Below, piece by piece: positions 1-64,000 of a stretch of 64,000 nucleotides of DNA. Both the position numbers and the translations under genes were made by a program. The DNA is from Streptomycetaceae bacterium (GTDB lineage Bacteria; Actinomycetota; Actinomycetes; Nanopelagicales; Nanopelagicaceae), in assembly GCA_027488575.1 (NCBI GenBank), contig JAIYBJ010000029.1, positions 62,001-126,000 on the forward strand, given 5' to 3'. Position 1 is the stretch's first letter, and each line of letters opens with the position of its first letter. Under the pieces are notes generated by a model. It was not told where the DNA came from. It saw only the letters and a program-made list of their open reading frames with translations, and did no database searches.

Positions 1-1250
1 TTGGAGATCCCGCCAAGTTTGGATATGTAGCACATGATGGAACGGTCTTCGTTAAAACTTCACAAGGCGATAAAGCTGTTGGTTCATACCCAGGCAAAAG
101 TGCTGAAGAAGCACTCGCATACTTCGTCAGAAAGTTTGAAGCAGTCGCATCTGAGATTGCTCTTCTTGCAGCTCGCATAACAAGCGGCGCCATGGTCCCA
201 TCTGATGCTCTTGCATCCGTTAAAAAATTGCGAGATCAAGTAAAAGAGATAAACGCTGTTGGAGATCTTGAAGCATTGGCTAATTCTGTGGAACAACTCG
301 AACCACTGATTGAAGGTCACCGTGGAGCCTATGAAGCAAAGAAGGCAGCTGCGGAATCTGAAAAAGCTGCAAAGCGTGCCCAGGTTTTAGTTGAAAAAGA
401 GAAGATTGTTGCAGAAGCAGAGTCACTCGCACTTTCCGAGAGTTGGAAAACAACCGGAGATCGATTGAAAGAACTTCTTGTAGAATGGAAATCCGCCCCA
501 CGTCTAGATAAGAAAACAGATACCGACTTGTGGAAGCGTTTTTCTGCTTCACGCAATAAATTTGATAAGCGTCGCCGCACCCACTTTGCAAATCTTGAAG
601 CAACAACTGCTGTAGTGACAGATGCCAAGAAAAACTTAGTCGCAGAAGCCGAAAAGCTTGCAACGTCAACTGATTGGGTAGCAACAGCTAAAGCTTTCAA
701 ATCATTGATGGATCAATGGAAAGCAGCTGGACGCGGAAAGCCTTCTGATGATGCGAAACTCTGGGCACGATTTAAGAAGGCTCAAGATCAATTCTTCCAA
801 GCTAAAGGTGCAGACCTAGAAAAGCGTGAAGTAACAATGACTGCCAACTTGGCAAAACGCGAAGAACTCATTGTTCAAATTGAAGCATTAGTTCCATTCA
901 CCGACGTCAAAGATGCCAAGAATAAGTTCAGAGATCTTGCGCGCGCATGGGAAAAAATTGGAATGACCAATCGCGATAAGCGTGCGGCACTTGATGCACG
1001 CGTAAGCAAAGTTGAAGAAGCAATCAAGTCAGCTGAAGCAGAAATCTGGCGTAAAACTGATCCAGCAGCGAAGGCACGTGCTGCAGAAGTTGTTGCTCAA
1101 CTTCAAGGAGCAATTGATAATTACGAAAAGATTGCGGCAAAAGCTACTAGCGCAGGCAATGCGAAGAAAGCTGCTGAAGCGCTTGAATCCGCAGCGGCTC
1201 GACGCACCTGGCTTGAAGAAGCACAGAAATCTCTGGCTGATTTTAGTTAA
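1..1250 (+). CDS. DUF349 domain protein, 5' end missing
   Basis: The reading frame is open to the left edge with codons starting at base 3, so the gene begins outside the window; the first internal ATG at 192 is not the real start. About 415 residues are visible. The beginning, with FGYV, DGTVFV and GSYPG motifs, matches the N-terminal region of actinobacterial DUF349 proteins. The rest is Ala/Lys/Glu-rich and helical, with repeated tryptophan-containing three-helix units (SWKTTGDRL, DWVATAKAF, AWEKIG) typical of DUF349 repeats and coiled coils. No catalytic motif is seen and the molecular function is not established. It converges on rel, and the two stop codons share the four bases TTAA. Confidence 0.85.
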   Translation, partial: GDPAKFGYVAHDGTVFVKTSQGDKAVGSYPGKSAEEALAYFVRKFEAVASEIALLAARITSGAMVPSDALASVKKLRDQVKEINAVGDLEALANSVEQLEPLIEGHRGAYEAKKAAAESEKAAKRAQVLVEKEKIVAEAESLALSESWKTTGDRLKELLVEWKSAPRLDKKTDTDLWKRFSASRNKFDKRRRTHFANLEATTAVVTDAKKNLVAEAEKLATSTDWVATAKAFKSLMDQWKAAGRGKPSDDAKLWARFKKAQDQFFQAKGADLEKREVTMTANLAKREELIVQIEALVPFTDVKDAKNKFRDLARAWEKIGMTNRDKRAALDARVSKVEEAIKSAEAEIWRKTDPAAKARAAEVVAQLQGAIDNYEKIAAKATSAGNAKKAAEALESAAARRTWLEEAQKSLADFS

Positions 1251-3409
1251 TTATTGGTGGTGCGATAAACGTCGTACACGCCTTCGACAGAACGAACCGC
1301 CGTTAATACAGCATCTAGGTGAGTTGCATCTGCCATTTCAAATGTGAATCGTGAAATAGCTACACGATCTTTTGTCGTGCTAACGGCCGCACTTAAAATG
1401 TTTACTTGTTGCTCAGAGAGAGTTCTGGTTACATCAGCTAGCAGTCGTGCACGATCCAACGCTTCTACTTGGATATTTACTAGGAACAAGCTTGATGCCC
1501 CGTCAAGCCATTTAACCCCAACAATGCGATCACTCTGATGTAGGCGTAAGTCATCAGCATTAACGCAATCAGTTCGGTGAACTGAAATTCCACTACCTCG
1601 AGTTATGAAGCCCATGATTGGGTCTCCTGGAACAGGTGTGCAACAACGCGCAAGCTTTACAAGGACATCATCTATGCCTTCAACTTTAATTGCGGTGCTT
1701 GAACGTTTTGCAACTGGCGCTCCCCCTGGAACGAAATCCATAGTTGGTTCTGGATGAGAATCTTCCACACCCATGAACAGAACTAACTTGTCGATAATTG
1801 CGGGAGCAGAAACGTGACCATCACCAACTGCTGAATACAGCGCAGAAATATCTGGATATCTCAGCTCGTGTGCTAGTTCTAGGAGTGCATGTCCTGCAAA
1901 AATCTTCTGAAGAGGTAAACCTGCTTTTCGCATTTGTCGTGCAATTGATTCGCGACCAGCTTCGATTGCTTCCTCGCGGCGCTCTTTGCTAAACCACGCT
2001 TTGATCTTCGAGCGGGCTCGTGGACTCTTAACAAAGTTCAGCCAATCGCGAGAAGGCGCAGCTGAATCGCTTTTATTCGTTACAACTTCAACAACGTCAC
2101 CATTATTCAAACGTGTATCAAGGGGTACTAAACGCCCATTGATTTTCGCACCAGCACATCTGTTTCCAACGTCAGTATGAACTGAGTACGCGAAGTCAAC
2201 TGGTGTGGAACCTCCAGGCAAAGCAACCACGCTGCCTTTTGGAGTAAAAACGAATACTTCTGGAGTTCCTAAATCAAAACGTAGTGCTTCAAGAAATTCT
2301 GATGGATCCTCAGTTTCTTTTTGCCATTCATGAAGCTGACGTAACCACAACATCTGAGGTGAAGAGGAGTTTGTGTCAGTGCCGTGCTTGTACTTCCAGT
2401 GTGCGGCGATACCGAACTCAGCTCGTGAGTGCATTTCAAAAGTACGAATCTGAATTTCAATGGCTTTGCCATCAGGCCCTATCACCGTCGTGTGAAGAGA
2501 TTGATACAAATTGAACTTCGGCATTGCTATGTAATCTTTGAAGCGTCCAGGAACTGGCGACCATCTGGCGTGGATTGAACCTAGAACTGCATAGCAATCC
2601 TTAACGTCATTTACGAGAACACGGATTCCGACGAGATCATAAATGTCATTAAACTCTCGACCGCGAACAACCATCTTCTGGTAAACACTGAAAAAATGCT
2701 TCTTGCGACCCGTAACTGTTGCCTCGACATTATCTTTGGCTAAGTCTTCTTCAACGGTCTGAATAACTTCAGAAGTAAGCGCATCTCTAGAGGGACTGCG
2801 TTCTGCAACTAACCTGGAAATCTCCTCAAACTTTTTTGGCTCAAGTACAGCGAATGAAAGATCTTCTAGCTCCCACTTAATGGCATTCATACCCAATCGA
2901 TGAGCAAGGGGTGCATAAATATCTAAGGTTTCACGTGCTTTGCGTTCAGCGCTTTGAGGATCTACATATTTCCAAGTGCGAGCATTATGCAATCGATCTG
3001 CCAATTTAATGACAAGAACTCTAATGTCGCGAGACATAGCAACAACCATCTTGCGTACAGTCTCTGCTTCTGCTGTTGGTCCATAACTCAATTTATCTAA
3101 CTTGGTTACGCCATCTACAAGTGATGAAATTTCATCTCCGAAGTCACTCTTTAGTTGCACAAGTGAATAAGGTGTATCTTCGACAGTGTCATGCAATAAC
3201 GCAGCAATAATCGTTGCGTCATTTAATCCAAGTTCAGAAAGAATGTGAGCTACTGCGACAGGGTGGGTTATGTATTCATCGCCTGATTTACGAAGTTGAC
3301 CACTGTGGGCTGTTTTTGCAACTTCGTAAGCGCGTTCAACCTTTACGACATCAGCCTTCGGATCATGCTCCTTAAGGGAGCTGATTAAAGGTTCTAAGAG
3401 TGTGTCCAT
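1247..3409 (-). CDS. rel: bifunctional (p)ppGpp synthetase/hydrolase Rel
   Basis: Makes and degrades the stringent-response alarmone (p)ppGpp in the cytoplasm. The 720 residues run in the usual long-RSH order: HD hydrolase domain with HDTVEDT at 73-79, synthetase domain at roughly 240-345 with YQSLHTT, TGS domain near 386-446, and a C-terminal ACT domain from about 645. The synthetase carries RFKD, the RXKD form known from bifunctional enzymes rather than the EXDD form of synthesis-only RelA. It is last in the ruvC-ruvA-ruvB-secD-secF-rel unit, 17 bases after secF. Many actinobacteria have apt between secF and rel; it is absent here. The start has no clear Shine-Dalgarno sequence, so translation may depend on upstream genes. 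Confidence 0.97.
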   Translation of the reverse strand: MDTLLEPLISSLKEHDPKADVVKVERAYEVAKTAHSGQLRKSGDEYITHPVAVAHILSELGLNDATIIAALLHDTVEDTPYSLVQLKSDFGDEISSLVDGVTKLDKLSYGPTAEAETVRKMVVAMSRDIRVLVIKLADRLHNARTWKYVDPQSAERKARETLDIYAPLAHRLGMNAIKWELEDLSFAVLEPKKFEEISRLVAERSPSRDALTSEVIQTVEEDLAKDNVEATVTGRKKHFFSVYQKMVVRGREFNDIYDLVGIRVLVNDVKDCYAVLGSIHARWSPVPGRFKDYIAMPKFNLYQSLHTTVIGPDGKAIEIQIRTFEMHSRAEFGIAAHWKYKHGTDTNSSSPQMLWLRQLHEWQKETEDPSEFLEALRFDLGTPEVFVFTPKGSVVALPGGSTPVDFAYSVHTDVGNRCAGAKINGRLVPLDTRLNNGDVVEVVTNKSDSAAPSRDWLNFVKSPRARSKIKAWFSKERREEAIEAGRESIARQMRKAGLPLQKIFAGHALLELAHELRYPDISALYSAVGDGHVSAPAIIDKLVLFMGVEDSHPEPTMDFVPGGAPVAKRSSTAIKVEGIDDVLVKLARCCTPVPGDPIMGFITRGSGISVHRTDCVNADDLRLHQSDRIVGVKWLDGASSLFLVNIQVEALDRARLLADVTRTLSEQQVNILSAAVSTTKDRVAISRFTFEMADATHLDAVLTAVRSVEGVYDVYRTTNN

Positions 3410-3426
3410 CTGGGACGCAAATAAAG

Positions 3427-4485
3427 TTACTTGCGACCTTTACGTTTTGGTTGATTGCGAGGCCCACGTTTTTCTATACCAGCATCTGATGCAGGTGAGC
3501 CAACTGTTGCAACGACTGTTGATGCACCACGTGCATTAATTCGCTTCGCCAGTGCTTTCATTGCTGGTTCACGTTCACGCAATGCAGCTAGCAACGGAGT
3601 TGCAATAAAAATGGATGAGTATGCACCAGTTGCTAGACCAATGAAGAGAGCCAGTGATAAATCCTTTAGTGTTCCAGCACCAAGAAGACCTGCACCAACA
3701 AACAAAATTGAACCTACTGGAAGCAAGGCAACGATGGTTGTATTAATCGAGCGAATTACAGTTTGATTAATAGACAAGTTAGCCGCTTGTGAGTATGTCA
3801 TTTTTGATGTTGAAGTTATAGATCGAGTGTTTTCACGCACTCTGTCGAAAACAACCACCGTGTCATACAGCGAATAACCCAGAATCGTTAAGAATCCAAT
3901 AACGGTTGCCGGCGTAACATCAAAGCCCACGAGAGCATAAATTCCAACGGTGATAAAAACGTCGTGAACTACGGCGATTATGGCCGCAATCGCCATCTTC
4001 GGTTCAAAAGCCATCGCCAAGTAAAGGATTACAACTACTAAAAATCCGATCAATCCATAGAGAGCTTTGCGAGTAATTTCCTTACCCCAGGATGGACCAA
4101 TAATTTGAGTATCAATTGAATCGATACTGACAGCAAATGTTGAAGCAAGCGAATCTTCAACAGCGTTAGATTGAGCAGCAGTTAGAGAACCAGTTTGAAC
4201 ACGAATCTTGTCGTTGCCAACTTTTTGGATAATTTTTTCGCCAGTAATCCCCGCAGAAGTTAAAGCTGATTCTGCCTGGGCGATTGTGCCGCCAGATTTT
4301 GTTACGGTGTAAGAAGATCCGCCTTTAAATTCGATACCAAGGTGCAATCCTTGAAGTGATAGGGCAGCAATCGAAGCGATGATCAAAAGTCCGGAGAGGG
4401 CATACCAGCGTCGACGTTTTCCAATGTAATCAATTGATGTCTCACCCGAATGCAAACGGGCGCCTAATCCTGAAAATTTAGACAT
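3427..4485 (-). CDS. secF: protein translocase subunit SecF
   Basis: Membrane partner of SecD; together they use the proton gradient to help pull proteins out of the SecYEG channel. The 352-residue protein has a first TM segment near residues 28-46, the SecF signature GIEFKGGSSY at 50-59, a short periplasmic domain, then five more hydrophobic segments including the conserved GYSLYDTVVVFDRVREN motif. The C-terminus is a strongly basic tail (KRGPRNQPKRKGRK), common in actinobacterial SecF. Only three bases separate it from the secD stop, so the two are co-translated. Confidence 0.97.
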   Translation of the reverse strand: MSKFSGLGARLHSGETSIDYIGKRRRWYALSGLLIIASIAALSLQGLHLGIEFKGGSSYTVTKSGGTIAQAESALTSAGITGEKIIQKVGNDKIRVQTGSLTAAQSNAVEDSLASTFAVSIDSIDTQIIGPSWGKEITRKALYGLIGFLVVVILYLAMAFEPKMAIAAIIAVVHDVFITVGIYALVGFDVTPATVIGFLTILGYSLYDTVVVFDRVRENTRSITSTSKMTYSQAANLSINQTVIRSINTTIVALLPVGSILFVGAGLLGAGTLKDLSLALFIGLATGAYSSIFIATPLLAALREREPAMKALAKRINARGASTVVATVGSPASDAGIEKRGPRNQPKRKGRK

Positions 4486-4488
4486 GGC

Positions 4489-6012
4489 TTACGCCTCCTT
4501 TGTTACATGAGATGAATGGCCGAAACTCTTTGCGGAAACTCCAGAAAGGGCGTGCCCCGAGTTAAAGAATTTTAACCTAGCTAAAAATACTGTCAGCGGC
4601 TTTGTAAAGAAGAATACGACAATGAGGTCGACTAGCGTTGTAAGTCCCAAAGTGAAAGCGAATCCTCGCACACCACCTACTGCGAATAAATATAGAAGAA
4701 TCGCTGAAATAATTGAGACGAAGTCAGCAACCACAATTGTTCGACGCGCTTTGGTCCAACCAGTTTCAACAGCTGATCGCAATGATCGACCATCACGAAC
4801 TTCATCTCGAATACGTTCGAAATAAACGATAAATGAGTCGGCAGTAATACCGATTGCAACAATTGCACCCGCAATACCCGCCAAGGTCAGTGTGAACCCA
4901 ATCCACTTACCCAAAAGCAAGAAGGCCATGTATACAAGGGCCGCAGCGACAACTAATGAACCAACTGAAACAAGTCCCAAGCCACGGTAATACAGGATGG
5001 AATATAGGAAGATCAAAATAAATCCAAGTAAACCGGCCAATAAGCCAGCATCTAATTGATCTGCTCCTAGTGTTGGAGAAACTTGTTGAATTTCTCCACG
5101 ATCAAAGGCCAGAGGAAGTGCACCGTACTTGAGTACATTTGCTAAATCCTGCGCTTCAAGTTGTGTAAAGGATCCTGTAATTTGCGCATTGCCTGAAGGA
5201 ATTGCTTCATTGATTCGTGGCGCAGAAACTACTAAACCATCAAGAACAATTGCTACTTGATTTTGCGGGCTAGGTAATGAAGTTACGCGGGCAGTGATAT
5301 CAGCAAATGCTCTTGTTCCTTCGCCGTTAAAGACCAGTGAAACAAACCATGCGTTTCCGCCTTGTTGATCAATACCGGCAGTTGCTTTTGAAACTTGGCG
5401 ACCAAGAACTTCTGCTTTAGCCAAAATGTACTTCGCCCCACCATTGCGATCACACGCAACAATCGCACTATCGGCATTGTCTGAGCCAGTTCCCTGCAAG
5501 TTCTCTGGGTTGGTGCAATCAAGGGCTGCAAATTGCGCGTTGAGCTCTGGTGTTACCGCTGCATCAGGCGTTGCTGTCGGATCTGTTGGCGCCGCAGATG
5601 GTGTTCCGGCAGCAGTTGCTAATACTTGTCTAAATCTGAGTTCAGCAGTTTGGCCGACTAGTTCTACGACACGACGACCAGTGTCGCCAGGAATTGAAAT
5701 AATAATTTGACGATTTGTGCCGCTACCTTGAGCTGCAACTTCACTTTCAGCAACACCCAATGAGTTAACGCGCTGGCGAATAATCGAAACTGCTTGATCA
5801 ATAGCTTCTGTTGTTACTTTGCCACTATCACCTGGAGCAATTCGAGGTTGCAAAGTAACGCTTGTGCCACCGCGAAGATCTAAACCGAGTCGTACTGATG
5901 TTGCTCCAGTGATAAACACTGTTGCAAGCAGAGCGACCATGATCAGACCCAGGATTAGAAGGGTGCGTCCCGGACGGGTGGCGTTCTTAATTGGCTTATT
6001 CGCTGTAGACAT
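4489..6012 (-). CDS. secD: protein translocase subunit SecD
   Basis: Large subunit of the SecDF export motor. The 507-residue protein has one N-terminal TM segment (about 17-37), the conserved LGLDLRGGTS motif at 42-51, a large extracytoplasmic domain with an Ala/Pro/Thr-rich insertion near 150-170, and a C-terminal group of five TM segments with the AIGITADSFIVYFERIRDE motif. It follows ruvB after only 11 bases. yajC, which usually sits between ruvB and secD in actinobacteria, is missing. A TAGACT element lies 8 bases before the ATG and overlaps the ruvB stop, so secD may also have its own start of transcription. Confidence 0.97.
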   Translation of the reverse strand: MSTANKPIKNATRPGRTLLILGLIMVALLATVFITGATSVRLGLDLRGGTSVTLQPRIAPGDSGKVTTEAIDQAVSIIRQRVNSLGVAESEVAAQGSGTNRQIIISIPGDTGRRVVELVGQTAELRFRQVLATAAGTPSAAPTDPTATPDAAVTPELNAQFAALDCTNPENLQGTGSDNADSAIVACDRNGGAKYILAKAEVLGRQVSKATAGIDQQGGNAWFVSLVFNGEGTRAFADITARVTSLPSPQNQVAIVLDGLVVSAPRINEAIPSGNAQITGSFTQLEAQDLANVLKYGALPLAFDRGEIQQVSPTLGADQLDAGLLAGLLGFILIFLYSILYYRGLGLVSVGSLVVAAALVYMAFLLLGKWIGFTLTLAGIAGAIVAIGITADSFIVYFERIRDEVRDGRSLRSAVETGWTKARRTIVVADFVSIISAILLYLFAVGGVRGFAFTLGLTTLVDLIVVFFFTKPLTVFLARLKFFNSGHALSGVSAKSFGHSSHVTKEA

Positions 6013-6023
6013 AGGTGCAGAGT

Positions 6024-7076
6024 CTAGGCGTGATTATCAGGCGTGTCGAAAAGACCGGGAGTAGTAGCCAAATCTGCAGGCGGAGTGCGCCCAATATGAG
6101 TCCAACCCAGTGGTGTCGCAATTCGGCCACGAGATGTTCGCGCCATAAACCCATTTCTGACCAAGAATGGTTCAGCGACAGATTCCACGGTTTCTGTTTC
6201 TTCTCCAACTGCTATGGCCAGTGTTGATAGTCCCACCGGCCCACCATTGAATCTCTCAATCAATGCGGTGAGCACTGCACGATCCAAACGATCCAAACCT
6301 TTTTCATCAACTTCATACATGAGCAATGCCGACATTGCATGCTCATGCGAGAGTGCGTTGCTTCCCTGTACTTGTGCAAAATCTCGAACTCTTCGTAACA
6401 ACCTGTTGGCAATTCTTGGGGTGCCGCGTGAGCGCCCCGCAACTTCATCAACCGCTTTTGAATCAATGCTTAATCCAAGTAATTGTGCACTTCTTGTAAT
6501 CACTGTTGCTAAATCTTTTTCGTCATAGAAATCAAGGTGTGCCGTAAATCCGAAACGATCGCGCAGCGGACTTGGAAGTAATCCGGCACGAGTGGTAGCG
6601 CCAACAAGAGTAAATCGTGGAAGCTGCAATGGAATTGCGGTGGCACCAGGTCCCTTACCAACTACAACATCTACCCTGAAATCCTCCATTGCAAGGTATA
6701 GGAGTTCTTCTGCAGGTCGTGGCAATCTATGTATTTCATCCAGAAACAAAATTTCGCCTTCAACTAATGAAGAAAGAATCGCCGCTAAATCACCCGCGTG
6801 TGTTATTGCCGGTCCACTGGTCACACGAATAGGGGTATTCATCTCACTAGCCAAAATCAAGGCCAAAGTTGTCTTACCTAAACCTGGCGGCCCTGAAAGC
6901 AATATGTGATCGGCTGCGCTTTCTCGTTTTCTAGCAGCAGTAAGGAGTACATCGATTTGTTGGCGCACTCGATCTTGGCCAATGAAATCATTTAATGTCT
7001 TAGGCCGCAGTGCGTGTTCCGCGGCGCCGTCATCGCTTCGCAATGCAGGAGTAACCAAGCGATCATCTGACGTCAT
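6024..7076 (-). CDS. ruvB: Holliday junction branch migration ATPase RuvB
   Basis: Hexameric AAA+ motor that drives branch migration on RuvA-bound Holliday junctions. The 350 residues show Walker A GPPGLGKT at 62-69, Walker B ILFLDEIH at 109-116, the sensor 1 stretch LVGATTRAG near 157-165, and the arginine finger in LRDRFG at 171-176. A winged-helix DNA-binding domain forms the C-terminus (GWTHIGR). Length and motif order are normal. The ATG overlaps the ruvA stop as ATGA. Confidence 0.98.
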
Positions 7077-7672
7077 TTTTTACCACTTTGAAGTGTCAAC
7101 TTGAGTAACGCGCCGAGCTCCATAGAAGCAATGTCATCCTGAGAAACAGTTGATAAAACAGTATTAATAGCCTCATCCGAATCTTTTGCTGAAAATCCAA
7201 GAGAGATCAATGCACTCGCTAATTGTTCGCGCCATACAGGTTGGTGAGAAATTCTTGCACCGCCGTGACCAAAGTCAGATAACTTGGATTTGAGTTCTAG
7301 TACCAAACGCTGTGCACCCTTTTTGCCGATGCCTGGGACTTTTTCAATTACTGAAATGTTCTCAGTATTTACTGCCTGTGCTAACTCTGAGGGTGTTAAC
7401 GCCCCCAAAATTGAGAGCGCTACCTTGGGCCCGATACCAGAAACAGTTTGGACTAGTTCAAACAGAACTCGCGATGCTTCATCACTAAAGCCATAGAGAG
7501 TTAATGAATCTTCGCGCACAACAAGAGATGTAAAAAGATGAGCCGGTGCACCTATAGTCAATGACGAGCTGGTGTGAGAGTTTATTAATACATTCATACC
7601 TACTCCCCCTACTTCAACAATTGCTCGGTCAAGAGATAGTGACTTAACTACTCCGTTTAGTGTTGCAATCAT
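7073..7672 (-). CDS. ruvA: Holliday junction DNA helicase subunit RuvA
   Basis: Tetrameric junction-binding protein that loads RuvB. I place the start at the ATG at 7672, giving 199 residues beginning MIATLNGVV, because this matches the OB-fold start of RuvA and produces an ATGA overlap with the ruvC stop. A longer in-frame reading from 7753 adds 27 residues that belong to ruvC coding sequence. Two helix-hairpin-helix motifs are visible ([10 protein letters not shown] and [12 protein letters not shown]), and domain III at the C-terminus ends in a serine/lysine tail. Overlaps on both sides indicate tight translational coupling in ruvCAB. Confidence 0.97.
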
Positions 7673-8202
7673 CGAAGTGCGGCCAATCTCTTCTTTTCGG
7701 CGGCTACTGCACTCTTGATTTTTGAGTTCGCACCCCCGCGCCAAATATGACAAATTGCTAACGCAAGAGCATCTGCGCTGTCTGCAGGTTTAGGTATCTC
7801 TTGAAGATTCAATAACCGTTTTACCATCTCGGAAACTTGTGACTTGTTGGCTCTTCCTGATCCAGTAACCGCAGCTTTAACTTCACTAGGAGTGTGCATG
7901 AATACTGGAATGTTATTTTGAGCTGCAACCAATAGTGCAATCCCAGCAGCTTGTGCGGTTCCCATCACTGTTCGTACATTGTGTTGGGAGAAAACTCTTT
8001 CCACTGCGATCACATCGGGTGAATACTTTTGTACCCATTGAGTTATTTCAGAGTGAAGGGAAAGTAGTCGATCATCAAGGTCAGCATCTGTTGGCGTCAT
8101 GATGACTCCAACGCCATCGAGTGACAAAGTAGAACCAGGTGCACCAGAGACGATGCCTACTCCGCATCTAGTTAAACCTGGATCAATGCCCAAAACTCGC
8201 AT
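7669..8202 (-). CDS. ruvC: Holliday junction resolvase RuvC
   Basis: Endonuclease that cuts Holliday junctions in the RuvABC complex. The 177-residue protein begins [14 protein letters not shown], giving catalytic Asp7 in the RNase H-like fold. The second acidic residue is in AVERVF near residue 69, and the C-terminal pair is in [16 protein letters not shown] box lies exactly six bases before the ATG, so the mRNA is probably leaderless and starts the ruvCAB-secDF-rel unit separately from yebC. Confidence 0.97.
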
Positions 8203-8208
8203 GGCGCT

Positions 8209-8214
8209 AGCCTA
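8209..8214 (-). promoter_or_regulatory. -10 box of leaderless ruvC promoter
   Basis: On the minus strand this reads TAGGCT, followed by six bases (AGCGCC) and the ruvC ATG. The same TAGGCT-N6-start arrangement is found before thrS, the EF-G-like gene, lipB and the RDD gene. Confidence 0.7.
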
Positions 8215-8232
8215 AGAGGTTCAGTCTTAAAA

Positions 8233-8985
8233 TTAAGCCAGACTCGCCATTACTTCATCAGACACATCAGCGTTACTGAAGACATTCTGAACATCATCTA
8301 GCTCTTCAATCGCATCAATTAGTTCAAATACCTTTGTTGCCGAATCCGCATCTAAATCGATTGTCATGGAAGGGACAAAAGATGAATCTGCAGATTCATA
8401 ATCAATACCAGCGCTTTGCAACGCTGTGCGAGCTGCAACTAGATCACTTGCTTCGCAAATAATCTCAAATGACTCACCGTTATCTTTTACCTCTTCTGCA
8501 CCGGCTTCGAGAACAGCTTCGAGAATAGATTCTTCTGTAGCACCCGATGCTTTGTTAACTGTGATTAAACCTTTGCGATTAAACAAATATGAAACAGAAC
8601 CTGGATCTGCCATAGAACCGCCGTTGCGAGTAACTGCGACGCGCACTTCTGAAGCAGCGCGGTTTCTGTTATCTGATAAACACTCAATCATGATTGCAAC
8701 ACCTGATGGGCCATATCCCTCGTACATAATTGTTTCCCAATTAGCTCCACCAGATTCAAGACCAGCTCCACGCTTTATTGCTCGGTCAATATTGTCTGCA
8801 GGCATTGAGTTTTTCTTAGCTTTTGCAACTGCATCAAAAAGTGTTGGGTTTCCGTCCATGTCGGGACCACCGTTACGTGAGGCCACTTCAATTGCTTTAA
8901 TCAGCTTGGCAAAGTTTTTTGCGCGACGACTATCGATGACAGCCTTCTTATGCTTAGTTGTCGCCCACTTGGAATGGCCGGACAT
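8233..8985 (-). CDS. yebC: YebC/PmpR family protein
   Basis: Member of the YebC/TACO1 family, which has been described as a DNA-binding regulator and, more recently, as a factor helping ribosomes through proline stretches. The 250-residue sequence starts with the family signature [14 protein letters not shown] and contains the central [17 protein letters not shown] segment and the FNRKGLI motif. A good Shine-Dalgarno sequence (GGTGAGG) sits seven bases before the ATG, and a GATAAT-like -10 lies further upstream, so this gene has a conventional leader unlike its neighbour ruvC. Placement between pdxT and ruvC is the standard actinobacterial order. Confidence 0.96.
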
Positions 8986-9048
8986 TTAACACCTCACCTG
9001 ATAGTTCAAAAATCGATTATCTAACTTTATCGTAACTTTCTGATGCCC

Positions 9049-9654
9049 TTACTTGCAGACTTTTTCCAGGAAATACCGATGAACACTGTAGTCATCCGTA
9101 ATTTCAGGGTGAAATGCTGTGGCCAATAGATGGTCTTGCCGCACAGCAACGGCGTGGGCTTTGCTGTCGCTTCCTTCGTAACTTGCTAGAACCTCAACAC
9201 CTTTGCCAATTTTTTCAACCCATGGTGCTCTGATGAAGACTGCTCGTATGGGTGTACTTGAAATAGCCGGCGCCGAAATATCAGTTTCAAAAGAATCAAC
9301 CTGGCGACCAAAAGCATTGCGACGAACGGTGATATCAATGCCACCGAAAGTTTCCTGTCCATCTTTGGCTGCAACTATGTGATCTGCCAACATAATCATT
9401 CCGGCGCATGATCCATACGTCGGCATACCTGAAGCAATACGCTTCTTAATGGGTTCGAATATCTCAAATGTTTTTGCTAACGAAACTATTGTTGTTGATT
9501 CTCCCCCAGGAATTATGAGTGCATCAATTTTTTCTAATTCACCAACCCTGCGTACTTCCGTGGCTTCTACGTTGCAGTGATTAAGGGCGCTTATATGCTC
9601 GCGAAAATCTCCTTGTAAAGCTAAAACACCAACACGCAAGTTTTTACTTACCAA
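9049..9654 (-). CDS. pdxT: pyridoxal 5'-phosphate synthase glutaminase subunit PdxT
   Basis: Glutaminase that releases ammonia for PLP synthesis by PdxS. The 201 residues include the glycine-rich GGESTT motif at 50-55, nucleophile Cys83 in GSCAGM, and the His-Glu pair in FHPEIT near the C-terminus, completing the class I amidotransferase triad. The start overlaps the end of pdxS by seven bases, so the two subunits are translated together. Confidence 0.97.
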
Positions 9655-10535
9655 CCACGTTCGGAGAGTCTATGTGGAGCTGGCAGATCGGCAACGTTGA
9701 TTCCAACCATTGCTTCACCAAGCCCACGAGAAGCATCACCAACAACTTTTGGATCATTAAAGAAAGTAGTTGCTTTCACACATGCAGATGCTCGACGCTG
9801 TGGATCACCGGATTTGAAGATTCCAGAACCGATAAACACGCCATCTGCTCCCATTTGCATCATGAGCGCGGCATCGGCAGGAGTTGCAATACCTCCAGCA
9901 GTGAAAAGAACTACTGGGAGTTTTCCATTTGCTGCTACTTCCTTAACTAAATCATAAGGAGCCTGCATCTCTTTGGCTGCAACGTAGAGTTCATCTTCGC
10001 GCATTGATGTAAGGCGGCGAATTTCTCCACCAATTTGGCGCATGTGTGTCATTGCATTGGAAACATCGCCGGTGCCGGCTTCACCCTTAGAGCGAATCAT
10101 TGCGGCACCCTCATTAATACGTCGAAGCGCTTCGCCTAAATTGGTTGCACCACAAACGAAGGGAACTGTGAAATCCCATTTGTTAATGTGATTTGTGTAA
10201 TCAGTTGGAGTTAATACTTCTGACTCGTCAATGTAATCCACGCCTAAGCTTTGAAGAATCTGCGCTTCTACGAAATGTCCGATGCGCGCCTTGGCCATAA
10301 CAGGAATTGAAACCGCGGCTTGAATCGCTGCAATCATGTCAGGATCTGACATACGAGCTACGCCACCTTGCGCGCGGATATCAGCAGGAACTCTTTCAAG
10401 TGCCATGACAGCAACAGCGCCAGCATCTTCGGCAATTTTTGCTTGCTCAACATTGACAACGTCCATGATGACGCCGCCCTTAAGCATTTCTGCCATTCCG
10501 CGCTTTACGCGAGATGTTCCGCTTTCTTGTGCCAT
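9648..10535 (-). CDS. pdxS: pyridoxal 5'-phosphate synthase lyase subunit PdxS
   Basis: Condenses ribose 5-phosphate, glyceraldehyde 3-phosphate and ammonia into PLP. I start at the ATG at 10535 ([14 protein letters not shown], 295 residues) because it has a strong GGGGAG Shine-Dalgarno sequence and matches the family N-terminus. A reading from 10598 would add 21 unrelated residues and run into the upstream gene. Conserved features include the MDVVNVEQA strand, [10 protein letters not shown] with the imine-forming lysine, and the phosphate-binding KGEAGTGDV loop. Confidence 0.97.
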
Positions 10536-10566
10536 TACGACTCCCCGTATGAATAGGTCGCTAATA

Positions 10567-11598
10567 CTACTTTGAAGTTGGAGATGGCGCGCTCGCAAAT
10601 TTGCGCGTGAAATCTGGCTCTTTATCGGTTAGAGCGACCCATACTTGCCCCGGCGCGAACTTAATTTCTGCCCCTGTTTCATCGCTCCACTTTGTTGGCG
10701 ATAAAGCATCTACTCGATTCCATGTAGCAGCAATCACAGTGGAGTCACGCAATACATAACCTTTTCCGCTTCCAACTGTCTGTGAAAAAGGAGTGTTTCC
10801 CCCGAACTTATCTCCGTACTCAGAAGGTGTAATTGAAACTATCTGAATAACTAAGGTCGTAGGACCAAGATTTTCTCCGCGATCATTTAGATCTGGTACT
10901 GAGTTAACACTTAAGAACCAGCGCATGCTTTTTGGATTCCATGTAGCTGAGTATTTCTGCGCAGGCCAGTGCATGGTCACATCGGAGATCTCGAATCCCT
11001 TATTTTCTATTTTTTTCGAAAAATTCCAACCAATATTCTTGGCAGAGTCAATGACTGTTCCCTTGTTCGATTCATTTGTCATAAGTGTTTGAGCATTAAG
11101 AAACATTGCGAAAGGTTGAAACCGATTTGGATCTGTTTCGTAAAATGCTGGACCTCTTCGCATTGCGCCTACATCAGACAAATTTGCAGCTGCAATCACG
11201 GGAAGTAATTTTTGTTGGGCCCCGCTATAGGCAAATGCAACTCGACCGTATTGCGCAAACAATTCAATATCACTGATTCGCGCGCTTCTCACTGGTCCGA
11301 TCCGGGGCGGAATGGTCGAGGAAAATACAGCCGCCAATCTCGTTAGTCCGCCTTCGACTTGTTCAATGTAGACAACGTCTGCAAATTCCAGTCCTACCTG
11401 AGGTCGTGCGTTTCGCGTGTCATCAATCTTCACAACCAAGACTGGACCATTTTCACCTTCACGACCGCTCAGTACATTTGTTTGCACTGGATCAGAAATC
11501 AACTGTGTAACAGTCTGAGAAATTGAGGCGCATCCAGCGGTTACCAACACTGCAAGATAGGTTGCAAAGACCAGAGCGCTTCGAGTTTTAAAGGACAT
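10567..11598 (-). CDS. DUF3048 family lipoprotein (YerB-like)
   Basis: Predicted membrane-anchored lipoprotein facing the outside of the cell. From the ATG at 11598 the protein is 343 residues with a short basic start, a hydrophobic stretch and a lipobox ending at Cys23 (VTAGC). An ATG at 11613 is also possible but only adds five residues before the signal peptide. The mature part has the DUF3048 hallmarks [23 protein letters not shown] and [10 protein letters not shown], followed by a C-terminal half with [10 protein letters not shown]. The biochemical role of the family is not established. It lies between the PIM lipid genes and pdxS and overlaps the preceding gene by 11 bases. Confidence 0.85.
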
Positions 11599-12091
11599 CA
11601 GATTCAAATTCATATGTAACAGGTAGCGGTGCCGTTCCTGCTAAGCGGAAAGTCCGAAAGATAAACTTATTTCGCACTAATTGAGTTCTAGTTACAGCGT
11701 CAACATGTAATGCAATTGCAATTCTTATTTTGTCTGTTAATTCAGATAACTCGCGAAGCAGAGAAGCTTCGGCCGGCCGAGCACTGCTCTGTCCATCCGC
11801 CAGAAGTAAACCTAAAGCACCTGAAAGTCCGCTCTCTGCAACAGAGCGCTTTTCAATAACCGCCTCGCGCGCTTGATAGGCAGCAGCTGTTAACAACATC
11901 GCAGAAGCCGGATCTGCGATTTCACTTCGCGCTATTTCTAGTGCGATAGCTGCTCGCCTTTGAAGCAGACTATCCAAATTCGCCCAACTCGTTTCAACGC
12001 GATGATGCAGGCGATCTAATCGTGTAGCAGAGAAAGTGAGATACCAGATGAAAACAAGCAGTAGAACTGCAAGAAAAATAAAGGTCTTCAC
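11588..12091 (-). CDS. membrane-anchored LemA-like helical protein
   Basis: A 167-residue protein with one N-terminal TM segment (about residues 4-22) and a long helical remainder. The segment LDRLHHRVETSWANLDSLLQ resembles the start of LemA-family proteins, in which a helix after the anchor precedes a helical bundle. The match is partial, so the family call is tentative. It ends in a hydrophobic-acidic tail. Its stop lies inside the DUF3048 gene, and its start is directly adjacent to the pimA stop, so it is part of the pgsA-pimA operon. No catalytic residues are apparent. Confidence 0.7.
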   Translation of the reverse strand: MKTFIFLAVLLLVFIWYLTFSATRLDRLHHRVETSWANLDSLLQRRAAIALEIARSEIADPASAMLLTAAAYQAREAVIEKRSVAESGLSGALGLLLADGQSSARPAEASLLRELSELTDKIRIAIALHVDAVTRTQLVRNKFIFRTFRLAGTAPLPVTYEFESDVL

Positions 12092-13279
12092 TTAATCATC
12101 TCCCTTCGACTCTCTGCCTAGGAACTTACTCCATGAACGACTTTCAGATGTGAGGCGAACTTTTTCTCCACCGACAAGTGACATTTCATAAATAGAGAAA
12201 ATCTGATCGGCCACGACTTTCCAATCAAATTGTTGAGCGTGTGTTTTACCCGCTTTACCTAGTTCAACTCTTCTCTTCTCATCCCGTAGCAAATCAATAA
12301 CACGCTTTGCGAGGTCTGTAGAACTTTCGGATTGAAATAGTTCGCCATATCGACCGTGATCTAGCAATGAGTCAAAGGCAGGAATGTCACTTGCTACTAC
12401 TGTGGCGCCACCAGCAAGTGCCTCAGCCAGAATAATCCCAAAGGATTCTCCCCCAGTATTAGGTGCGATGTATAAAGAGATAGATGCCAAGAAATCAGCT
12501 TTATCTTGTTCAGATATTCTGCCTAGAAATGTAAATCGCGAACGCAATTGCGGATCTATAGATTTGATAACTTCATCAGCTTCGCCAGGACCAGCGATAA
12601 AAATTCGCACGTCAGGTGCAAAACGAGAAATGATGGGAAGAGCATCAACTAAAACGGATAACCCTTTGCGTGGTTCTTCGAAACGACCAATAAAGCCGAG
12701 TGTATTTCCTTGCCATTTTTCCTGTGCCACACCATCTCGATACCGATCTGCATAAATTCCATTTGGAATAACAACGGCATCAGTTTCAAGGTGCTCCGTT
12801 AATGTTTCGCGTGCTGCCTCGCTCACAGCGATACGAGCAGATAACTTTTCGATAACTGGTTCAAGTATTGGTCCTATAGCAAAAATTGCCTTCTGCCTCT
12901 TTGCAGCCGCATGAAAGGTTCCAACCATTGGTCCGTCTGCTGCCCAGCAAGCTAGTAGTGAGATAGAAGGAATCGCTGGTTCATGTAAATGCAAAATGTC
13001 GAAGTCACCTTGGGCAATCCATTGTCTAACTCGCGCAAAAGCAATCGGTCCAAACAAAACTCGCGCAACAGCGCCGTTATATGGAATTGCGATTGGCTTG
13101 CCAGCGCTGGTTACGTATGTAGGTATCTTTGATTCATCAATAACTGGTGCTAAAACCGAAACATTGTGCCCGGCCGCAATCAAATACTCAGCTAAATCTC
13201 GAACATGGTTTTGTACGCCTCCGGGTGTATCCCAGCCATAAGGGCAGACGATTCCAATTTTTAGAGAACGCGAAAGCAT
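12092..13279 (-). CDS. pimA: GT4 glycosyltransferase, probable phosphatidylinositol mannosyltransferase PimA
   Basis: Expected to transfer mannose from GDP-mannose to phosphatidylinositol on the cytoplasmic face of the membrane, the first step of PIM synthesis. The 395-residue protein has the N-terminal IGIVCPYGWDTPGGVQNH motif typical of PimA and the C-terminal nucleotide-sugar motif with ESFGIILAEALAGG that defines GT-B family 4 enzymes. Context supports the assignment: pgsA, an acyltransferase and this gene lie in order, as in mycobacteria and Streptomyces. Its ATG overlaps the acyltransferase stop by one base (TAATG). Specificity for PI is inferred from context and the N-terminal motif. 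Confidence 0.9.
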   Translation of the reverse strand: MLSRSLKIGIVCPYGWDTPGGVQNHVRDLAEYLIAAGHNVSVLAPVIDESKIPTYVTSAGKPIAIPYNGAVARVLFGPIAFARVRQWIAQGDFDILHLHEPAIPSISLLACWAADGPMVGTFHAAAKRQKAIFAIGPILEPVIEKLSARIAVSEAARETLTEHLETDAVVIPNGIYADRYRDGVAQEKWQGNTLGFIGRFEEPRKGLSVLVDALPIISRFAPDVRIFIAGPGEADEVIKSIDPQLRSRFTFLGRISEQDKADFLASISLYIAPNTGGESFGIILAEALAGGATVVASDIPAFDSLLDHGRYGELFQSESSTDLAKRVIDLLRDEKRRVELGKAGKTHAQQFDWKVVADQIFSIYEMSLVGGEKVRLTSESRSWSKFLGRESKGDD

Positions 13280-14163
13280 TATGTGCGCTCCTTGAAGTCT
13301 TCATCTATCCAAATTCTTTGAAGCATGTGCCAATCTTCTGGATGCTGAGAAATTCCTTGTTCGAAATTGTTTGCTGACTTTTGAACCAATACTGAAACTT
13401 TCTCTTCTTGTGTACCAGTTTCAGGCATAGAAATTTCATCAAAAGTTATGTGAATTCCATCGCGCGTGTAATTCACAAAAGCTGTAAGAAGAATAGCTCC
13501 TGTCTTTAACGCCAACACAGCCGGACCAGCCGGCATGCGTGCAGGCTTTCCGAAGAATTGAACATCAATTCCTGACTTAGACAAATCACGATCTGCAACT
13601 AATGCAATTAAATGTCCTTCGCGCAATCTCTGAGCCAGTGTCGTCATCGATTGTGAATCCAGCGCTAATACTTCCATTCCCATCGCTTGTCGATAAAGTA
13701 AAAATTCATTAAATAATCTTTCAGGCTTTAATCTTTCAGCCACCGTCACTAAGTGAATTCCCTTGAGGCAAAAATACGCGCCCGCATGATCCCAATTTCC
13801 TGCATGAGGAAGAGCCACGATTACCCCGCGACCGCTTTTGATTCCGTTTAACAAGAGTTCTTCCCGAGTAACCGTAACTGTTGAATTGATTCGCTCTGTA
13901 TCCCAATTTGGAAACCTAAATGTGTCACACCAATATCGCATGTATGAAGCCATAGCTTCTTGTAAAAGTTCTTTCATCTGTGTACCTGATAGATCAGAAG
14001 TCACCCGGAGTAGATTCTTGCGCAGTCTTTGCACGCTCTTGCCATCACGCTTTACGAGCCATCTTGCTCCTCGATCAAAGAGCGAATAAGCGGCATTTTC
14101 TGGGAGCGCGCGCACTACCTTCCACGCAAATATGTAAACCCAGGCTACTAATCTATCTTTCAT
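13279..14163 (-). CDS. phosphatidylinositol mannoside acyltransferase (LpxL/HtrB-like)
   Basis: Lysophospholipid acyltransferase of the LpxL/PatA type that adds an acyl chain to the mannose of PIM. The 294-residue sequence contains the HX4D catalytic motif as LPHAGNWDHAG, then VADRDLSKSGIDVQFFG and MPAGPAVLALKTGA, all typical of the family. A hydrophobic N-terminus suggests membrane association. It lies one base after pgsA and overlaps pimA by one base. The assignment to PIM rather than another lipid comes from this context. Confidence 0.9.
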   Translation of the reverse strand: MKDRLVAWVYIFAWKVVRALPENAAYSLFDRGARWLVKRDGKSVQRLRKNLLRVTSDLSGTQMKELLQEAMASYMRYWCDTFRFPNWDTERINSTVTVTREELLLNGIKSGRGVIVALPHAGNWDHAGAYFCLKGIHLVTVAERLKPERLFNEFLLYRQAMGMEVLALDSQSMTTLAQRLREGHLIALVADRDLSKSGIDVQFFGKPARMPAGPAVLALKTGAILLTAFVNYTRDGIHITFDEISMPETGTQEEKVSVLVQKSANNFEQGISQHPEDWHMLQRIWIDEDFKERT

Positions 14164-14164
14164 A

Positions 14165-14758
14165 TTAGATCGCGCGTTTTACAATTAACAATCGTTGACA
14201 AGTTGTAACTAAACCAAGAATTGCAAGCAACCATGCACTCGCAGCAAGTGCATAGCTCACACCAAGACCGTGTAGTCCGGTGCCAACAAGGGCGATGATT
14301 GCCCGTTCTGTGCGTTCAGCGATACCGCCGCTGCAAGCAATTGACATACTTTCTGCTTTTGCGCGTATGTAAGGAATCAACATTCCTGTAATGATTGCAA
14401 GAAGATAAATGATAGAAAGGTGATCATTCTGATCAATGAGATAGACACAAACCGCAAACAAGATTGAGGAGTCTGACACTCTGTCGACAGTTGAATCTAG
14501 AAATCCGCCCCATTTACTGGCCCCTTGTGAACTAATTCGAGCCATTGCTCCGTCAAAGAGATCACTTAACATGAAAAAACTGATAACGAGAGTTCCAATA
14601 AAGAAATCACCTCGCGGAAAGAAATAAATAGAACTGCATACGACGCATAGAGCACCGATAGCTGTTACTGAGTTAGGAGTTAATCCGATTCGTAGGAAGA
14701 ATCTGGCCACTGGCGAAATAATTCGCGTGACCGCTGGCTTTAAAACATCGCTAATCAT
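14165..14758 (-). CDS. pgsA: CDP-alcohol phosphatidyltransferase, probable phosphatidylinositol phosphate synthase
   Basis: Integral membrane enzyme expected to join CDP-diacylglycerol and inositol phosphate. The signature D-x2-D-G-x2-A-R-...-G-x2-D-x3-D is complete, with Asp66, Asp69, Arg74, Gly85, Asp88 and Asp92 in the 197-residue form, and about six TM segments follow. I chose the ATG at 14758 because a TACGAT box lies seven bases upstream; the longer start at 14788 would overlap the divergent gene beginning at 14782. The inositol phosphate substrate is inferred from the linked acyltransferase and pimA genes and from ino1 elsewhere in the window. Confidence 0.92.
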   Translation of the reverse strand: MISDVLKPAVTRIISPVARFFLRIGLTPNSVTAIGALCVVCSSIYFFPRGDFFIGTLVISFFMLSDLFDGAMARISSQGASKWGGFLDSTVDRVSDSSILFAVCVYLIDQNDHLSIIYLLAIITGMLIPYIRAKAESMSIACSGGIAERTERAIIALVGTGLHGLGVSYALAASAWLLAILGLVTTCQRLLIVKRAI

Positions 14759-14765
14759 TAGGTAC

Positions 14766-14775
14766 ATCGTAGGCT
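14766..14775. promoter_or_regulatory. overlapping divergent -10 boxes (pgsA and 14782 gene)
   Basis: TACGAT on the minus strand (14766-14771) is seven bases from the pgsA ATG. TAGGCT on the plus strand (14770-14775) is six bases from the ATG at 14782. The two boxes overlap by two bases, so both promoters and both starts fit in a 23-base gap. Confidence 0.6.
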
Positions 14776-14781
14776 GAGCAC

Positions 14782-15366
14782 ATGGCATCTCATAGTTCTG
14801 ACCTAACCATCAGCGTGTACGGACACCCCAGTGCCAACCCTGAATCAGTTGCGAGCCTCTTTGGTGGCACGCATGTATCACAAGCCGATGGTTCAGAAGA
14901 TGTGGCAATTTTTGTCATTAATCCCAATTCCGGAGTTGATGAACAAACCGTAGAAAACTGGAGCGCGCTAGATGAGTTTCAAACTCCTCGCATCGTTGTT
15001 GTTTCAGAACTGGAATCAGGAGAAGCCGATTTCGACGATGCTGTGTTGCTGGCGAACAGACTCTTTGATCAAGTTGTAACACCATACCTTGTACTTCACG
15101 ATGATTTGGGTGCACCGTGTGCGCTAATTAGTTTAGAAACTCAAGAGATTATTGATTATTCGCAGTCACCAGAAAAAACAATTGCCAGTGACCCAGAACA
15201 TAAAACGCTAGTAAGTGAATTCGTTGAAGAGTACACATCACACCTAGCAGTAATGGGAGACGGAGCCTTTGCAGCGGGATTGCTCTTTCCTGCTATACCT
15301 CTGATAATCAATAAGCGAATTGGTGTAGAAATCGTAAGAAAATATCTTTCAGAAATTAATCACTGA
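14782..15366 (+). CDS. degenerate EF-G-like G-domain protein without P-loop
   Basis: A 194-residue protein with no obvious signal peptide or TM segment. Its layout resembles the first third of EF-G-like GTPases of the actinobacterial EF-G2 type. GHPSANPES near residues 14-22 sits where GHxxxGKS would be, VAIFVINPNSGVD at 41-53 resembles the hydrophobic strand and loop before switch regions, and VVVSELESGEADFDDAV near 72-88 matches the position of the NKxD strand and the following ADF helix. The GK of the P-loop and the NKxD residues are absent, so GTP binding is unlikely. The relationship is judged by eye and is tentative. It has a leaderless TAGGCT promoter and overlaps the HIT gene by 11 bases at the 3' ends. 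Confidence 0.6.
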   Translation: MASHSSDLTISVYGHPSANPESVASLFGGTHVSQADGSEDVAIFVINPNSGVDEQTVENWSALDEFQTPRIVVVSELESGEADFDDAVLLANRLFDQVVTPYLVLHDDLGAPCALISLETQEIIDYSQSPEKTIASDPEHKTLVSEFVEEYTSHLAVMGDGAFAAGLLFPAIPLIINKRIGVEIVRKYLSEINH

Positions 15367-15889
15367 CCCAATTAGCTGCAAGGTCACTACGTGTCTGCGC
15401 AAGTAATTGCGGCAAAACTTTGGTTTGACCAATAATTGGCATGAAATTAGCGTCTCCACCCCAACGTGGTACTACGTGCTGATGAATGTGATCAGCAACT
15501 CCGGCTCCTGAAATTGCACCTTGATTCATTCCCAAATTAAAACCTGCTGCATTAGAAACTTTACGTAATGTCTTCATGCCTTGTGCACTTAAGAAAGAGA
15601 TTTCATTTCGCTCAGACTCGGTGAGATCTGTTAAATCAGCAACGTGTCGGTATGCGCACACCAAAAGATGTCCCGCGTTGTATGGATATAGATTCATCAC
15701 GACATAAGCTTCTTTGCCACGATGAACAATCAATCCATCTTCATCACTTAGTGAAGGGATTGTGCAAAAAGGACATGCAACGTTGTTACTTTCAAGAGGT
15801 CTGTTTTCACCCTTGAGATAATCCATGCGGTGAGGAGCCCATAACCGCGCCCAAGCATCTGGAATACCAGCACCACCTTCAAGATGCAT
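15356..15889 (-). CDS. HIT family hydrolase/phosphorylase
   Basis: Histidine-triad nucleotide-binding enzyme. The triad HIHQH is at residues 134-138 of 177, followed by VVPRWGGD as in the actinobacterial Ap4A phosphorylase-like HIT proteins. CPFC at 39-42 and a nearby histidine may bind zinc. The position next to thrS, three bases after its start-side partner, and near pgsA matches the mycobacterial and Streptomyces order (thrS-HIT-pgsA). The activity on diadenosine polyphosphates is inferred from those relatives. Confidence 0.92.
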   Translation of the reverse strand: MHLEGGAGIPDAWARLWAPHRMDYLKGENRPLESNNVACPFCTIPSLSDEDGLIVHRGKEAYVVMNLYPYNAGHLLVCAYRHVADLTDLTESERNEISFLSAQGMKTLRKVSNAAGFNLGMNQGAISGAGVADHIHQHVVPRWGGDANFMPIIGQTKVLPQLLAQTRSDLAANWVSD

Positions 15890-15892
15890 TCG

Positions 15893-17881
15893 CTATACCT
15901 GAATTCGCTTGCTTACAGCTTCTTTGATCTCTGCGATTGCTTGAGCAATTGGAATTCCATTCTTCTGCTCGCCGTTTCTATATCTAAATGAAACAGCGCC
16001 AGCTTTTTGATCTTCTTCGCCAGCGATAACCATAAAAGGAATCTTCTGCATCTGAGCATTGCGAACTTTCTTCTGCATACGATCATCAGATGCATCTAAT
16101 TCCGCTCTAATGCCAGCTTTTTTCATCTGTGAAATCACATCGGCTAAGTAATCCGCAAATGCATCGGCAACGGGTATTCCAACTGCTTGCATTGGTGCAA
16201 GCCATGGTGGAAACGCACCGGAATAGTGCTCAGTCAAAACTCCGAAGAATCTTTCAATCGATCCAAATAGAGCACGGTGAATCATCACTGGACGCTGACG
16301 AGTTCCATCTGCTGCTGAATATTCGAGTTCGAAGCGTTGCGGTAACTGAAAATCTACTTGGATCGTCGACATCTGCCATGTGCGGCCAATGGCATCTTTT
16401 GCTTGCACCGAAATCTTTGGTCCGTAAAAGGCAGCTCCACCCTCATCTAGAACTAATTGAAGTTTTTGTGCTTCTGCCGCTTTTCGAAGCGCCTCTGTTG
16501 CTTCAGTCCAATCTTTATCATCGCCTACAGACTTTTCTGGGTTACGTGTGGAAAGCTCTAAATAGAAATCGTTCAACCCGTAATCACGGAGCAAGTTCAG
16601 TACGAAGGTCAATAGTGAATCTAATTCGGCAGGCATCTGCTCTTTTGTGCAATAAATATGCGCATCGTCTTGGGTGAATCCACGAGCACGAGTAAGTCCG
16701 TGCATTACTCCTGATTTTTCGTAACGATAAACAGTTCCGAATTCAAATAATCTAAGTGGTAACTCGCGATATGAACGTCCGCGTGCGCGGAAGATCAAAT
16801 TATGGAAAGGGCAGTTCATCGGTTTCATGTAGTACTGCTGTCCAGCTTTTTTGATTGTTCCATCCGGATGATGCTCTTCATCCAAAATCATTGGTGGATA
16901 CATGCCTTCGGAGTACCAATCCAAGTGACCCGACGTTTCAAATAATGCAGCTTTGGTTAAGTGTGGCGAATAAACGAATTCGTATCCTTCTTCTTCGTGA
17001 CGGATACGCGAATAATCTTCCATCGCTCGACGAATAATGCCGCCCTTAGGATGAAATACCGCCAAGCCAGAACCGATTTCTTCTGGAAATGAAAATAGAT
17101 CAAGTTCGTTACCTAATCTGCGGTGATCTCGCTTTTCCGCTTCTGCTAAGAGCTCAAGGTGGGCGGTTAGCTCTTCCTGCGTTGGCCACGCCGTTCCGTA
17201 AATTCTCTGCAGCATTGGGTTTTTTTCTGAACCGCGCCAATAAGCGGCCGCGCTTCTCATTAACTTGAAAGCAGGAATATGTTTTGTTGAAGGCAAGTGA
17301 GGACCGCGGCATAAATCGCTCCAGACGGGTTGTCCATCTCTGCCGAGGTTGTCATAAATTGTTAATTCACTGCCGCCAACTTCAACACTTGCTTCATCGC
17401 CTGCACCAGATTTTAGGCCAATTAATTCGCATTTATACGGTTCGTGAGCAAGTTCTTTGAGAGCATCGGATTCGGTTGTAATGCGTCGCTTAAATCTCTG
17501 ACCATCTTTAATAATCTTTCGCATCGCAGATTCAATTTTTTCAAAATCATCTGGATTAAATGGACGCTCAGGATCAAAGTCGTAATAGAAACCATCGGTA
17601 ATTGGAGGTCCGATACCAAGGCGCGTTCCTGAAAAAATACTCTGCACGGCCTGCGCCATTACGTGGGCTGTTGAGTGACGCAAAACGGCAAGACCTTCAG
17701 GAGATGAAATTGTTACTGACTCAACGACATCACCGGCAGCCAAATCCGACCATAAATCTCGTAGCTCTCCATTTACCTTACAAACAACAACATCTTTTCT
17801 TTCTGAAAAAATCTGTGTTGGCTTCTGATCTGCCGCAACGTTGACGGCAACACCATCAACCGTGATTGAAATTTCGGACAT
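15893..17881 (-). CDS. thrS: threonine--tRNA ligase
   Basis: Class II aminoacyl-tRNA synthetase charging tRNA-Thr. The 662 residues run in the usual order: N-terminal TGS domain, editing domain with HSTAHVMAQ, catalytic core with MNCPFH (zinc-binding Cys), motif 2 arginine in [17 protein letters not shown], the zinc-ligand histidine in DDAHIYC, motif 3 in [12 protein letters not shown], and an anticodon-binding domain. Length is normal. A TAGGCT box six bases before the ATG overlaps the end of pabC, indicating a leaderless promoter of its own within the pabB-pabC-thrS-HIT series. Confidence 0.98.
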
Positions 17882-17885
17882 GCCC

Positions 17886-18653
17886 CTAGCCTACCGAAGT
17901 TCGTACAGCCATTTCTCGGATTTCTTGTGCAAACATTTCACTAATCTGCAGATCTGGCATTACTCGCCCATCAATACTGTGCACGGCAATGGCAATTTTC
18001 AAACTTGAAATCACTATTGCTGCCTGTACATGTGAGAGGTCATTGGTATCCACACTTCGGACTTTGACTGGCAAATTTTCTACGACCAAGGCGCGCATAA
18101 CACCTGGCAAAACACCCTGCACGATAGGTGGAGTTACCCACTTGCCATTGGTGTAGAAAATTAGGTTAGAGACAGCGCCTTCGCAGACATCGTGATTGCT
18201 ATTGATCACAACAGCTTCATCACATCCCTGAGATTTAGCTTCTTTCAAAATATCTAACCGTGACGTATAAGGAAAAGTTTTATTCGGAACGCCCTTGATA
18301 TCTATTGGTACTGGGTACGTACAAAGTTTTAAGTTGTGAGTTATTTCTGTATAGGAATTATGGACAGCTAAAAAAGTTCCATCTCCTTTAAATAGTAATC
18401 TCAATCTGCCGACAGGGTGAGTTACTTCAGCAAGTAGCGCGTCAATCGCTGTGCGCACACGGTCTTCATTGGGAATAGAAACACCTACCCGTGCTCCCGC
18501 ATCGAGAGCTCTTCGCATATGTCTATTGAGAGCATATGGAGTTCCGTTAACAGTTTTAATTGTTTCAAAGATGCCAAAACCATCTGGCCAATAATCTGGT
18601 GATAATGCAACAGTGCTTGCATCGACTAAGGAGTCGTTTAACCAAATCCTCAT
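17886..18653 (-). CDS. pabC: aminodeoxychorismate lyase (class IV aminotransferase fold)
   Basis: PLP enzyme expected to convert 4-amino-4-deoxychorismate to p-aminobenzoate and pyruvate for folate synthesis. I start at the ATG at 18653 ([10 protein letters not shown], 255 residues), which gives an ATGA overlap with pabB; an upstream start at 18713 lies within pabB. Lys125 in NKTFPYTSR is at the position of the PLP lysine, fifteen residues ahead of the conserved Glu-Ala pair, and [10 protein letters not shown] plus LPGVMRALV match the fold. Class IV proteins also include branched-chain aminotransferases, but coupling to pabB supports PabC. Confidence 0.88.
17888..17893 (-). promoter_or_regulatory. 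-10 box of leaderless thrS promoter
   Basis: Reads TAGGCT on the minus strand, with AGGGGC as the six-base gap to the thrS ATG. It overlaps the last codons of pabC. Confidence 0.65.
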
Positions 18654-19645
18654 GCAATTTCTCCTGATGCAATCTTTACTAAGCGTTCTGCCTTTAACTC
18701 TGTTTCGTCCCATTCAGCCTGGGGATCACTGGCCCATGTGATTCCGGCACCTGTTCCAAATTTCAAAGTATTTTTGTCTTTCCAAAATGTTCTTATAGCA
18801 ACTGCGAGTTCACAAGCATCGCCTTGAATCCAACCTATGGCTCCGCAGTAAGGACCACGATCATGTTCGTTCGCTGCGATTATTCGAACAGCAGATGACT
18901 TTGGTGCACCGCTTACAGATCCTGGTGGCAGCAGCGGAGTGATAAGTTCATGCCAACTCAATCCATCCTTTAGTTCACCAGTTACATCAGAAACCAAGTG
19001 ATCTAATCCAGGATGCACTTCGATTGCCAACAAGCGTGGAACATCTATTGAGCCATCTTTGCAAACTTGTCCAAGATCATTTCGAATCAAATCAACAATC
19101 ATCACATTCTCGGCTTGGTCCTTACTTCCAAAATCAGAACCCCCAGTAGGGCGTGTGCCCTTAATAGGCGATGAAGTAACTATGGATCCATTTCGCTTTA
19201 GGAATAGCTCAGGTGATGCTGATGCAATTTCAAGACCTGGGATTCGCAGATAGGACGCGTATGGTGCTGGATTGTTCTCCAAAATTGATGAGAAGAGTGG
19301 TGCTAAAGAAAAATCAGATGGGATTGTTGTGCTCAGTATTCGACAGGCGTTTGCCTGATAAACCTCACCGTTGGATATATCTTCTTTGATGCTGCGCACA
19401 TAAGAGATGTATTCCTGTTGACTCATTGAAGAAGTAAATTTGTCAGAAACAAGTTGCAAAGCGTCAGATTTAAATGTTGATTGCTTTACGTCAGAAAATT
19501 TCGCACACGTCCATTGGCCTTCAAAGGAAATGGATACCGCCCAGAAACCATCGTCGGTAATTTCTCGGGGGTCGTGAGTTAGTACCTGCAGATTCGTTGC
19601 ATACCGATTGCCCATCCAAAAGATCGGTTCAACCCCTGCGTTCAT
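18650..19645 (-). CDS. pabB: aminodeoxychorismate synthase component I (chorismate-binding)
   Basis: Chorismate-utilising enzyme aminating chorismate to 4-amino-4-deoxychorismate. The 331 residues contain the C-terminal chorismate-binding domain with PIKGTRPTG, IVDLIRNDLG, PPGSVSGAPK and a final GAGITWAS motif. It is shorter than the usual PabB of about 450 residues because most of the N-terminal accessory domain is missing. The glutamine amidotransferase PabA is not in the window. Coupling to pabC argues for folate rather than tryptophan or salicylate synthesis. A TAAGTT box is exactly six bases before the ATG. Confidence 0.88.
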   Translation of the reverse strand: MNAGVEPIFWMGNRYATNLQVLTHDPREITDDGFWAVSISFEGQWTCAKFSDVKQSTFKSDALQLVSDKFTSSMSQQEYISYVRSIKEDISNGEVYQANACRILSTTIPSDFSLAPLFSSILENNPAPYASYLRIPGLEIASASPELFLKRNGSIVTSSPIKGTRPTGGSDFGSKDQAENVMIVDLIRNDLGQVCKDGSIDVPRLLAIEVHPGLDHLVSDVTGELKDGLSWHELITPLLPPGSVSGAPKSSAVRIIAANEHDRGPYCGAIGWIQGDACELAVAIRTFWKDKNTLKFGTGAGITWASDPQAEWDETELKAERLVKIASGEIA

Positions 19646-19651
19646 GCGGAC

Positions 19652-19657
19652 AACTTA
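19652..19657 (-). promoter_or_regulatory. -10 box of leaderless pabB promoter
   Basis: TAAGTT on the minus strand, six bases before the pabB ATG. It is back to back with the tRNA-Gly promoter on the plus strand. Confidence 0.55.
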
Positions 19658-19674
19658 GTCGTTAGCGACTCACT

Positions 19675-19703
19675 TTGGCTCTCAAGCACTGATGCGATAG
19701 ATT
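19675..19703 (+). promoter_or_regulatory. tRNA-Gly promoter
   Basis: TTGGCT at 19675-19680 and TAGATT at 19698-19703 are separated by 17 bases, a canonical sigma-70 spacing. Transcription would start about 8 bases before the tRNA. Confidence 0.6.
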
Positions 19704-19717
19704 TTGCCCTGCAATAC

Positions 19718-19790
19718 GCGGACGTAGCGCAGTTGGTAGCGCGGAACCTTGCCAAGGTTCAGGTCGCCGGTTCGAACCCGGTCGTCCGCT
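19718..19790 (+). tRNA. tRNA-Gly(GCC)
   Basis: A 73-base cloverleaf. The acceptor stem GCGGACG pairs with CGTCCGC at 19783-19789, the anticodon loop TTGCCAA has GCC at 19751-19753, and the T arm has GCCGG-TTCGAAC-CCGGT. The discriminator is T, and CCA is not encoded. Confidence 0.97.
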
Positions 19791-19797
19791 CTGATTC

Positions 19798-19850
19798 ACC
19801 GCCACTTACATATCTTTACTAATGTAAAAGATAAGAGTGGCGGTCTTTCT
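19798..19850 (+). terminator. hairpin between tRNA-Gly and tRNA-Cys
   Basis: ACCGCCAC at 19798-19805 pairs with GTGGCGGT at 19837-19844, enclosing a smaller TTACAT/ATGTAA pairing, followed by TCTTTCT. The tail is only moderately T-rich and tRNA-Cys begins immediately after, so it may be a weak terminator or a processing structure. Confidence 0.5.
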
Positions 19851-19852
19851 AT

Positions 19853-19926
19853 GGTGGAATGGCCGAGAGGCGAGGCAAGGGACTGCAAATCCCTCTACAC
19901 GGGTTCAAATCCCGTTTCCACCTCCA
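19853..19926 (+). tRNA. tRNA-Cys(GCA)
   Basis: The acceptor stem GGTGGAA at 19853-19859 pairs with TTCCACC at 19916-19922. The anticodon loop CTGCAAA has GCA at 19885-19887, and the T arm is ACGGG-TTCAAAT-CCCGT. The discriminator T is followed by an encoded CCA at 19924-19926, unlike the other two tRNAs here. Confidence 0.97.
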
Positions 19927-19984
19927 TTATTTAAATGTGTTTACAACCATGTCCTTTAATCAATATGAATGAAAGAATCATCCT

Positions 19985-20332
19985 ATGAATTCGCATGATG
20001 AGTCACAACGTCCATGGGGTCATTACGAAATCTTGCAAGAGAGTGCCATTCATAAAACCAAATGCATCTATGTATTGCCAGGAAAACGTCTGTCGTATCA
20101 ACGCCATCAAAAACGCGCAGAACACTGGTTTATCGTTCAAGGTAGCGCTGAAGTTACGTTAGAAGGAAAAGTTTCACGGCTCTCTTCCGGTGACACCGTT
20201 TCGATTGCTAAAGGCCAACTACATCGGATAGCAAATATTGGGAGTGACGAAGTTATTTTCATCGAAGTTCAAACTGGAACGTACTTTGGCGAAGATGATA
20301 TTGAGCGTATTGAGGACGATTTCGGTCGTTAA
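19985..20332 (+). CDS. cupin of the type II mannose-6-phosphate isomerase family
   Basis: A stand-alone 115-residue cupin matching the C-terminal isomerase domain of bifunctional mannose-1-phosphate guanylyltransferase/mannose-6-phosphate isomerase. It begins with RPWGHYEIL, then VLPGKRLSYQRHQKRAEHW, which supplies the metal-binding His and Glu residues, and ends with VQTGTYFGEDDIERIEDDFGR, all diagnostic. The predicted reaction interconverts mannose 6-phosphate and fructose 6-phosphate, which would feed GDP-mannose for PimA. It lies alone between tRNA-Cys and tRNA-Val. No clear Shine-Dalgarno sequence or TAnnnT-N6 box is seen before its ATG. Confidence 0.9.
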   Translation: MNSHDESQRPWGHYEILQESAIHKTKCIYVLPGKRLSYQRHQKRAEHWFIVQGSAEVTLEGKVSRLSSGDTVSIAKGQLHRIANIGSDEVIFIEVQTGTYFGEDDIERIEDDFGR

Positions 20333-20349
20333 ATTAGCTGTTGTATAGT
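20321..20349 (+). promoter_or_regulatory. tRNA-Val promoter
   Basis: TATAGT at 20344-20349 is 12 bases before the tRNA. A weak TTCGGT at 20321-20326 lies 17 bases upstream of it, inside the end of the cupin gene. Confidence 0.5.
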
Positions 20350-20361
20350 TCTGCTACCTCA

Positions 20362-20433
20362 GGACGATTGGCTCAGCGGTAGAGCACCACATTGACATTG
20401 TGGGGGTCACTGGTTCGATCCCAGTATCGTCCA
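20362..20433 (+). tRNA. tRNA-Val(GAC)
   Basis: A 72-base cloverleaf. The acceptor stem GGACGAT pairs with ATCGTCC at 20426-20432, the anticodon loop TTGACAT has GAC at 20394-20396, and the T arm is ACTGG-TTCGATC-CCAGT. The discriminator is A with no encoded CCA. Confidence 0.97.
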
Positions 20434-20514
20434 CACTCGGTTACTCATTATTTAACTTATCGATTCCTGATTCATTACCAATAAGTAACCTTAACTCTTC
20501 GCTAAAGTTTGCTG

Positions 20515-21267
20515 ATGGCCTACGCGAACAATAAATTCACTGCCGAAGAGTTTTCGGAGTTCCTATCTTCGCGTCGAAGCACTCGTGATTTTCTTCCTAC
20601 ACCAGTACCGCCAGAAATAATTGAGAAAATCCTTCAAGACAGTCTTACTGCACCCAGCTGGTCAAATACCCGTCCTTTTAAAGTCGCTGTAGCTTCGGGA
20701 GACATTCGCGACAGAATTAGTGAAGAGTTTCTTTCCCGATGGAGCGTTCTTTCTACAATCATGCGCAAAGGTTTGCGGAATAAATTACGACTTCTCTACT
20801 CTCGATATGGGCTACCAACAAGCAATCGGTTAATCGTCAAGCCATACCCATCTGAATTGAAACCACGCGCTCAACGAGTTGGACGAGAAATGTACGAAAC
20901 GTTGGGCGTCGTGCGCGGAGACCGCACGGCTCGTGATCAACAGTGGGCAAAGAACTATTCATTCTTTGGGGCACCTGTAGAACTTTTTGTATACGTTCAC
21001 AAATCACTTCACATATACGCAGCTTCAGATGCAGGATTAATGATGCAGAATTTAACGCTCTCCGCACATGCTCATGGGTTAGGAACTTGTGCTCAAGGCG
21101 CTGTTGCCATTTGGGATGATGTTGTTCGCAAGGAGTTTGATGTACCTGATGGATATCGACTTCTGTGTGGCATTGCTGTGGGATATCCAAGTGATTCCTC
21201 AATAAATGACTTTAAAGCTCATCGATTAGAAGTTGAAGAATTAACCGTGAAGCCACGCAATGCGTGA
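20515..21267 (+). CDS. nitroreductase family protein
   Basis: FMN-dependent oxidoreductase fold. The 250-residue sequence has the N-terminal RRSTRDFLPTPV flavin-phosphate motif, APSWSNTRPF, a central FFGAPVELFVYV, and the C-terminal LGTCAQGAVA and CGIAVGYP motifs. The substrate cannot be deduced. I use the ATG at 20515 because TAAAGT lies exactly six bases before it; a TTG two codons upstream is the alternative. It follows tRNA-Val and converges on a small membrane protein gene with a 14-base gap. Confidence 0.9.
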   Translation: MAYANNKFTAEEFSEFLSSRRSTRDFLPTPVPPEIIEKILQDSLTAPSWSNTRPFKVAVASGDIRDRISEEFLSRWSVLSTIMRKGLRNKLRLLYSRYGLPTSNRLIVKPYPSELKPRAQRVGREMYETLGVVRGDRTARDQQWAKNYSFFGAPVELFVYVHKSLHIYAASDAGLMMQNLTLSAHAHGLGTCAQGAVAIWDDVVRKEFDVPDGYRLLCGIAVGYPSDSSINDFKAHRLEVEELTVKPRNA

Positions 21268-21281
21268 TTGCTTCAATCCTT

Positions 21282-21509
21282 CTAGCTATACCAACGAATC
21301 ATTCCAATAATGCCAGCTGTTGCATAAAAAAACTGTAGGAAAAGAATGCCGCGGTGCTTACCCAGGAATGCCCATATTCCAATCAAAAATGAACTGAGAA
21401 GCAATAAAGTAAATCCAATAAATTCAAGACCTGTGTTAGATGCAACCAACAATGAATAAGCAATCGCTGTGAGAACACCAAGCCATTCGAAAAATCGAGA
21501 TTTATTCAT
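21282..21509 (-). CDS. small three-TM membrane protein
   Basis: A 75-residue, almost entirely hydrophobic protein with three likely TM segments (about 9-27, 30-48 and 54-72) and a GMIRW ending. I do not recognise a family with confidence; the G-x-x-x-x-RW end is reminiscent of PnuC-type transporters but the protein is far too short for one. It is the last gene of the SMR transporter-PaiB unit, two bases after the PaiB-like gene, so a role linked to those genes is possible. Confidence 0.7.
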   Translation of the reverse strand: MNKSRFFEWLGVLTAIAYSLLVASNTGLEFIGFTLLLLSSFLIGIWAFLGKHRGILFLQFFYATAGIIGMIRWYS

Positions 21510-21511
21510 TG

Positions 21512-22135
21512 TTACTTCTTATCCTCTGGGCGAAGAAACTCAACTTTATTAGCGGCTTCAATCGCAGAGTCGCTTTTCAATCCAGCGATGACCCCATCGA
21601 GATCTTCCTTGGTTTTGTTCTGACTCATTTTGAAAGAAACTTCTAATCGTGAAACCTTTAGTTCGACACCGACTATTGCTCGCAGCTGGCCCGCAACATA
21701 ATCATCCGGTGCATCATCGAGTTTCCAAGGTTTTTCTCTTCCTGATTCAAAGGAATCTGTCAGATTAGAAACTGCGATGCGCAGCCAATCCACATCATCA
21801 TGAATGATCAACTCGCCATAAACATGGGCCAACATGTAATCCCAGGTGGGAACCACTTTGCCATGCTCCCTCTTTGATGCATACCAACCTGGAGAAATGT
21901 AAGCATCCACTGGTGCGCTTATAAATAGTGCTTCTTCGTTTGTTTTCTCTGACCATTGGGCATTTCCACGGGCAACGTGTCCAATTATTGATTGTTGCAG
22001 TGAATCAAATGTGACAGGTATGAGGGTGGATAAAATTCCTATCCCCGTACTGGTTACTAAGTGCCCACTCTTCAAGTTTTGAAGAAAGGTTTGAGCAACA
22101 GCGTCATCAACTGCAAAGTGGCGAGGGATATACAT
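21512..22135 (-). CDS. PaiB-like FMN-binding family protein
   Basis: A 207-residue member of the PaiB family (split-barrel FMN-binding fold, some members described as negative regulators in Bacillus). It opens with MYIPRHFAV, includes the AYISPGWYASK and VPTWDYMLAHVYG motifs, and ends with SFKMSQNKTKED, matching family landmarks. No HTH is visible. It is directly adjacent to the SMR transporter gene with no intervening base, suggesting an operon. Confidence 0.88.
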   Translation of the reverse strand: MYIPRHFAVDDAVAQTFLQNLKSGHLVTSTGIGILSTLIPVTFDSLQQSIIGHVARGNAQWSEKTNEEALFISAPVDAYISPGWYASKREHGKVVPTWDYMLAHVYGELIIHDDVDWLRIAVSNLTDSFESGREKPWKLDDAPDDYVAGQLRAIVGVELKVSRLEVSFKMSQNKTKEDLDGVIAGLKSDSAIEAANKVEFLRPEDKK

Positions 22136-22459
22136 TTAGTGGCTAACTCCCCCAAGATTCATGATCACAACACCAGCGATGATGATTGTCATGCCAATAA
22201 TGTTTAACTTAGTTAATTCCTGGTTGAAAAAAACCATTCCACCAACTGCAGCTCCGATGATTCCAAATCCTGACCAGATTGCATATGTAATGCCAACGTC
22301 AATTTTCTTCAATGATTGAGACAAGAGTGCGAAAGCAGTTGCGTACCCCAAAAGAACACCGACTGATGGCCATAGTTTGGTAAATCCATCACTAAGTTTG
22401 AGTAATAACGTTCCAACAATTTCGGCCGCAATTGCAATCGCCAACAAGAACCATGTCAT
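22136..22459 (-). CDS. small multidrug resistance (SMR) family transporter
   Basis: A 107-residue protein with four TM segments. Glu13 in IAAEIVGTLLLK corresponds to the essential Glu14 of EmrE, and ITYAIWSGFGIIG is the second family motif. It exports small cationic compounds or guanidinium-type molecules in known relatives; which subtype this is cannot be settled by eye. TACCAT is exactly six bases before the ATG. Confidence 0.93.
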   Translation of the reverse strand: MTWFLLAIAIAAEIVGTLLLKLSDGFTKLWPSVGVLLGYATAFALLSQSLKKIDVGITYAIWSGFGIIGAAVGGMVFFNQELTKLNIIGMTIIIAGVVIMNLGGVSH

Positions 22460-22465
22460 AACGCA

Positions 22466-22484
22466 ATGGTATCCGTATTATCAT
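22466..22484. promoter_or_regulatory. divergent leaderless -10 pair (SMR gene and DUF4287 gene)
   Basis: TACCAT on the minus strand (22466-22471) is six bases from the SMR ATG at 22459. TATCAT on the plus strand (22479-22484) is six bases from the ATG at 22491. The whole divergent region is 31 bases. Confidence 0.6.
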
Positions 22485-22490
22485 TTAACT

Positions 22491-23042
22491 ATGCCTACGA
22501 AAGACCCAAGCCGAGAAGCTCATTTTCCACTTATAGAGAAGAAGTACGGCGAACCAATGAAATACTGGTTCAAGGTCATGGCAACGATTAAAGAAAAAAA
22601 GTATCCCGAACAAATTGCCCATCTACGAGAAAACTACGGCTTCTCACAAGCGCATGCAAACGCGTTGGTTATGTTCTCTCGTGGTTCTACAACTACTCGC
22701 AAGTTTGAGACACCCGCCGATTATTTCAAGTCTATTGATCCGATTCAGGCAAAAACTCTTAGAAAAGTTTTCCGAATTTTGAAGGCGAAGTATCCTGAGT
22801 TGGAACTTGTTACTGCTTGGAATCAGCCAATGCTCCGAAATGGTAAACATTATGTTTTTGGCGCATCAGTGGCGAGGAATCATATTTTGATTGCGCCTTT
22901 TGACTCTGAAGTAATCAAGAAGATGGCGCCACAGCTCAAGGGTTATAAAGTAAACAAAAAGACTGTTGCCGTGCCTAATGATTGGGAAGTGGATGAAAAA
23001 ATCTTAATTAATATGGTTAAGAGCGCTCTTTCACAAAGGTAA
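22491..23042 (+). CDS. DUF4287 and DUF1801-like domain protein
   Basis: A 183-residue soluble protein. Residues about 8-65 match DUF4287 (HFPLIEKKYGEPMKYWF, HLRENYGFSQAHANALVM). The second half resembles the YdhG/DUF1801 or DUF5655 fold, with a long helix then WNQPMLRNGKHYVFGASVARNHILIAPF. No function is established. I start at the ATG at 22491 because TATCAT is six bases upstream; an earlier frame start at 22377 lies inside the SMR gene and encodes unrelated residues. The 3' end overlaps the convergent hydrolase gene by 26 bases. Confidence 0.85.
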   Translation: MPTKDPSREAHFPLIEKKYGEPMKYWFKVMATIKEKKYPEQIAHLRENYGFSQAHANALVMFSRGSTTTRKFETPADYFKSIDPIQAKTLRKVFRILKAKYPELELVTAWNQPMLRNGKHYVFGASVARNHILIAPFDSEVIKKMAPQLKGYKVNKKTVAVPNDWEVDEKILINMVKSALSQR

Positions 23043-23784
23043 GGGATTTTTCGAAGATAGTCTCCATGTCGTGATCCAGTGTCGCAACGTGGTAACTATT
23101 CGTTAACTCCACCCTTTCCTTATCTTTCGAACTGATTCCCTTAAGAATAATCTCCGTATTTGATACAGGAAGTACGTGATCGTCGGTGCTGTGAAAGAGC
23201 AGCGTTGGAATACTTATTCTTCCCAAATTTTCACGGGTCACTTCGAGCATTTTTGTAAGTTCGTATACGCCTACGAGTGGATTCACATCGTAGGAATAAT
23301 CGGCAATATTCTTGCGCTTGATGTCATTGCCGGGTGCTGAGCGCATTTTTTTGAACCTCGAGTAAATCTTTGCCACAGTCGGAGTTACAAACGGAATATG
23401 AATCATCGGATTTACTAAGACAATTCCGGTGATTATCTCTTGATGATTCTGGGTGGTGTAAAGGGTTATTCCCCCGCCCATCGAAAAGCCAAAAACAAAG
23501 ACTTTTGAGCAACTCTTTTGTAGTTCGCGTAACTCGCTCTCAACTTTTCGCGTCCATTCTTGCCACGTAACGTTATTTAAATCTTCGGGTTTTGTTCCGT
23601 GACCTGGCAAACAAGGTACGCGAACTGTGTATCCCTGCTGGTGCATGAATTCTGCCCAAGGGCGCATTGAAGATGGAGAGCTAGTGAAGCCATGGACTAA
23701 AAGAATTCCAACTTCTTTGGTTGCACCTTTTCCTATTGCGGCGAAATCATCTAAATATCCAACTGGTGCACCAATAACTCCCAT
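23017..23784 (-). CDS. alpha/beta hydrolase, carboxylesterase or monoacylglycerol lipase-like
   Basis: A 255-residue hydrolase. LLVHGFTSSP forms the oxyanion region, GFSMGG provides the nucleophile serine, and DDHVLP and a late histidine (YHVATLDHD) complete the triad. The short LPGHGTKPEDL cap region resembles Est30-like carboxylesterases and bacterial monoacylglycerol lipases. The substrate is unknown. TACTCT lies seven bases before the ATG. Confidence 0.9.
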   Translation of the reverse strand: MGVIGAPVGYLDDFAAIGKGATKEVGILLVHGFTSSPSSMRPWAEFMHQQGYTVRVPCLPGHGTKPEDLNNVTWQEWTRKVESELRELQKSCSKVFVFGFSMGGGITLYTTQNHQEIITGIVLVNPMIHIPFVTPTVAKIYSRFKKMRSAPGNDIKRKNIADYSYDVNPLVGVYELTKMLEVTRENLGRISIPTLLFHSTDDHVLPVSNTEIILKGISSKDKERVELTNSYHVATLDHDMETIFEKSLTFVKERS

Positions 23785-23806
23785 GAAAGAAAGAGTACGG
23801 TGTGAA

Positions 23807-24850
23807 TTAATTCGAAGCGAGATTTTGCGTCAGTGTTGCCCACTGGTTTAACAGCGCAGATGCTTTGCCGGAATCCACCGCATCTGTTGCACGCTTTAAT
23901 CCCAGTTGAAAACGTTGATGAATATCTGACTTCACATCTCCTTCAAAGGCTGCAATCGCAGCTGCAGCGTTAAGTAAAACTGCATCGCGTGGCGCTCCGT
24001 GTTCGCCATCAAAAATTGCACGAGTAATTCGCGCGTTTTCATTGGCATCTCCCCCGACAAGTGCCGAAATAGGCGCCCTTGCTAAACCAAAATCTGCGGG
24101 TTCTATTCGATCACTTTCGATGGTGCCATCTCCTATTGATAAAACTGATGTTGTGGTTGCAAGTGTTATTTCATCAAGCCCATCATCTCCTCGAAAAACA
24201 AAGCCATCTACACCGCGATCGCCCAGAACTTGCGCCATAACTAAGTGCATCCGCTCATTAGCAACACCGATGGCTGCTGCCTGTGGTTTTGCCGGATTAG
24301 CCAATGGCCCCAAAACATTAAAAACCGTTGGCACGCCTAACTCTTTACGCACCGCTGCGGCATTTTTCATTGCAGGATGAAACTTTTGCGCGAAACAAAA
24401 ACCAATCCCTAGTTCAGAAACTGTTTTTTCGACACCAGATCCATCTAGCGAGATGTTTACTCCGAGAGCTTCGAGTAAATCTGCGGCGCCTGATTTAGAT
24501 GATGATGCTCTGTTGCCGTGTTTTACAACGCGGGCTCCGGCAGCCGCTGCGATGATGGCAGCAGTGGTTGAAATATTGATGGTGTGTGCCCCATCGCCAC
24601 CCGTGCCTACAGTGTCAACTGATCTTTGACTTATCTTGATTGGTGCACTGTGACTAAACATTTCTGAAACAAAAGCACCGACTTCATCAGAGGTTTCACC
24701 TTTGTTTTTAAGGGCGATTAAAAAGGCTGCGAGATCAGAACCTTCTGCTCGACCTTCAAGAATTTCGCGCATAAACCACTGCGCATCCGTACTCGTTAAA
24801 TTTAATCCAGACTCAAGTGCAGCGACAGATTCTTTCCATCTAGCACTCAT
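23807..24850 (-). CDS. trpD: anthranilate phosphoribosyltransferase
   Basis: Adds phosphoribose from PRPP to anthranilate in tryptophan synthesis. The 347-residue protein has the conserved VGTGGDG, INISTT, KHGNRASSSKSGAADLLEALG and FNVLGPLANP motifs. It follows the receiver-like gene by 18 bases with AAAGG as ribosome binding site, matching the actinobacterial order trpD-receiver-ctaE. No other trp gene is present in the window. Confidence 0.97.
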   Translation of the reverse strand: MSARWKESVAALESGLNLTSTDAQWFMREILEGRAEGSDLAAFLIALKNKGETSDEVGAFVSEMFSHSAPIKISQRSVDTVGTGGDGAHTINISTTAAIIAAAAGARVVKHGNRASSSKSGAADLLEALGVNISLDGSGVEKTVSELGIGFCFAQKFHPAMKNAAAVRKELGVPTVFNVLGPLANPAKPQAAAIGVANERMHLVMAQVLGDRGVDGFVFRGDDGLDEITLATTTSVLSIGDGTIESDRIEPADFGLARAPISALVGGDANENARITRAIFDGEHGAPRDAVLLNAAAAIAAFEGDVKSDIHQRFQLGLKRATDAVDSGKASALLNQWATLTQNLASN

Positions 24851-24868
24851 GGTTGGGCCTTTAAGAAG

Positions 24869-25309
24869 TTAAGCCGAAGTAAGTGAGCCGGTACGCAGCA
24901 ACTCTGCAACAGTTCGAGCAAGGGTAAAAGGATCTATCGGATGAATTACAGATGCTTCAACTTTTGACCATGCTGCAAGCCAGGCATCTTCTTTTCTTCC
25001 AGTTATAGCCAATACAGGTGGGCAGTTGAAAACTTCATCCTTTAATTGACGGGCTACTCCGAGGCCGCCTTCTGGAGTCGCTTCTCCATCCAAAATAAAC
25101 AAGTCAATCTTGAAGGTGCCATCTTGGGATTTTCTATCGATGTATTGGCGAAGAGCAGCACCTGTCGCGAATTCATGAATTTCATGTTCTGGTAGATCCT
25201 CGGCAATTCGCTTTCCGAGGGCAAGAATTACAGCCGCTCTCACCGAGCTGTCATCGGAATAGATAGCGATCTGCTTCTTCTTCTGAGCAGTTGCGTCGTG
25301 GGAAACCAT
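24869..25309 (-). CDS. receiver-like protein, lysine replaced by histidine
   Basis: A 146-residue single receiver fold with no output domain. Asp19-Asp20 (acid pocket), Asp74 in LFILDGE (phospho-acceptor position) and Thr103 in AITGR are present. The conserved lysine before proline is His123 (VIHPIDP), so normal phosphotransfer chemistry may be altered. The same gene is found between trpD and ctaE in other actinobacteria, but its role is unknown. TAGGAT is six bases before the ATG. Confidence 0.8.
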   Translation of the reverse strand: MVSHDATAQKKKQIAIYSDDSSVRAAVILALGKRIAEDLPEHEIHEFATGAALRQYIDRKSQDGTFKIDLFILDGEATPEGGLGVARQLKDEVFNCPPVLAITGRKEDAWLAAWSKVEASVIHPIDPFTLARTVAELLRTGSLTSA

Positions 25310-25315
25310 GGCCTC

Positions 25316-25321
25316 ATCCTA
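25316..25321 (-). promoter_or_regulatory. -10 box of leaderless receiver-trpD promoter
   Basis: TAGGAT on the minus strand, then GAGGCC and the ATG at 25309. Confidence 0.6.
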
Positions 25322-25450
25322 TTAGTTTGTTCCCGGATTTTTGAGCAAGAATTTGTAGTGACCCGTTTCACCCATTCAGGGCAAAAATGACGCGGTCAAC
25401 AAGGTCTTCGGCGGTGGAAGTCAGGCGCCTTTGCAGGAATAATCATCCCT

Positions 25451-26074
25451 ATGTCCAGTGAAGCCACAGCCCATAAAATCACGCGCCCTAACTTGGTCGC
25501 GGTTGGAACCATAGTTTGGCTCTCTAGCGAGTTGATGTTTTTCGCAGGTTTGTTCGCCATTTACTTTACAACGCGCGCGGTGCAAGGTCCGACCATCTGG
25601 TCGCAAGGCGCAGAACTTCTCAGCATTCCCTTTGCTGCTGCTAATACAACAGTTTTGGTTCTCTCATCAGTTACGTGTCAGTTTGGTGTTTTTGCTGCAG
25701 AACGTTTTCAGAATAAACGAACTGGTTCATTTTTTCAGATGAGCAAATGGGGAATGCGCGAGTGGTTCGCACTCACATTCCTTATGGGTGCATTCTTCAT
25801 CGCTGGCCAGGTTTACGAATACGCGGTCCTAGTTTCAGAAGGCTTGACTCTCTCCTCAACGGCGTATGGATCAATTTTTTATATCGCAACCGGCTTCCAC
25901 GGCCTGCACGTAACTGGCGGACTCATTGCCTTTCTTATCGTGATGCTGCGTGTTGCAAAGGCTCGTCGTTTCACCCATTCCCAAGCAACAACTGCGATTG
26001 TTGTTTCTTACTACTGGCACTTCGTCGACGTTGTATGGATTGCACTCTTCTCAGCAATTTACTTAATCAAATGA
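25451..26074 (+). CDS. ctaE: cytochrome c oxidase subunit III
   Basis: Third subunit of the aa3 oxidase in the bc1-aa3 supercomplex. The 207 residues give five TM segments, as usual for the actinobacterial short form, with [15 protein letters not shown] near the N-terminus, FHGLHVTGG, and a C-terminal [14 protein letters not shown] motif. It leads the ctaE-qcrC-qcrA-qcrB operon. The 141-base region upstream has no gene; it contains a small TGAC-GCG-GTCA inverted repeat at 25388-25398 and A+T-rich sequence just before the ATG. Confidence 0.96.
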
Positions 26075-26098
26075 TTTTAAGATAACGAAAGGCACATT

Positions 26099-26890
26099 GT
26101 GAAGCGACTATCCCGATACCGCAGACATCGCGCTGTAGCACCATTAATGTTGGTGTTCGCGCTTTTAGCTATCGGTACAACTTTTTCAGTTGCAAGCGCA
26201 ACACCAAATAAATCAGCACTTGCGTTAGCTCGCTCGGCAGTGATTGAAGAAGGAAAACAACTATTCTTGAAAGGTTGTTCGTCATGCCACGGTCTCAATG
26301 CTGAAGGTGGCGCTATCGCTCCTTCACTGATTGGAGTTGGCGCTGCTTCTGTAGATTTCCAAGTTGCAACTGGTCGTATGCCAATGGCTGATATGAGCAC
26401 ACAGGCAATGCGTAAAGAACCGGTCTATACCCCTGAACAAGTTGCCGCTCTAGCAGCATATGTGGCATCTCTTGCACCGGGACCAGAAATTCCAGGTGAT
26501 GAATTATTAAATTATGAACGCGATGGAAGCCTTGCAGAAGGTGGAGAATTATTTAGAAATAACTGCGCTATGTGCCATAACTTCGCTGGTCAAGGTGGCG
26601 CGCTAACGCAAGGTAAATACGCACCAACAGTTATGGGTGTGGAACCTGTACATATTTATGAAGCGATGATTACCGGACCACAATCCATGCCAGTTTTTTC
26701 TGACAAAACACTTACTCCTGAAGAGAAGTTATCCATCATCAAGTGGATCAAAGCTGCAGAAGCTGAACCAGCATTAGGTGGTGCATCACTTGGAAGAGTT
26801 GGTCCTGTTACTGAAGGTTTGCTTGTTTGGACACTCGGTATTGGAATGTTAATTGGCGTTGCAGTCTGGCTTGCAATGAAGGCGAGATAA
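26099..26890 (+). CDS. qcrC: diheme cytochrome c subunit of bc1 complex
   Basis: Electron carrier that links the bc1 complex directly to cytochrome oxidase and replaces a soluble cytochrome c. Two heme c sites are visible in the 263-residue protein, C60-x2-C63-H64 and C156-x2-C159-H160, followed by a C-terminal TM segment near 238-258. An N-terminal TM or signal segment lies at about 13-32. Duplication of the heme domain is the actinobacterial hallmark. The start is GTG at 26099 with GAAAGG upstream. Confidence 0.97.
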   Translation: MKRLSRYRRHRAVAPLMLVFALLAIGTTFSVASATPNKSALALARSAVIEEGKQLFLKGCSSCHGLNAEGGAIAPSLIGVGAASVDFQVATGRMPMADMSTQAMRKEPVYTPEQVAALAAYVASLAPGPEIPGDELLNYERDGSLAEGGELFRNNCAMCHNFAGQGGALTQGKYAPTVMGVEPVHIYEAMITGPQSMPVFSDKTLTPEEKLSIIKWIKAAEAEPALGGASLGRVGPVTEGLLVWTLGIGMLIGVAVWLAMKAR

Positions 26891-26897
26891 GGAAAAC

Positions 26898-27893
26898 ATG
26901 GCACACGAAATCGAACCAATTTCCGATCCTGGAATTCCGCCACACGTTCATCGCAAAGCAGATGAAGATCCAGTCGCTGCAAAGAGAGCTGAGCGTCAAG
27001 TAGCAATACTCTTCTCACTTTCAACCCTCGGAACACTACTTTTCATTTTTTCTTACGTAGCAATTCCTGATGATGTATTCATCTTCTTGCCGATTATGGG
27101 CAATACAAATGCGCATCAACTCTTCTTAGGTCTCGGCCTTGCATTCTCACTCTTCTTTATTGGAATTGGTGCAATCCATTGGGCTAAGACTCTTATGCCA
27201 GATAATGAAGTTACTGTACAGCGTCACGAGTTCCGCTCAACTGAAGAAGATCGCAAAGAGTTTGTTAAGACTGCTAAAGAGGGCGCGGCAGCTGCAGGAT
27301 TAGGCCGTCGATCATTAATAAAAAGATCCCTCGGCTTATCACTTGGTTTAGTTGGTTTGTCTCCTTTGATTTTGCTTCGCGACCTCGGTCCACTTCCGGG
27401 AGATTCACTAACAAAAACAAGTTGGAAAGCTGGCACTCGCTTAGTAACTGATCCCGGTGATCGCCCAATCAAGCCAGAAGATTTAGAAGTGGGCGCTGTA
27501 GCCCAGGTTCTTCCAGAACTGGCTCCCGGAAAAGATCATCACAAACTCAGTGACATCGCGAAGGATGCAGTTCTCCTTATTCGTCTGCGCCCAGAAGAGT
27601 TCAATTTGGATGCGGAACGTCTGTCCTGGACACACGAAGGCATCATTGCGTTCTCAAAGATTTGTTCACATATGGGCTGCGCTGTTGCGCTCTATGAACA
27701 ACAGACAAAACACTTGCTCTGTCCATGCCACCAGTCAACATTTGATGTGACTCGCGCCGCAAAGGTCTTATTTGGACCTGCGGCCCGACCACTACCTCAA
27801 TTAGCATTGGCTCTAGATGCCGAGGGGTATCTAATTGCTAAACAACCATTTAGTGAACCTGTTGGACCTAGTTTTTGGGAGCGCTCATCATGA
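26898..27893 (+). CDS. qcrA: Rieske iron-sulfur subunit of bc1 complex
   Basis: A 331-residue Rieske protein with an extended N-terminus carrying three TM segments, typical of actinobacteria. Cluster ligands are in CSHMGC and LCPCHQS, within the C-terminal Rieske domain. The following AAKVLFGPAARPLPQ is also characteristic. The start is seven bases after qcrC, and the stop overlaps the qcrB start as ATGA. Confidence 0.97.
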   Translation: MAHEIEPISDPGIPPHVHRKADEDPVAAKRAERQVAILFSLSTLGTLLFIFSYVAIPDDVFIFLPIMGNTNAHQLFLGLGLAFSLFFIGIGAIHWAKTLMPDNEVTVQRHEFRSTEEDRKEFVKTAKEGAAAAGLGRRSLIKRSLGLSLGLVGLSPLILLRDLGPLPGDSLTKTSWKAGTRLVTDPGDRPIKPEDLEVGAVAQVLPELAPGKDHHKLSDIAKDAVLLIRLRPEEFNLDAERLSWTHEGIIAFSKICSHMGCAVALYEQQTKHLLCPCHQSTFDVTRAAKVLFGPAARPLPQLALALDAEGYLIAKQPFSEPVGPSFWERSS

Positions 27894-29476
27894 CCGCACG
27901 TGAACGCATTGCTGGCAACGTCGCAAATTACGTAGACGAGCGAACTGGCGCAGCAGCGTGGATGAAGAAGAACCTCAACAAGGTTTTCCCTGACCATTGG
28001 TCTTTCTTGCTCGGCGAAATTGCCCTGTATTCATTTATTATTTTGTTGCTATCAGGAACCTTCTTAACTTTCTGGTTTGATCCTTCACAACGCGAAGTTA
28101 TCTACGATGGCGAGTATCAGCCATTAGCTGGACTTGAGATGTCAGCAGCGTACGCATCAACTCTAGATATTTCATTTGAAGTTCGTGGCGGTTTATTGAT
28201 GCGCCAAATCCATCACTGGGCTGCACTGTTTTTCATGGTTGCAATCGTTGTTCACCTCATGCGCGTGTACTTCACAGGCGCTTTCCGCAAGCCACGTGAA
28301 TTCAACTGGATCATCGGTGTCGGATTACTTACTCTAGGAATTGTTGAAGGCTTCCTCGGATACTCACTTCCAGATGACTTGCTCTCAGGAACAGGAATCC
28401 GAATCGCCGAAGCAATTATTCAGGCGATTCCAGTAGTCGGATCTTATTTAGCTTTCTTCGCATTTGGTGGAGCATTTCCTGGTGAAGCTTTCATTCCGCG
28501 AATCTTTATCGTTCACGTTTTGATTTTGCCTGCGATTTTCTTAGCACTCATCACAGTCCACTTAATGTTGGTCTGGTACCAAAAGCACACTCAGTACCCA
28601 GGTCCAGGACGCACTGAAAAGAATGTTGTTGGTTATCCCCTCATGCCGGTCTACATGGCTAAAGCTGGCGGATTCTTCTTTGTTGTATTCGGTGTAACTA
28701 CATTTATTGCAGCCGTTGCCTCCATTAACCCGATTTGGTTATACGGGCCATATACACCTGGACAAATTTCTGCAGGTTCGCAACCCGATTGGTACATGGG
28801 TTGGCTAGATGGTTTGGTGCGAATGGCGCCACCACTTGAGTCATACCTCTTTGGGTACACAATCTCATGGAACATTTTGATTCCGGGCTTAATCATTCCT
28901 GGACTTATGTTCACAGGTTTAGCGCTGTATCCATTCATCGAAAGTTGGATCACTGGCGATAAGCGCGAGCACCACCTTTTGGATCGACCACGTAACGCGC
29001 CTAACCGCACAGCCATTGGCGCGATGGCTCTAACTTTCACCCTAGTTGCTCTCATTAATGGTGGTAACGACATCATTGCCCAACAATTTGATCTGAGTAT
29101 CAATCAAATTATGTGGTTTAGCCGAATCGGAATCATTGTGCTTCCGCCGATTGCCTTTGTAATCACAAAGCGCATCTGTATTTCATTACAAAGATCAGAT
29201 CGTGAACTCGTTCTGCACGGAAAAGAGACAGGTCGCCTAGTGCGCCTGCCTCATGGTGAGTTTGTAGAAATTCACGAAGAACTTTCCCCAGAAAAGAAGT
29301 GGTTACTTACTTCTCACGAACAAAACGGTCCACTGGAGTTGCCAGAAATTGATAAGGCTGGGGTCCGCCGACCATCTGCGATTCGCAATAAGTTGCGTTC
29401 TCGAATGAGTCAGGCAAATGCTGAAGTGGCGCCAAAGGTAACGACTAAAGATCTCAACGAGATCGAAAACCACTAG
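27890..29476 (+). CDS. qcrB: cytochrome b subunit of bc1 complex
   Basis: Quinol-oxidising core of complex III. I start at the ATG at 27890 (MTARERIAGN, 528 residues), overlapping the qcrA stop by four bases; an upstream reading from 27875 is inside qcrA. Heme ligands fall in RQIHHW and VVHLMR in one region and FIVHVL and TVHLMLV in another. The quinol-site motif is PDW (SQPDWYMGWLDG) rather than the PEW of mitochondria, as expected for actinobacteria. A long C-terminal cytoplasmic extension follows. It converges on the UbiA-like gene, sharing the bases CTAG in both stops. Confidence 0.97.
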   Translation: MTARERIAGNVANYVDERTGAAAWMKKNLNKVFPDHWSFLLGEIALYSFIILLLSGTFLTFWFDPSQREVIYDGEYQPLAGLEMSAAYASTLDISFEVRGGLLMRQIHHWAALFFMVAIVVHLMRVYFTGAFRKPREFNWIIGVGLLTLGIVEGFLGYSLPDDLLSGTGIRIAEAIIQAIPVVGSYLAFFAFGGAFPGEAFIPRIFIVHVLILPAIFLALITVHLMLVWYQKHTQYPGPGRTEKNVVGYPLMPVYMAKAGGFFFVVFGVTTFIAAVASINPIWLYGPYTPGQISAGSQPDWYMGWLDGLVRMAPPLESYLFGYTISWNILIPGLIIPGLMFTGLALYPFIESWITGDKREHHLLDRPRNAPNRTAIGAMALTFTLVALINGGNDIIAQQFDLSINQIMWFSRIGIIVLPPIAFVITKRICISLQRSDRELVLHGKETGRLVRLPHGEFVEIHEELSPEKKWLLTSHEQNGPLELPEIDKAGVRRPSAIRNKLRSRMSQANAEVAPKVTTKDLNEIENH

Positions 29477-30120
29477 TAAATTACTATCACTGCAATTGCA
29501 GTAACGCTTAGCGCTGCTGCAATTGCAATAGATGCCTTCTTGCCCACAATCTGAGGTAAGCCTTTTATGTCGCTCTGCCTATCTTGATCTAAATCTTTGA
29601 GCACATTAACAAAGTGAGCAGCGCAGCCCAAGAGCGCTCCCCCAAGCCACATCCATACTGGTGGTGTTATCTCCTTGGAGATGGCTATGCACGAAGGCAA
29701 GATTGCAAATGCCACTGCGAATGGAAGCGGAGATAGAAAAGTAAATTTGAAGTAGAAGTTATAAGCCACACCGAAGCCAACTCCAAGCCAGTAAAGAGCG
29801 CCGCCTTTAATGCCCAATGGCCCAAAAATATTTGCAAGGAATGAGAACGGAATCATGAAAATCAGCCATGACTTTAAATACTTCTGTGTAATCAATCCTG
29901 ACACAAGAGGTTTATTAAATCGCTGATGCTTCAGGTCATCGGCATAATCAATCAGGTCATTACTCCAACCAACAACAAGCTGACCAGTAAAAACCGTAAA
30001 TGCAATGACGTACGCAGGGCCTTCCCACCAGTAATGCGCACCGAAGATGAAGGCAATGGATGAAACGATGAGCGAAGGAATGAAGTGCGATGCTTTGAGA
30101 AGGCCGCGAACTTTTCTCAT
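29473..30120 (-). CDS. UbiA family prenyltransferase-like protein
   Basis: A 215-residue membrane protein with about seven hydrophobic segments. The first Asp-rich motif NDLIDYADD with downstream KPLVSG and the second motif DLDQDRQSDIKGLPQIVG are both intact, supporting prenyl-diphosphate-dependent chemistry. It is short compared with the usual 280-300 residues. It follows ctaF by 26 bases in the ctaC-ctaD-ctaF unit. It could modify a quinone, heme or other aromatic acceptor; it is not an obvious match to MenA or CtaB and I leave the substrate open. Confidence 0.82.
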   Translation of the reverse strand: MRKVRGLLKASHFIPSLIVSSIAFIFGAHYWWEGPAYVIAFTVFTGQLVVGWSNDLIDYADDLKHQRFNKPLVSGLITQKYLKSWLIFMIPFSFLANIFGPLGIKGGALYWLGVGFGVAYNFYFKFTFLSPLPFAVAFAILPSCIAISKEITPPVWMWLGGALLGCAAHFVNVLKDLDQDRQSDIKGLPQIVGKKASIAIAAALSVTAIAVIVIY

Positions 30121-30146
30121 TTCAAAGCGGGATCTACGAAGCTGGA

Positions 30147-30551
30147 TTAGTGAGAAGAAGCAGGAAGTGGCTTTTCGTATTCAGTGACCCAGCCAATCAC
30201 GCTGATAACCAATGCGGTTACTGCAATGAGTGTGAACCACCAGCCGATAATCAAACCTAATCCCACTGCTACTGCTGACATACCTGTTGGCAATGGCCAC
30301 CATGAATGCGGACTAAAGAAACCAAGTTCGCCTGCGCCATCAGAGATTTCAGCAGTGGTGTTATCTTCTGGAAGAACTTTTCCGATTCTTTTTTGAGTAA
30401 ACCAAACATAAAAGCCAACCATGCCAGCGAGGCCAGCAGAAAGCATTAGACCTGTGATGCCTAGTGGTTCACCATCTATGTACCAATAAACAATTGTCAT
30501 AATCACATAGAAAATCGATAGCCCTACAAAGAGCATCCAATTAGTTTTCAT
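30147..30551 (-). CDS. ctaF: actinobacterial cytochrome c oxidase subunit IV
   Basis: A 134-residue subunit specific to actinobacterial aa3 oxidases. It has two TM segments at the N-terminus, the family mark FFSPHSWWPL in the middle, and two further TM segments at the C-terminus. Five bases separate it from ctaD. Confidence 0.94.
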   Translation of the reverse strand: MKTNWMLFVGLSIFYVIMTIVYWYIDGEPLGITGLMLSAGLAGMVGFYVWFTQKRIGKVLPEDNTTAEISDGAGELGFFSPHSWWPLPTGMSAVAVGLGLIIGWWFTLIAVTALVISVIGWVTEYEKPLPASSH

Positions 30552-30556
30552 TGAAC

Positions 30557-32215
30557 TTAGTGCCCTTCGGTCTTAATGTGCGGATGGTGTAGATCAAAGG
30601 CTGGGCGCTCACTTGAAATACGCGGCATAGACGTGAAGTTATGGCGTGGAGGTGGACATGATGTTGCCCATTCCAAAGATGAACCGTAGCCCCAAGGATC
30701 ATCGACGTTTACGAGTGGGCTCTTGCGAGTAATCCAGACGTTAACAAAGAATGGAATCATTGAAAGCGCCAATAAGAACGAACCGATGGTTGAAACGGTG
30801 TTCATAAAGGTGAAGCCATCTGTTGGCAAGTAATCGGCATAACGACGTGGGAAGCCCTTGATGCCTAGCCAGTGTTGAATTAAGAAAGTTAAGTGGAAGC
30901 CGAAGAAGAGCGTCCAGAAGTGAATTTTGCCTAATCGCTCGTTAAGCATTCGACCCGTCATCTTTGGCCACCAGAAGTAGAAACCTGCAAACATTGCAAA
31001 GACCACGGTGCCGAATAGCACATAGTGGAAGTGCGCAACAACGAAGTAAGAAGCAGAGACTGCAAAATCAAGTGGTGGTGAAGCCAGGATAATTCCAGTT
31101 AGTCCACCGAATAAGAATGTAACGAGAAAGCCCATAACCCAGAGCATTGGTGTTTCAAAGGTGACGTGACCGCGCCACATTGTGCCAATCCAGTTAAAGA
31201 ACTTAACACCTGTTGGAACACCGATTAAAAATGTCATAAAAGAGAAGAAGGGCAGGAGAACTTGCCCACTTGCAAACATGTGGTGTGCCCAGACTGAAAC
31301 AGAGAGAGCTGCGATTGCAATTGTTGCAGCGATCAGACCTTTATAACCAAAGATAGGTTTACGACTAAATACCGGCAAGATTTCTGTTGCGATTCCGAAG
31401 AATGGAAGCGCCAGGATGTACACCTCAGGGTGTCCGAAGAACCAGAAAAGGTGCTGCCACAACATTGCTCCACCATTTGCTGGATCAAATAAGTGAGTAC
31501 CGTAAAGTCGATCTGCTTCTAACCCTAGGAAAGCAACTGCTAGCGGAGGAAATGCAAGCAAGACCAGAATCGAAGTAAGCAATACGTTCCAAGAGAAGAT
31601 CGACATACGAAACATCGTCATACCTGGTGCTCGCATTGTGAAAATAGTTGTAATGAAGTTAACCGCACCCAAAATTGTTCCGATACCGCCGACAGCAAGA
31701 CCAACAATCCAGAGATCGGCGCCGATGCCTGGTGAATACACAGAGTTGGAAAGTGGTGCGTAGGCAGTCCAACCAAATGACGCCGCTCCACCTGGAGTTA
31801 CGAATCCTGCGAAGACCATGATTCCTGAAAATAGATACAACCAATATGAAAGCATGTTTAAGCGGGGAAATGCTACGTCAGCTGCGCCAATTTGAAGAGG
31901 CATGATTACGTTGGCAAAACCCACGAATAATGGGGTTGCGAACATCAGCAACATAATCGTTCCATGCATTGTGAAAATTTGGTTGTACTGCTCGTTACTT
32001 AAGAACTGTAAACCGGGACGAGCTAACTCGGAACGCAATATAAGTGCGAGAAGTCCAGCGATCAGAAACCATGCAAAAGTTGTAAAGAGATACAAATAAC
32101 CGATGCGTTTATGGTCAGTCGTTGTAACCCACTTAACGAAGGCGTTGCCTTTGCGCGTCGGTTGCAAACTCTGTGTTGGAAGAGTTAATGCTGGACGCTC
32201 TGCAAATGTTGTCAT
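30557..32215 (-). CDS. ctaD: cytochrome c oxidase subunit I
   Basis: Catalytic heme-copper subunit with twelve TM segments in 552 residues. Diagnostic motifs include [12 protein letters not shown] (heme a ligand), [13 protein letters not shown] with the CuB His and cross-linked Tyr, [11 protein letters not shown] (CuB ligands) and [11 protein letters not shown] (heme a3 and a ligands). The ATG overlaps the ctaC stop as ATGA. The order ctaC-ctaD-ctaF is actinobacterial. Confidence 0.98.
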
Positions 32216-32964
32216 GCTGCGCTCGCCTTCAGGGTTTCTAGATAGGTCTGATATTCAGATGGAGTTACAACTTTTACCGAGAAAATCATTTGAGTGTGAT
32301 TGCGTCCGCATAAAATATTGCAACGACCTGGGTAGGTTCCCAGTTTATTGGCGGTGAATTCTAATTTATTCGTTACCCCAGGAAGATTTTGCATTTGAAT
32401 CATGAAGGCTGGAATCCAGAATCCATGAACAACGTCGTTGGAGGTAATTGTGAAGCGAACCTTTTCGCCTTGTGGCAGATACAAAGTCGGTGGTTGCGCC
32501 GGAGTTCCTGTAACTACCGCTTTAGGACCGGCATCTGAATATCCAAATTGCCAAGACCACTGAATTCCTTCAACAGAAATTTCGTGTGCTGGGCCTGTTG
32601 TCTTGGCAGTGATTTCTGTTTGTGCTCGCAAGGTATACACGAAGAGAACTGCGACAATGATGAATGGAATTACTGTGTAGAGAATTTCTACCGGAACGTT
32701 GTATTGCGTTTGTTTTGGAAACTCAGGTGAATCTTTCTTGAGGCGATGAAACATCGCTGGCCACAAGATAAGAATCAAGGTAATTACTCCGACAACACCA
32801 GCTGCAATCCAAGCGCCTTGCCACAAAGAGAGCGATTGATCGTTGACGCTAGTAACGCCATCTTCAAAACCGAGTCCGGATACTTCCGAACAACTAGTCA
32901 AAAACAGTGTTGATGGAATCACCACTGCGGCTAGGGATAGGACTCGCTTCATGCGTGCGGACAT
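32212..32964 (-). CDS. ctaC: cytochrome c oxidase subunit II
   Basis: Carries the CuA centre that receives electrons from QcrC. The 250-residue form starting [10 protein letters not shown] has a lipoprotein-like signal (LTSC), two TM helices and a cupredoxin domain with VVHGFW and the CuA loop C-x3-C-x3-H-x2-M ([13 protein letters not shown]). The ATG at 32964 is chosen because TATTCT lies seven bases upstream; ATG codons at 32970 and 33003 are alternatives. It diverges from the desulfurase-like gene. Confidence 0.93.
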
Positions 32965-32971
32965 AGGCATA

Positions 32972-33016
32972 AGAATAGTGGGGCATTTCCAAAACGCACT
33001 CACCAGCCAGTAGCGT
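32972..33016. promoter_or_regulatory. divergent leaderless promoters of ctaC and the desulfurase-like gene
   Basis: TATTCT on the minus strand (32972-32977) is seven bases from the ctaC ATG. TAGCGT on the plus strand (33011-33016) is seven bases from the GTG at 33024. Confidence 0.5.
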
Positions 33017-33023
33017 TCATCCG

Positions 33024-34091
33024 GTGGTACGTGTCACAGGAAACTTCCAGAGTGAGAGCCCTCTTCATCCAAAGGCTTTTGAGGTTCTCCATGCCGCCTT
33101 CGATAATGGCTGGGCTAATCCCGGCAAACTTTCACAATCGGGTTCAAAGGCCAATCAAGTAAGAAATCAAGCTCTTGAATCAATCGCTGCGGCTCTCAAA
33201 GTTCCTGTGGATTCGATCTTTGCATTTTCATCAATGTCCCTCGGGTACTACTTGGGAATCCAAGGGTTGTTAAAAGATTCATTGACCCTGGTTCATGGTG
33301 CGACGGATCGAAAAGATGTCTTTGCAATTGCATCGCGAACATCTCACCAAGTTCTTCCAAGTGCTCTGGACGGAAAACTTATTTCGCCCAGCCAGAAGTC
33401 ACCAAACTCCGTTCTTGCTCTCTCAGCGGCTAATGCTGAAACCGGAGTAATCCAAGAGTGTGAAGCGATTATTCGAAGTGTGAATACTGATCGAATTTTT
33501 CTAGATGCAACTGCAATTGGAATCCGGGGCCAAATAACACCCAACTATTCGACAGCAATCTTTGATAGCCGTTCTTGGTATGGCCCAAGCGAAATTGGCT
33601 TGTTGGTAATCAAAGATAAATCACAGTGGAGCAACCCACTTCCCCACCTCAATGCAGCCCATCCAAACTTTGACGCATCTCTCCCGCTCTTGCTGGCAAG
33701 TGCTGTAGCACTCGAGAATTTTTCTTCCGAAGTAGAAGATGCCAATAAGAGGGCAAGGGAATTCAACTGGCAGCTACGTGATTACTTTGCACATATTCCA
33801 GATGTAGATATAGCAGGCTCTTTAGATTCCAGTCTTGCTCATCTGCTGAGCGCTTCATTTATGAATTGCAATGGTGAAGAACTCTTGCGCGCAATTCAGA
33901 GTGACGGATTCAGTGTTGATTCCGGTTCTGCTTGCACAGCCGATAATTTGGAACCGAGCCACGTTTTAGCAGCGATGGGCGTTTTAACTCACGGCAATAT
34001 TCGAATCACCATTCATCCGGAAACAACACAAGAGGAAATAGATTCTCTGAAGTCATCAATTAAGAAGAATGTAGAGCGCTTGCGATCATGA
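33024..34091 (+). CDS. cysteine desulfurase-fold protein lacking the PLP lysine
   Basis: A 355-residue class V aminotransferase-fold protein. The C-terminal SVDSGSACTADNLEPSHVL keeps the mobile active-site loop with Cys304, and NAETG (137-141) and Asp161 keep part of the PLP site. The segment that is SxHKxxGPxGxG in NifS/IscS reads DSRSWYGPSEIG (181-192), placing Arg183 and Ser184 at the His and catalytic Lys positions. The stacking His is also changed (TDRKDVF). Normal PLP chemistry therefore looks impossible. It overlaps tusA by four bases; related actinobacteria have a fused desulfurase-TusA protein. Start is GTG at 33024. Confidence 0.85.
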   Translation: MVRVTGNFQSESPLHPKAFEVLHAAFDNGWANPGKLSQSGSKANQVRNQALESIAAALKVPVDSIFAFSSMSLGYYLGIQGLLKDSLTLVHGATDRKDVFAIASRTSHQVLPSALDGKLISPSQKSPNSVLALSAANAETGVIQECEAIIRSVNTDRIFLDATAIGIRGQITPNYSTAIFDSRSWYGPSEIGLLVIKDKSQWSNPLPHLNAAHPNFDASLPLLLASAVALENFSSEVEDANKRAREFNWQLRDYFAHIPDVDIAGSLDSSLAHLLSASFMNCNGEELLRAIQSDGFSVDSGSACTADNLEPSHVLAAMGVLTHGNIRITIHPETTQEEIDSLKSSIKKNVERLRS

Positions 34092-34294
34092 TTGAAATTG
34101 ATGCTCGTGGTTTGCGCTGCCCTCAGCCCATTATTGAGCTTGGAAAAAAGATAGATGAGTTAAAAAGTGGGGACGAACTCTTTCTGTACTCCGATGATCC
34201 AGCCACAGAGCCCGATCTGAATGCATGGGCGCGAATGACAGGGAACAAGTTTTCCAAAATTGAGAATGCGAAGTTTCTAATTACAAAGATTTAA
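34088..34294 (+). CDS. tusA: TusA family sulfur carrier
   Basis: A 68-residue TusA/SirA-like protein with the signature LRCPQPI, where Cys11 would carry persulfide sulfur. The ATG overlaps the upstream desulfurase-like gene (ATGA), so the two are made together. In known systems TusA takes sulfur from a desulfurase; here the partner lacks its PLP lysine, so the sulfur source is unclear. It converges on adoK and both stops share TTAA. Confidence 0.9.
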   Translation: MIEIDARGLRCPQPIIELGKKIDELKSGDELFLYSDDPATEPDLNAWARMTGNKFSKIENAKFLITKI

Positions 34295-35265
34295 TTAAGG
34301 TGTGCGCTAATTTCCGATGCTGCCGCATCTCCGTAGGCGCTCTTGAAACGATCGACAAATTGCTCAGGTGTAAATCGATACTCCTGAGTTCCTTTAGTTT
34401 CAATAACGTATGTAGCAATCATCGCACCGAGCTGTAGGCATCTTTCGTGCGATAACCCCCATGCCAGCCCAGCGATAAAGCCTGAACGAAATGAATCCCC
34501 CACGCCTGTTGGATCTATTTTGGCACTCTCTTTTGGACACAAAATTTTAATGAGCTCGCCACCTTTTGACTCAATTCGAGCACCCTTAGATCCTTGTGTG
34601 ACAACTCTGTATTTAACCCGAGAGAGAATCTCGGCATCGCTCCAACCAGTTTTCTGAATTGCTAGTGCCAACTCATATTCGTTCATAAACAAATAAGCAG
34701 CGCCATCGATCAGAGTTTTAATCTCATCGCCATCCATGCGAGCCATTTGCTGAGAAGGGTCTGCAGCAAATGCAATTGAACGTGCTCGTGCTACTTCGCT
34801 GTGACGCATCATTGCTTCGGGATCATCAGGTGAAATTACGATCAGATCTAGTTCGCCAGTCTTATCCATAATTGGTGCTAACTCGATGTTTCGCGCTTCA
34901 CTCATGGCTCCTGGAAAGAAGGACGCTATTTGATTGAGTTCAGTATCTGTTGTGACCATGAAATGGGCAGTAAATAATTCTTTGGAAATAAGAACGTGCG
35001 ATGTGTCTACGCCGTGACGCGAGAGCCAGGCTTCGTAATCAGGCCAATCTTTTCCAACAGCTGCGATCAAAATCGGGTTGAGGCCTAGCATCGCCATTCC
35101 AAAACAGATGTTGGCAGCACATCCGCCACGACGTACTTCCAGGTCATCAACGAGGAATGACAGAGAGACTTTTTCGAGTGAACCCGCGACGAGTGAATCC
35201 GTAAATTTTCCGGAGAAGGTCATCAAATGATCAAGACCAACTGAGCCAGCAACACCAATTCGCAT
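34291..35265 (-). CDS. adoK: adenosine kinase (PfkB family)
   Basis: Phosphorylates adenosine to AMP. The 324-residue sequence follows the mycobacterial AdoK pattern closely, with SLSFLVDDLEVRRGG, IASFFPGAMSEARNI, FAADPSQQMARMDG and the catalytic DPTGVGDSFRSGF motif (Asp base). These blocks distinguish it from generic sugar kinases. TAGTAT is exactly six bases before the ATG, so the mRNA is probably leaderless. Confidence 0.88.
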   Translation of the reverse strand: MRIGVAGSVGLDHLMTFSGKFTDSLVAGSLEKVSLSFLVDDLEVRRGGCAANICFGMAMLGLNPILIAAVGKDWPDYEAWLSRHGVDTSHVLISKELFTAHFMVTTDTELNQIASFFPGAMSEARNIELAPIMDKTGELDLIVISPDDPEAMMRHSEVARARSIAFAADPSQQMARMDGDEIKTLIDGAAYLFMNEYELALAIQKTGWSDAEILSRVKYRVVTQGSKGARIESKGGELIKILCPKESAKIDPTGVGDSFRSGFIAGLAWGLSHERCLQLGAMIATYVIETKGTQEYRFTPEQFVDRFKSAYGDAAASEISAHLN

Positions 35266-35271
35266 GGTGTG

Positions 35272-35277
35272 ATACTA
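35272..35277 (-). promoter_or_regulatory. -10 box of leaderless adoK promoter
   Basis: TAGTAT on the minus strand, six bases (CACACC) before the adoK ATG. Confidence 0.6.
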
Positions 35278-35290
35278 GTTAGGTAATGAC

Positions 35291-35638
35291 TTAGTTAAAA
35301 GAATCGCCACAGGCGCATGAGCCCTGAGCGTTTGGATTATCAATTGTGAAGCCTTGCTTCTCAATTGTGTCAACGAAATCGATTGTCGCGCCAGACAAAT
35401 AAGGATCACTCATCTTGTCGGTAATGACTTTGACGCTACCGAATTCACGGACGATATCTCCGTCGAGATTGCGATCATCGAAATAGAGTTGGTACTTCAA
35501 GCCAGAGCATCCACCAGGTTGAACTGCAACGCGTAGATTTAAATCATCGCGACCTTCTTGTGCCAATAGAGCTGCAACTTTTGATGCGGCGTTATCAGTC
35601 AGAAGGATGCCTGCTGTTGTGCTTGTCTCTGTGCTCAT
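35291..35638 (-). CDS. erpA: iron-sulfur cluster insertion protein ErpA/IscA
   Basis: A-type carrier that delivers Fe-S clusters to target enzymes. The 115 residues contain the three conserved cysteines Cys44 (PGGCSG), Cys108 and Cys110 (CACGDSF). It lies next to nadA, whose product needs a 4Fe-4S cluster, as in Streptomyces. The ATG has a GGGAGAG ribosome binding site, and a TAGGCT box at 35665-35670 lies 26 bases upstream, giving a short leader. Confidence 0.94.
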   Translation of the reverse strand: MSTETSTTAGILLTDNAASKVAALLAQEGRDDLNLRVAVQPGGCSGLKYQLYFDDRNLDGDIVREFGSVKVITDKMSDPYLSGATIDFVDTIEKQGFTIDNPNAQGSCACGDSFN

Positions 35639-35664
35639 GTTCTCTCCCTTTCGAGTACGGGCTA

Positions 35665-35670
35665 AGCCTA
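35665..35670 (-). promoter_or_regulatory. -10 box of erpA promoter (leadered)
   Basis: TAGGCT on the minus strand, 26 bases before the erpA ATG with a Shine-Dalgarno sequence between. It uses the same -10 sequence as the leaderless genes but at a different distance. Confidence 0.55.
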
Positions 35671-35707
35671 GCGACCTGTACGAGTATGCGCGACACAGAC
35701 ACTGATT

Positions 35708-36865
35708 ATGCGAGAGAATGACGCTGTGAATCTGAGTGAGTTGTTACTACTTGGACAAGGCAGTGACCTTGCCAGTGAACGCGGCGTCTCCTGCGATGGG
35801 CAATTACCTCCTGCAAGTGATCCAGACTTAGTCTCTCGTGCTCGTGCAGCCCGAAAAACACTCGGTTCAGATGTCCTGATTCTCGGTCATCACTATCAAC
35901 GCAATGAAGTTATTGAATTCGCTGACATAACTGGTGACTCATTTAAATTGGCTCAAGAAGCAGCTAAACAGAGCACAGTTGAAAATATTATTTTTTGTGG
36001 AGTGCACTTCATGGCAGAAAGTGCTGACATTCTCACGAGTGAGAATCAAAGAATTATTCTGCCAGATCTTGCAGCTGGTTGTTCAATGGCTGATATGGCA
36101 ACGGCAAATCAAGTTTCAAAATGCTGGGATGAACTTCAAAGCATTGGAGTATCTAACTCGGTTATTCCAGTTACATACATGAACTCATCTGCAGCCATTA
36201 AATCTTTCACCGGAGAACATGGTGGAACTATTTGTACTTCCTCAAATGCGAAAGCTGCCATGGAATGGGCATTTACACAGGGTGAGAAAATACTCTTCTT
36301 GCCAGACCAACACCTTGGTAGAAACACCGCAGTTCTCTCCTTGGGATTAACCCTTGATGATTGTGTGCTCTGGAATCCATGGAAGCCAATGGGAGGATTG
36401 AGCGAAGAACAGATTAAGAATGCCAAAGTAATTCTCTGGCGTGGCCACTGCTCAGTTCATGGAAGATTCTCAATTGACAGTGTTAATGAGATTCGTAACC
36501 GTGTTCCAGGAGTTCAAGTTTTAGTTCATCCTGAGTGCACTCACGAAGTAGTCAGTTCTGCAGATCAAGTTGGATCAACTGAGAAGATTATTCAAATAGT
36601 TAAAGCATCCGCAGCTGGTTCTAAGTGGGCCATTGGCACAGAACTTAACTTGGTCCAACGCATTTCTCAGATGAATCCTGATAAAGAAATCTATTTCCTT
36701 GATAAAGACATCTGTTATTGCTCCACCATGAATCGCATAGATCTACCCCACTTAGTGTGGGCGATGGAATCTCTGGTATCGGGCAAGGTGGTCAATCAAA
36801 TCCGTGTCGCACCAGAAGTTGCTCGCTACTCAAAACTCGCATTGGAAAGAATGCTCGCTCTATAG
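35708..36865 (+). CDS. nadA: quinolinate synthase A
   Basis: Condenses iminoaspartate and dihydroxyacetone phosphate to quinolinate in NAD synthesis. The 385 residues show the three-fold NadA repeat with HHYQRNEV, and likely 4Fe-4S ligands Cys125 (AAGCSMAD), Cys248 (WRGHCSVH) and Cys338 (CYCSTMNRI). HPECTHEV is also conserved. nadB and nadC are not in the window. It diverges from erpA. Confidence 0.96.
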   Translation: MRENDAVNLSELLLLGQGSDLASERGVSCDGQLPPASDPDLVSRARAARKTLGSDVLILGHHYQRNEVIEFADITGDSFKLAQEAAKQSTVENIIFCGVHFMAESADILTSENQRIILPDLAAGCSMADMATANQVSKCWDELQSIGVSNSVIPVTYMNSSAAIKSFTGEHGGTICTSSNAKAAMEWAFTQGEKILFLPDQHLGRNTAVLSLGLTLDDCVLWNPWKPMGGLSEEQIKNAKVILWRGHCSVHGRFSIDSVNEIRNRVPGVQVLVHPECTHEVVSSADQVGSTEKIIQIVKASAAGSKWAIGTELNLVQRISQMNPDKEIYFLDKDICYCSTMNRIDLPHLVWAMESLVSGKVVNQIRVAPEVARYSKLALERMLAL

Positions 36866-36873
36866 TTACGCCT

Positions 36874-37410
36874 ATGCCTAACTCAAACGATCCATCCTCG
36901 AAAAAAGGCCGTCCAACGCCTAAGCGCAAAGAAGCGCAATCAAAGAGAATTGTTTCATCCCTTGCACCAGCATCTTCTAAGGAAGAGAAAAAGCGCGCAC
37001 GCGAACAATCGCGCGCAGCCAGAGGCGCAGCGCGAATTGCTTACTTGCGTGGTGATGAAAATGCGCTGCCACTTCGAGATAAGGGTCCGGCACGACGTTA
37101 TGTAAGAAATCTCGTTGACGCACGCAAGTCAATTGGTGAGTATTTCCTGCCAATTATTTTCGTTGTCTTAATGCTCTCAATTATTCCGATACCTGCAGTT
37201 CAATTCGGTGGAATAGCACTGATGTACGCGGTACTTCTAGGAGCCGTTGTCGATGGAATCTTTCTCTCACGCAAAATTAAGCGCGAAGTTCGTAATCGTT
37301 TTCCTGATTCCCCAACAAAAGGCTTAGGACTCTACGGCTGGTTGCGCTCAACACAAATGCGTCGACTACGTACCCCTCACCCACAAGTTAAGGTTGGAGA
37401 TAGTTTCTAG
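36874..37410 (+). CDS. DUF3043 membrane protein
   Basis: A 178-residue actinobacterial DUF3043 protein. A Lys/Arg-rich N-terminal 60 residues starting SKKGRPTPKRKEA is followed by the LRGDENALPLRDKGPARRYVR family block, two TM segments around 88-130 and a basic tail. Function is unknown. I start at the ATG at 36874; TATAGT lies seven bases before it, overlapping the nadA stop. An in-frame start at 36718 is within nadA. Confidence 0.9.
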   Translation: MPNSNDPSSKKGRPTPKRKEAQSKRIVSSLAPASSKEEKKRAREQSRAARGAARIAYLRGDENALPLRDKGPARRYVRNLVDARKSIGEYFLPIIFVVLMLSIIPIPAVQFGGIALMYAVLLGAVVDGIFLSRKIKREVRNRFPDSPTKGLGLYGWLRSTQMRRLRTPHPQVKVGDSF

Positions 37411-37433
37411 CTTTTGATCTCTGCTTGTCCGCG

Positions 37434-38522
37434 CTAGCGAACGTGCGATTGCACAAAAGGCAGCGTAACAACTTCTGCTTGTGATTCTCGACCCCGCACA
37501 TCAATCACAACCATCGTCCCAAGAGTCACTGATGAGTCAAGCAGTGCTAACGCAATTCCGTTCTTTAACGTTGGTGAAAAAGTGCCTGAAGTAACTACGC
37601 CAATTTCAATTCCATCGGAATCTTTAACACTCATGCCTGCGCGAGGAATTCCGCGATCAAGGGATTTCAAGCCATGCAAGAAGCGGCGCGGGCCGTTTGT
37701 TCGTTCTCCGCGCAGAACGCTATCTCCAGCGAATTTCTCTTTCGTCCAACCAACTGCCCACGATGCACTTGCTTGTACGGGTGTTATTTCTAGAGATAGT
37801 TCGTGTCCGTGCAATGGGTATCCCATTTCTGTGCGCAAGGTATCTCGAGATCCCAGACCACAAACCAAACCTTGAAATGGGTGAATTGCAGCGACAAGTG
37901 CATCCCAAACTTTTTCTGCATCTTTCCACAATGGCAATAATTCAAATCCGAATTCGCCTGTATACCCAGTGCGGCACAAAATAACCTCACAGTTGGCAAT
38001 CTGCACCTGAGTAAAGCTCATGTAATCAATCGTTGGCGATATACCCAATGATTCTAGAACTTTTGGCGTTGCGGGACCTTGCAATGCAAGAACTGCGTAC
38101 TCATGATGCAGATTTTTTATTTCTATTCCAGGAACAACCTGTGACTCAAGTGCAGCAACAACATCGGATGTATTGGAAGCATTTGGCACCAAAAAAATGT
38201 CATCAGTTGAGTTGCGATATGCAATCAGATCATCAATTACACCGCCCTTATCGTTACAGAGCATTGTGTACTGAGCCATGCCATCAGAAATTCTATTTAA
38301 ATCATTCGTCAAAATTCCATTAAGAAAATCCAGAGAACCTGTACCTTTTACGCTTGCCTTGCCTAGGTGCGAAACATCAAAGAGTCCAACTCTTTCTCTG
38401 ACTGCTGCGTGTTCGGCGAGCACTCCTGCGGCGGGATACTCAATAGGCATTAACCAACCACCAAAATCTGCCATCTTGGCTTGCAGTTCTAGGTGCTTTT
38501 GGTGCAAAGGCGAATTTTTCAC
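37434..38522 (-). CDS. gcvT: aminomethyltransferase, glycine cleavage T protein
   Basis: Transfers the methylene group from aminomethyl-lipoyl GcvH to tetrahydrofolate. The 362-residue protein has the MADFGGWLMPIEYP start region, FDVSHLGK, LTNDLNRI, GYTGEFGFE and GLGSRDTLRTEMGYPLHG motifs. gcvH and gcvP are not in the window. The start is either GTG at 38522, which has TAGGTT exactly six bases upstream, or GTG at 38528, which has GGGAG upstream; I prefer 38522 for its match to other genes here. Confidence 0.94.
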   Translation of the reverse strand: MKNSPLHQKHLELQAKMADFGGWLMPIEYPAAGVLAEHAAVRERVGLFDVSHLGKASVKGTGSLDFLNGILTNDLNRISDGMAQYTMLCNDKGGVIDDLIAYRNSTDDIFLVPNASNTSDVVAALESQVVPGIEIKNLHHEYAVLALQGPATPKVLESLGISPTIDYMSFTQVQIANCEVILCRTGYTGEFGFELLPLWKDAEKVWDALVAAIHPFQGLVCGLGSRDTLRTEMGYPLHGHELSLEITPVQASASWAVGWTKEKFAGDSVLRGERTNGPRRFLHGLKSLDRGIPRAGMSVKDSDGIEIGVVTSGTFSPTLKNGIALALLDSSVTLGTMVVIDVRGRESQAEVVTLPFVQSHVR

Positions 38523-38528
38523 AATCAC

Positions 38529-38534
38529 AACCTA
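38529..38534 (-). promoter_or_regulatory. -10 box of leaderless gcvT promoter
   Basis: TAGGTT on the minus strand, six bases before the GTG at 38522. Confidence 0.5.
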
Positions 38535-38621
38535 CTCCCAGACCAGCAAAAGTTGCTACAACCGATAACCTTTGCGCCTTACAGATTTTTCCACATGGCT
38601 CGATGCTGCAAAAGGAGATGC

Positions 38622-40118
38622 ATGTCCTCGCTAAAACTTACTGATGGCGCTGTCACAGATGGTGTTCTAGTTCTTGGGCTTTCATTTAATCCAAATAAAG
38701 GTTCTGCACTAAGTATTGAATCTGGAAGCGCAACTGTGGATGCAAAAACTTTGCTCGCTCAATTAAAAGAGCTAGGGGCCACGGGCAAGAGCGATGAAGT
38801 AATCAAGATTCCTGGCACTCGCACAAAGTTGATTCTCTTCACAGGCTTGGGTGCTACTAGCAAGGAATATGCCCACGAAACTCTTCGTCGCGCTGCTGGC
38901 GCGGCAGCGCGCGCACTGGCAGGAAGTTCAGAAGCCACTTTTGCTCTTCCAGCACCTGACCTTGCATCCGTAGCCGCCATTGCAGAAGGTGCTGCTTTAG
39001 GAGCCTATGCTTTTGATGAATTTCGTGGGTCTACAAAATCAGATCGCAAATTGCCGCTTGCAACAATTGCAATCCACTCCAAATTCTCTAAGAAAGTTGA
39101 AGCCAAGCACGCCTTGAAACGTGCACAAGTAATAGCGCAATACACACACTTGGTTCGAGATCTAATTAATACTCCCCCATCGCACCTAACTCCAGATTCA
39201 TTTACAAAAAAGATTTCTGCAGCCGTTAAATCTTTGGGCGGCACGTCGTCCTCACTCAAGGTAAGTGTTCTTAATGAAAAACAATTAAAGAGTGGTGGAT
39301 TTGGTGGCATCATCGGCGTTGGTCAAGGTTCAGCGAATCCTCCGCGCCTTCTTCATATCAAATACTCTCCTAAGAAATCATTAAGAACCTTTGCTTTTGT
39401 CGGAAAAGGAATCACTTTTGATACAGGCGGTCTCGCGCTAAAACCTGCTGCTGGTATGGAAGCCATGAAGTCAGACATGAGTGGAGCCGCCGCTGTTTGT
39501 GGTGCAATTCTTGCAATTGCTTCTTTGAAGTTGCCGGTAACAATCGAAGCGTGGGCACCTCTAGCTGAAAACATGGTTAGTGATAATGCAACTCGTCCGA
39601 GTGATGTCATCACAATTTATGGTGGAAAGACCGTTGAAGTTCTTAATCCAGATGCTGAAGGTCGACTTGTATTGGCCGATGCAATTGTTAAGGCTCAAGA
39701 AACAAAATCACTCGATGGGTTAATCGATGTAGCCACGCTAACTGGTGCGCAAGTTGTTGCTCTAGGAACTCGCACAAGTGCAGTGATGACAAATAACGAA
39801 GATTTCAGCGCACGATTTATTGCAGCTGCCCGTGAAAGTGGCGAAGCATTTTGGCCGATGCCGCTGCCACAAGAATTACGTGCTTCCTTGGATTCACCTG
39901 TCGCAGATTTAGCGAACATTGGCGAACGAATGGGTGGAATGTTGGTAGCCGGTTTGTTCTTAAAAGATTTCATCAAGCCTGAAGTTCCATGGCTTCACCT
40001 CGATATTGCAGGGCCTGCGTATAACGAATCTGCACCACATGGATATACCCCTGTTGGTGGTACTGGTGTGGCGCTTCGCACACTTCTGCGCCTGGTTGAG
40101 AACTCCATAATTCGGTAA
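38622..40118 (+). CDS. pepA: leucyl aminopeptidase (M17)
   Basis: Cytosolic metallopeptidase removing N-terminal residues. I start at the ATG at 38622 (MSSLKLTDGAV, 498 residues), which has a strong AAAGGAG site; the in-frame start at 38493 would run through gcvT upstream sequence. Metal and active-site motifs are FVGKGITFDTGG (Lys and Asp), MKSDMSGAA (Asp) and NPDAEGRLVLADA (Asp, Glu and bicarbonate-binding Arg). TNGERMGG-like and WLHLDIAGPAY motifs close the domain. Confidence 0.96.
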   Translation: MSSLKLTDGAVTDGVLVLGLSFNPNKGSALSIESGSATVDAKTLLAQLKELGATGKSDEVIKIPGTRTKLILFTGLGATSKEYAHETLRRAAGAAARALAGSSEATFALPAPDLASVAAIAEGAALGAYAFDEFRGSTKSDRKLPLATIAIHSKFSKKVEAKHALKRAQVIAQYTHLVRDLINTPPSHLTPDSFTKKISAAVKSLGGTSSSLKVSVLNEKQLKSGGFGGIIGVGQGSANPPRLLHIKYSPKKSLRTFAFVGKGITFDTGGLALKPAAGMEAMKSDMSGAAAVCGAILAIASLKLPVTIEAWAPLAENMVSDNATRPSDVITIYGGKTVEVLNPDAEGRLVLADAIVKAQETKSLDGLIDVATLTGAQVVALGTRTSAVMTNNEDFSARFIAAARESGEAFWPMPLPQELRASLDSPVADLANIGERMGGMLVAGLFLKDFIKPEVPWLHLDIAGPAYNESAPHGYTPVGGTGVALRTLLRLVENSIIR

Positions 40119-40200
40119 CTAGCCCGAAGGCTGGCAAGATAAGGGCAGGGCGCAAGTTGCCCAAGATGGTGTGCCTTATGAGTGTGGGAGGTTTACGCGA

Positions 40201-41568
40201 GTGGCTCAATTCGATCTAGTAATTCTGGGCGGCGGAAGTGGCGGCTATGCGTGCGCTCTTCGAAGCGCGCAACTAGGTCTTTCAGTAGCACTCATTGAAG
40301 CAGACAAGCTCGGCGGCACATGTCTTCACCGCGGATGTATTCCAACTAAAGCTCTATTGCACTCAGGTGAAATTGCAGATGGTGCACGCGATGCCAGTCA
40401 CTTCGGCGTAAACGCACAATTCTTGTCGATGGATATGCCTGCTGTTAACTCATATAAAGATGGTGTCATCGCGCGATTGCATAAAGGTTTGCAAGGTTTG
40501 GTTAAGTCTCGAAATATTACATTTATTGAAGGTCATGGAAAATTAATTTCCAAAGATACTGTTGAAGTTAACGGGGAAAAATACACTGGTAAGAATGTTG
40601 TTCTTGCGACAGGTTCATACGCAAAAACGCTTCCCGGTCTTGAAATTGATGGCAAGAAAATTATTACTTCTGATCACGCAACAAAATTGGATTACGTTCC
40701 AAAGAGCGTGATCGTTCTAGGTGGCGGTGTTATCGGCTGCGAATTCGCATCTGTCTGGAAATCCTTTGGAGCAGAAGTAACAATCATTGAAGGACTCTCG
40801 CACCTAGTAGCGCTCGAGGATGAGTCATCTAGCAAGCAATTAGAACGTGCCTTCAGAAAACGCGGCATTAACTTCGAACTCGGTGTTCGGTTCCAATCTG
40901 CTGCAGTTAATGGCGACTCCGTAACAGTGACACTTGAAGATGGCAAAACATTTAGCGCCGATGTTCTTCTGGTCAGCGTTGGTCGCGGACCAGTATCTGC
41001 AAACCTTGGTTATGAAGAACAAGGAATTTCCATGGATCGTGGCTATGTTCTAGTTGATGACAAGTGCCGCACAAATGTTCCTGGCGTTTGGGCAGTTGGC
41101 GATTTAATTCCTACTCTTCAATTGGCTCACGTTGGTTTTGGTGAAGGTATTTTGGTTGCCGAAGAAATAGCAGGACTTAATCCACGTCCGATTAATTATG
41201 ACGGTGTTCCACGTGTGACATATTCCGAGCCAGAAGTTGCATCCGTTGGATTAACAACGGCAGTTGCAAAGGAACGTGGATTTGATGTTGTTGAATTGAA
41301 TTACGACTTAGCCGGAAATGGCAAAGCTCAAATTCTTCGTACAGCCGGTTCTATCAAGTTAGTGTCACAAAAGAATGGACCAGTACTTGGAATTCACATG
41401 GTCGGATCTCGTGTTGGTGAATTACTTGCTGAAGCTCAATTAATCTTTAACTGGGAAGCAAGTGCCGACGATGTTGCGCCACTTATTCATGCACACCCAA
41501 CACTTTCTGAAGCCATGGGAGAAGCACACATGGCACTTGCCGGTAAACCGCTTCATGCTCACGGATAA
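40201..41568 (+). CDS. lpdA: dihydrolipoyl dehydrogenase
   Basis: E3 flavoprotein that reoxidises dihydrolipoyl groups with NAD. I start at GTG 40201 (VAQFDLVILG, 455 residues), with GGGAGG nine bases upstream; the ATG at 40171 gives an unrelated ten-residue extension. Features are an N-terminal FAD site GGGSGGY, the redox pair Cys41 and Cys46 (GGTCLHRGCIPTK), a NAD-binding VLGGGVIGCEFAS and the C-terminal His-Glu motif AHPTLSEAMGEA. It directly precedes its likely partner sucB. Confidence 0.97.
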   Translation: MAQFDLVILGGGSGGYACALRSAQLGLSVALIEADKLGGTCLHRGCIPTKALLHSGEIADGARDASHFGVNAQFLSMDMPAVNSYKDGVIARLHKGLQGLVKSRNITFIEGHGKLISKDTVEVNGEKYTGKNVVLATGSYAKTLPGLEIDGKKIITSDHATKLDYVPKSVIVLGGGVIGCEFASVWKSFGAEVTIIEGLSHLVALEDESSSKQLERAFRKRGINFELGVRFQSAAVNGDSVTVTLEDGKTFSADVLLVSVGRGPVSANLGYEEQGISMDRGYVLVDDKCRTNVPGVWAVGDLIPTLQLAHVGFGEGILVAEEIAGLNPRPINYDGVPRVTYSEPEVASVGLTTAVAKERGFDVVELNYDLAGNGKAQILRTAGSIKLVSQKNGPVLGIHMVGSRVGELLAEAQLIFNWEASADDVAPLIHAHPTLSEAMGEAHMALAGKPLHAHG

Positions 41569-41583
41569 TCTAGGGAGATCACA

Positions 41584-43242
41584 ATGACATTCAGATTAAC
41601 GATGCCAGCACTTGGTGAGAGCGTGACAGAAGGAACGGTTACACGTTGGTTAAAGGCTGAGGGCGATCAGATCGCAGTGGATGAACCACTACTCGAAGTT
41701 TCTACCGACAAAGTTGATACAGAAATTCCATCACCAGTTGCAGGAATACTTCAAAAAATAGTTGTTGCCGTTGATCAAACTGTTGCAGTTGGAGCAGACC
41801 TTGCAATCATTGAAGATGGCGCGGCCACCCCTGCAGCACCAGTGGCACCTGCAGCACCAGTTGCTGCAGCTCCAACACCACCACCAACTGCACCTGTTGC
41901 ACCTGTTGCACCTGTCGCTTCGCCAGCTCCAGTGACAAGTAATTCTGCAGGAACCGTCATCACAATGCCTGCACTCGGTGAAAGCGTCAGCGAAGGCACT
42001 GTTACACGTTGGTTGAAAAATGTTGGCGATTCAGTTGCTATGGATGAAGCACTCCTTGAAGTGTCTACAGACAAGGTTGATACAGAAATTCCATCACCTG
42101 TTGCAGGAACTCTTCTGGCTATTGATGTACAGGTTGATTCAACTGTTCCAGTTGGTGCGCGACTAGGGCTTATTGGTTCATCAAATGGTGCAACAGCACC
42201 TGTTGCACCTGCAATTCCAACTCCTGCACCTGTCGCACCAGTAGTAGCGGCACCTGCTGCGCCAGTTGTATCTGCTCCCCCAGTTGTGGCACCAGTGACA
42301 GCCCCGATTGCAGCACAAGCTGATGCATACGTAACTCCAATCGTTAGAAAATTAGCTTCCGAACTTGGCGTCAACCTTTCAACAATTAAGGGAACCGGAG
42401 TCGGTGGCCGAATTAGAAAAGAAGATGTTCAGGCAGCGGCAAAGCCAGTAGCAACTCACAGCGCCCCAGTTGCGCAAAGTTCAACTGCATCAGCGCCTAG
42501 AACAACTGAAGTTGCCGCTTCTCCTTTACGTGGAACAACCGTAACAATGTCACGTCTGCGCAAAGTAATTGCTGCTCGCATGGTTGAGTCACTTCAAGTC
42601 AGTGCGCAACTAACAACTGTTATCGAAGTTGATGTCACAAAGATTTCTCGTCTTCGTGATCGCGCTAAAGCAACTTTTGAAGCGCGAGAAGGCGTAAAAC
42701 TCTCTTTCCTTCCTTTCTTTGCTGTTGCAGTGTGCGAAGCACTAAAGGTTCATCCAGTTCTTAATTCATCTGTCGAAGGTGATCAGATTACGTATCACGG
42801 CGCCGAACATCTTGGTATTGCTGTTGATACAGAACGTGGATTGCTCGTACCTGTAATTCACAATGCAGGTGATCTGAATATGGGCGGAATAGCTCGCAAA
42901 ATTTCTGATCTCGCACTTCGCACGCGCGATAACAAAGTAACTCCTGACGAACTTGGTGGCGGAACATTTACCATCACCAATACCGGAAGTCGTGGAGCTT
43001 TATTTGATACGCCAATTATTAACCAGCCACAAGTTGCAATTCTTGGATTAGGCGCAGTTGTAAAGCGACCAATGGTTGTTCGTGGTGAAGATGGTGGCGA
43101 AACAATTGCAATTCGTTCAATGGTTTATCTCGGACTTTCATATGACCATCGAGTTGTGGATGGGGCAGATGCAGCACGATTCTTGGTAACACTCAAAGAA
43201 CGTCTTGAACAAGGTGCTTTTGAATCGGATCTAGGACTCTAA
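41584..43242 (+). CDS. sucB: dihydrolipoamide acyltransferase, 2-oxoglutarate dehydrogenase E2
   Basis: E2 core of a 2-oxoacid dehydrogenase complex. The 552 residues contain two lipoyl domains (about 3-77 and 127-200), each with the lipoylation lysine in [10 protein letters not shown], joined by Ala/Pro-rich linkers. An E3-binding domain at about 256-290 ([13 protein letters not shown]) and a catalytic acetyltransferase domain with HRVVDG follow. The two lipoyl copies are close at the DNA level. Substrate preference (succinyl versus acetyl) cannot be settled by eye; actinobacterial homologues often serve both complexes. Confidence 0.93.
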
Positions 43243-44129
43243 TGCCAACAATGCAACGAATAGCGATAACTGGTTCAACCGGTCTAATCGGTAATGCGTT
43301 AGTTGGCTTTCTAAAATCTGAAGGTTACACAGTACAAAGATTGGTGCGCAGACCAAGTCGATCAGCAGAAGAAATCACTTGGGATCCACAAGCAGGAACA
43401 GTCGATCTTGATGCACTTGCTGGAGTCGATGCCGTTATTCACTTAGCTGGCGCCGGAGTTGGCGATAAGCGATGGACAAAGAAATACAAGAGTGAAATTC
43501 TCAATTCACGACTTCTTGGCACAACAACAATTGCAAACGCGGTGAATGCTGTTAAACCATCTGTCTTCATAAGTGCAAGTGCTATTGGTTGGTATGGCGA
43601 AACTGGTAACCGTGCGGTTGTTGAATCAGATCGCGCGGGAGAGGATTTTCTCGCCGCTGTTTGTCGTGAGTGGGAAGGCGCCGCTGACTTAGTAAAAGAT
43701 GTGCGAACCGTGAAACTGCGTACAGGTTTAGTTCTAGATCCAACTGGTGGCGCACTCGGTCGAATGCTTCCTCTGTTTCGTTTTGGATTAGGCGGAAAAC
43801 TAGGTAGCGGCAAACAATGGTGGTCTTGGATTACATTGCACGATCAGATCCGTGCAATCGTCTTTGCTCTAGAAAACAAAATTGAAGGCCCAATAAACCT
43901 TACTTCACCCAACCCAGTTACTAATCAAGAATTTACTGCGGGATTGGCACGAGCGTTGCACCGCCCTGCGCTATTTCCTGCGCCAGCTTTAGCGCTAAAA
44001 GTCGCACTAGGTGGCTTCTCATCAGAAATTTTAGGTTCTAAAAAAGTTATGCCACAGGCGCTGCTAGATGCAGGATTTGTCTTTGACTATCCGCACATTG
44101 CTCCAGCACTTGTTGCTTTAGTGGACTAA
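43242..44129 (+). CDS. TIGR01777 family epimerase-like protein
   Basis: A 295-residue NAD(P)-binding Rossmann protein (SfuA/YfcH-like). The N-terminal GSTGLIGNALVGFL is the nucleotide site, with HLAGAGVGDKRWT, SASAIGWYG and a C-terminal DUF1731 segment. The ATG overlaps the sucB stop by one base (TAATG). In many actinobacteria it lies between sucB and lipB. The reaction is unknown. Confidence 0.9.
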   Translation: MPTMQRIAITGSTGLIGNALVGFLKSEGYTVQRLVRRPSRSAEEITWDPQAGTVDLDALAGVDAVIHLAGAGVGDKRWTKKYKSEILNSRLLGTTTIANAVNAVKPSVFISASAIGWYGETGNRAVVESDRAGEDFLAAVCREWEGAADLVKDVRTVKLRTGLVLDPTGGALGRMLPLFRFGLGGKLGSGKQWWSWITLHDQIRAIVFALENKIEGPINLTSPNPVTNQEFTAGLARALHRPALFPAPALALKVALGGFSSEILGSKKVMPQALLDAGFVFDYPHIAPALVALVD

Positions 44130-45281
44130 GGCAGAAAGGGCAGCTAAACGCCCCGAGAGCAACGCACCATTTTGAGATGGCGCACTCTTGTAATCACCAG
44201 CAATAAATATCGAGTCTCTTACGTGAGCACCAGAGACAAGTGGCTGATCCAAACCAGCTAATGGCAGCGCACTTGGTATGTCGTACTTTGCGACGAGCTT
44301 CCAACTTCGAGTATTAGTTCCGTACAAAATTGCTAGATGTCTGCGAACTTCAGATTCAGTTGTTGGAAGAATACTTGTACTCGAAATCAAAGTTCTTCCA
44401 ATCGGGGCATAGTCAGGCATCATGTTTGAGATAACCATTGTGTTCACCAACGGACCTCTATTTTGACTATCAACAATTAAGGATTTGCTCTTTGTTGGAC
44501 TCTCTTTAGTTGAGTGATACCACGTTGTGCAACCAACTAACTGTGGGACTTCTGTTAAATCCAGCAACTGAGCAGCTGTTGTCACATCAGTTGCAACAAT
44601 TATGGCATCCGCTTCGAATTTGCCTTTAGAAGTGCTGACCGTATTCTTCTTTATCGAATTAACCTGCACTCCGTAGCGAATGTCATTCACATGAGCGGCC
44701 ATCGCTTCTGAAAATTTCCGCACACCTCCAACTGGTAATCCCGAATTTCCTTTGACGAAATGCTTGATAGCCGTGCGGCCATATTCCGAGCTAACCAATA
44801 ATGGATCTGCAAGAAAAACTCCAGTTAAGAATGGTCGTAAAACTCGTTCATAAGTCCTACCCAAGCCATTATTTTTTAGTTCTTCACCCACGCTTGAGCC
44901 AGGTTTACTTTTTAAGAGATATCGAAGTAATCGAATCTTTTCAAAAATTGATCCTGTTTGTGAGTTAAAAACAGAGAAGAATGCAGAGCGAGGATCACCA
45001 ATTCTGATTCGATCTTCATTTCGAGCAACCTCAATGATTGAAGATGCTGAAATAAATTCAATCTCTTTGATAGTTCCAAGGCGCTTAATTTCTGGATAAT
45101 TCGCATTAATCAATTGGAATCCGCGGTCACAAATGAATCCATCAATAACATCACTGGTGACACGACCACCTGGGCGATCAGAACTTTCAAGCACCGTGAC
45201 AGATGCTCCTTCGCTTTCTAAGGTAATCGCTGCGCTGAGTCCAGCTAGTCCTGCACCAATAACAATTACTTTCTTAGCCAT
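44118..45281 (-). CDS. FAD-dependent amine oxidase/phytoene desaturase-like oxidoreductase
   Basis: A 387-residue flavoprotein. VIVIGAGLAGLSAA, a glutamate at strand two, and RPGGRV form the N-terminal FAD site; a C-terminal IFIAGDYKSAPSQNGALLSG matches the second FAD motif. It fits the NAD(P)/FAD-dependent oxidoreductase group that includes protoporphyrinogen oxidases and carotenoid desaturases. The substrate is unknown. It is third in the MMPL... minus-strand unit, with an eight-base overlap with the Gfo/Idh gene. Confidence 0.85.
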   Translation of the reverse strand: MAKKVIVIGAGLAGLSAAITLESEGASVTVLESSDRPGGRVTSDVIDGFICDRGFQLINANYPEIKRLGTIKEIEFISASSIIEVARNEDRIRIGDPRSAFFSVFNSQTGSIFEKIRLLRYLLKSKPGSSVGEELKNNGLGRTYERVLRPFLTGVFLADPLLVSSEYGRTAIKHFVKGNSGLPVGGVRKFSEAMAAHVNDIRYGVQVNSIKKNTVSTSKGKFEADAIIVATDVTTAAQLLDLTEVPQLVGCTTWYHSTKESPTKSKSLIVDSQNRGPLVNTMVISNMMPDYAPIGRTLISSTSILPTTESEVRRHLAILYGTNTRSWKLVAKYDIPSALPLAGLDQPLVSGAHVRDSIFIAGDYKSAPSQNGALLSGRLAALSALVH

Positions 45282-46290
45282 GCGAGTTTATTTCTCGGGC
45301 ATGATCAATTATTTGAGCTACCGCAAGGATTTCTTCAGCTGAAATTGGCATCGCTGTCTTATTTTCGATCGCATCGTGCACTAAGGAATAAAACGATGCA
45401 TAGTTACCCGGGTCGGACTTAAACTCCTCAACTATTTCACCCTTATGGATGTATGCCAGCGAAGAAGTATCTTCTTGCCACTTCCCATCCCGAGGCATTT
45501 TTCCAGATCGCAAAAGAGCTTCTTGTGGATCAAGTTCATTGACAACAAAAGCACCTTCGCTACCGATGACTCGAAGACGAGGACCCGGTGAACCGACTAC
45601 AGCACTGGCAGAAAGAATAGATTCGACTCCAGAATCATGGCCAAGCACAAGCACGCAATCATCATCTGCTCCCCCACGAATACTTCTAATTGATGCTGAC
45701 TTTAAATTCGCTGGTCCAAAACATTCGATTGCAGTTGATATCAAGTGCGGCATTAGGTCTAGTAATAAACCACCACCATCTTGTGGTGAGTTGTTTTCCC
45801 GCCACGATTGTGGATTTAACTGTGGTCTAAATCTTTCGAATCGCGAATCCATCCGAATTACTTTTCCGATGTGGCCATCTCTGATGACTCGCTTTAAAGT
45901 CAGAATGTCGCTATCCCACTTGCGATTAAAATAGGTAGTTACTGGAACACCTACAGCTTTGGCAGCATCAAGTATTTCTTTTGTTTGTGCAACGTCAACG
46001 CCCATCGGTTTATCTACAACCGTTGGTATTCCTGCCTTGATTGCTGCGAATGCCTGTGACAGATGAACTTGATTTCCTGATGCGATAACAACTAAATCAA
46101 GATCTTGTTCGCACAACTCTTCAATGGTTGAAACAATCTTTACCGAGGGAAAATCCTCTTTGGCATGACGTTTTCTAACATCGTTAGTTGTTAAGACGGC
46201 TGAAACTTCAAAATTTGTACCCACCAAAATGGGAGCATGGAAACTTCGGCCAGCTAGTCCATAGCCCGCAATGCCAACCCGAAGTTTCAT
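45274..46290 (-). CDS. Gfo/Idh/MocA family oxidoreductase
   Basis: A 338-residue NAD(P)-dependent sugar dehydrogenase-like protein. VGIAGYGLAGRSFHAP forms the Rossmann site, VDKPMG carries the conserved lysine (usually EKP), and GGGLLLDLMPHLIS is the substrate-domain motif. The arrangement resembles the YdgJ subgroup. It is five bases after the MMPL gene. The substrate is not known. Confidence 0.9.
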   Translation of the reverse strand: MKLRVGIAGYGLAGRSFHAPILVGTNFEVSAVLTTNDVRKRHAKEDFPSVKIVSTIEELCEQDLDLVVIASGNQVHLSQAFAAIKAGIPTVVDKPMGVDVAQTKEILDAAKAVGVPVTTYFNRKWDSDILTLKRVIRDGHIGKVIRMDSRFERFRPQLNPQSWRENNSPQDGGGLLLDLMPHLISTAIECFGPANLKSASIRSIRGGADDDCVLVLGHDSGVESILSASAVVGSPGPRLRVIGSEGAFVVNELDPQEALLRSGKMPRDGKWQEDTSSLAYIHKGEIVEEFKSDPGNYASFYSLVHDAIENKTAMPISAEEILAVAQIIDHAREINSHG

Positions 46291-46295
46291 GCGTC

Positions 46296-48446
46296 TTACT
46301 TCTTCAGTTTAGAAGGCCACCAAATTTTTGGTCCAATATCGTGCACCATGGCTGGAACCAGAATTGATCGCACAATAATTGTGTCTAGGAGAACTCCAAC
46401 TGCCACGGCAAAACCTAACTGCGCCAATGGCACTAATGGAATAAGTCCGAGCACTGCAAATGTTGCTGCTAGAACAATTCCAGCAGAAGTGATTACGGCT
46501 CCCGTAACGGTCAAGCCCTTAATAACTCCCTGACGTGTACCCAGTTTGATTGACTCTTCACGTACACGAGTCATTAAGAAGATGTTGTAATCAATACCAA
46601 GTGCCACTAAGAAAATAAAGGCAAATAATGGGAAGGACGTATCTCCACCTTCGAAACCAAATACATGATTGAAGACGAGGGCACAAATTCCAAGCGTTGC
46701 AAAGTAAGAGAGAACTACAGTACCTAGAAGTAACGCAGCACTAAGAATACTTCGCAGAAGTAAACCGAGAATTATTGTGATCACAACTAAAACAATTGGA
46801 ATAATTGTCTTGTTATCTCGATCATTAGCACTTCGGATGTCATATGAAACAGCGCTAGTCCCGCCGACGAGTGATGTGGAATCCGCTTGATGCGCGAGTC
46901 TGCGAATCTCTGGGATGTCATTTGATGCCTCCACGCTATCCGGAGCTTTATCAAGAGTGACATTCAAAATAGCTTTGTTATTGACTACCTTGATTTGAGG
47001 AACCGGTCCGCCGGGGATTGCAAAGCCATCTAGTAAAGGCTCTACAGATGAAACTCCTGGAGCGTTCTTGACTGCAGCCGCTACGGCATCAAGTTTGTCT
47101 ACATTGACAACTATTTGCGTTGGATCGCCTTGACCACCAGGAAAGTGAGTTAGCAACAATTTTTGTCCAACAACTGATTCTGGGTTAGTTGTAAAAGAAT
47201 CAACTGTTCCAATTCCATCAGCTTTGAGAGTTGTTGAAGTGAACGCGAAAGCTAGCAAAATTACGCCGGTAATAACCCACGCTTTGCGAGGCTTGCGTCC
47301 GATTGCATTTCCTACTTTTGACCATACGCCAGCCAAAACTTGGTCTTCGCCATCAAATTCTGGTCGACGTGGCCAAAAAATCCAGCGACCAAAGATTAGA
47401 AGTAGTGCGGGCAATAAGGTCAAAATCGTAATCACAGAACACGCAATACCAATTGCTCCAATTGGTCCAAGGCCTGCTGTATTCGTCAATTGGCTAAACA
47501 AAAGTACTAGTAGCGAAATTGCGACCGTGGAACCTGATGCAAGAATTGGCTCCCATACGCCTTTATAAGCCGCACGCATGGCATCGAATCTATTTTCATG
47601 TAAATGAAGCTCTTCTCGATATCTAGCAATCAGCAAGAGTGCGTAATCTGTTGCAGCACCAATAACTAATACAGAAAGAATTCCCTGAGACTGCCCATCG
47701 ACATCGATGATGTTATTTTTCGCTAGAAGATAAACAATTCCCCCAGCGGTGGATAGTGCAAAGAGAGCTGAGAGAAGCGGAATAATCCACAAAATTGGAG
47801 ATCTGTAAACAACAATCAAGATAAGCGCAACAACACCGAGAGTTGTTAGAAGCAAAGTAGAGTCAATGTCCCCGAATGCTCCAAATAAATCTCCGAATAA
47901 ACCACCAGGTCCTGTTACATAAGAAGTCAGATTGTTCTCTTTTGCTAAAGATCCAAGATCTTCGCGCAGCGCTTCAACTATTGCTGGAAGTACTGGCTCT
48001 TCATTAGGAAGTAACTTTGTCAGTGCATTTCCATCAAGTGGCACATTTGCCAGAATTGCTTTGCCATCTTCTGATGGGAACGCAGTAATTCTCTGGCCAG
48101 GGGCTAGATAATCAGCGATTTTTGCTGAAGTTCCAGCAAGTGTTAACTCACCGATTGCATCGAGGTGAGAGTTAATTGCTTGAAGATTTTCTGGCGTGGC
48201 TTTGCCTTCAAATAAAACTAGCGCTGGAATATTAAAGGAGTCTTTACCTGAAAAAGTCTGGATCAACTCTGAAGCTTGCGTTGCTTCAGCGCCTTTAGGA
48301 AGAAAAGATGAGTTGTTGTTTTCTTGTACTGAGGAGAGCTTTCCAAAGAGAGGTCCAAATACACCGGTCAATACGAACCACACCAGAACAACAAGCATTG
48401 CTAAGGCAAAGGGTTTACGGGACTTTACGGAGGTGTTTGATGACAC
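46296..48446 (-). CDS. MMPL family RND transporter
   Basis: A 716-residue polytopic protein with two repeats of one TM plus a large external domain plus five TM segments. Proton-relay motifs are GAATDYALLLIARYREEL in the first half and LGIDYNIFLMTRVREE in the second, with the Asp-Tyr pairs that define MMPL proteins. Known relatives export lipids or small lipophilic compounds. The start is GTG at 48446 with GAAAGG upstream. It heads the unit inserted between TIGR01777 and lipB. Confidence 0.92.
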   Translation of the reverse strand: MSSNTSVKSRKPFALAMLVVLVWFVLTGVFGPLFGKLSSVQENNNSSFLPKGAEATQASELIQTFSGKDSFNIPALVLFEGKATPENLQAINSHLDAIGELTLAGTSAKIADYLAPGQRITAFPSEDGKAILANVPLDGNALTKLLPNEEPVLPAIVEALREDLGSLAKENNLTSYVTGPGGLFGDLFGAFGDIDSTLLLTTLGVVALILIVVYRSPILWIIPLLSALFALSTAGGIVYLLAKNNIIDVDGQSQGILSVLVIGAATDYALLLIARYREELHLHENRFDAMRAAYKGVWEPILASGSTVAISLLVLLFSQLTNTAGLGPIGAIGIACSVITILTLLPALLLIFGRWIFWPRRPEFDGEDQVLAGVWSKVGNAIGRKPRKAWVITGVILLAFAFTSTTLKADGIGTVDSFTTNPESVVGQKLLLTHFPGGQGDPTQIVVNVDKLDAVAAAVKNAPGVSSVEPLLDGFAIPGGPVPQIKVVNNKAILNVTLDKAPDSVEASNDIPEIRRLAHQADSTSLVGGTSAVSYDIRSANDRDNKTIIPIVLVVITIILGLLLRSILSAALLLGTVVLSYFATLGICALVFNHVFGFEGGDTSFPLFAFIFLVALGIDYNIFLMTRVREESIKLGTRQGVIKGLTVTGAVITSAGIVLAATFAVLGLIPLVPLAQLGFAVAVGVLLDTIIVRSILVPAMVHDIGPKIWWPSKLKK

Positions 48447-48506
48447 GGCAGTTGGAACCTTTCATACGTATTTCAGCGAGGATTCGCGACTGGGCAAGCC
48501 TACCTT

Positions 48507-48512
48507 TAGGCT
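48507..48512 (+). promoter_or_regulatory. -10 box of leaderless lipB promoter
   Basis: TAGGCT followed by six bases (AAGACT) and GTG at 48519. Confidence 0.6.
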
Positions 48513-48518
48513 AAGACT

Positions 48519-49172
48519 GTGGCAGCCACGACGACACTTGACCTCTCAATGGTGGTGAAGAATTTAGCGCTTCTGGAGTACAACGAAGCCTTAAATATTC
48601 AACGTCATGCACATGAGCAAGTCAGTGCAGGGCTTATGCCAAATACATTATTTTTTGTGGAACATCCATCCGTTTTCACAGCCGGTAAGCGAACACTTGA
48701 TGAAGAACGCCCACTGGATGGAACACCTGTCATTGATGTAGACCGTGGAGGAAAAATTACGTGGCACGGTCCTGGTCAAATTGTTGGATATCCAATTTTG
48801 CGATTAGCAAAACCAACTGAGCTAGTTGGATTTGTGAGAGAAATCGAAGAAGCCTTGATTCAAACATGTAAAGAGTTTGAGTTACGGGTTCAGCGAATCA
48901 AAGATCGCTCCGGTGTTTGGACTCAGGATGAGAAAAATCCTCGCAAGATTGCAGCCATAGGAATTCGAGTTGCTAAGGGTGCGACCATGCATGGTTTTGC
49001 ACTAAATGTTAATCCTGATCTAAGTGCGTTTTCGCAAATTATTCCGTGTGGCATCGCAGACGCAGAAGTCACATCACTGGCTCGAGAGTTAAAGCGTGAA
49101 ATCACCGTGAAAGAAGTTCTGCCAATCCTAGAGCGCCACATGATTTCTACTTTGGCTAAGGTGAGCGCATGA
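48519..49172 (+). CDS. lipB: lipoyl(octanoyl) transferase
   Basis: Transfers octanoate from acyl carrier protein to lipoyl domains. The 217-residue protein has [17 protein letters not shown], Lys143 in RKIAAIGI and Cys177 in IIPCGI, the catalytic dyad. A GTG start at 48519 is favoured because TAGGCT is six bases upstream; an internal ATG at 48549 is the alternative. The stop overlaps the lipA start as ATGA. Confidence 0.96.
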
Positions 49173-50107
49173 CAATTGCACCTGATGGTCGCAAGATGAT
49201 TCGAATTGAAGCTCGCAATGCACTTACTCCAATCGAACGCAAACCCGAATGGATTAAAACGCGCGCCAACATGGGCCCTGAGTACACACGACTTCGCTCT
49301 CTTGTTAAATCCGAAGGACTTCACACTGTGTGCCAAGAAGCAGCGTGTCCAAACATTTTTGAATGCTGGGAAGACAAAGAAGCTACATTTTTAATCGGTG
49401 GCGAAAAATGCACTAGACGTTGCGATTTTTGCAATATAGACACCGGTAAACCGGATCCAATTGATCGTGAAGAACCACGCAAAGTAGCTGAATCAGTTAA
49501 AGCTATGGGTTTGAAATACGCAACGATTACTGGCGTAACCCGTGATGACTTAGAAGATGAAGGCGCGTGGCTCTATGCCGAAACAATTCGTAAAGTGCAC
49601 GAGTTAAATCCAGGGTGTGGCGTTGAAATGCTTGCCCCAGACTTTCACGCAAATTCGGAGTTACTAAACCAAATTTTTGAAACCCAACCAGAAGTATTTG
49701 CGCACAATCTAGAAACCGTCCCTCGAATCTTTAAAAGCATCAGACCCGCATTTACTTACGAAAAATCACTTCGAGTAATCACTATGGCAAGAGATTTCGG
49801 TTTAATCACTAAATCAAATCTCATTTTGGGTCTTGGTGAAACTCGTGAAGAAATCTCTCAGGCTCTATTAGACCTTCGCGGTGCAGGGTGCGACTTGATC
49901 ACAATTACTCAGTACTTGCGACCAACTAACCGACACCACCCAGTTGAACGTTGGGTAAAGCCAGAAGAGTTTGTTGAGTTAGCAGCAGAAGCTAAAGAAG
50001 TCGGTTTCCTTGGCGTTATGAGCGGTCCACTTGTTCGCTCGAGTTATCGAGCAGGACGTTTGTATAAAGAAGCAATGGCTGCAAAAACAGGTACTTCGCG
50101 TGGCTGA
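49169..50107 (+). CDS. lipA: lipoyl synthase
   Basis: Radical SAM enzyme inserting two sulfurs into octanoyl-lysine. In the 312-residue protein Cys55, Cys60 and Cys66 bind the auxiliary cluster and Cys81, Cys85 and Cys88 (CTRRCDFC) bind the radical SAM cluster. The C-terminal RSSYRAG includes the conserved Arg-Ser-Ser-Tyr. It is coupled to lipB upstream and overlaps the acyltransferase downstream by eight bases. Confidence 0.98.
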
Positions 50108-50801
50108 TCTTGTTTATCCCCCAGTTATTGTTTTGATTAAATCTATTTGGAAGTACCTAGATCTACGATTCACATTCGAAGGCGATGAAAACATCCCCCA
50201 AGAAGGTGGCGCCATTCTTGCTATGAATCACATCGGTTATTTTGATTTTGCAATTGTTGGAACCGGAGTTCTTCCAAAAAAGCGTTATGTGAGATTTATG
50301 GCTAAGAAAGAGATTTTCGATAACAAATTGGCTGGGCCTCTAATGCGCGGTATGCACCACATAAGTGTTGATCGCAGCAATGGTTCCGCATCTTTTGTTG
50401 CAGCACTTCGAGCGCTGCGTGAAGGCGAAATCATCGGAATTTTTCCTGAAGGAACCATCTCAACAAGTTTTGAAATCAAGGGACTCAAATCTGGCGCGGT
50501 TCGACTTGCAATGGAATCTGGCGTGCCAGTAATTCCAACCATCGTTTGGGGAAGCCAACGAGTATGGACAAAAGGTGTTAAGAAAAACATAACAAGACAG
50601 AGCGTTCCGATTACGGTCAGATATTGCCAACCACTTTATTTCGCCAAAGATAGTGATGTTGAAGCGTGTGAAAAGCAACTGCGGGATGTGCTTATTTCTG
50701 CCCTGCATAAAGTTCAAGAAGAGTATCCAGATAGCCATCAAGGCCAGCGTTGGGCACCTGTCCGCCTTGGTGGTACCGCCCCTGCCCCACTAAACTTATG
50801 A
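50100..50801 (+). CDS. 1-acylglycerol-3-phosphate acyltransferase-like protein
   Basis: A 233-residue PlsC-family acyltransferase with a hydrophobic N-terminus. The catalytic motif is NHIGYFDFA (HX4D), and the phosphate-binding motif is FPEGTIS. I use GTG at 50100 because it begins near the usual family start; the frame is open to 50031 but that part lies in lipA. Its stop overlaps the DUF4191 start. A second PlsC gene is at 63161-63856. Confidence 0.9.
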
Positions 50802-51481
50802 GCATGTTCAAGCGAAATAAGAATGACAAAGAAGCAGTAATCAAGCCTCGCCGTTTTCAAACTTTCAGAGATGCGTACTCCGTAACTAAGAGTGTTAAAC
50901 CTTGGATTGCATTCGCATTAATCGGTGTATTCCTAGCGGTATGGGCAGTTGGCATCGCAATTGGTGTAGCAATAGGACATCCGATTTATGTTGCTTTCGT
51001 TTCTCTACCAATTGCTTTACTGGCTGCAATGTTTTTCTTTACTCGCCAAGCCTCAACCGCTGCCTATTCCTCAATCGAGGGCCAGATTGGTGCAGGAGCG
51101 TCTGTGCTTATGGCAATCCGTAAAGGATGGACAACAACTCCAGCTGTTGCAGTTGCACGAAATCAAGACATGGTTCACAGAAGCGTTGGTCGAGCCGGAA
51201 TCGTTTTAGTTGGAGAAGGATCACAAGGTGTAAAGCAAATGCTCGCTGACGAACGTCGCAAGAGTGAGCGATTTGCACCTGGCGTGCCGATTACTGAAGT
51301 AATTGTCGGAGATCTGCAGGGTCAAGTTTCGATTCGCAAGTTGCAAAAGCATTTAGCAAAACTTCCAAAGAAGTTATCTGCCCATCAAATGCGCGAAGTT
51401 CGTGCGCGCTTGAAAGCAGTTGGTGGAATGTCTATGCCTATTCCAAAGGGTCCAATGCCAAAGGGCGTTCGAATTCGCTAG
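50798..51481 (+). CDS. DUF4191 membrane protein
   Basis: A 227-residue actinobacterial DUF4191 protein with two TM segments (about 35-55 and 60-80) followed by a soluble part containing QIGAGASVLMAIRKGW and AVARNQDMVHRSVGRAGIVLVGEG. Function is unknown. The ATG at 50798 overlaps the preceding stop; an ATG at 50804 with TAAACT seven bases upstream is the alternative. Placement beside lipA and before RDD and glnA is conserved in actinobacteria. Its stop shares CTAG with the RDD gene. Confidence 0.9.
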   Translation: MSMFKRNKNDKEAVIKPRRFQTFRDAYSVTKSVKPWIAFALIGVFLAVWAVGIAIGVAIGHPIYVAFVSLPIALLAAMFFFTRQASTAAYSSIEGQIGAGASVLMAIRKGWTTTPAVAVARNQDMVHRSVGRAGIVLVGEGSQGVKQMLADERRKSERFAPGVPITEVIVGDLQGQVSIRKLQKHLAKLPKKLSAHQMREVRARLKAVGGMSMPIPKGPMPKGVRIR

Positions 51482-51852
51482 TTCGTTAAGATTATTTTTG
51501 TTTTACTAAATCGTTCATGAATTCCGCGACCATTTTCATCATAAGTAATAGCCGTAATCACAATCACCATTAGAACGCTTCTGATTAGAGCTTGCAAGAG
51601 TGTGGGACGCCCGCCATCCTCAAAATTAACAATCCGCATTCGAAAAACTCTGTGTCCCGCCGATGCTCCTTGCAAGGTAACAAGAACGAAGTACTGAGTA
51701 AAAAAAATAAGCAGTGCCGGAAACCCGGCCTGCGGGGTCCGATCCAAGAACTCACCTGAACCGCTGAAGAAAGCGATCGCAATGAGGTAGCTGGATAACC
51801 AATCCAGGCTGATGGCGCCAAATCGTCTGCCTAAACTCACCTCAGAATGCAT
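51478..51852 (-). CDS. RDD family membrane protein
   Basis: A 124-residue RDD-domain protein with three hydrophobic segments. The Arg-Asp-Asp landmarks appear as GRRFGAISLDWL and FEDGGRPTL. The function of this short form is unknown. TAGGCT is exactly six bases before the ATG. Confidence 0.88.
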   Translation of the reverse strand: MHSEVSLGRRFGAISLDWLSSYLIAIAFFSGSGEFLDRTPQAGFPALLIFFTQYFVLVTLQGASAGHRVFRMRIVNFEDGGRPTLLQALIRSVLMVIVITAITYDENGRGIHERFSKTKIILTN

Positions 51853-51858
51853 GCGCTA

Positions 51859-51864
51859 AGCCTA
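51859..51864 (-). promoter_or_regulatory. -10 box of leaderless RDD gene promoter
   Basis: TAGGCT on the minus strand, then TAGCGC and the ATG at 51852. Confidence 0.6.
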
Positions 51865-51903
51865 GCGGGAGCCTGAAAACCCGCAATTTACTTAACATAG
51901 ATG

Positions 51904-51917
51904 TAACACGTGAGTTA
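51904..51917. promoter_or_regulatory. inverted repeat upstream of glnA
   Basis: TAAC-N6-GTTA centred on CACGTG, about 90 bases before the glnA start. It could be a regulator site, but it does not match the published GlnR or AmtR consensus well. Confidence 0.3.
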
Positions 51918-52007
51918 TGCCTTTTTCATGGATAACTCGTAGCCTTCTCACATGCGCCCTCGATGAAGCGGTGCGCAAGGTTTGAAAAATTATCAACTGG
52001 GAGAAAT

Positions 52008-53438
52008 ATGTTTAAGAACTCTGCAGAAGTTTTTGCGTTTATCAAGAAGGAAGACATCAAACTAATTGATGTACGGTTTATCGATCTTCCTGGAATTCAA
52101 CATCACTTCAACGTGCCAGTTGAATCTTTTGATGAAGCTGTCTTTACCGATGGACTTATGTTCGATGGTTCATCTATCCGTGGTTTCCAGGCAATTCATG
52201 AATCAGATATGAAGTTGTTGCCGATTCCTGGTTCGGCATTTATAGATCCATTCCGCAAAGAAAAAACACTTGTAATTTTGTTTAGTGTTCATAATCCAGA
52301 TGACAACTCCCCTTATAGCCGCGATCCTCGTGGCGTTGTTGGCAAGGCTGTTGAATACTTAAAGTCAACAGGAATTGCAGACACAGCTTTCTTCGCACCA
52401 GAAGCAGAGTTCTACGTATTTGATGCAGTTCGCTTTAAGACCGATATGCACGAGTCCTATCACCACATTGATTCGTACGAAGGTGCTTGGAACACCGGCG
52501 CCGAATACGACGCAGATGGAACTCCTAACCGCGGTTACCGCACACGTATCAAAGGTGGTTACTTCCCAGTTTCACCAACTGATCAGTTTGCAGATCTGCG
52601 CGATGAGATGGTTATGAATCTTGGCAAAGTTGGATTGTTAGTTGAACGCTCTCACCACGAAGTTGGTACAGCAGGCCAAATGGAAATCAACTACCGATTC
52701 AGCGACATTCTGAATGCGGGAGATGATGTTATGAAATTTAAATACATCATTAAGAACACCGCTTGGGAGAATGGCAAAACTGCAACATTTATGCCAAAGC
52801 CACTCTATGGCGATAATGGATCAGGAATGCACGTTCACCAATCACTCTGGAAAGATGGAAAACCACTCTTCTTCGGTGATGGTTATGCTGATCTTTCCGA
52901 TATGGCACGTTGGTATGTCGGTGGTTTGCTCAAGCACGCTCCATCATTGCTTGCATTCACAAACCCAACAGTTAACTCTTACCACCGCTTAGTTCCTGGT
53001 TATGAAGCACCAGTGAATCTCGTTTACTCAGCACGTAACCGTTCTGCGTGTATTCGTATTCCAATTACTGGTTCAAATCCAAAGGCTAAGCGCATCGAAT
53101 TCCGTTGCCCAGACCCATCATCAAATCCATATCTCGCATTTGCTGCAATGTTGATGGCAGGACTTGATGGAATTCAAAACAAAATCGAACCGCCAAAGCC
53201 AGTTGATAAAGATCTCTACGAACTAGAGGGTGCAGAAGCTGCCGCTATTCCACAAGTTCCAGGTTCTCTCGAGGCTGTTCTTAACAACCTCGAGGAAGAT
53301 CATGAGTTCTTGCTTAAGGGTGGAGTCTTCACCAAAGATCTCATTGATACATGGATTGCATTCAAGCGCACACAAGAAGTTGATTATGTTCGTTTGCGTC
53401 CACACCCAGCTGAGTTCGAGCTTTACTTCGATCTCTAA
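52008..53438 (+). CDS. glnA: glutamine synthetase type I
   Basis: Assimilates ammonia into glutamine. I start at ATG 52008 ([11 protein letters not shown], 476 residues) with GGGAGAAAT upstream; the in-frame ATG at 51963 lacks a site. Motifs are [18 protein letters not shown], the catalytic [12 protein letters not shown] and [18 protein letters not shown]. Tyr404 in DKDLYELEG is at the adenylylation site, though the usual Pro-Pro after it is Glu-Gly. A strong terminator follows. Confidence 0.98.
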
Positions 53439-53450
53439 GAGTTAAGGAAC

Positions 53451-53482
53451 AAAAACCCCGCCACGTTTATGGCGGGGTTTTT
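53451..53482 (+). terminator. rho-independent terminator of glnA
   Basis: CCCCGCCA at 53456-53463 pairs with TGGCGGGG at 53470-53477 around a six-base loop, followed by TTTTT. AAAAA before the stem would let it work in both directions. Confidence 0.93.
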
Positions 53483-53484
53483 GC

Positions 53485-53490
53485 TATTGT
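53485..53490 (+). promoter_or_regulatory. -10 box of leaderless nhaA promoter
   Basis: TATTGT, then seven bases and the ATG at 53498. It begins three bases after the glnA terminator T-run. Confidence 0.5.
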
Positions 53491-53497
53491 TCACAAT

Positions 53498-54496
53498 ATG
53501 AGTCGTTTGGGCACGTTCTTCACAAAGTTCATCAAAACTGAAAGCTCAAGTGGCATCGCACTAGTCATCGCTTGCTCAGTAGCTCTTATTTTTGCCAATT
53601 CACCCTTTAGCGACTCCTACGATTCTTTTTTCTCACCCTTTAACGCATTTATCAATGAAGGATTGATGGCAGTATTTTTCTTTCTAGTTGGTTTAGAAAT
53701 TAAAAGAGAGTTCACCGAAGGTGAGTTTAAGAACCCTAAGAATGCTGCCCTGCCGGTCATCGCTGCAATCGGGGGTATGGCAATACCGGCTGCCATCTTT
53801 GTTTTATTCAATGCGGGGCAAAGTTCAGTCGAAGCGTGGGCTGTAGCTATGCCCACAGATATTGCCCTCGCTCTTGGCGCCTTGGCCTTGCTGGGTTCAC
53901 GAATAGATTCATCGCTAAAAATATTTTTGCTCACTCTCGCTATTGCTGATGATCTATTTTCAATTCTTATCCTTGGCTTTTTTTACTCCTCAGGGATTAG
54001 CGCCATCAAAATCGCAACGACAATTGGGGCGGTTCTACTTGCTCTAGCTTTGCCTAGCGGAAAAGTGATCACTACGACCAAATTGATTCAATGGATACAT
54101 CCGTATAGCGCCTTTTTGATCATTCCGCTTTTCGCGCTGGCCAACATTGGAGTGCGAATTGATTTTTCAACACTTGGCCAAACACTTTCATCTCCCATTG
54201 CATCGGGGTTAATTCTCGGTCGTGTGGTTGGTAAAATTGTGGGAATAACACTTTTTGCATGGCTAGCAATTCAATTAAAAATAGCGAGCAAGCCTCTGAG
54301 TTTGAGTTTTAAAGAGATAGCGGGCGCAGGTGCTCTTGCGGGCATGGGTCTGACCGTCTCGCTCTTTATTGCCGAACTTGCTTTAACCTCGGCAACAGAT
54401 CTGGCTGAAGTCAAAGTTGGATTAATTTTTGCAGCACTGATTTCTGCGATATTGGGGATATTTATTCTTAGGAAATTCTCAATTCCAAACGATTAG
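53498..54496 (+). CDS. nhaA: Na+/H+ antiporter NhaA
   Basis: Membrane antiporter. In 332 residues the transport-site acids are present: Asp121 (MPTDIALALG) and Asp151-Asp152 (LAIADDLFS), matching E. coli Asp133, Asp163 and Asp164. LVGLEIKREF is also conserved. It is shorter than the 390-440 residues of most NhaA proteins. TM count is about eleven or fewer. It converges on the NCS1 permease; the stops share TTAG. Confidence 0.93.
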   Translation: MSRLGTFFTKFIKTESSSGIALVIACSVALIFANSPFSDSYDSFFSPFNAFINEGLMAVFFFLVGLEIKREFTEGEFKNPKNAALPVIAAIGGMAIPAAIFVLFNAGQSSVEAWAVAMPTDIALALGALALLGSRIDSSLKIFLLTLAIADDLFSILILGFFYSSGISAIKIATTIGAVLLALALPSGKVITTTKLIQWIHPYSAFLIIPLFALANIGVRIDFSTLGQTLSSPIASGLILGRVVGKIVGITLFAWLAIQLKIASKPLSLSFKEIAGAGALAGMGLTVSLFIAELALTSATDLAEVKVGLIFAALISAILGIFILRKFSIPND

Positions 54497-55905
54497 ATTT
54501 CTTGATTTCTGATTTGCTTCTTTCCGAAAATGTAACGTCCAGTAGCTCCAATGACGAGGGCAAATATCACTCCTACATTGGAGTAAGCCCATGCGCCATC
54601 TTTGCCACCGATAAAACCAAGAAAGTAACCCTGCCAACTTAGCCAAGACGCGAAGGTATTAGTCACGAATCCCCATCCAACTAACGTGGCAACTACAACG
54701 CACGCAATCGAGCTCCAGTTAACCGATCCGTAAATTCCTTGTGAGGTAAACAAGTCTTTTTCGCTATAACTTTTTTTACGCATCAGAACATCAGTTACAA
54801 ATATCGCACTCCACGCGGCAACTGGCACACCAAGAGTTATGAGAAACCCCTGGAAAGGATAAAAGAAATTTTCCGCAATCCAAACAATATAAATGGCTCC
54901 AAGCAGCATCAAAACGCCATCTAATGACGCGGCCACATGTCGCTTAACTGGCACTCCAAGGCTGACAAGAGTTAAACCAGATGAATAAAGATTCAGTATG
55001 GCTCCCCCAACTAAACCTAAAATGGCAACGAGTGAGAAGAGAATCAAATACCAGGTTGGCAATAGCGTTGTTAGCGCACCGATTGGATCCATCGCTATTG
55101 CTTCGGATAACTTCTCATCACTAATTGATAATGCAGCGCCGTAGATAACCAAAATTATTGGAACAATAGATGCTCCCAAAACAGTCCAGCCAACTACCGA
55201 AGCGCTCTTTACGCTGCGTGGTAAATAACGCGAATAATCAGCGGCAGCGTTCACCCATCCAAGACCGATTCCGGTGATTGCAAATATCAATGCTCCAACA
55301 AAACCTTGGATAGGTCCTGATGGTCGTTCCATTAGTGCATTCCAATTAACGGTATCCACAGTCAACACGATGTATCCGAGGGTCAAGAAAACAGTTATTA
55401 GAGTTAAATACTTCTGTAACTTCATGATTACTGAAAAACCGAGCACGCCACCAAACAAAGTCAGTGAAACTGCAATCACGAATCCAACAATCATCGCAAA
55501 ATTGCGATCAACTCCACCTACTCGTTCGAACACAGTTCCTGTCGCCAAAGTTGCAAGTGAGACTAAAACTGTTTCCCAGCCAACTAATAACAAGTACGTT
55601 AAGAAACCCGGCAATACATTGCCTTTGATGCCAAAAGCTGCACGCGAGAGCACCATTGTCGTCGCATTAGATTTCTTTCCTGCTAAAGAACTAAAGCCAA
55701 CTAGCAAGAATGAGAGAACTGTTCCGATAATCGCGGCAATAGTTGCCTGCCAAAATGAAATTCCGAATCCCAGAAAAAATGATCCATAAGACAATGCCAG
55801 CAAGGACACATTGGCACCACACCACGGCCAGAACAAATCGCGAGCTCTGCCGCGGCGTTCATTTTCGGCAATAAGGTTCGTGGAATTCAATTCATACGCT
55901 GGCAC
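54493..55905 (-). CDS. NCS1 family nucleobase permease (cytosine permease-like)
   Basis: A 470-residue, twelve-TM permease with the NCS1 pattern: RGRARDLFWPWCGANVSLL at the N-terminus, MVLSRAAFGIKGN, and WVNAAADYSRYLP in TM6. CodB-like cytosine permeases and purine transporters share these. The specific substrate is uncertain. The start is GTG at 55905 with AAAGGAG seven bases upstream. Confidence 0.87.
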   Translation of the reverse strand: MPAYELNSTNLIAENERRGRARDLFWPWCGANVSLLALSYGSFFLGFGISFWQATIAAIIGTVLSFLLVGFSSLAGKKSNATTMVLSRAAFGIKGNVLPGFLTYLLLVGWETVLVSLATLATGTVFERVGGVDRNFAMIVGFVIAVSLTLFGGVLGFSVIMKLQKYLTLITVFLTLGYIVLTVDTVNWNALMERPSGPIQGFVGALIFAITGIGLGWVNAAADYSRYLPRSVKSASVVGWTVLGASIVPIILVIYGAALSISDEKLSEAIAMDPIGALTTLLPTWYLILFSLVAILGLVGGAILNLYSSGLTLVSLGVPVKRHVAASLDGVLMLLGAIYIVWIAENFFYPFQGFLITLGVPVAAWSAIFVTDVLMRKKSYSEKDLFTSQGIYGSVNWSSIACVVVATLVGWGFVTNTFASWLSWQGYFLGFIGGKDGAWAYSNVGVIFALVIGATGRYIFGKKQIRNQEI

Positions 55906-55923
55906 GTGTGCACTCCTTTATAT

Positions 55924-56754
55924 TTAATCCAAGAAAAAATCGAGCAGGAAATCTTTCGTTCCTGGTGTGACTGAATACTTTTCAAGATCAGTAATTCCTT
56001 CACTGGCAAGAAGTAAATCATCTACAAAGAAATTGCCGGTGCACTCTTTTGCATCACGATTAAAGATGATGTGGGCTGCATCCGCCAAGATTTCAGGCTT
56101 GCGGCCAGCTAATGCATCAATACCCGGAATCATCTGAAGTGCTGCAGTATCGATTACCGTGCGAGGCCATAGAGCATTGACAGCTATGCCATCACGCTTA
56201 AACTCTTCAGCCATTCCTAGAACGCACATACTCATGCCGTACTTGGCCATTGTGTAAGCGACATGGTTTTTAAACCAAACTGCTTTCATGGATAGTGGAG
56301 GCGAAAGATTCAAAATATGTGGATTTCTACCTTCTTCAGCAGACTTTCGTAAATAAGGCAAGGCAGCTTGCGAAGTTAAAAAGGTGCCACGTACGTTGAC
56401 ATCAAACATTAAATCAAAGCGCTTAGCAGGAGTTTGATCCGTACGGGTTAAATTGATTGCACTCGCATTGTTTACGAGAATATCAATGCCACCAAATGCT
56501 TCAGCGGTCTTTGCGATTGCTGCTTCGATTTGAGCTTCATCGCGAATGTCACATTGAATTGGAAGAGCAGTACCACCTGCTGCTTCAATTTCCTTTGCCG
56601 CAGAAAATATTGTTCCAGGCAATTTTGGATTTGCTTCAGCAGTCTTTGCTGCAATGGCAATCTGTGCGCCATCTTGAGCCGCGCGCAGAGCAATAGCTAA
56701 ACCAATACCGCGTGAACCACCTGTAATAAACATACGCTTACCTGCAAGTGACAT
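55924..56754 (-). CDS. SDR family oxidoreductase, HSDL2-like
   Basis: A 276-residue short-chain dehydrogenase. TGGSRGIG at 11-18, NNAS at 95-98, catalytic Ser151 and Tyr167-x3-Lys171 are all present. The C-terminal half resembles hydroxysteroid dehydrogenase-like 2 proteins. It shares TAATG with the crotonase gene, which suggests a joint role in acyl-CoA metabolism. Confidence 0.9.
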   Translation of the reverse strand: MSLAGKRMFITGGSRGIGLAIALRAAQDGAQIAIAAKTAEANPKLPGTIFSAAKEIEAAGGTALPIQCDIRDEAQIEAAIAKTAEAFGGIDILVNNASAINLTRTDQTPAKRFDLMFDVNVRGTFLTSQAALPYLRKSAEEGRNPHILNLSPPLSMKAVWFKNHVAYTMAKYGMSMCVLGMAEEFKRDGIAVNALWPRTVIDTAALQMIPGIDALAGRKPEILADAAHIIFNRDAKECTGNFFVDDLLLASEGITDLEKYSVTPGTKDFLLDFFLD

Positions 56755-57497
56755 TATTTACCCTTCTTGGACATGAACTTCATAAATGCTTCCATAGCTT
56801 CTTCGGATTGAAGTGCCATTGAAAATAATTCGAACTCTGCTCGCATTACAGCCGCAACTGCGTCATGTGAACCGCTTTTCAGAAGTGCCTTTGTATTGAT
56901 AATTGCTTGCGGAGGTTGCTCGGCTATGTGCTTAGCAATTTGTAGTGCAGTTGCCAGCGGATCTTTTTGAATTTGTGAGACCAATCCCATTTCCTTCGCA
57001 GATTCAGCACTAAATGATTCGCCCGTCATAAATATTTGTGCTGCTCGTTGATACCCAACAAGACGAGGGAAAAGATAACTTGACCCTGCTTCTGGCACTA
57101 AACCAAGGGATGTAAATGGCATTGAAAACTTAGTGGTCTCGGATGCAATAACAACATCGCAGTGCAGCAACATAGTTGTTCCGACACCGACCGCATTTCC
57201 TTTAACGGCGGCAAGAAGAGGCTTTGGAAAATTCAGGAGTGCTCCAAGAAATTTGGCCACATCAGAGTCACTATCCGTTGGTGGATTGGCCATGAAGTCG
57301 CCAATGTCGTTGCCCGCCGTGAAATGATCACCTTCGCTTGTAATGATGACCGCACGGACACCAAAATCTCCAGCAGCCTCGTTAAGAGCGTGAGCCAAGC
57401 CTGCATACATGTCACGGGTCAAAGCATTCATTTTTGCGGGACGATTAAAGCTGATTGTCAGAATTTGATCAGACGTGGTGGTCAAGATTTCGCTCAT
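56754..57497 (-). CDS. enoyl-CoA hydratase/isomerase family protein
   Basis: A 247-residue crotonase. The oxyanion-hole motif is HFTAGNDIGDF, and GNAVGVGTTMLL and LGLVPEAGSSYLFPRLVG carry the second conserved Glu. The substrate is unknown; the linked SDR suggests fatty acid or related acyl-CoA turnover. TAGGAT is exactly six bases before the ATG. Confidence 0.92.
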   Translation of the reverse strand: MSEILTTTSDQILTISFNRPAKMNALTRDMYAGLAHALNEAAGDFGVRAVIITSEGDHFTAGNDIGDFMANPPTDSDSDVAKFLGALLNFPKPLLAAVKGNAVGVGTTMLLHCDVVIASETTKFSMPFTSLGLVPEAGSSYLFPRLVGYQRAAQIFMTGESFSAESAKEMGLVSQIQKDPLATALQIAKHIAEQPPQAIINTKALLKSGSHDAVAAVMRAEFELFSMALQSEEAMEAFMKFMSKKGK

Positions 57498-57503
57498 CCG
57501 CGC

Positions 57504-57509
57504 ATCCTA
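57504..57509 (-). promoter_or_regulatory. -10 box of leaderless crotonase-SDR promoter
   Basis: TAGGAT on the minus strand, then GCGCGG and the ATG at 57497. Confidence 0.6.
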
Positions 57510-57521
57510 CTTGGAGCCACA

Positions 57522-57605
57522 ATGAGTTGCGAAGGTACACAATGGGGACACACATGCACCATGGCCGGAGAGGCATTACATGTCCACAGATATCACGATT
57601 GCTAG
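57522..57605 (+). CDS. candidate 27-residue Cys/His-rich small protein
   Basis: A short frame starting ATG at 57522 with GGAG five bases upstream and ending TAG at 57603-57605. The peptide has three Cys (3, 12, 27) and four His (10, 20, 22, 25), a density unusual for chance coding. It overlaps the start of the LuxR-type gene by 26 bases in another frame. It might be a metal-binding peptide, a leader, or chance. No homologue is known to me. Confidence 0.3.
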   Translation: MSCEGTQWGHTCTMAGEALHVHRYHDC

Positions 57606-57897
57606 TCGAGAGCTCAGTCCCTTTGAGCAGTTGGTCCTCGGCTTGGTTTGCGAAGGAAAAACAAATTCAGCCATTGCAACACATACCTCACATACGGAAA
57701 AAGTTATAGAAAATACAGTTTCGCGATCGGCCAAAGCATTCAATATTAAATCCGATGCTGACACGAACACTCGAGTACTACTCGCGCTAGCTTTTCGCAC
57801 GCACTATGGAGATAAAGCATTCGACAAACTTAATGTTGAGTGCCAGCACTTCGAATTGGATGCAGATGGCAGATCACTGTGCCATCGCCATGATTAA
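57580..57897 (+). CDS. LuxR-type HTH regulator without receiver domain
   Basis: A 105-residue protein. Residues about 11-72 match the LuxR/NarL HTH (LSPFEQLVLGLVCEGKTNSAIA, VIENTVSRSAKAFNI). No receiver or sensor domain is present. The C-terminal tail contains Cys88, His90, Cys101, His102 and His104, possibly a metal or redox site. GGAGAGG precedes the ATG. A perfect inverted repeat lies downstream before the next gene and could be its target. Confidence 0.8.
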   Translation: MSTDITIASRELSPFEQLVLGLVCEGKTNSAIATHTSHTEKVIENTVSRSAKAFNIKSDADTNTRVLLALAFRTHYGDKAFDKLNVECQHFELDADGRSLCHRHD

Positions 57898-57936
57898 CTC
57901 GTAACTCACATCACAAGCACTGGAGTGCCAGCCCCA

Positions 57937-57951
57937 GTACTTTCTTAGTAC
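57937..57951. repeat. inverted repeat GTACT-N5-AGTAC
   Basis: A 5-base perfect inverted repeat in the 134-base gap between the LuxR-type gene and the two-TM gene. It could be a small hairpin or a binding site. Confidence 0.3.
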
Positions 57952-57979
57952 CCACTATCTCCTTAGGTCTTTACTTGTC

Positions 57980-58004
57980 ATGTAGTAAAAAATAAAAACT
58001 ACAT
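57980..58004. promoter_or_regulatory. perfect inverted repeat, candidate operator
   Basis: ATGTAGT at 57980-57986 and ACTACAT at 57998-58004 are separated by 11 A+T-rich bases. TTGTCA at 57975-57980, resembling a -35 box, overlaps its left edge. It is 27 bases before the two-TM gene start. Confidence 0.5.
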
Positions 58005-58031
58005 AACAATTAAACATAGGAGAGAACAAAA

Positions 58032-58610
58032 ATGAGACGTAAGACATTTGACAAAATAGTAACTTTCGTAGGATTCGGACTTGCAGCTTTTCTATTAGTG
58101 CTGTCAGGACTTCTCAATTGGGGAGCAACATTCGCCCAAGATTCAGTAAAGAGCCAATTAGAAAATCAAAATATTTCATTTCCTGCAGCAGAAGCAATGC
58201 CACCTGCAACTAAGGATCAGTTAACCAAGTGGGCTGGAATGCAAGTGACAAAGGGTGAAATGGCTCGAGACTATGCAGACCTTTACATTTGGGAACATAT
58301 GAAGGGTGCGGCTAAAGCTGGAGTTGGAAAAGAAGCTACGTACTCTGAAGTTTCTGGAATGTATATGGGAGCTGCAAAGAGCGGAACCGCATCACCAGAT
58401 GAAATTGCAAAACTTGGCGAACTACGTCAAACACTTTTCATGGGCAATACATTGCGTGGACTTCTCTTAGAAGCGTACGCATTCGGAACTCTTGGAAACA
58501 TTGCAGCGATTGCGGCCCTTGCTTCACTAGCTGGAGGCATCTTGCTTCTTCTTCTATCCATCGCGGGAATAGTACATATTCGTCGCACTCCTGAAGAGGC
58601 GACGATTTAA
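58032..58610 (+). CDS. conserved actinobacterial two-TM protein
   Basis: A 192-residue protein with one TM near the N-terminus (about 12-32), an external domain of roughly 120 residues, a second TM near 153-180 and a short basic tail. The TLRGLLLEAYAF block before the second TM recurs in an actinobacterial family of unknown function. TAGGAGAG is its ribosome binding site. Both ends are bounded by signals: an inverted repeat upstream and a strong terminator downstream. Confidence 0.8.
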   Translation: MRRKTFDKIVTFVGFGLAAFLLVLSGLLNWGATFAQDSVKSQLENQNISFPAAEAMPPATKDQLTKWAGMQVTKGEMARDYADLYIWEHMKGAAKAGVGKEATYSEVSGMYMGAAKSGTASPDEIAKLGELRQTLFMGNTLRGLLLEAYAFGTLGNIAAIAALASLAGGILLLLLSIAGIVHIRRTPEEATI

Positions 58611-58668
58611 CCCTCAACTCTCCGTGAGGGAAGTAAAAACCCCCCTGGCTTTTGTCAGGGGGGTTTTT
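58611..58668 (+). terminator. tandem hairpins, bidirectional terminator
   Basis: CCCTCA (58611-58616) pairs with TGAGGG (58625-58630). Then CCCCCCTG (58640-58647) pairs with CAGGGGGG (58656-58663), flanked by AAAAA and TTTTT. It serves the two-TM gene and, in reverse, ino1. Confidence 0.93.
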
Positions 58669-58691
58669 CTATTTACCGAGAGTATTTGTTT

Positions 58692-59789
58692 TTAGCGCTC
58701 AATCTTTCCTGAAATAAAATCTTCAGTCTTATTGTGTGCTTGCTCATCTGTGTACTGAGTTGGTGGTGTCTTCATGAAATAGCTAGATGGTGAGAGCAGT
58801 GCTCCACCAATCTTGCGATCAAGGCCAATCTTTGCGCAACGAAGCGCATCGATAATGACACCTGCTGAGTTTGGTGAATCCCATACTTCGAGCTTGTATT
58901 CGAGGTTTAGTGGAACATCTCCGAAAGCGCGGCCTTCGAGGCGAACGTAGGCCCACTTGCGATCATCTAGCCAAGGAATGTAATCAGAAGGTCCAATGTG
59001 AACATTCTTCTCTCCTAGGTCGTGATTGAGTTGAGATGTAACTGAGTTTGTCTTTGAAATCTTCTTCGATTCAAGACGGTCACGCTCGAGCATGTTCTTA
59101 AAGTCCATGTTTCCACCAACGTTTAATTGGTAGGTGCGATCAAGGTGTACACCGCGATCTTGGAATAACTTAGCCATGATTCGGTGAGTAATTGTTGCTC
59201 CAACTTGGCTCTTAATGTCATCGCCAACAATTGGTAGTCCAGCGTCAGCAAACTTCTTTTCCCATGCTGGATCTGATGCAATAAAGACTGGCAATGCATT
59301 TACAAATGCACATCCCGCGTCAATTGCACACTGCGCATAGAACTTTGCCGCAACTTCTGAACCCACAGGTAGGTAGCAAATGAGGACATCTACTTGCTCT
59401 TCCTTGAGAACTGCAACAACATCTACTGGCGCTGCAGGAGATTCTTCAATGGTTTCGCGGTAATAACGACCAAGGCCGTCATGAGTTACGCCGCGTAGAA
59501 CTTCAACGCCTGTCTTATCAACATGTGCGAATTTGATTGTGTTGTTCTCGCTAGCCCAAATGGCATCTGCCATATCTAGACCAACTTTTTTCTTATCTAC
59601 ATCGAAAGCTGCAACGAACTTCACATTGCTAATGTGGTATCCGCCCACAACAGCGTGCATAAGTCCTGGAATCTCTTGGTCGCTGGCAGCATCCTTGTAA
59701 TAGGTCACGCCTTGAACTAGAGAGTTAGCGCAGTTTCCAACGCCAACGATTGCAACTCGGATATCGCCTTTACCGGTTGTTATTTTCAC
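58692..59789 (-). CDS. ino1: inositol-3-phosphate synthase
   Basis: Makes myo-inositol 3-phosphate from glucose 6-phosphate with NAD. The 365-residue protein has [47 protein letters not shown] and [11 protein letters not shown] motifs of the actinobacterial form. It lies one base after a PadR gene, as in mycobacteria. It would supply PgsA and PimA. Confidence 0.96.
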
Positions 59790-59790
59790 T

Positions 59791-60318
59791 CTATTTCCTC
59801 TCGGTTTTGATCATGTCTTCCAGCCAGTCGATTTCTCGCTGCGCTGATTCCAAAGAGTGACGACGCCACTCTTCGAGATACTTATCGATTCCTACGGGAG
59901 ACTTTTCGAGTTCTCCACGCAGAATCTCTGCCTTCTCTTTCAACCGACGATGTCGGCCTTCCAAAATTCGCACACGGTTCTTTGTCGATGTTGGACCGAA
60001 GAATGCGAAGCGAATTTCAAAACCTTCGTCTTCCCAAGTATCTGGGCTTACAGTTTCTGCCAAAGTTTCAAAGCGTTTCTTACCTTTTGTTGTAATCTCA
60101 TAAACAATCCGCGAGCGCCGAGTTGTATCTGCAACTGAGGCATCAATGAGTCCTGCTTCCATCATTCTGCGCAGTTGTGGATATAGAACTGAAAATGAAA
60201 GTGCGCGAAACGGTCCGAAAATTGCAGACATTCTTTTTCGAAGTTCATATCCATGTAGAGGGCTCTGGGATAAGAGGCCAAGGAGAGCGAATTCAAGTGA
60301 TTCACTACGTGATCGCAT
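59791..60318 (-). CDS. PadR family transcriptional regulator
   Basis: A 175-residue PadR regulator. The N-terminal winged helix ([32 protein letters not shown]) is followed by a coiled dimerisation region. GGAGGGC is seven bases before the ATG. A perfect 17-base palindrome upstream is a likely autoregulatory operator. It is cotranscribed with ino1. Confidence 0.94.
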
Positions 60319-60371
60319 TGCGTCTGCCCTCCTTATTCGTGAGGTGGGCTTACGTGCGACCTACCTGAACA

Positions 60372-60388
60372 TATATCGATTCGATATA
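60372..60388. promoter_or_regulatory. 17-base palindrome, probable PadR operator
   Basis: TATATCGA-T-TCGATATA is a perfect 8-1-8 palindrome lying 53 bases before the padR ATG in the divergent padR-uraA region. Confidence 0.65.
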
Positions 60389-60454
60389 ACGATGCGATAG
60401 TTAACCCGATATGGCCGATCAATGCCAACTCGCCTCGCCCAGGGCGCTACGTAT

Positions 60455-60543
60455 TCGGCGTGGCGTACGCCGAGGTAGGTGCGGGCTCAGTCTTACCCTT
60501 GTTGACGGCCTTCCCCGCCTCTTTGGGCGATTACTCAGCCCGC
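60455..60543 (+). ncRNA. candidate structured leader RNA of uraA
   Basis: A GC-rich stretch in the 241-base gap before uraA. TCGGCGT (60455-60461) pairs with ACGCCGA (60467-60473). GCGGGCT (60481-60487) pairs with AGCCCGC (60537-60543), extended by AGT/ACT after a C-C mismatch. Inside, CGCCT and GGGCG form a hairpin. It ends just before the ribosome binding site. It may be a riboswitch or attenuator; I recognise no known class. Confidence 0.45.
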
Positions 60544-60559
60544 AAATGGAAGGAACACT

Positions 60560-61813
60560 ATGTCCCTGCTCTCATGGAAACTTCACGGCAATGGAAAAAA
60601 CATTGCCCACGGAGATGTCGTATCCACAGATGAGCGCCTCACATGGCCACGCACGATCGGCGTTGGCGTGCAGCACATTGCTGCAATGTTTGGTGCAACT
60701 TTCCTCGTCCCAATCATTACTGGTTTCCCACCAACTACAACGCTGCTCTTCTCAGGTATCGGAACTCTTCTATTCCTAACCATTACTCAGAATAAAGTTC
60801 CAAGCTATCTAGGTTCATCCTTTGCATTCTTAGCTCCTATTGCCGCTGCCCAAACTGGTGGCGGAATGAGCGCCGCATTGGGTGGCGTTGTTGTCACCGG
60901 TTTAATCCTTGCTGCAGTTGGTTTAATTGTTCGCCAAGCTGGTATCGGTTGGATTAATTGGCTATTGCCTCCTGTTGTAACAGGAACAATTGTTATGGTC
61001 ATTGGGCTCAACCTTGCAGGTGCTGCGAAGAATAACTTCGTGGCAGGACCAATGGTTGCAATCATCACTCTGGCATCGATCGGTGTTGTTTCAGCAGTAT
61101 CTCGCGGATTCCTTAATCGCATCAGCATCTTCGTTGGTCTAATTATTGGCTACGTAGTTGCTCTAGCAATGGGAGATGTTAAGACCGATGCAATCAGCTC
61201 TGCTTCATGGGTTGCATTGCCATCATTTACATCACCAACATTTGATTCAAAAGCAATCGTTCTCTTTTTGCCAGTAGTTTTGGTTTTGATTGCAGAAAAT
61301 GTAGGTCACGTGAAGTCAGTTTCTGCGATGACCGGCAAGAACCTCGATGATCAAATGGGTAACGCACTTATGGCAGATGGACTTGCGACAACACTTGCTG
61401 GTGCAGGTGGTGGTTCAGGTACAACTACATATGCCGAAAACATTGGTGTAATGGCTGCAACACGTGTCTACTCCACAGCGGCGTATTGGATCGCAGGTGT
61501 TGGTGCAATCCTTCTTTCACTCTCACCTAAATTTGGTGCAGTATTGAGTGCTACACCAGTTGGTGCACTTGGTGGCGTTGGTGTTGCACTATTTGGAATG
61601 ATTGGCGTATTAGGCGCGCGTATCTGGATTGATAGTCGAGTTGATTTTTCCAACTCAACTAATCTCTTGATCGCAGGTTCTGCTCTAATCATTGGTATTG
61701 CAGACATATCTTGGACTCAAGGCGATTACACATTCAACGGAATCATTAACGCAACCTTGGTTGCAGTTGTTGGTCACCGTGTGTTAAACGCACTCTCCAA
61801 CCTACGCAAGTAA
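60560..61813 (+). CDS. uraA: NCS2 nucleobase permease, uracil/xanthine type
   Basis: A 417-residue NAT/NCS2 permease with about twelve to fourteen TM segments. The substrate-site motif SGTTTYAENIGVMAATRVYS and the preceding IAENVGHVKSVS are typical of UraA. LGSSFAFLAPI is also conserved. Uracil is the likely substrate; xanthine is possible. GGAAGGA precedes the ATG. A GC-rich folded leader lies upstream. Confidence 0.9.
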   Translation: MSLLSWKLHGNGKNIAHGDVVSTDERLTWPRTIGVGVQHIAAMFGATFLVPIITGFPPTTTLLFSGIGTLLFLTITQNKVPSYLGSSFAFLAPIAAAQTGGGMSAALGGVVVTGLILAAVGLIVRQAGIGWINWLLPPVVTGTIVMVIGLNLAGAAKNNFVAGPMVAIITLASIGVVSAVSRGFLNRISIFVGLIIGYVVALAMGDVKTDAISSASWVALPSFTSPTFDSKAIVLFLPVVLVLIAENVGHVKSVSAMTGKNLDDQMGNALMADGLATTLAGAGGGSGTTTYAENIGVMAATRVYSTAAYWIAGVGAILLSLSPKFGAVLSATPVGALGGVGVALFGMIGVLGARIWIDSRVDFSNSTNLLIAGSALIIGIADISWTQGDYTFNGIINATLVAVVGHRVLNALSNLRK

Positions 61814-61814
61814 C

Positions 61815-61820
61815 TAAGAT
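61815..61820 (+). promoter_or_regulatory. -10 box of leaderless LysE-type gene promoter
   Basis: TAAGAT then six bases and the ATG at 61827, within the 13-base gap after uraA. Confidence 0.5.
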
Positions 61821-61826
61821 ATAGAT

Positions 61827-62471
61827 ATGGTGATTCCATCGCGGCTACCTGAATACATCGTGGCCGCGATGGTAATCATCTTGGCGCCGGGGCCGAGTGT
61901 TTTATTTGTAATTGCTCGAGCTATTGCATGGGGTCGAAAAACTGCAGTTTTTACAGTTGCCGGTAATGTCACAGGTGCATTCGCGCTTTCAACAATGGTG
62001 GCAATCGGATTAGGTCCAATTCTTCAAAGATCAGATCTTGCTTACGCTGCAATCCAATGGGGCGGCGGGTTGTATCTCATGTATCTAGGCGTTGAAGCAA
62101 TTCGCCAGAGAAGAGTTCACGCCGAAGATATGCGAAACCAAGGAGATATTGCCCCAGGTATTACTCGCTCAATGCGTGATGGATTTTGGGTTGGTGCGCT
62201 TAATCCAAAGGGTTTGGTTTTTTATGCTGCTGTGTTGCCACAATTTGTGGATCGCGAAAAAGGCAACGTTGCTTTGCAATTAATTTTCCTTGGTGCCGTA
62301 TTCTCAATTTTGGCATTTATTTCTGATGGCACCTGGGGCTTGTTAGCTGGAACTGCTCGTCAGTGGCTGGCAACTGATGCGAAGAGATTGGAAAAACTAC
62401 GTGCAACAGGTGGAACTGTGATGATAATTCTTGGAATTACTGTTCTAATTTCGGCAGTTGTCAGTGGTTAG
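61827..62471 (+). CDS. LysE/RhtB family exporter
   Basis: A 214-residue exporter with six TM segments. The N-terminal ILAPGPSVLFV signature and GGLYLMYLGVEAIR define the RhtB branch, and LNPKGLVFYAAVLPQFVD is conserved. It likely exports an amino acid or related compound; the substrate is unknown. Confidence 0.92.
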   Translation: MVIPSRLPEYIVAAMVIILAPGPSVLFVIARAIAWGRKTAVFTVAGNVTGAFALSTMVAIGLGPILQRSDLAYAAIQWGGGLYLMYLGVEAIRQRRVHAEDMRNQGDIAPGITRSMRDGFWVGALNPKGLVFYAAVLPQFVDREKGNVALQLIFLGAVFSILAFISDGTWGLLAGTARQWLATDAKRLEKLRATGGTVMIILGITVLISAVVSG

Positions 62472-62486
62472 CGAGAGGATGTATTC

Positions 62487-63164
62487 ATGAATAAACCATC
62501 ATCGCCTGCGACCGAATTTATCTCACCATCTGATCTCACATTTGGTTTATCTACCTGCAAAAGATGTTTATGGATTAAGTACTGGTTCAAAGTCACAATG
62601 CCCGGAGCTTTTCCACTGGTCGGAACCTTGGCGGATTTGCAAGAGAAACATTTTCGCGGAGCATCGATGCAAGATCTCGATCCATCACTTCGACCTGGAA
62701 AAGTTACACAATGGGGTGGCTGGGTAAAGAGCAAACCGATGAAAATCAACGGTTTTGAAACTAGATGGCATATTCGTGGAAAGTATGACCTTGTTGCATC
62801 TAATGAAGATGGCACAGTTGCACTCATAGATTGCAAAGTTTCAGATAGTTCGCGCGATAACGGTGAGTTTTACGCGCCGCAATTAGAAGCGTATGCGCAC
62901 TCACTCGAAAATCCATTGCAAGGCAACCCTGTAAGTGTTGCGACCATGGGATTACTAGTCTGGAATCCAAATGCTGCTTTTGATATCAAAGAGAAGCAAG
63001 GATTCTTTGCCGCGCAGCATTACTTACCTGTCGAACGCGATGAGGCGCAATTCATGGCACTCATTGAAGATTTAATTAACGTTTTAGAAGGTGATTTTCC
63101 TGATGCGGGGCCAAAGTGTCCAACCTGTAACTATCTTGTACAGCGCAGTGAATTAGAGAATTAA
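62487..63164 (+). CDS. PD-(D/E)XK nuclease, RecB/Cas4-like with four cysteines
   Basis: A 225-residue stand-alone nuclease-fold protein. The active-site set is Asp101 (GKYDLVA), Asp115-x-Lys117 (IDCKV) and Gln132 (QLEAYA). Cys24 and Cys27 near the start and Cys211 and Cys214 near the end could bind a 4Fe-4S cluster as in Cas4 and AddB. No CRISPR or recombination gene is adjacent. It follows the LysE gene by 15 bases and converges on plsC, sharing TTAA. Confidence 0.82.
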   Translation: MNKPSSPATEFISPSDLTFGLSTCKRCLWIKYWFKVTMPGAFPLVGTLADLQEKHFRGASMQDLDPSLRPGKVTQWGGWVKSKPMKINGFETRWHIRGKYDLVASNEDGTVALIDCKVSDSSRDNGEFYAPQLEAYAHSLENPLQGNPVSVATMGLLVWNPNAAFDIKEKQGFFAAQHYLPVERDEAQFMALIEDLINVLEGDFPDAGPKCPTCNYLVQRSELEN

Positions 63165-63856
63165 TCCTCGGATTCTTCCTTTAGCTCATCTTTTCTGCGG
63201 CTTGCATAAATATCTACATACTCTTGTCCAGACAACTCTTGAATTTTTTTCATGACTTGATCTGTTACATCACGTAAAAACAGTAAGTCCGAAGAGTCTC
63301 CTGTGAAAAACATTGGCTCGCCAAAGACCATCTTTACCCGCATGATTTTCGGAACAACTTTTCCAGTTGGTTGAATTTTTTCTGTATTAAACATTGCCAC
63401 AGGAATAACTGGCGCCCCTGATTCAATTGCAATACGAGCAATCCCTGTTCTACCTTTATACAGACGTCCATCAGGAGATCGAGTTCCTTCGGGATAAATG
63501 CCTAGGCATTCGTTATTTGCTAAAACCTGCAATCCAGTTATCAGAGCGGCTTCACTGCGGCGTCCACCTGAGCGATCGACTGGAACTTGTCCCAAAGCTA
63601 TAAAGGTTAATTTTTTAAGTAATCCCTTAGGACCAGGAGAAGTGAAGTATTCAGATTTAGCAAGAAAAGTTACCTTACGTGGAACTACCAATGGCATAAA
63701 AATTGAATCGCTAAAGGACAAGTGATTGCTGGCGATGATGACTGGACCATTAGTTGGAACATTTCGAAGACCCTTAACTTTGGGGCGAAATGCCAACATC
63801 AAAAACGGAGTCAGGAATGCACGCAGAACGCCGTACGGAAGATTATTCACATTCAT
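63161..63856 (-). CDS. plsC: 1-acylglycerol-3-phosphate acyltransferase
   Basis: Adds the second acyl chain in phospholipid synthesis. The 231-residue form has NHLSFSDSIF (HX4D), YPEGTRSPDG and VIPVAMFNTEKI. I prefer ATG 63856 with AGGAGG upstream at a longish 12-base spacing; TTG at 63883 is the alternative. A paralogue is at 50100-50801. Confidence 0.92.
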   Translation of the reverse strand: MNVNNLPYGVLRAFLTPFLMLAFRPKVKGLRNVPTNGPVIIASNHLSFSDSIFMPLVVPRKVTFLAKSEYFTSPGPKGLLKKLTFIALGQVPVDRSGGRRSEAALITGLQVLANNECLGIYPEGTRSPDGRLYKGRTGIARIAIESGAPVIPVAMFNTEKIQPTGKVVPKIMRVKMVFGEPMFFTGDSSDLLFLRDVTDQVMKKIQELSGQEYVDIYASRRKDELKEESED

Positions 63857-63950
63857 CTTCGCTGCGATCCTCCTGCTTCTCAATCAGACATTCACTCGAA
63901 ATCAGAGTCCCTAATTTAGTGGATACCTGCCACTGTGCCACTATTTGAGC

Positions 63951-64000
63951 GTGAGCGATACCCCAGCACCAAAGGATCCGAGCGATGATGAGATGGATCT
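63951..64000 (+). CDS. possible start of a CDS cut by the window end
   Basis: GTG at 63951 opens a frame through the last base, encoding an acidic, Pro/Asp-rich beginning (SDTPAPKDPSDDEMD). It diverges from plsC with a 94-base gap. It is too short to identify. Confidence 0.35.
   Translation, partial: MSDTPAPKDPSDDEMD

Follow-up and report, generated by a model that had tools for sequence, protein, structure and literature searches.

Genes and residues at the locus

Within the window, i.e., the whole 64,000-nucleotide stretch that was analysed, an open reading frame of 355 amino acids with a GTG start codon encodes a lysine-less protein of the cysteine-desulfurase fold (hereafter CD; Table 1). 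The start codon of tusA overlaps the CD stop codon (ATGA, 34088–34091), and nadA lies 1.6 kb downstream of CD. The tusA product matches PF01206 with 65 bits and has the CPxP motif in the form CPQP, which supplies the sulfur-accepting cysteine.

Table 1. Coordinates of genes and residues at the CD locus (positions in the window).
Feature	Position	Strand	Evidence
CD, lysine-less cysteine-desulfurase fold	33024..34091	+	Pfam, NCBIfam, AlphaFold2, Foldseek
Arg96, site of the IscS PLP-stacking His104	33309..33311	+	alignments
Asp161, equivalent of IscS Asp180 (PLP N1 contact), kept in 193/193 family members	33504..33506	+	
Asp181, site of the IscS PLP-phosphate contact Ser203	33564..33566	+	alignments
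Arg183-Ser184 in place of His205-Lys206, Schiff-base lysine gone	33570..33575	+	alignments
Ser184, codon TCT	33573..33575	+	
Cys304, codon TGC, equivalent of the IscS persulfide Cys328	33933..33935	+	alignments
Arg327, equivalent of IscS Arg354, kept in 191/192 members covering the site	34002..34004	+	
tusA, 68 aa, 4-bp overlap with the CD stop	34088..34294	+	
TusA Cys11 in the CPQP motif	34118..34120	+	
pfkB-type sugar/nucleoside kinase, kept where CD and nadA are lost	34291..35265	-	context
erpA, A-type Fe-S carrier, kept where CD and nadA are lost	35291..35638	-	context
nadA, quinolinate synthase, subtype co-occurring with CD	35708..36865	+	
NadA Cys29, putative partner site	35792..35794	+	
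NadA Cys219, putative partner site	36362..36364	+	

CD aligns along its length with E. coli IscS. The block F-D181-S-R183-S184-W-Y-G-P is aligned with F-S203-G-H205-K206-I-Y-G-P, with Asp181-Ser182-Arg183-Ser184-Trp185 falling on Ser203-Gly204-His205-Lys206-Ile207 of IscS. Because Ser184 is placed on Lys206, the Schiff-base lysine is replaced by serine in CD. The sequence-only reading had reported Arg183 and Ser184 instead of His and Lys, together with the loss of the PLP-stacking His, and was right on both counts, as IscS His104 corresponds to Arg96. No other lysine was found at the Schiff-base site by alignment. K35, the only clade-specific lysine, lies in an N-terminal loop and was rejected; it is present in 97 of the 107 members from the Nanopelagicaceae (acI), and lysine-bearing relatives have Arg there.

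The phosphate cup for PLP is also lost in CD (the sites of IscS T76 and S203). In the stretch aligned with IscS G74–T76, CD has Ser72 and the preceding Gly is missing, and the expected combination of phosphate-binding Thr/Ser and stacking His was not found. The Asp at the position of the phosphate Ser and the Arg at that of the stacking His are shared by many lysine-less members, and our guess is that this Arg–Asp pair occupies the empty PLP site in these proteins. D161 (IscS D180), N137, E139, and R327 are kept, the last corresponding to what we take to be the substrate-carboxylate Arg of IscS. Given these four residues, the old pocket of CD may still be filled by some ligand, even non-covalently bound PLP. 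Retention of PLP in this form, with lysine-independent chemistry such as slow desulfuration or persulfide formation, is nevertheless quite improbable, as the stacking His, the Thr and Ser of the phosphate cup, and the Lys are all lost, Asp in place of the phosphate Ser is unfavourable for phosphate, and the homologue from A. fulgidus is reported to be without activity (PMC7585200). Since the Schiff-base lysine by which a PLP desulfurase is defined is absent from the aligned site, CD should not carry that annotation.

The cysteine loop and the overall fold persist, as had been proposed from the letters of the DNA. The persulfide cysteine of the SGSAC loop is present in CD as Cys304 (GSACT). CD matches Aminotran_5 of Pfam at 1.6e-10, confirming a class V aminotransferase fold, and scores far under the cut-offs of the NCBIfam NifS/IscS models (TIGR03402, 101 bits vs 530.75), i.e., it is not recognised as an equivalog of these enzymes. 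The AlphaFold2 model has a pLDDT of 89.6, with confidence below 50 only at the N-terminus and at the tip of the Cys loop (303–306). No other internal stretch is modelled with such low confidence, which fits a mobile loop. The top Foldseek matches of the model are IscS and Nfs1, with TM scores of 0.83–0.88 to IscS/NifS/Nfs1 and 0.88 to A. fulgidus IscS.

Conservation and repeated loss of the lysine

The acI lineage is described as the most abundant among freshwater Actinobacteria. The closest ortholog of CD (L082, 'acI-Phila'), from an independent assembly, shares 87% identity and is identical at the PLP-site positions and the Cys. Sequencing error is ruled out by these shared residues and by those of the other acI orthologs. 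None of the 107 aligned acI orthologs has Lys at the Schiff-base site, which is occupied by S, A, T, or another residue, and all 106 that cover the loop have the equivalent of Cys304, at a mean identity of about 50%; of the 193 proteins in the wider family, 192 cover the Cys and all of these have it. Among 70 lysine-bearing orthologs, 65 alignment columns are nearly invariant, of which 19 are invariant in acI, and 11 of these 19 surviving columns fall within residues 301–327, i.e., the Cys loop and the segment after it. Only 0–6% of acI members retain the PLP positions G71, T72, H96, S181, and K184. A subclade of the family, genus g17 (L162–L170, L194, and L195), lacks TusA, has the Cys-loop sequence AGSACG, and frequently carries a bulky residue (Y, L, V, F, or I) at the old lysine site.

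CD is under purifying selection. The dN/dS of close pairs is 0.07–0.17 in acI vs 0.09–0.21 in lysine-bearing relatives, and the acI ORFs of CD are nearly all uninterrupted, the exception being a fragment in genome G069 that contains a stop. The view that the gene is intact rather than a decaying pseudogene is thus borne out, by dN/dS values down to about 0.07 as much as by the uniform absence of Lys and presence of Cys. An alternative would be a slowly decaying relic, inactive since the acI ancestor, which is being purged, and in which the Cys is kept by chance. The absence of the gene from about half of the genus and the long branches to and within acI fit such decay. However, this reading is already contradicted by the selection data, with the Cys unchanged in every covering sequence despite a mean identity of about 50%, and the gene is lost only together with NadA and NadC; we regard it as very improbable.

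Orthologs of CD are distributed across the class Actinomycetes at a common coxB–CD–tusA–pfkB–erpA–nadA locus, an arrangement that the window shares. In trees, CD groups with the lysine-bearing orthologs and not with the IscS/SufS paralogs of its own genome, and the next-best matches in acI genomes are IscS-type paralogs at 25–30% identity. Most class members have the full PLP site, SAHKWGGP and VEHS (Nocardioides, Kribbella, Kitasatospora, and Jiangella), the Catellatospora ortholog reads SARKWGGP, and TusA is fused to CD in Streptomyces-like genomes. The lysine-bearing proteins that accompany TusA in Streptomyces-like genomes, Nocardioides, Kribbella, and Catellatospora share the locus and the NadA subtype with CD, to which they are about 28–35% identical, but retain SA[HR]KWGGP, VEHS, and SGT, a complete PLP site that CD no longer has. 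In six Micromonosporaceae-type orthologs (L114, L126, L133, L140, L144, and L145), the motif is SARKWGGP, with His changed to Arg before the Lys and with the Lys and the stacking His kept.

Outside acI, lysine-less members were found in Knoellia, Janibacter, Terrabacter, Actinotalea, Flavimobilis, Promicromonospora, Cellulomonas, and some further families. The ancestral actinobacterial CD is reconstructed as lysine-bearing. A single origin of the lysine loss was considered and rejected: a quick tree gave one main event plus an isolated case in Nocardioides sp. AX2bis (L130), a careful tree, from which the trait columns were left out, needs no fewer than four changes, and a single lysine-less clade is weakly rejected by the AU test (p 0.03). 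The phylogeny suggests four or more losses of the lysine, including in Micrococcales, the long branches leaving the exact number unsure. The lysine-less state is clade-wide and recurrent and not a peculiarity of the gene in the window. The AX2bis protein (match 7001–8074) has a lone Lys-to-His change (GSSHHWGGP) inside an otherwise lysine-bearing clade, and the change is read as a recent, independent loss that makes this protein a useful natural contrast.

Co-inheritance with TusA and NadA

CD is not the sole desulfurase-family gene of the cell, and intact desulfurases coexist with it. The genome to which the window belongs encodes an intact SufS (FSGHK, L001), along with an IscS-type gene truncated at a contig end (L002), and the nearest complete relative has both a SufS and an IscS-type protein with the lysine (L203 and L208). 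Inactive subunits partner active ones in other PLP fold families, and a lysine-less CD chain could likewise form an obligate heterodimer with an intact IscS- or SufS-type desulfurase, steering its sulfur to TusA or NadA. The co-existence of intact desulfurases in the same genomes is in line with such pairing, as is the dimeric nature of class V desulfurases, and in E. coli the sulfur that TusA receives comes from the Cys loop of the opposite subunit of IscS (PMC2854127; PDB 3LVJ). The pairing is, however, rather improbable, considering that intact desulfurases persist in CD-less genomes too and that the lysine-bearing orthologs look self-sufficient by sequence.

TusA is found in 60 of the 121 genomes of the family. 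All of the 61 TusA genes in acI lie within about 140 bp of CD on the same strand, which indicates that TusA depends on CD. The dependence is not mutual: many acI genomes have a CD with the Cys kept and no TusA, and since lysine-less CD persists in them, TusA is linked to CD yet dispensable. TusA as the defining partner is therefore ruled out; roughly half of the acI genomes lack it, and there CD and its invariant Cys outlive it. The PLP-free role as a sulfur-transfer scaffold or persulfide carrier that had been suggested for the gene stands in part. It agrees with the lost PLP residues, the retained fold and Cys loop, the selection, and the coupling to tusA, but is an incomplete account. A PLP-independent role in sulfur transfer or as a ligand fits the features of CD. 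Strains of acI are described as lacking sulfate reduction (PMC5301498). In one acI genome (G012), contigs C11 and C47 carry two CD–TusA pairs of different type (L179 and L180), possibly a paralog or contamination. An apparent CD–TusA fusion in the acI genome G037 (L246, G037:C26:100-1700) forms a single frame, but was left out because ambiguous bases (XX) in the Cys loop make it untrustworthy.

The strict partner of CD is one subtype of NadA, together with the de novo NAD pathway, and not TusA; the sequence-only reading had overlooked this link despite the nearness of nadA. NadA is a quinolinate synthase with a [4Fe-4S] cluster that acts in de novo NAD synthesis. Of the 88 genomes surveyed in the genus, 44 have both CD and NadA and 43 have neither, an agreement of 87/88 that is a raw genome count with phylogeny ignored, as are the other co-occurrence figures given here. 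The sole mismatch is a NadA without CD in G334, a genome 70% complete. NadC, encoded at a distance of over 400 kb in complete genomes, was found in all six CD-bearing genomes tested and in none of the six CD-less ones. The NAD de novo synthesis module as a whole, i.e., CD kept or lost with NadA and NadC, has G334 and G186 as its exceptions, the latter (94% complete, a fragmented assembly) having the CD-linked NadA subtype without CD. In complete CD-less acI genomes, CD has been cleanly excised from between coxB and pfkB, and nadA is also gone. As pfkB and erpA between them are kept, CD and nadA must have been lost in two separate deletions.

The same association is seen in 148 genomes of the class. 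CD-bearing genomes have a long NadA (type L) in 91 cases, a fragment in one, none in two (incomplete genomes), and a short NadA (type S) in no case; CD-less genomes have a short NadA in 30 cases and a long one in nine. Five of these nine, sequenced from CD-less families, are a separate long subtype, 50–53% identical, and another, that of G186, is of the CD-linked subtype. Concordant switching of CD and NadA was observed inside about eight families (f1, f9, f14, f17, f21, f26, f33, and f39), so the linkage does not go back to one event. All 66 sequences of the CD-linked subtype carry two extra cysteines, C29 and C219. In the five NadAs sampled from the CD-less long subtype, these are replaced by Arg and Met, and C219 is also absent from the short type, which has a gap there. 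Other NadA types mature without CD, and the requirement for CD is thus not general for NadA. Among the papers searched, none was found on a link between CD and NadA in actinobacteria.

Given that nadA is lost along with CD-tusA, and that nadC is also missing in the six genomes checked, the nadA-less genomes, about half of the genus, are predicted to be NAD-precursor auxotrophs. Such auxotrophy may be one reason why acI bacteria are hard to grow.

Possible role in NadA maturation

The co-retention and co-loss of CD with NadA suggest that CD probably aids the maturation of NadA, itself doing no desulfurase chemistry. We lean, with moderate confidence, to CD being a PLP-independent maturation factor of one NadA subtype, in which Cys304 would carry a persulfide or ligate a nascent Fe–S cluster. 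As such, CD would be a pseudo-desulfurase of the class V desulfurase fold, orthologous to the actinobacterial 'cysteine desulfurase + TusA', which dropped the PLP chemistry and kept the mobile persulfide Cys. Cys304 might be charged by an intact desulfurase (SufS or IscS-type) or by another source of sulfane sulfur; alternatively, it may contribute one more ligand to a cluster under assembly, in the manner of A. fulgidus IscS. Sulfur or cluster would be passed to NadA, via TusA where present and otherwise directly, and the receiving sites on NadA are perhaps the extra cysteines C29 and C219. We infer the absence of PLP in CD, as well as the hand-over of sulfur or cluster and its direction. A more specific and tentative proposal, for which we see about one chance in three, is that a PLP-free desulfurase descendant became a client-specific sulfur or Fe–S donor, charging the one NadA subtype at C29/C219 through Cys304 (and TusA), with loss of the lysine converting enzymes into dedicated carriers on several occasions within Actinomycetes.

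The nearest precedent is archaeal. In A. fulgidus IscS, the Lys is changed to Asp, the protein is reported to be without desulfurase activity, and a Cys serves as ligand to a [2Fe-2S] cluster on IscU; IscS1 of M. acetivorans is similar (PMC7585200). The Asp is seen at the lysine site in the PDB sequence of 4EB5, and the family profile finds its best PDB matches in 4EB5 and 4R5F. Like CD, A. fulgidus IscS (4EB5, 4HVK, and 4R5F) and M. acetivorans IscS1 have an IscS fold in which the Lys is lost and the loop Cys is kept. However, A. fulgidus IscS is archaeal with IscU as its partner, whereas CD is bacterial with TusA and NadA as partners. In addition, A. fulgidus IscS keeps the stacking His and the phosphate Ser, with only Lys changed to Asp and His to Asn, while CD has lost the stacking His and the phosphate cup. 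Loss of the lysine from an IscS is thus not new in itself; the new points are a large bacterial family with recurrent loss, the accompanying disappearance of the stacking His and the phosphate cup, TusA as a partner, and a tie to NadA.

The precedent also lends itself to another explanation, in which no persulfide is formed and the sole task of Cys304 is to supply the missing ligand of a nascent Fe–S cluster on a scaffold or carrier (SufU or ErpA) that serves NadA. It is consistent with the lysine-less, Cys-ligand-donating A. fulgidus IscS being the best-scoring solved structure (PMC7585200) and with the presence of erpA in the same locus. No IscU gene adjoins CD, however, and tusA, co-transcribed by gene overlap and in acI only found beside CD (61/61), points to transfer of sulfur and not of a cluster where TusA is present. 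We consider this structural role unlikely, though it deserves to be kept in view.

Class V desulfurases dedicated to NAD synthesis beside NadA have been described in other bacteria. In B. subtilis, NAD synthesis requires a nifS-like gene (Sun and Setlow, as cited in PMC2807442), and in C. glutamicum a desulfurase is encoded in a nadA-nadC-sufS operon (PMC2807442; PMC6522883). The B. subtilis NifS (nadB/nifS) and the C. glutamicum SufS resemble CD in this role, with no orthology implied, but are annotated as ordinary PLP desulfurases. With the E. coli IscS–TusA pair, CD has in common the fold, the Cys loop, and TusA as acceptor (PMC2854127; PDB 3LVJ). In contrast to CD, which lacks the PLP site and follows NadA, E. 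coli IscS is a PLP enzyme with many acceptors that supports general Fe–S assembly.

Many genomes, including those of acI, contain genes similar to the desulfurase family whose products cannot act as PLP desulfurases. If CD matures NadA without PLP, the Cys loop that carries the persulfide would by itself be the part of the fold that is useful, and client-specific Fe–S maturation would exist in Actinobacteria. NadA activity or NAD auxotrophy with and without CD would offer a simple genetic handle on this role.
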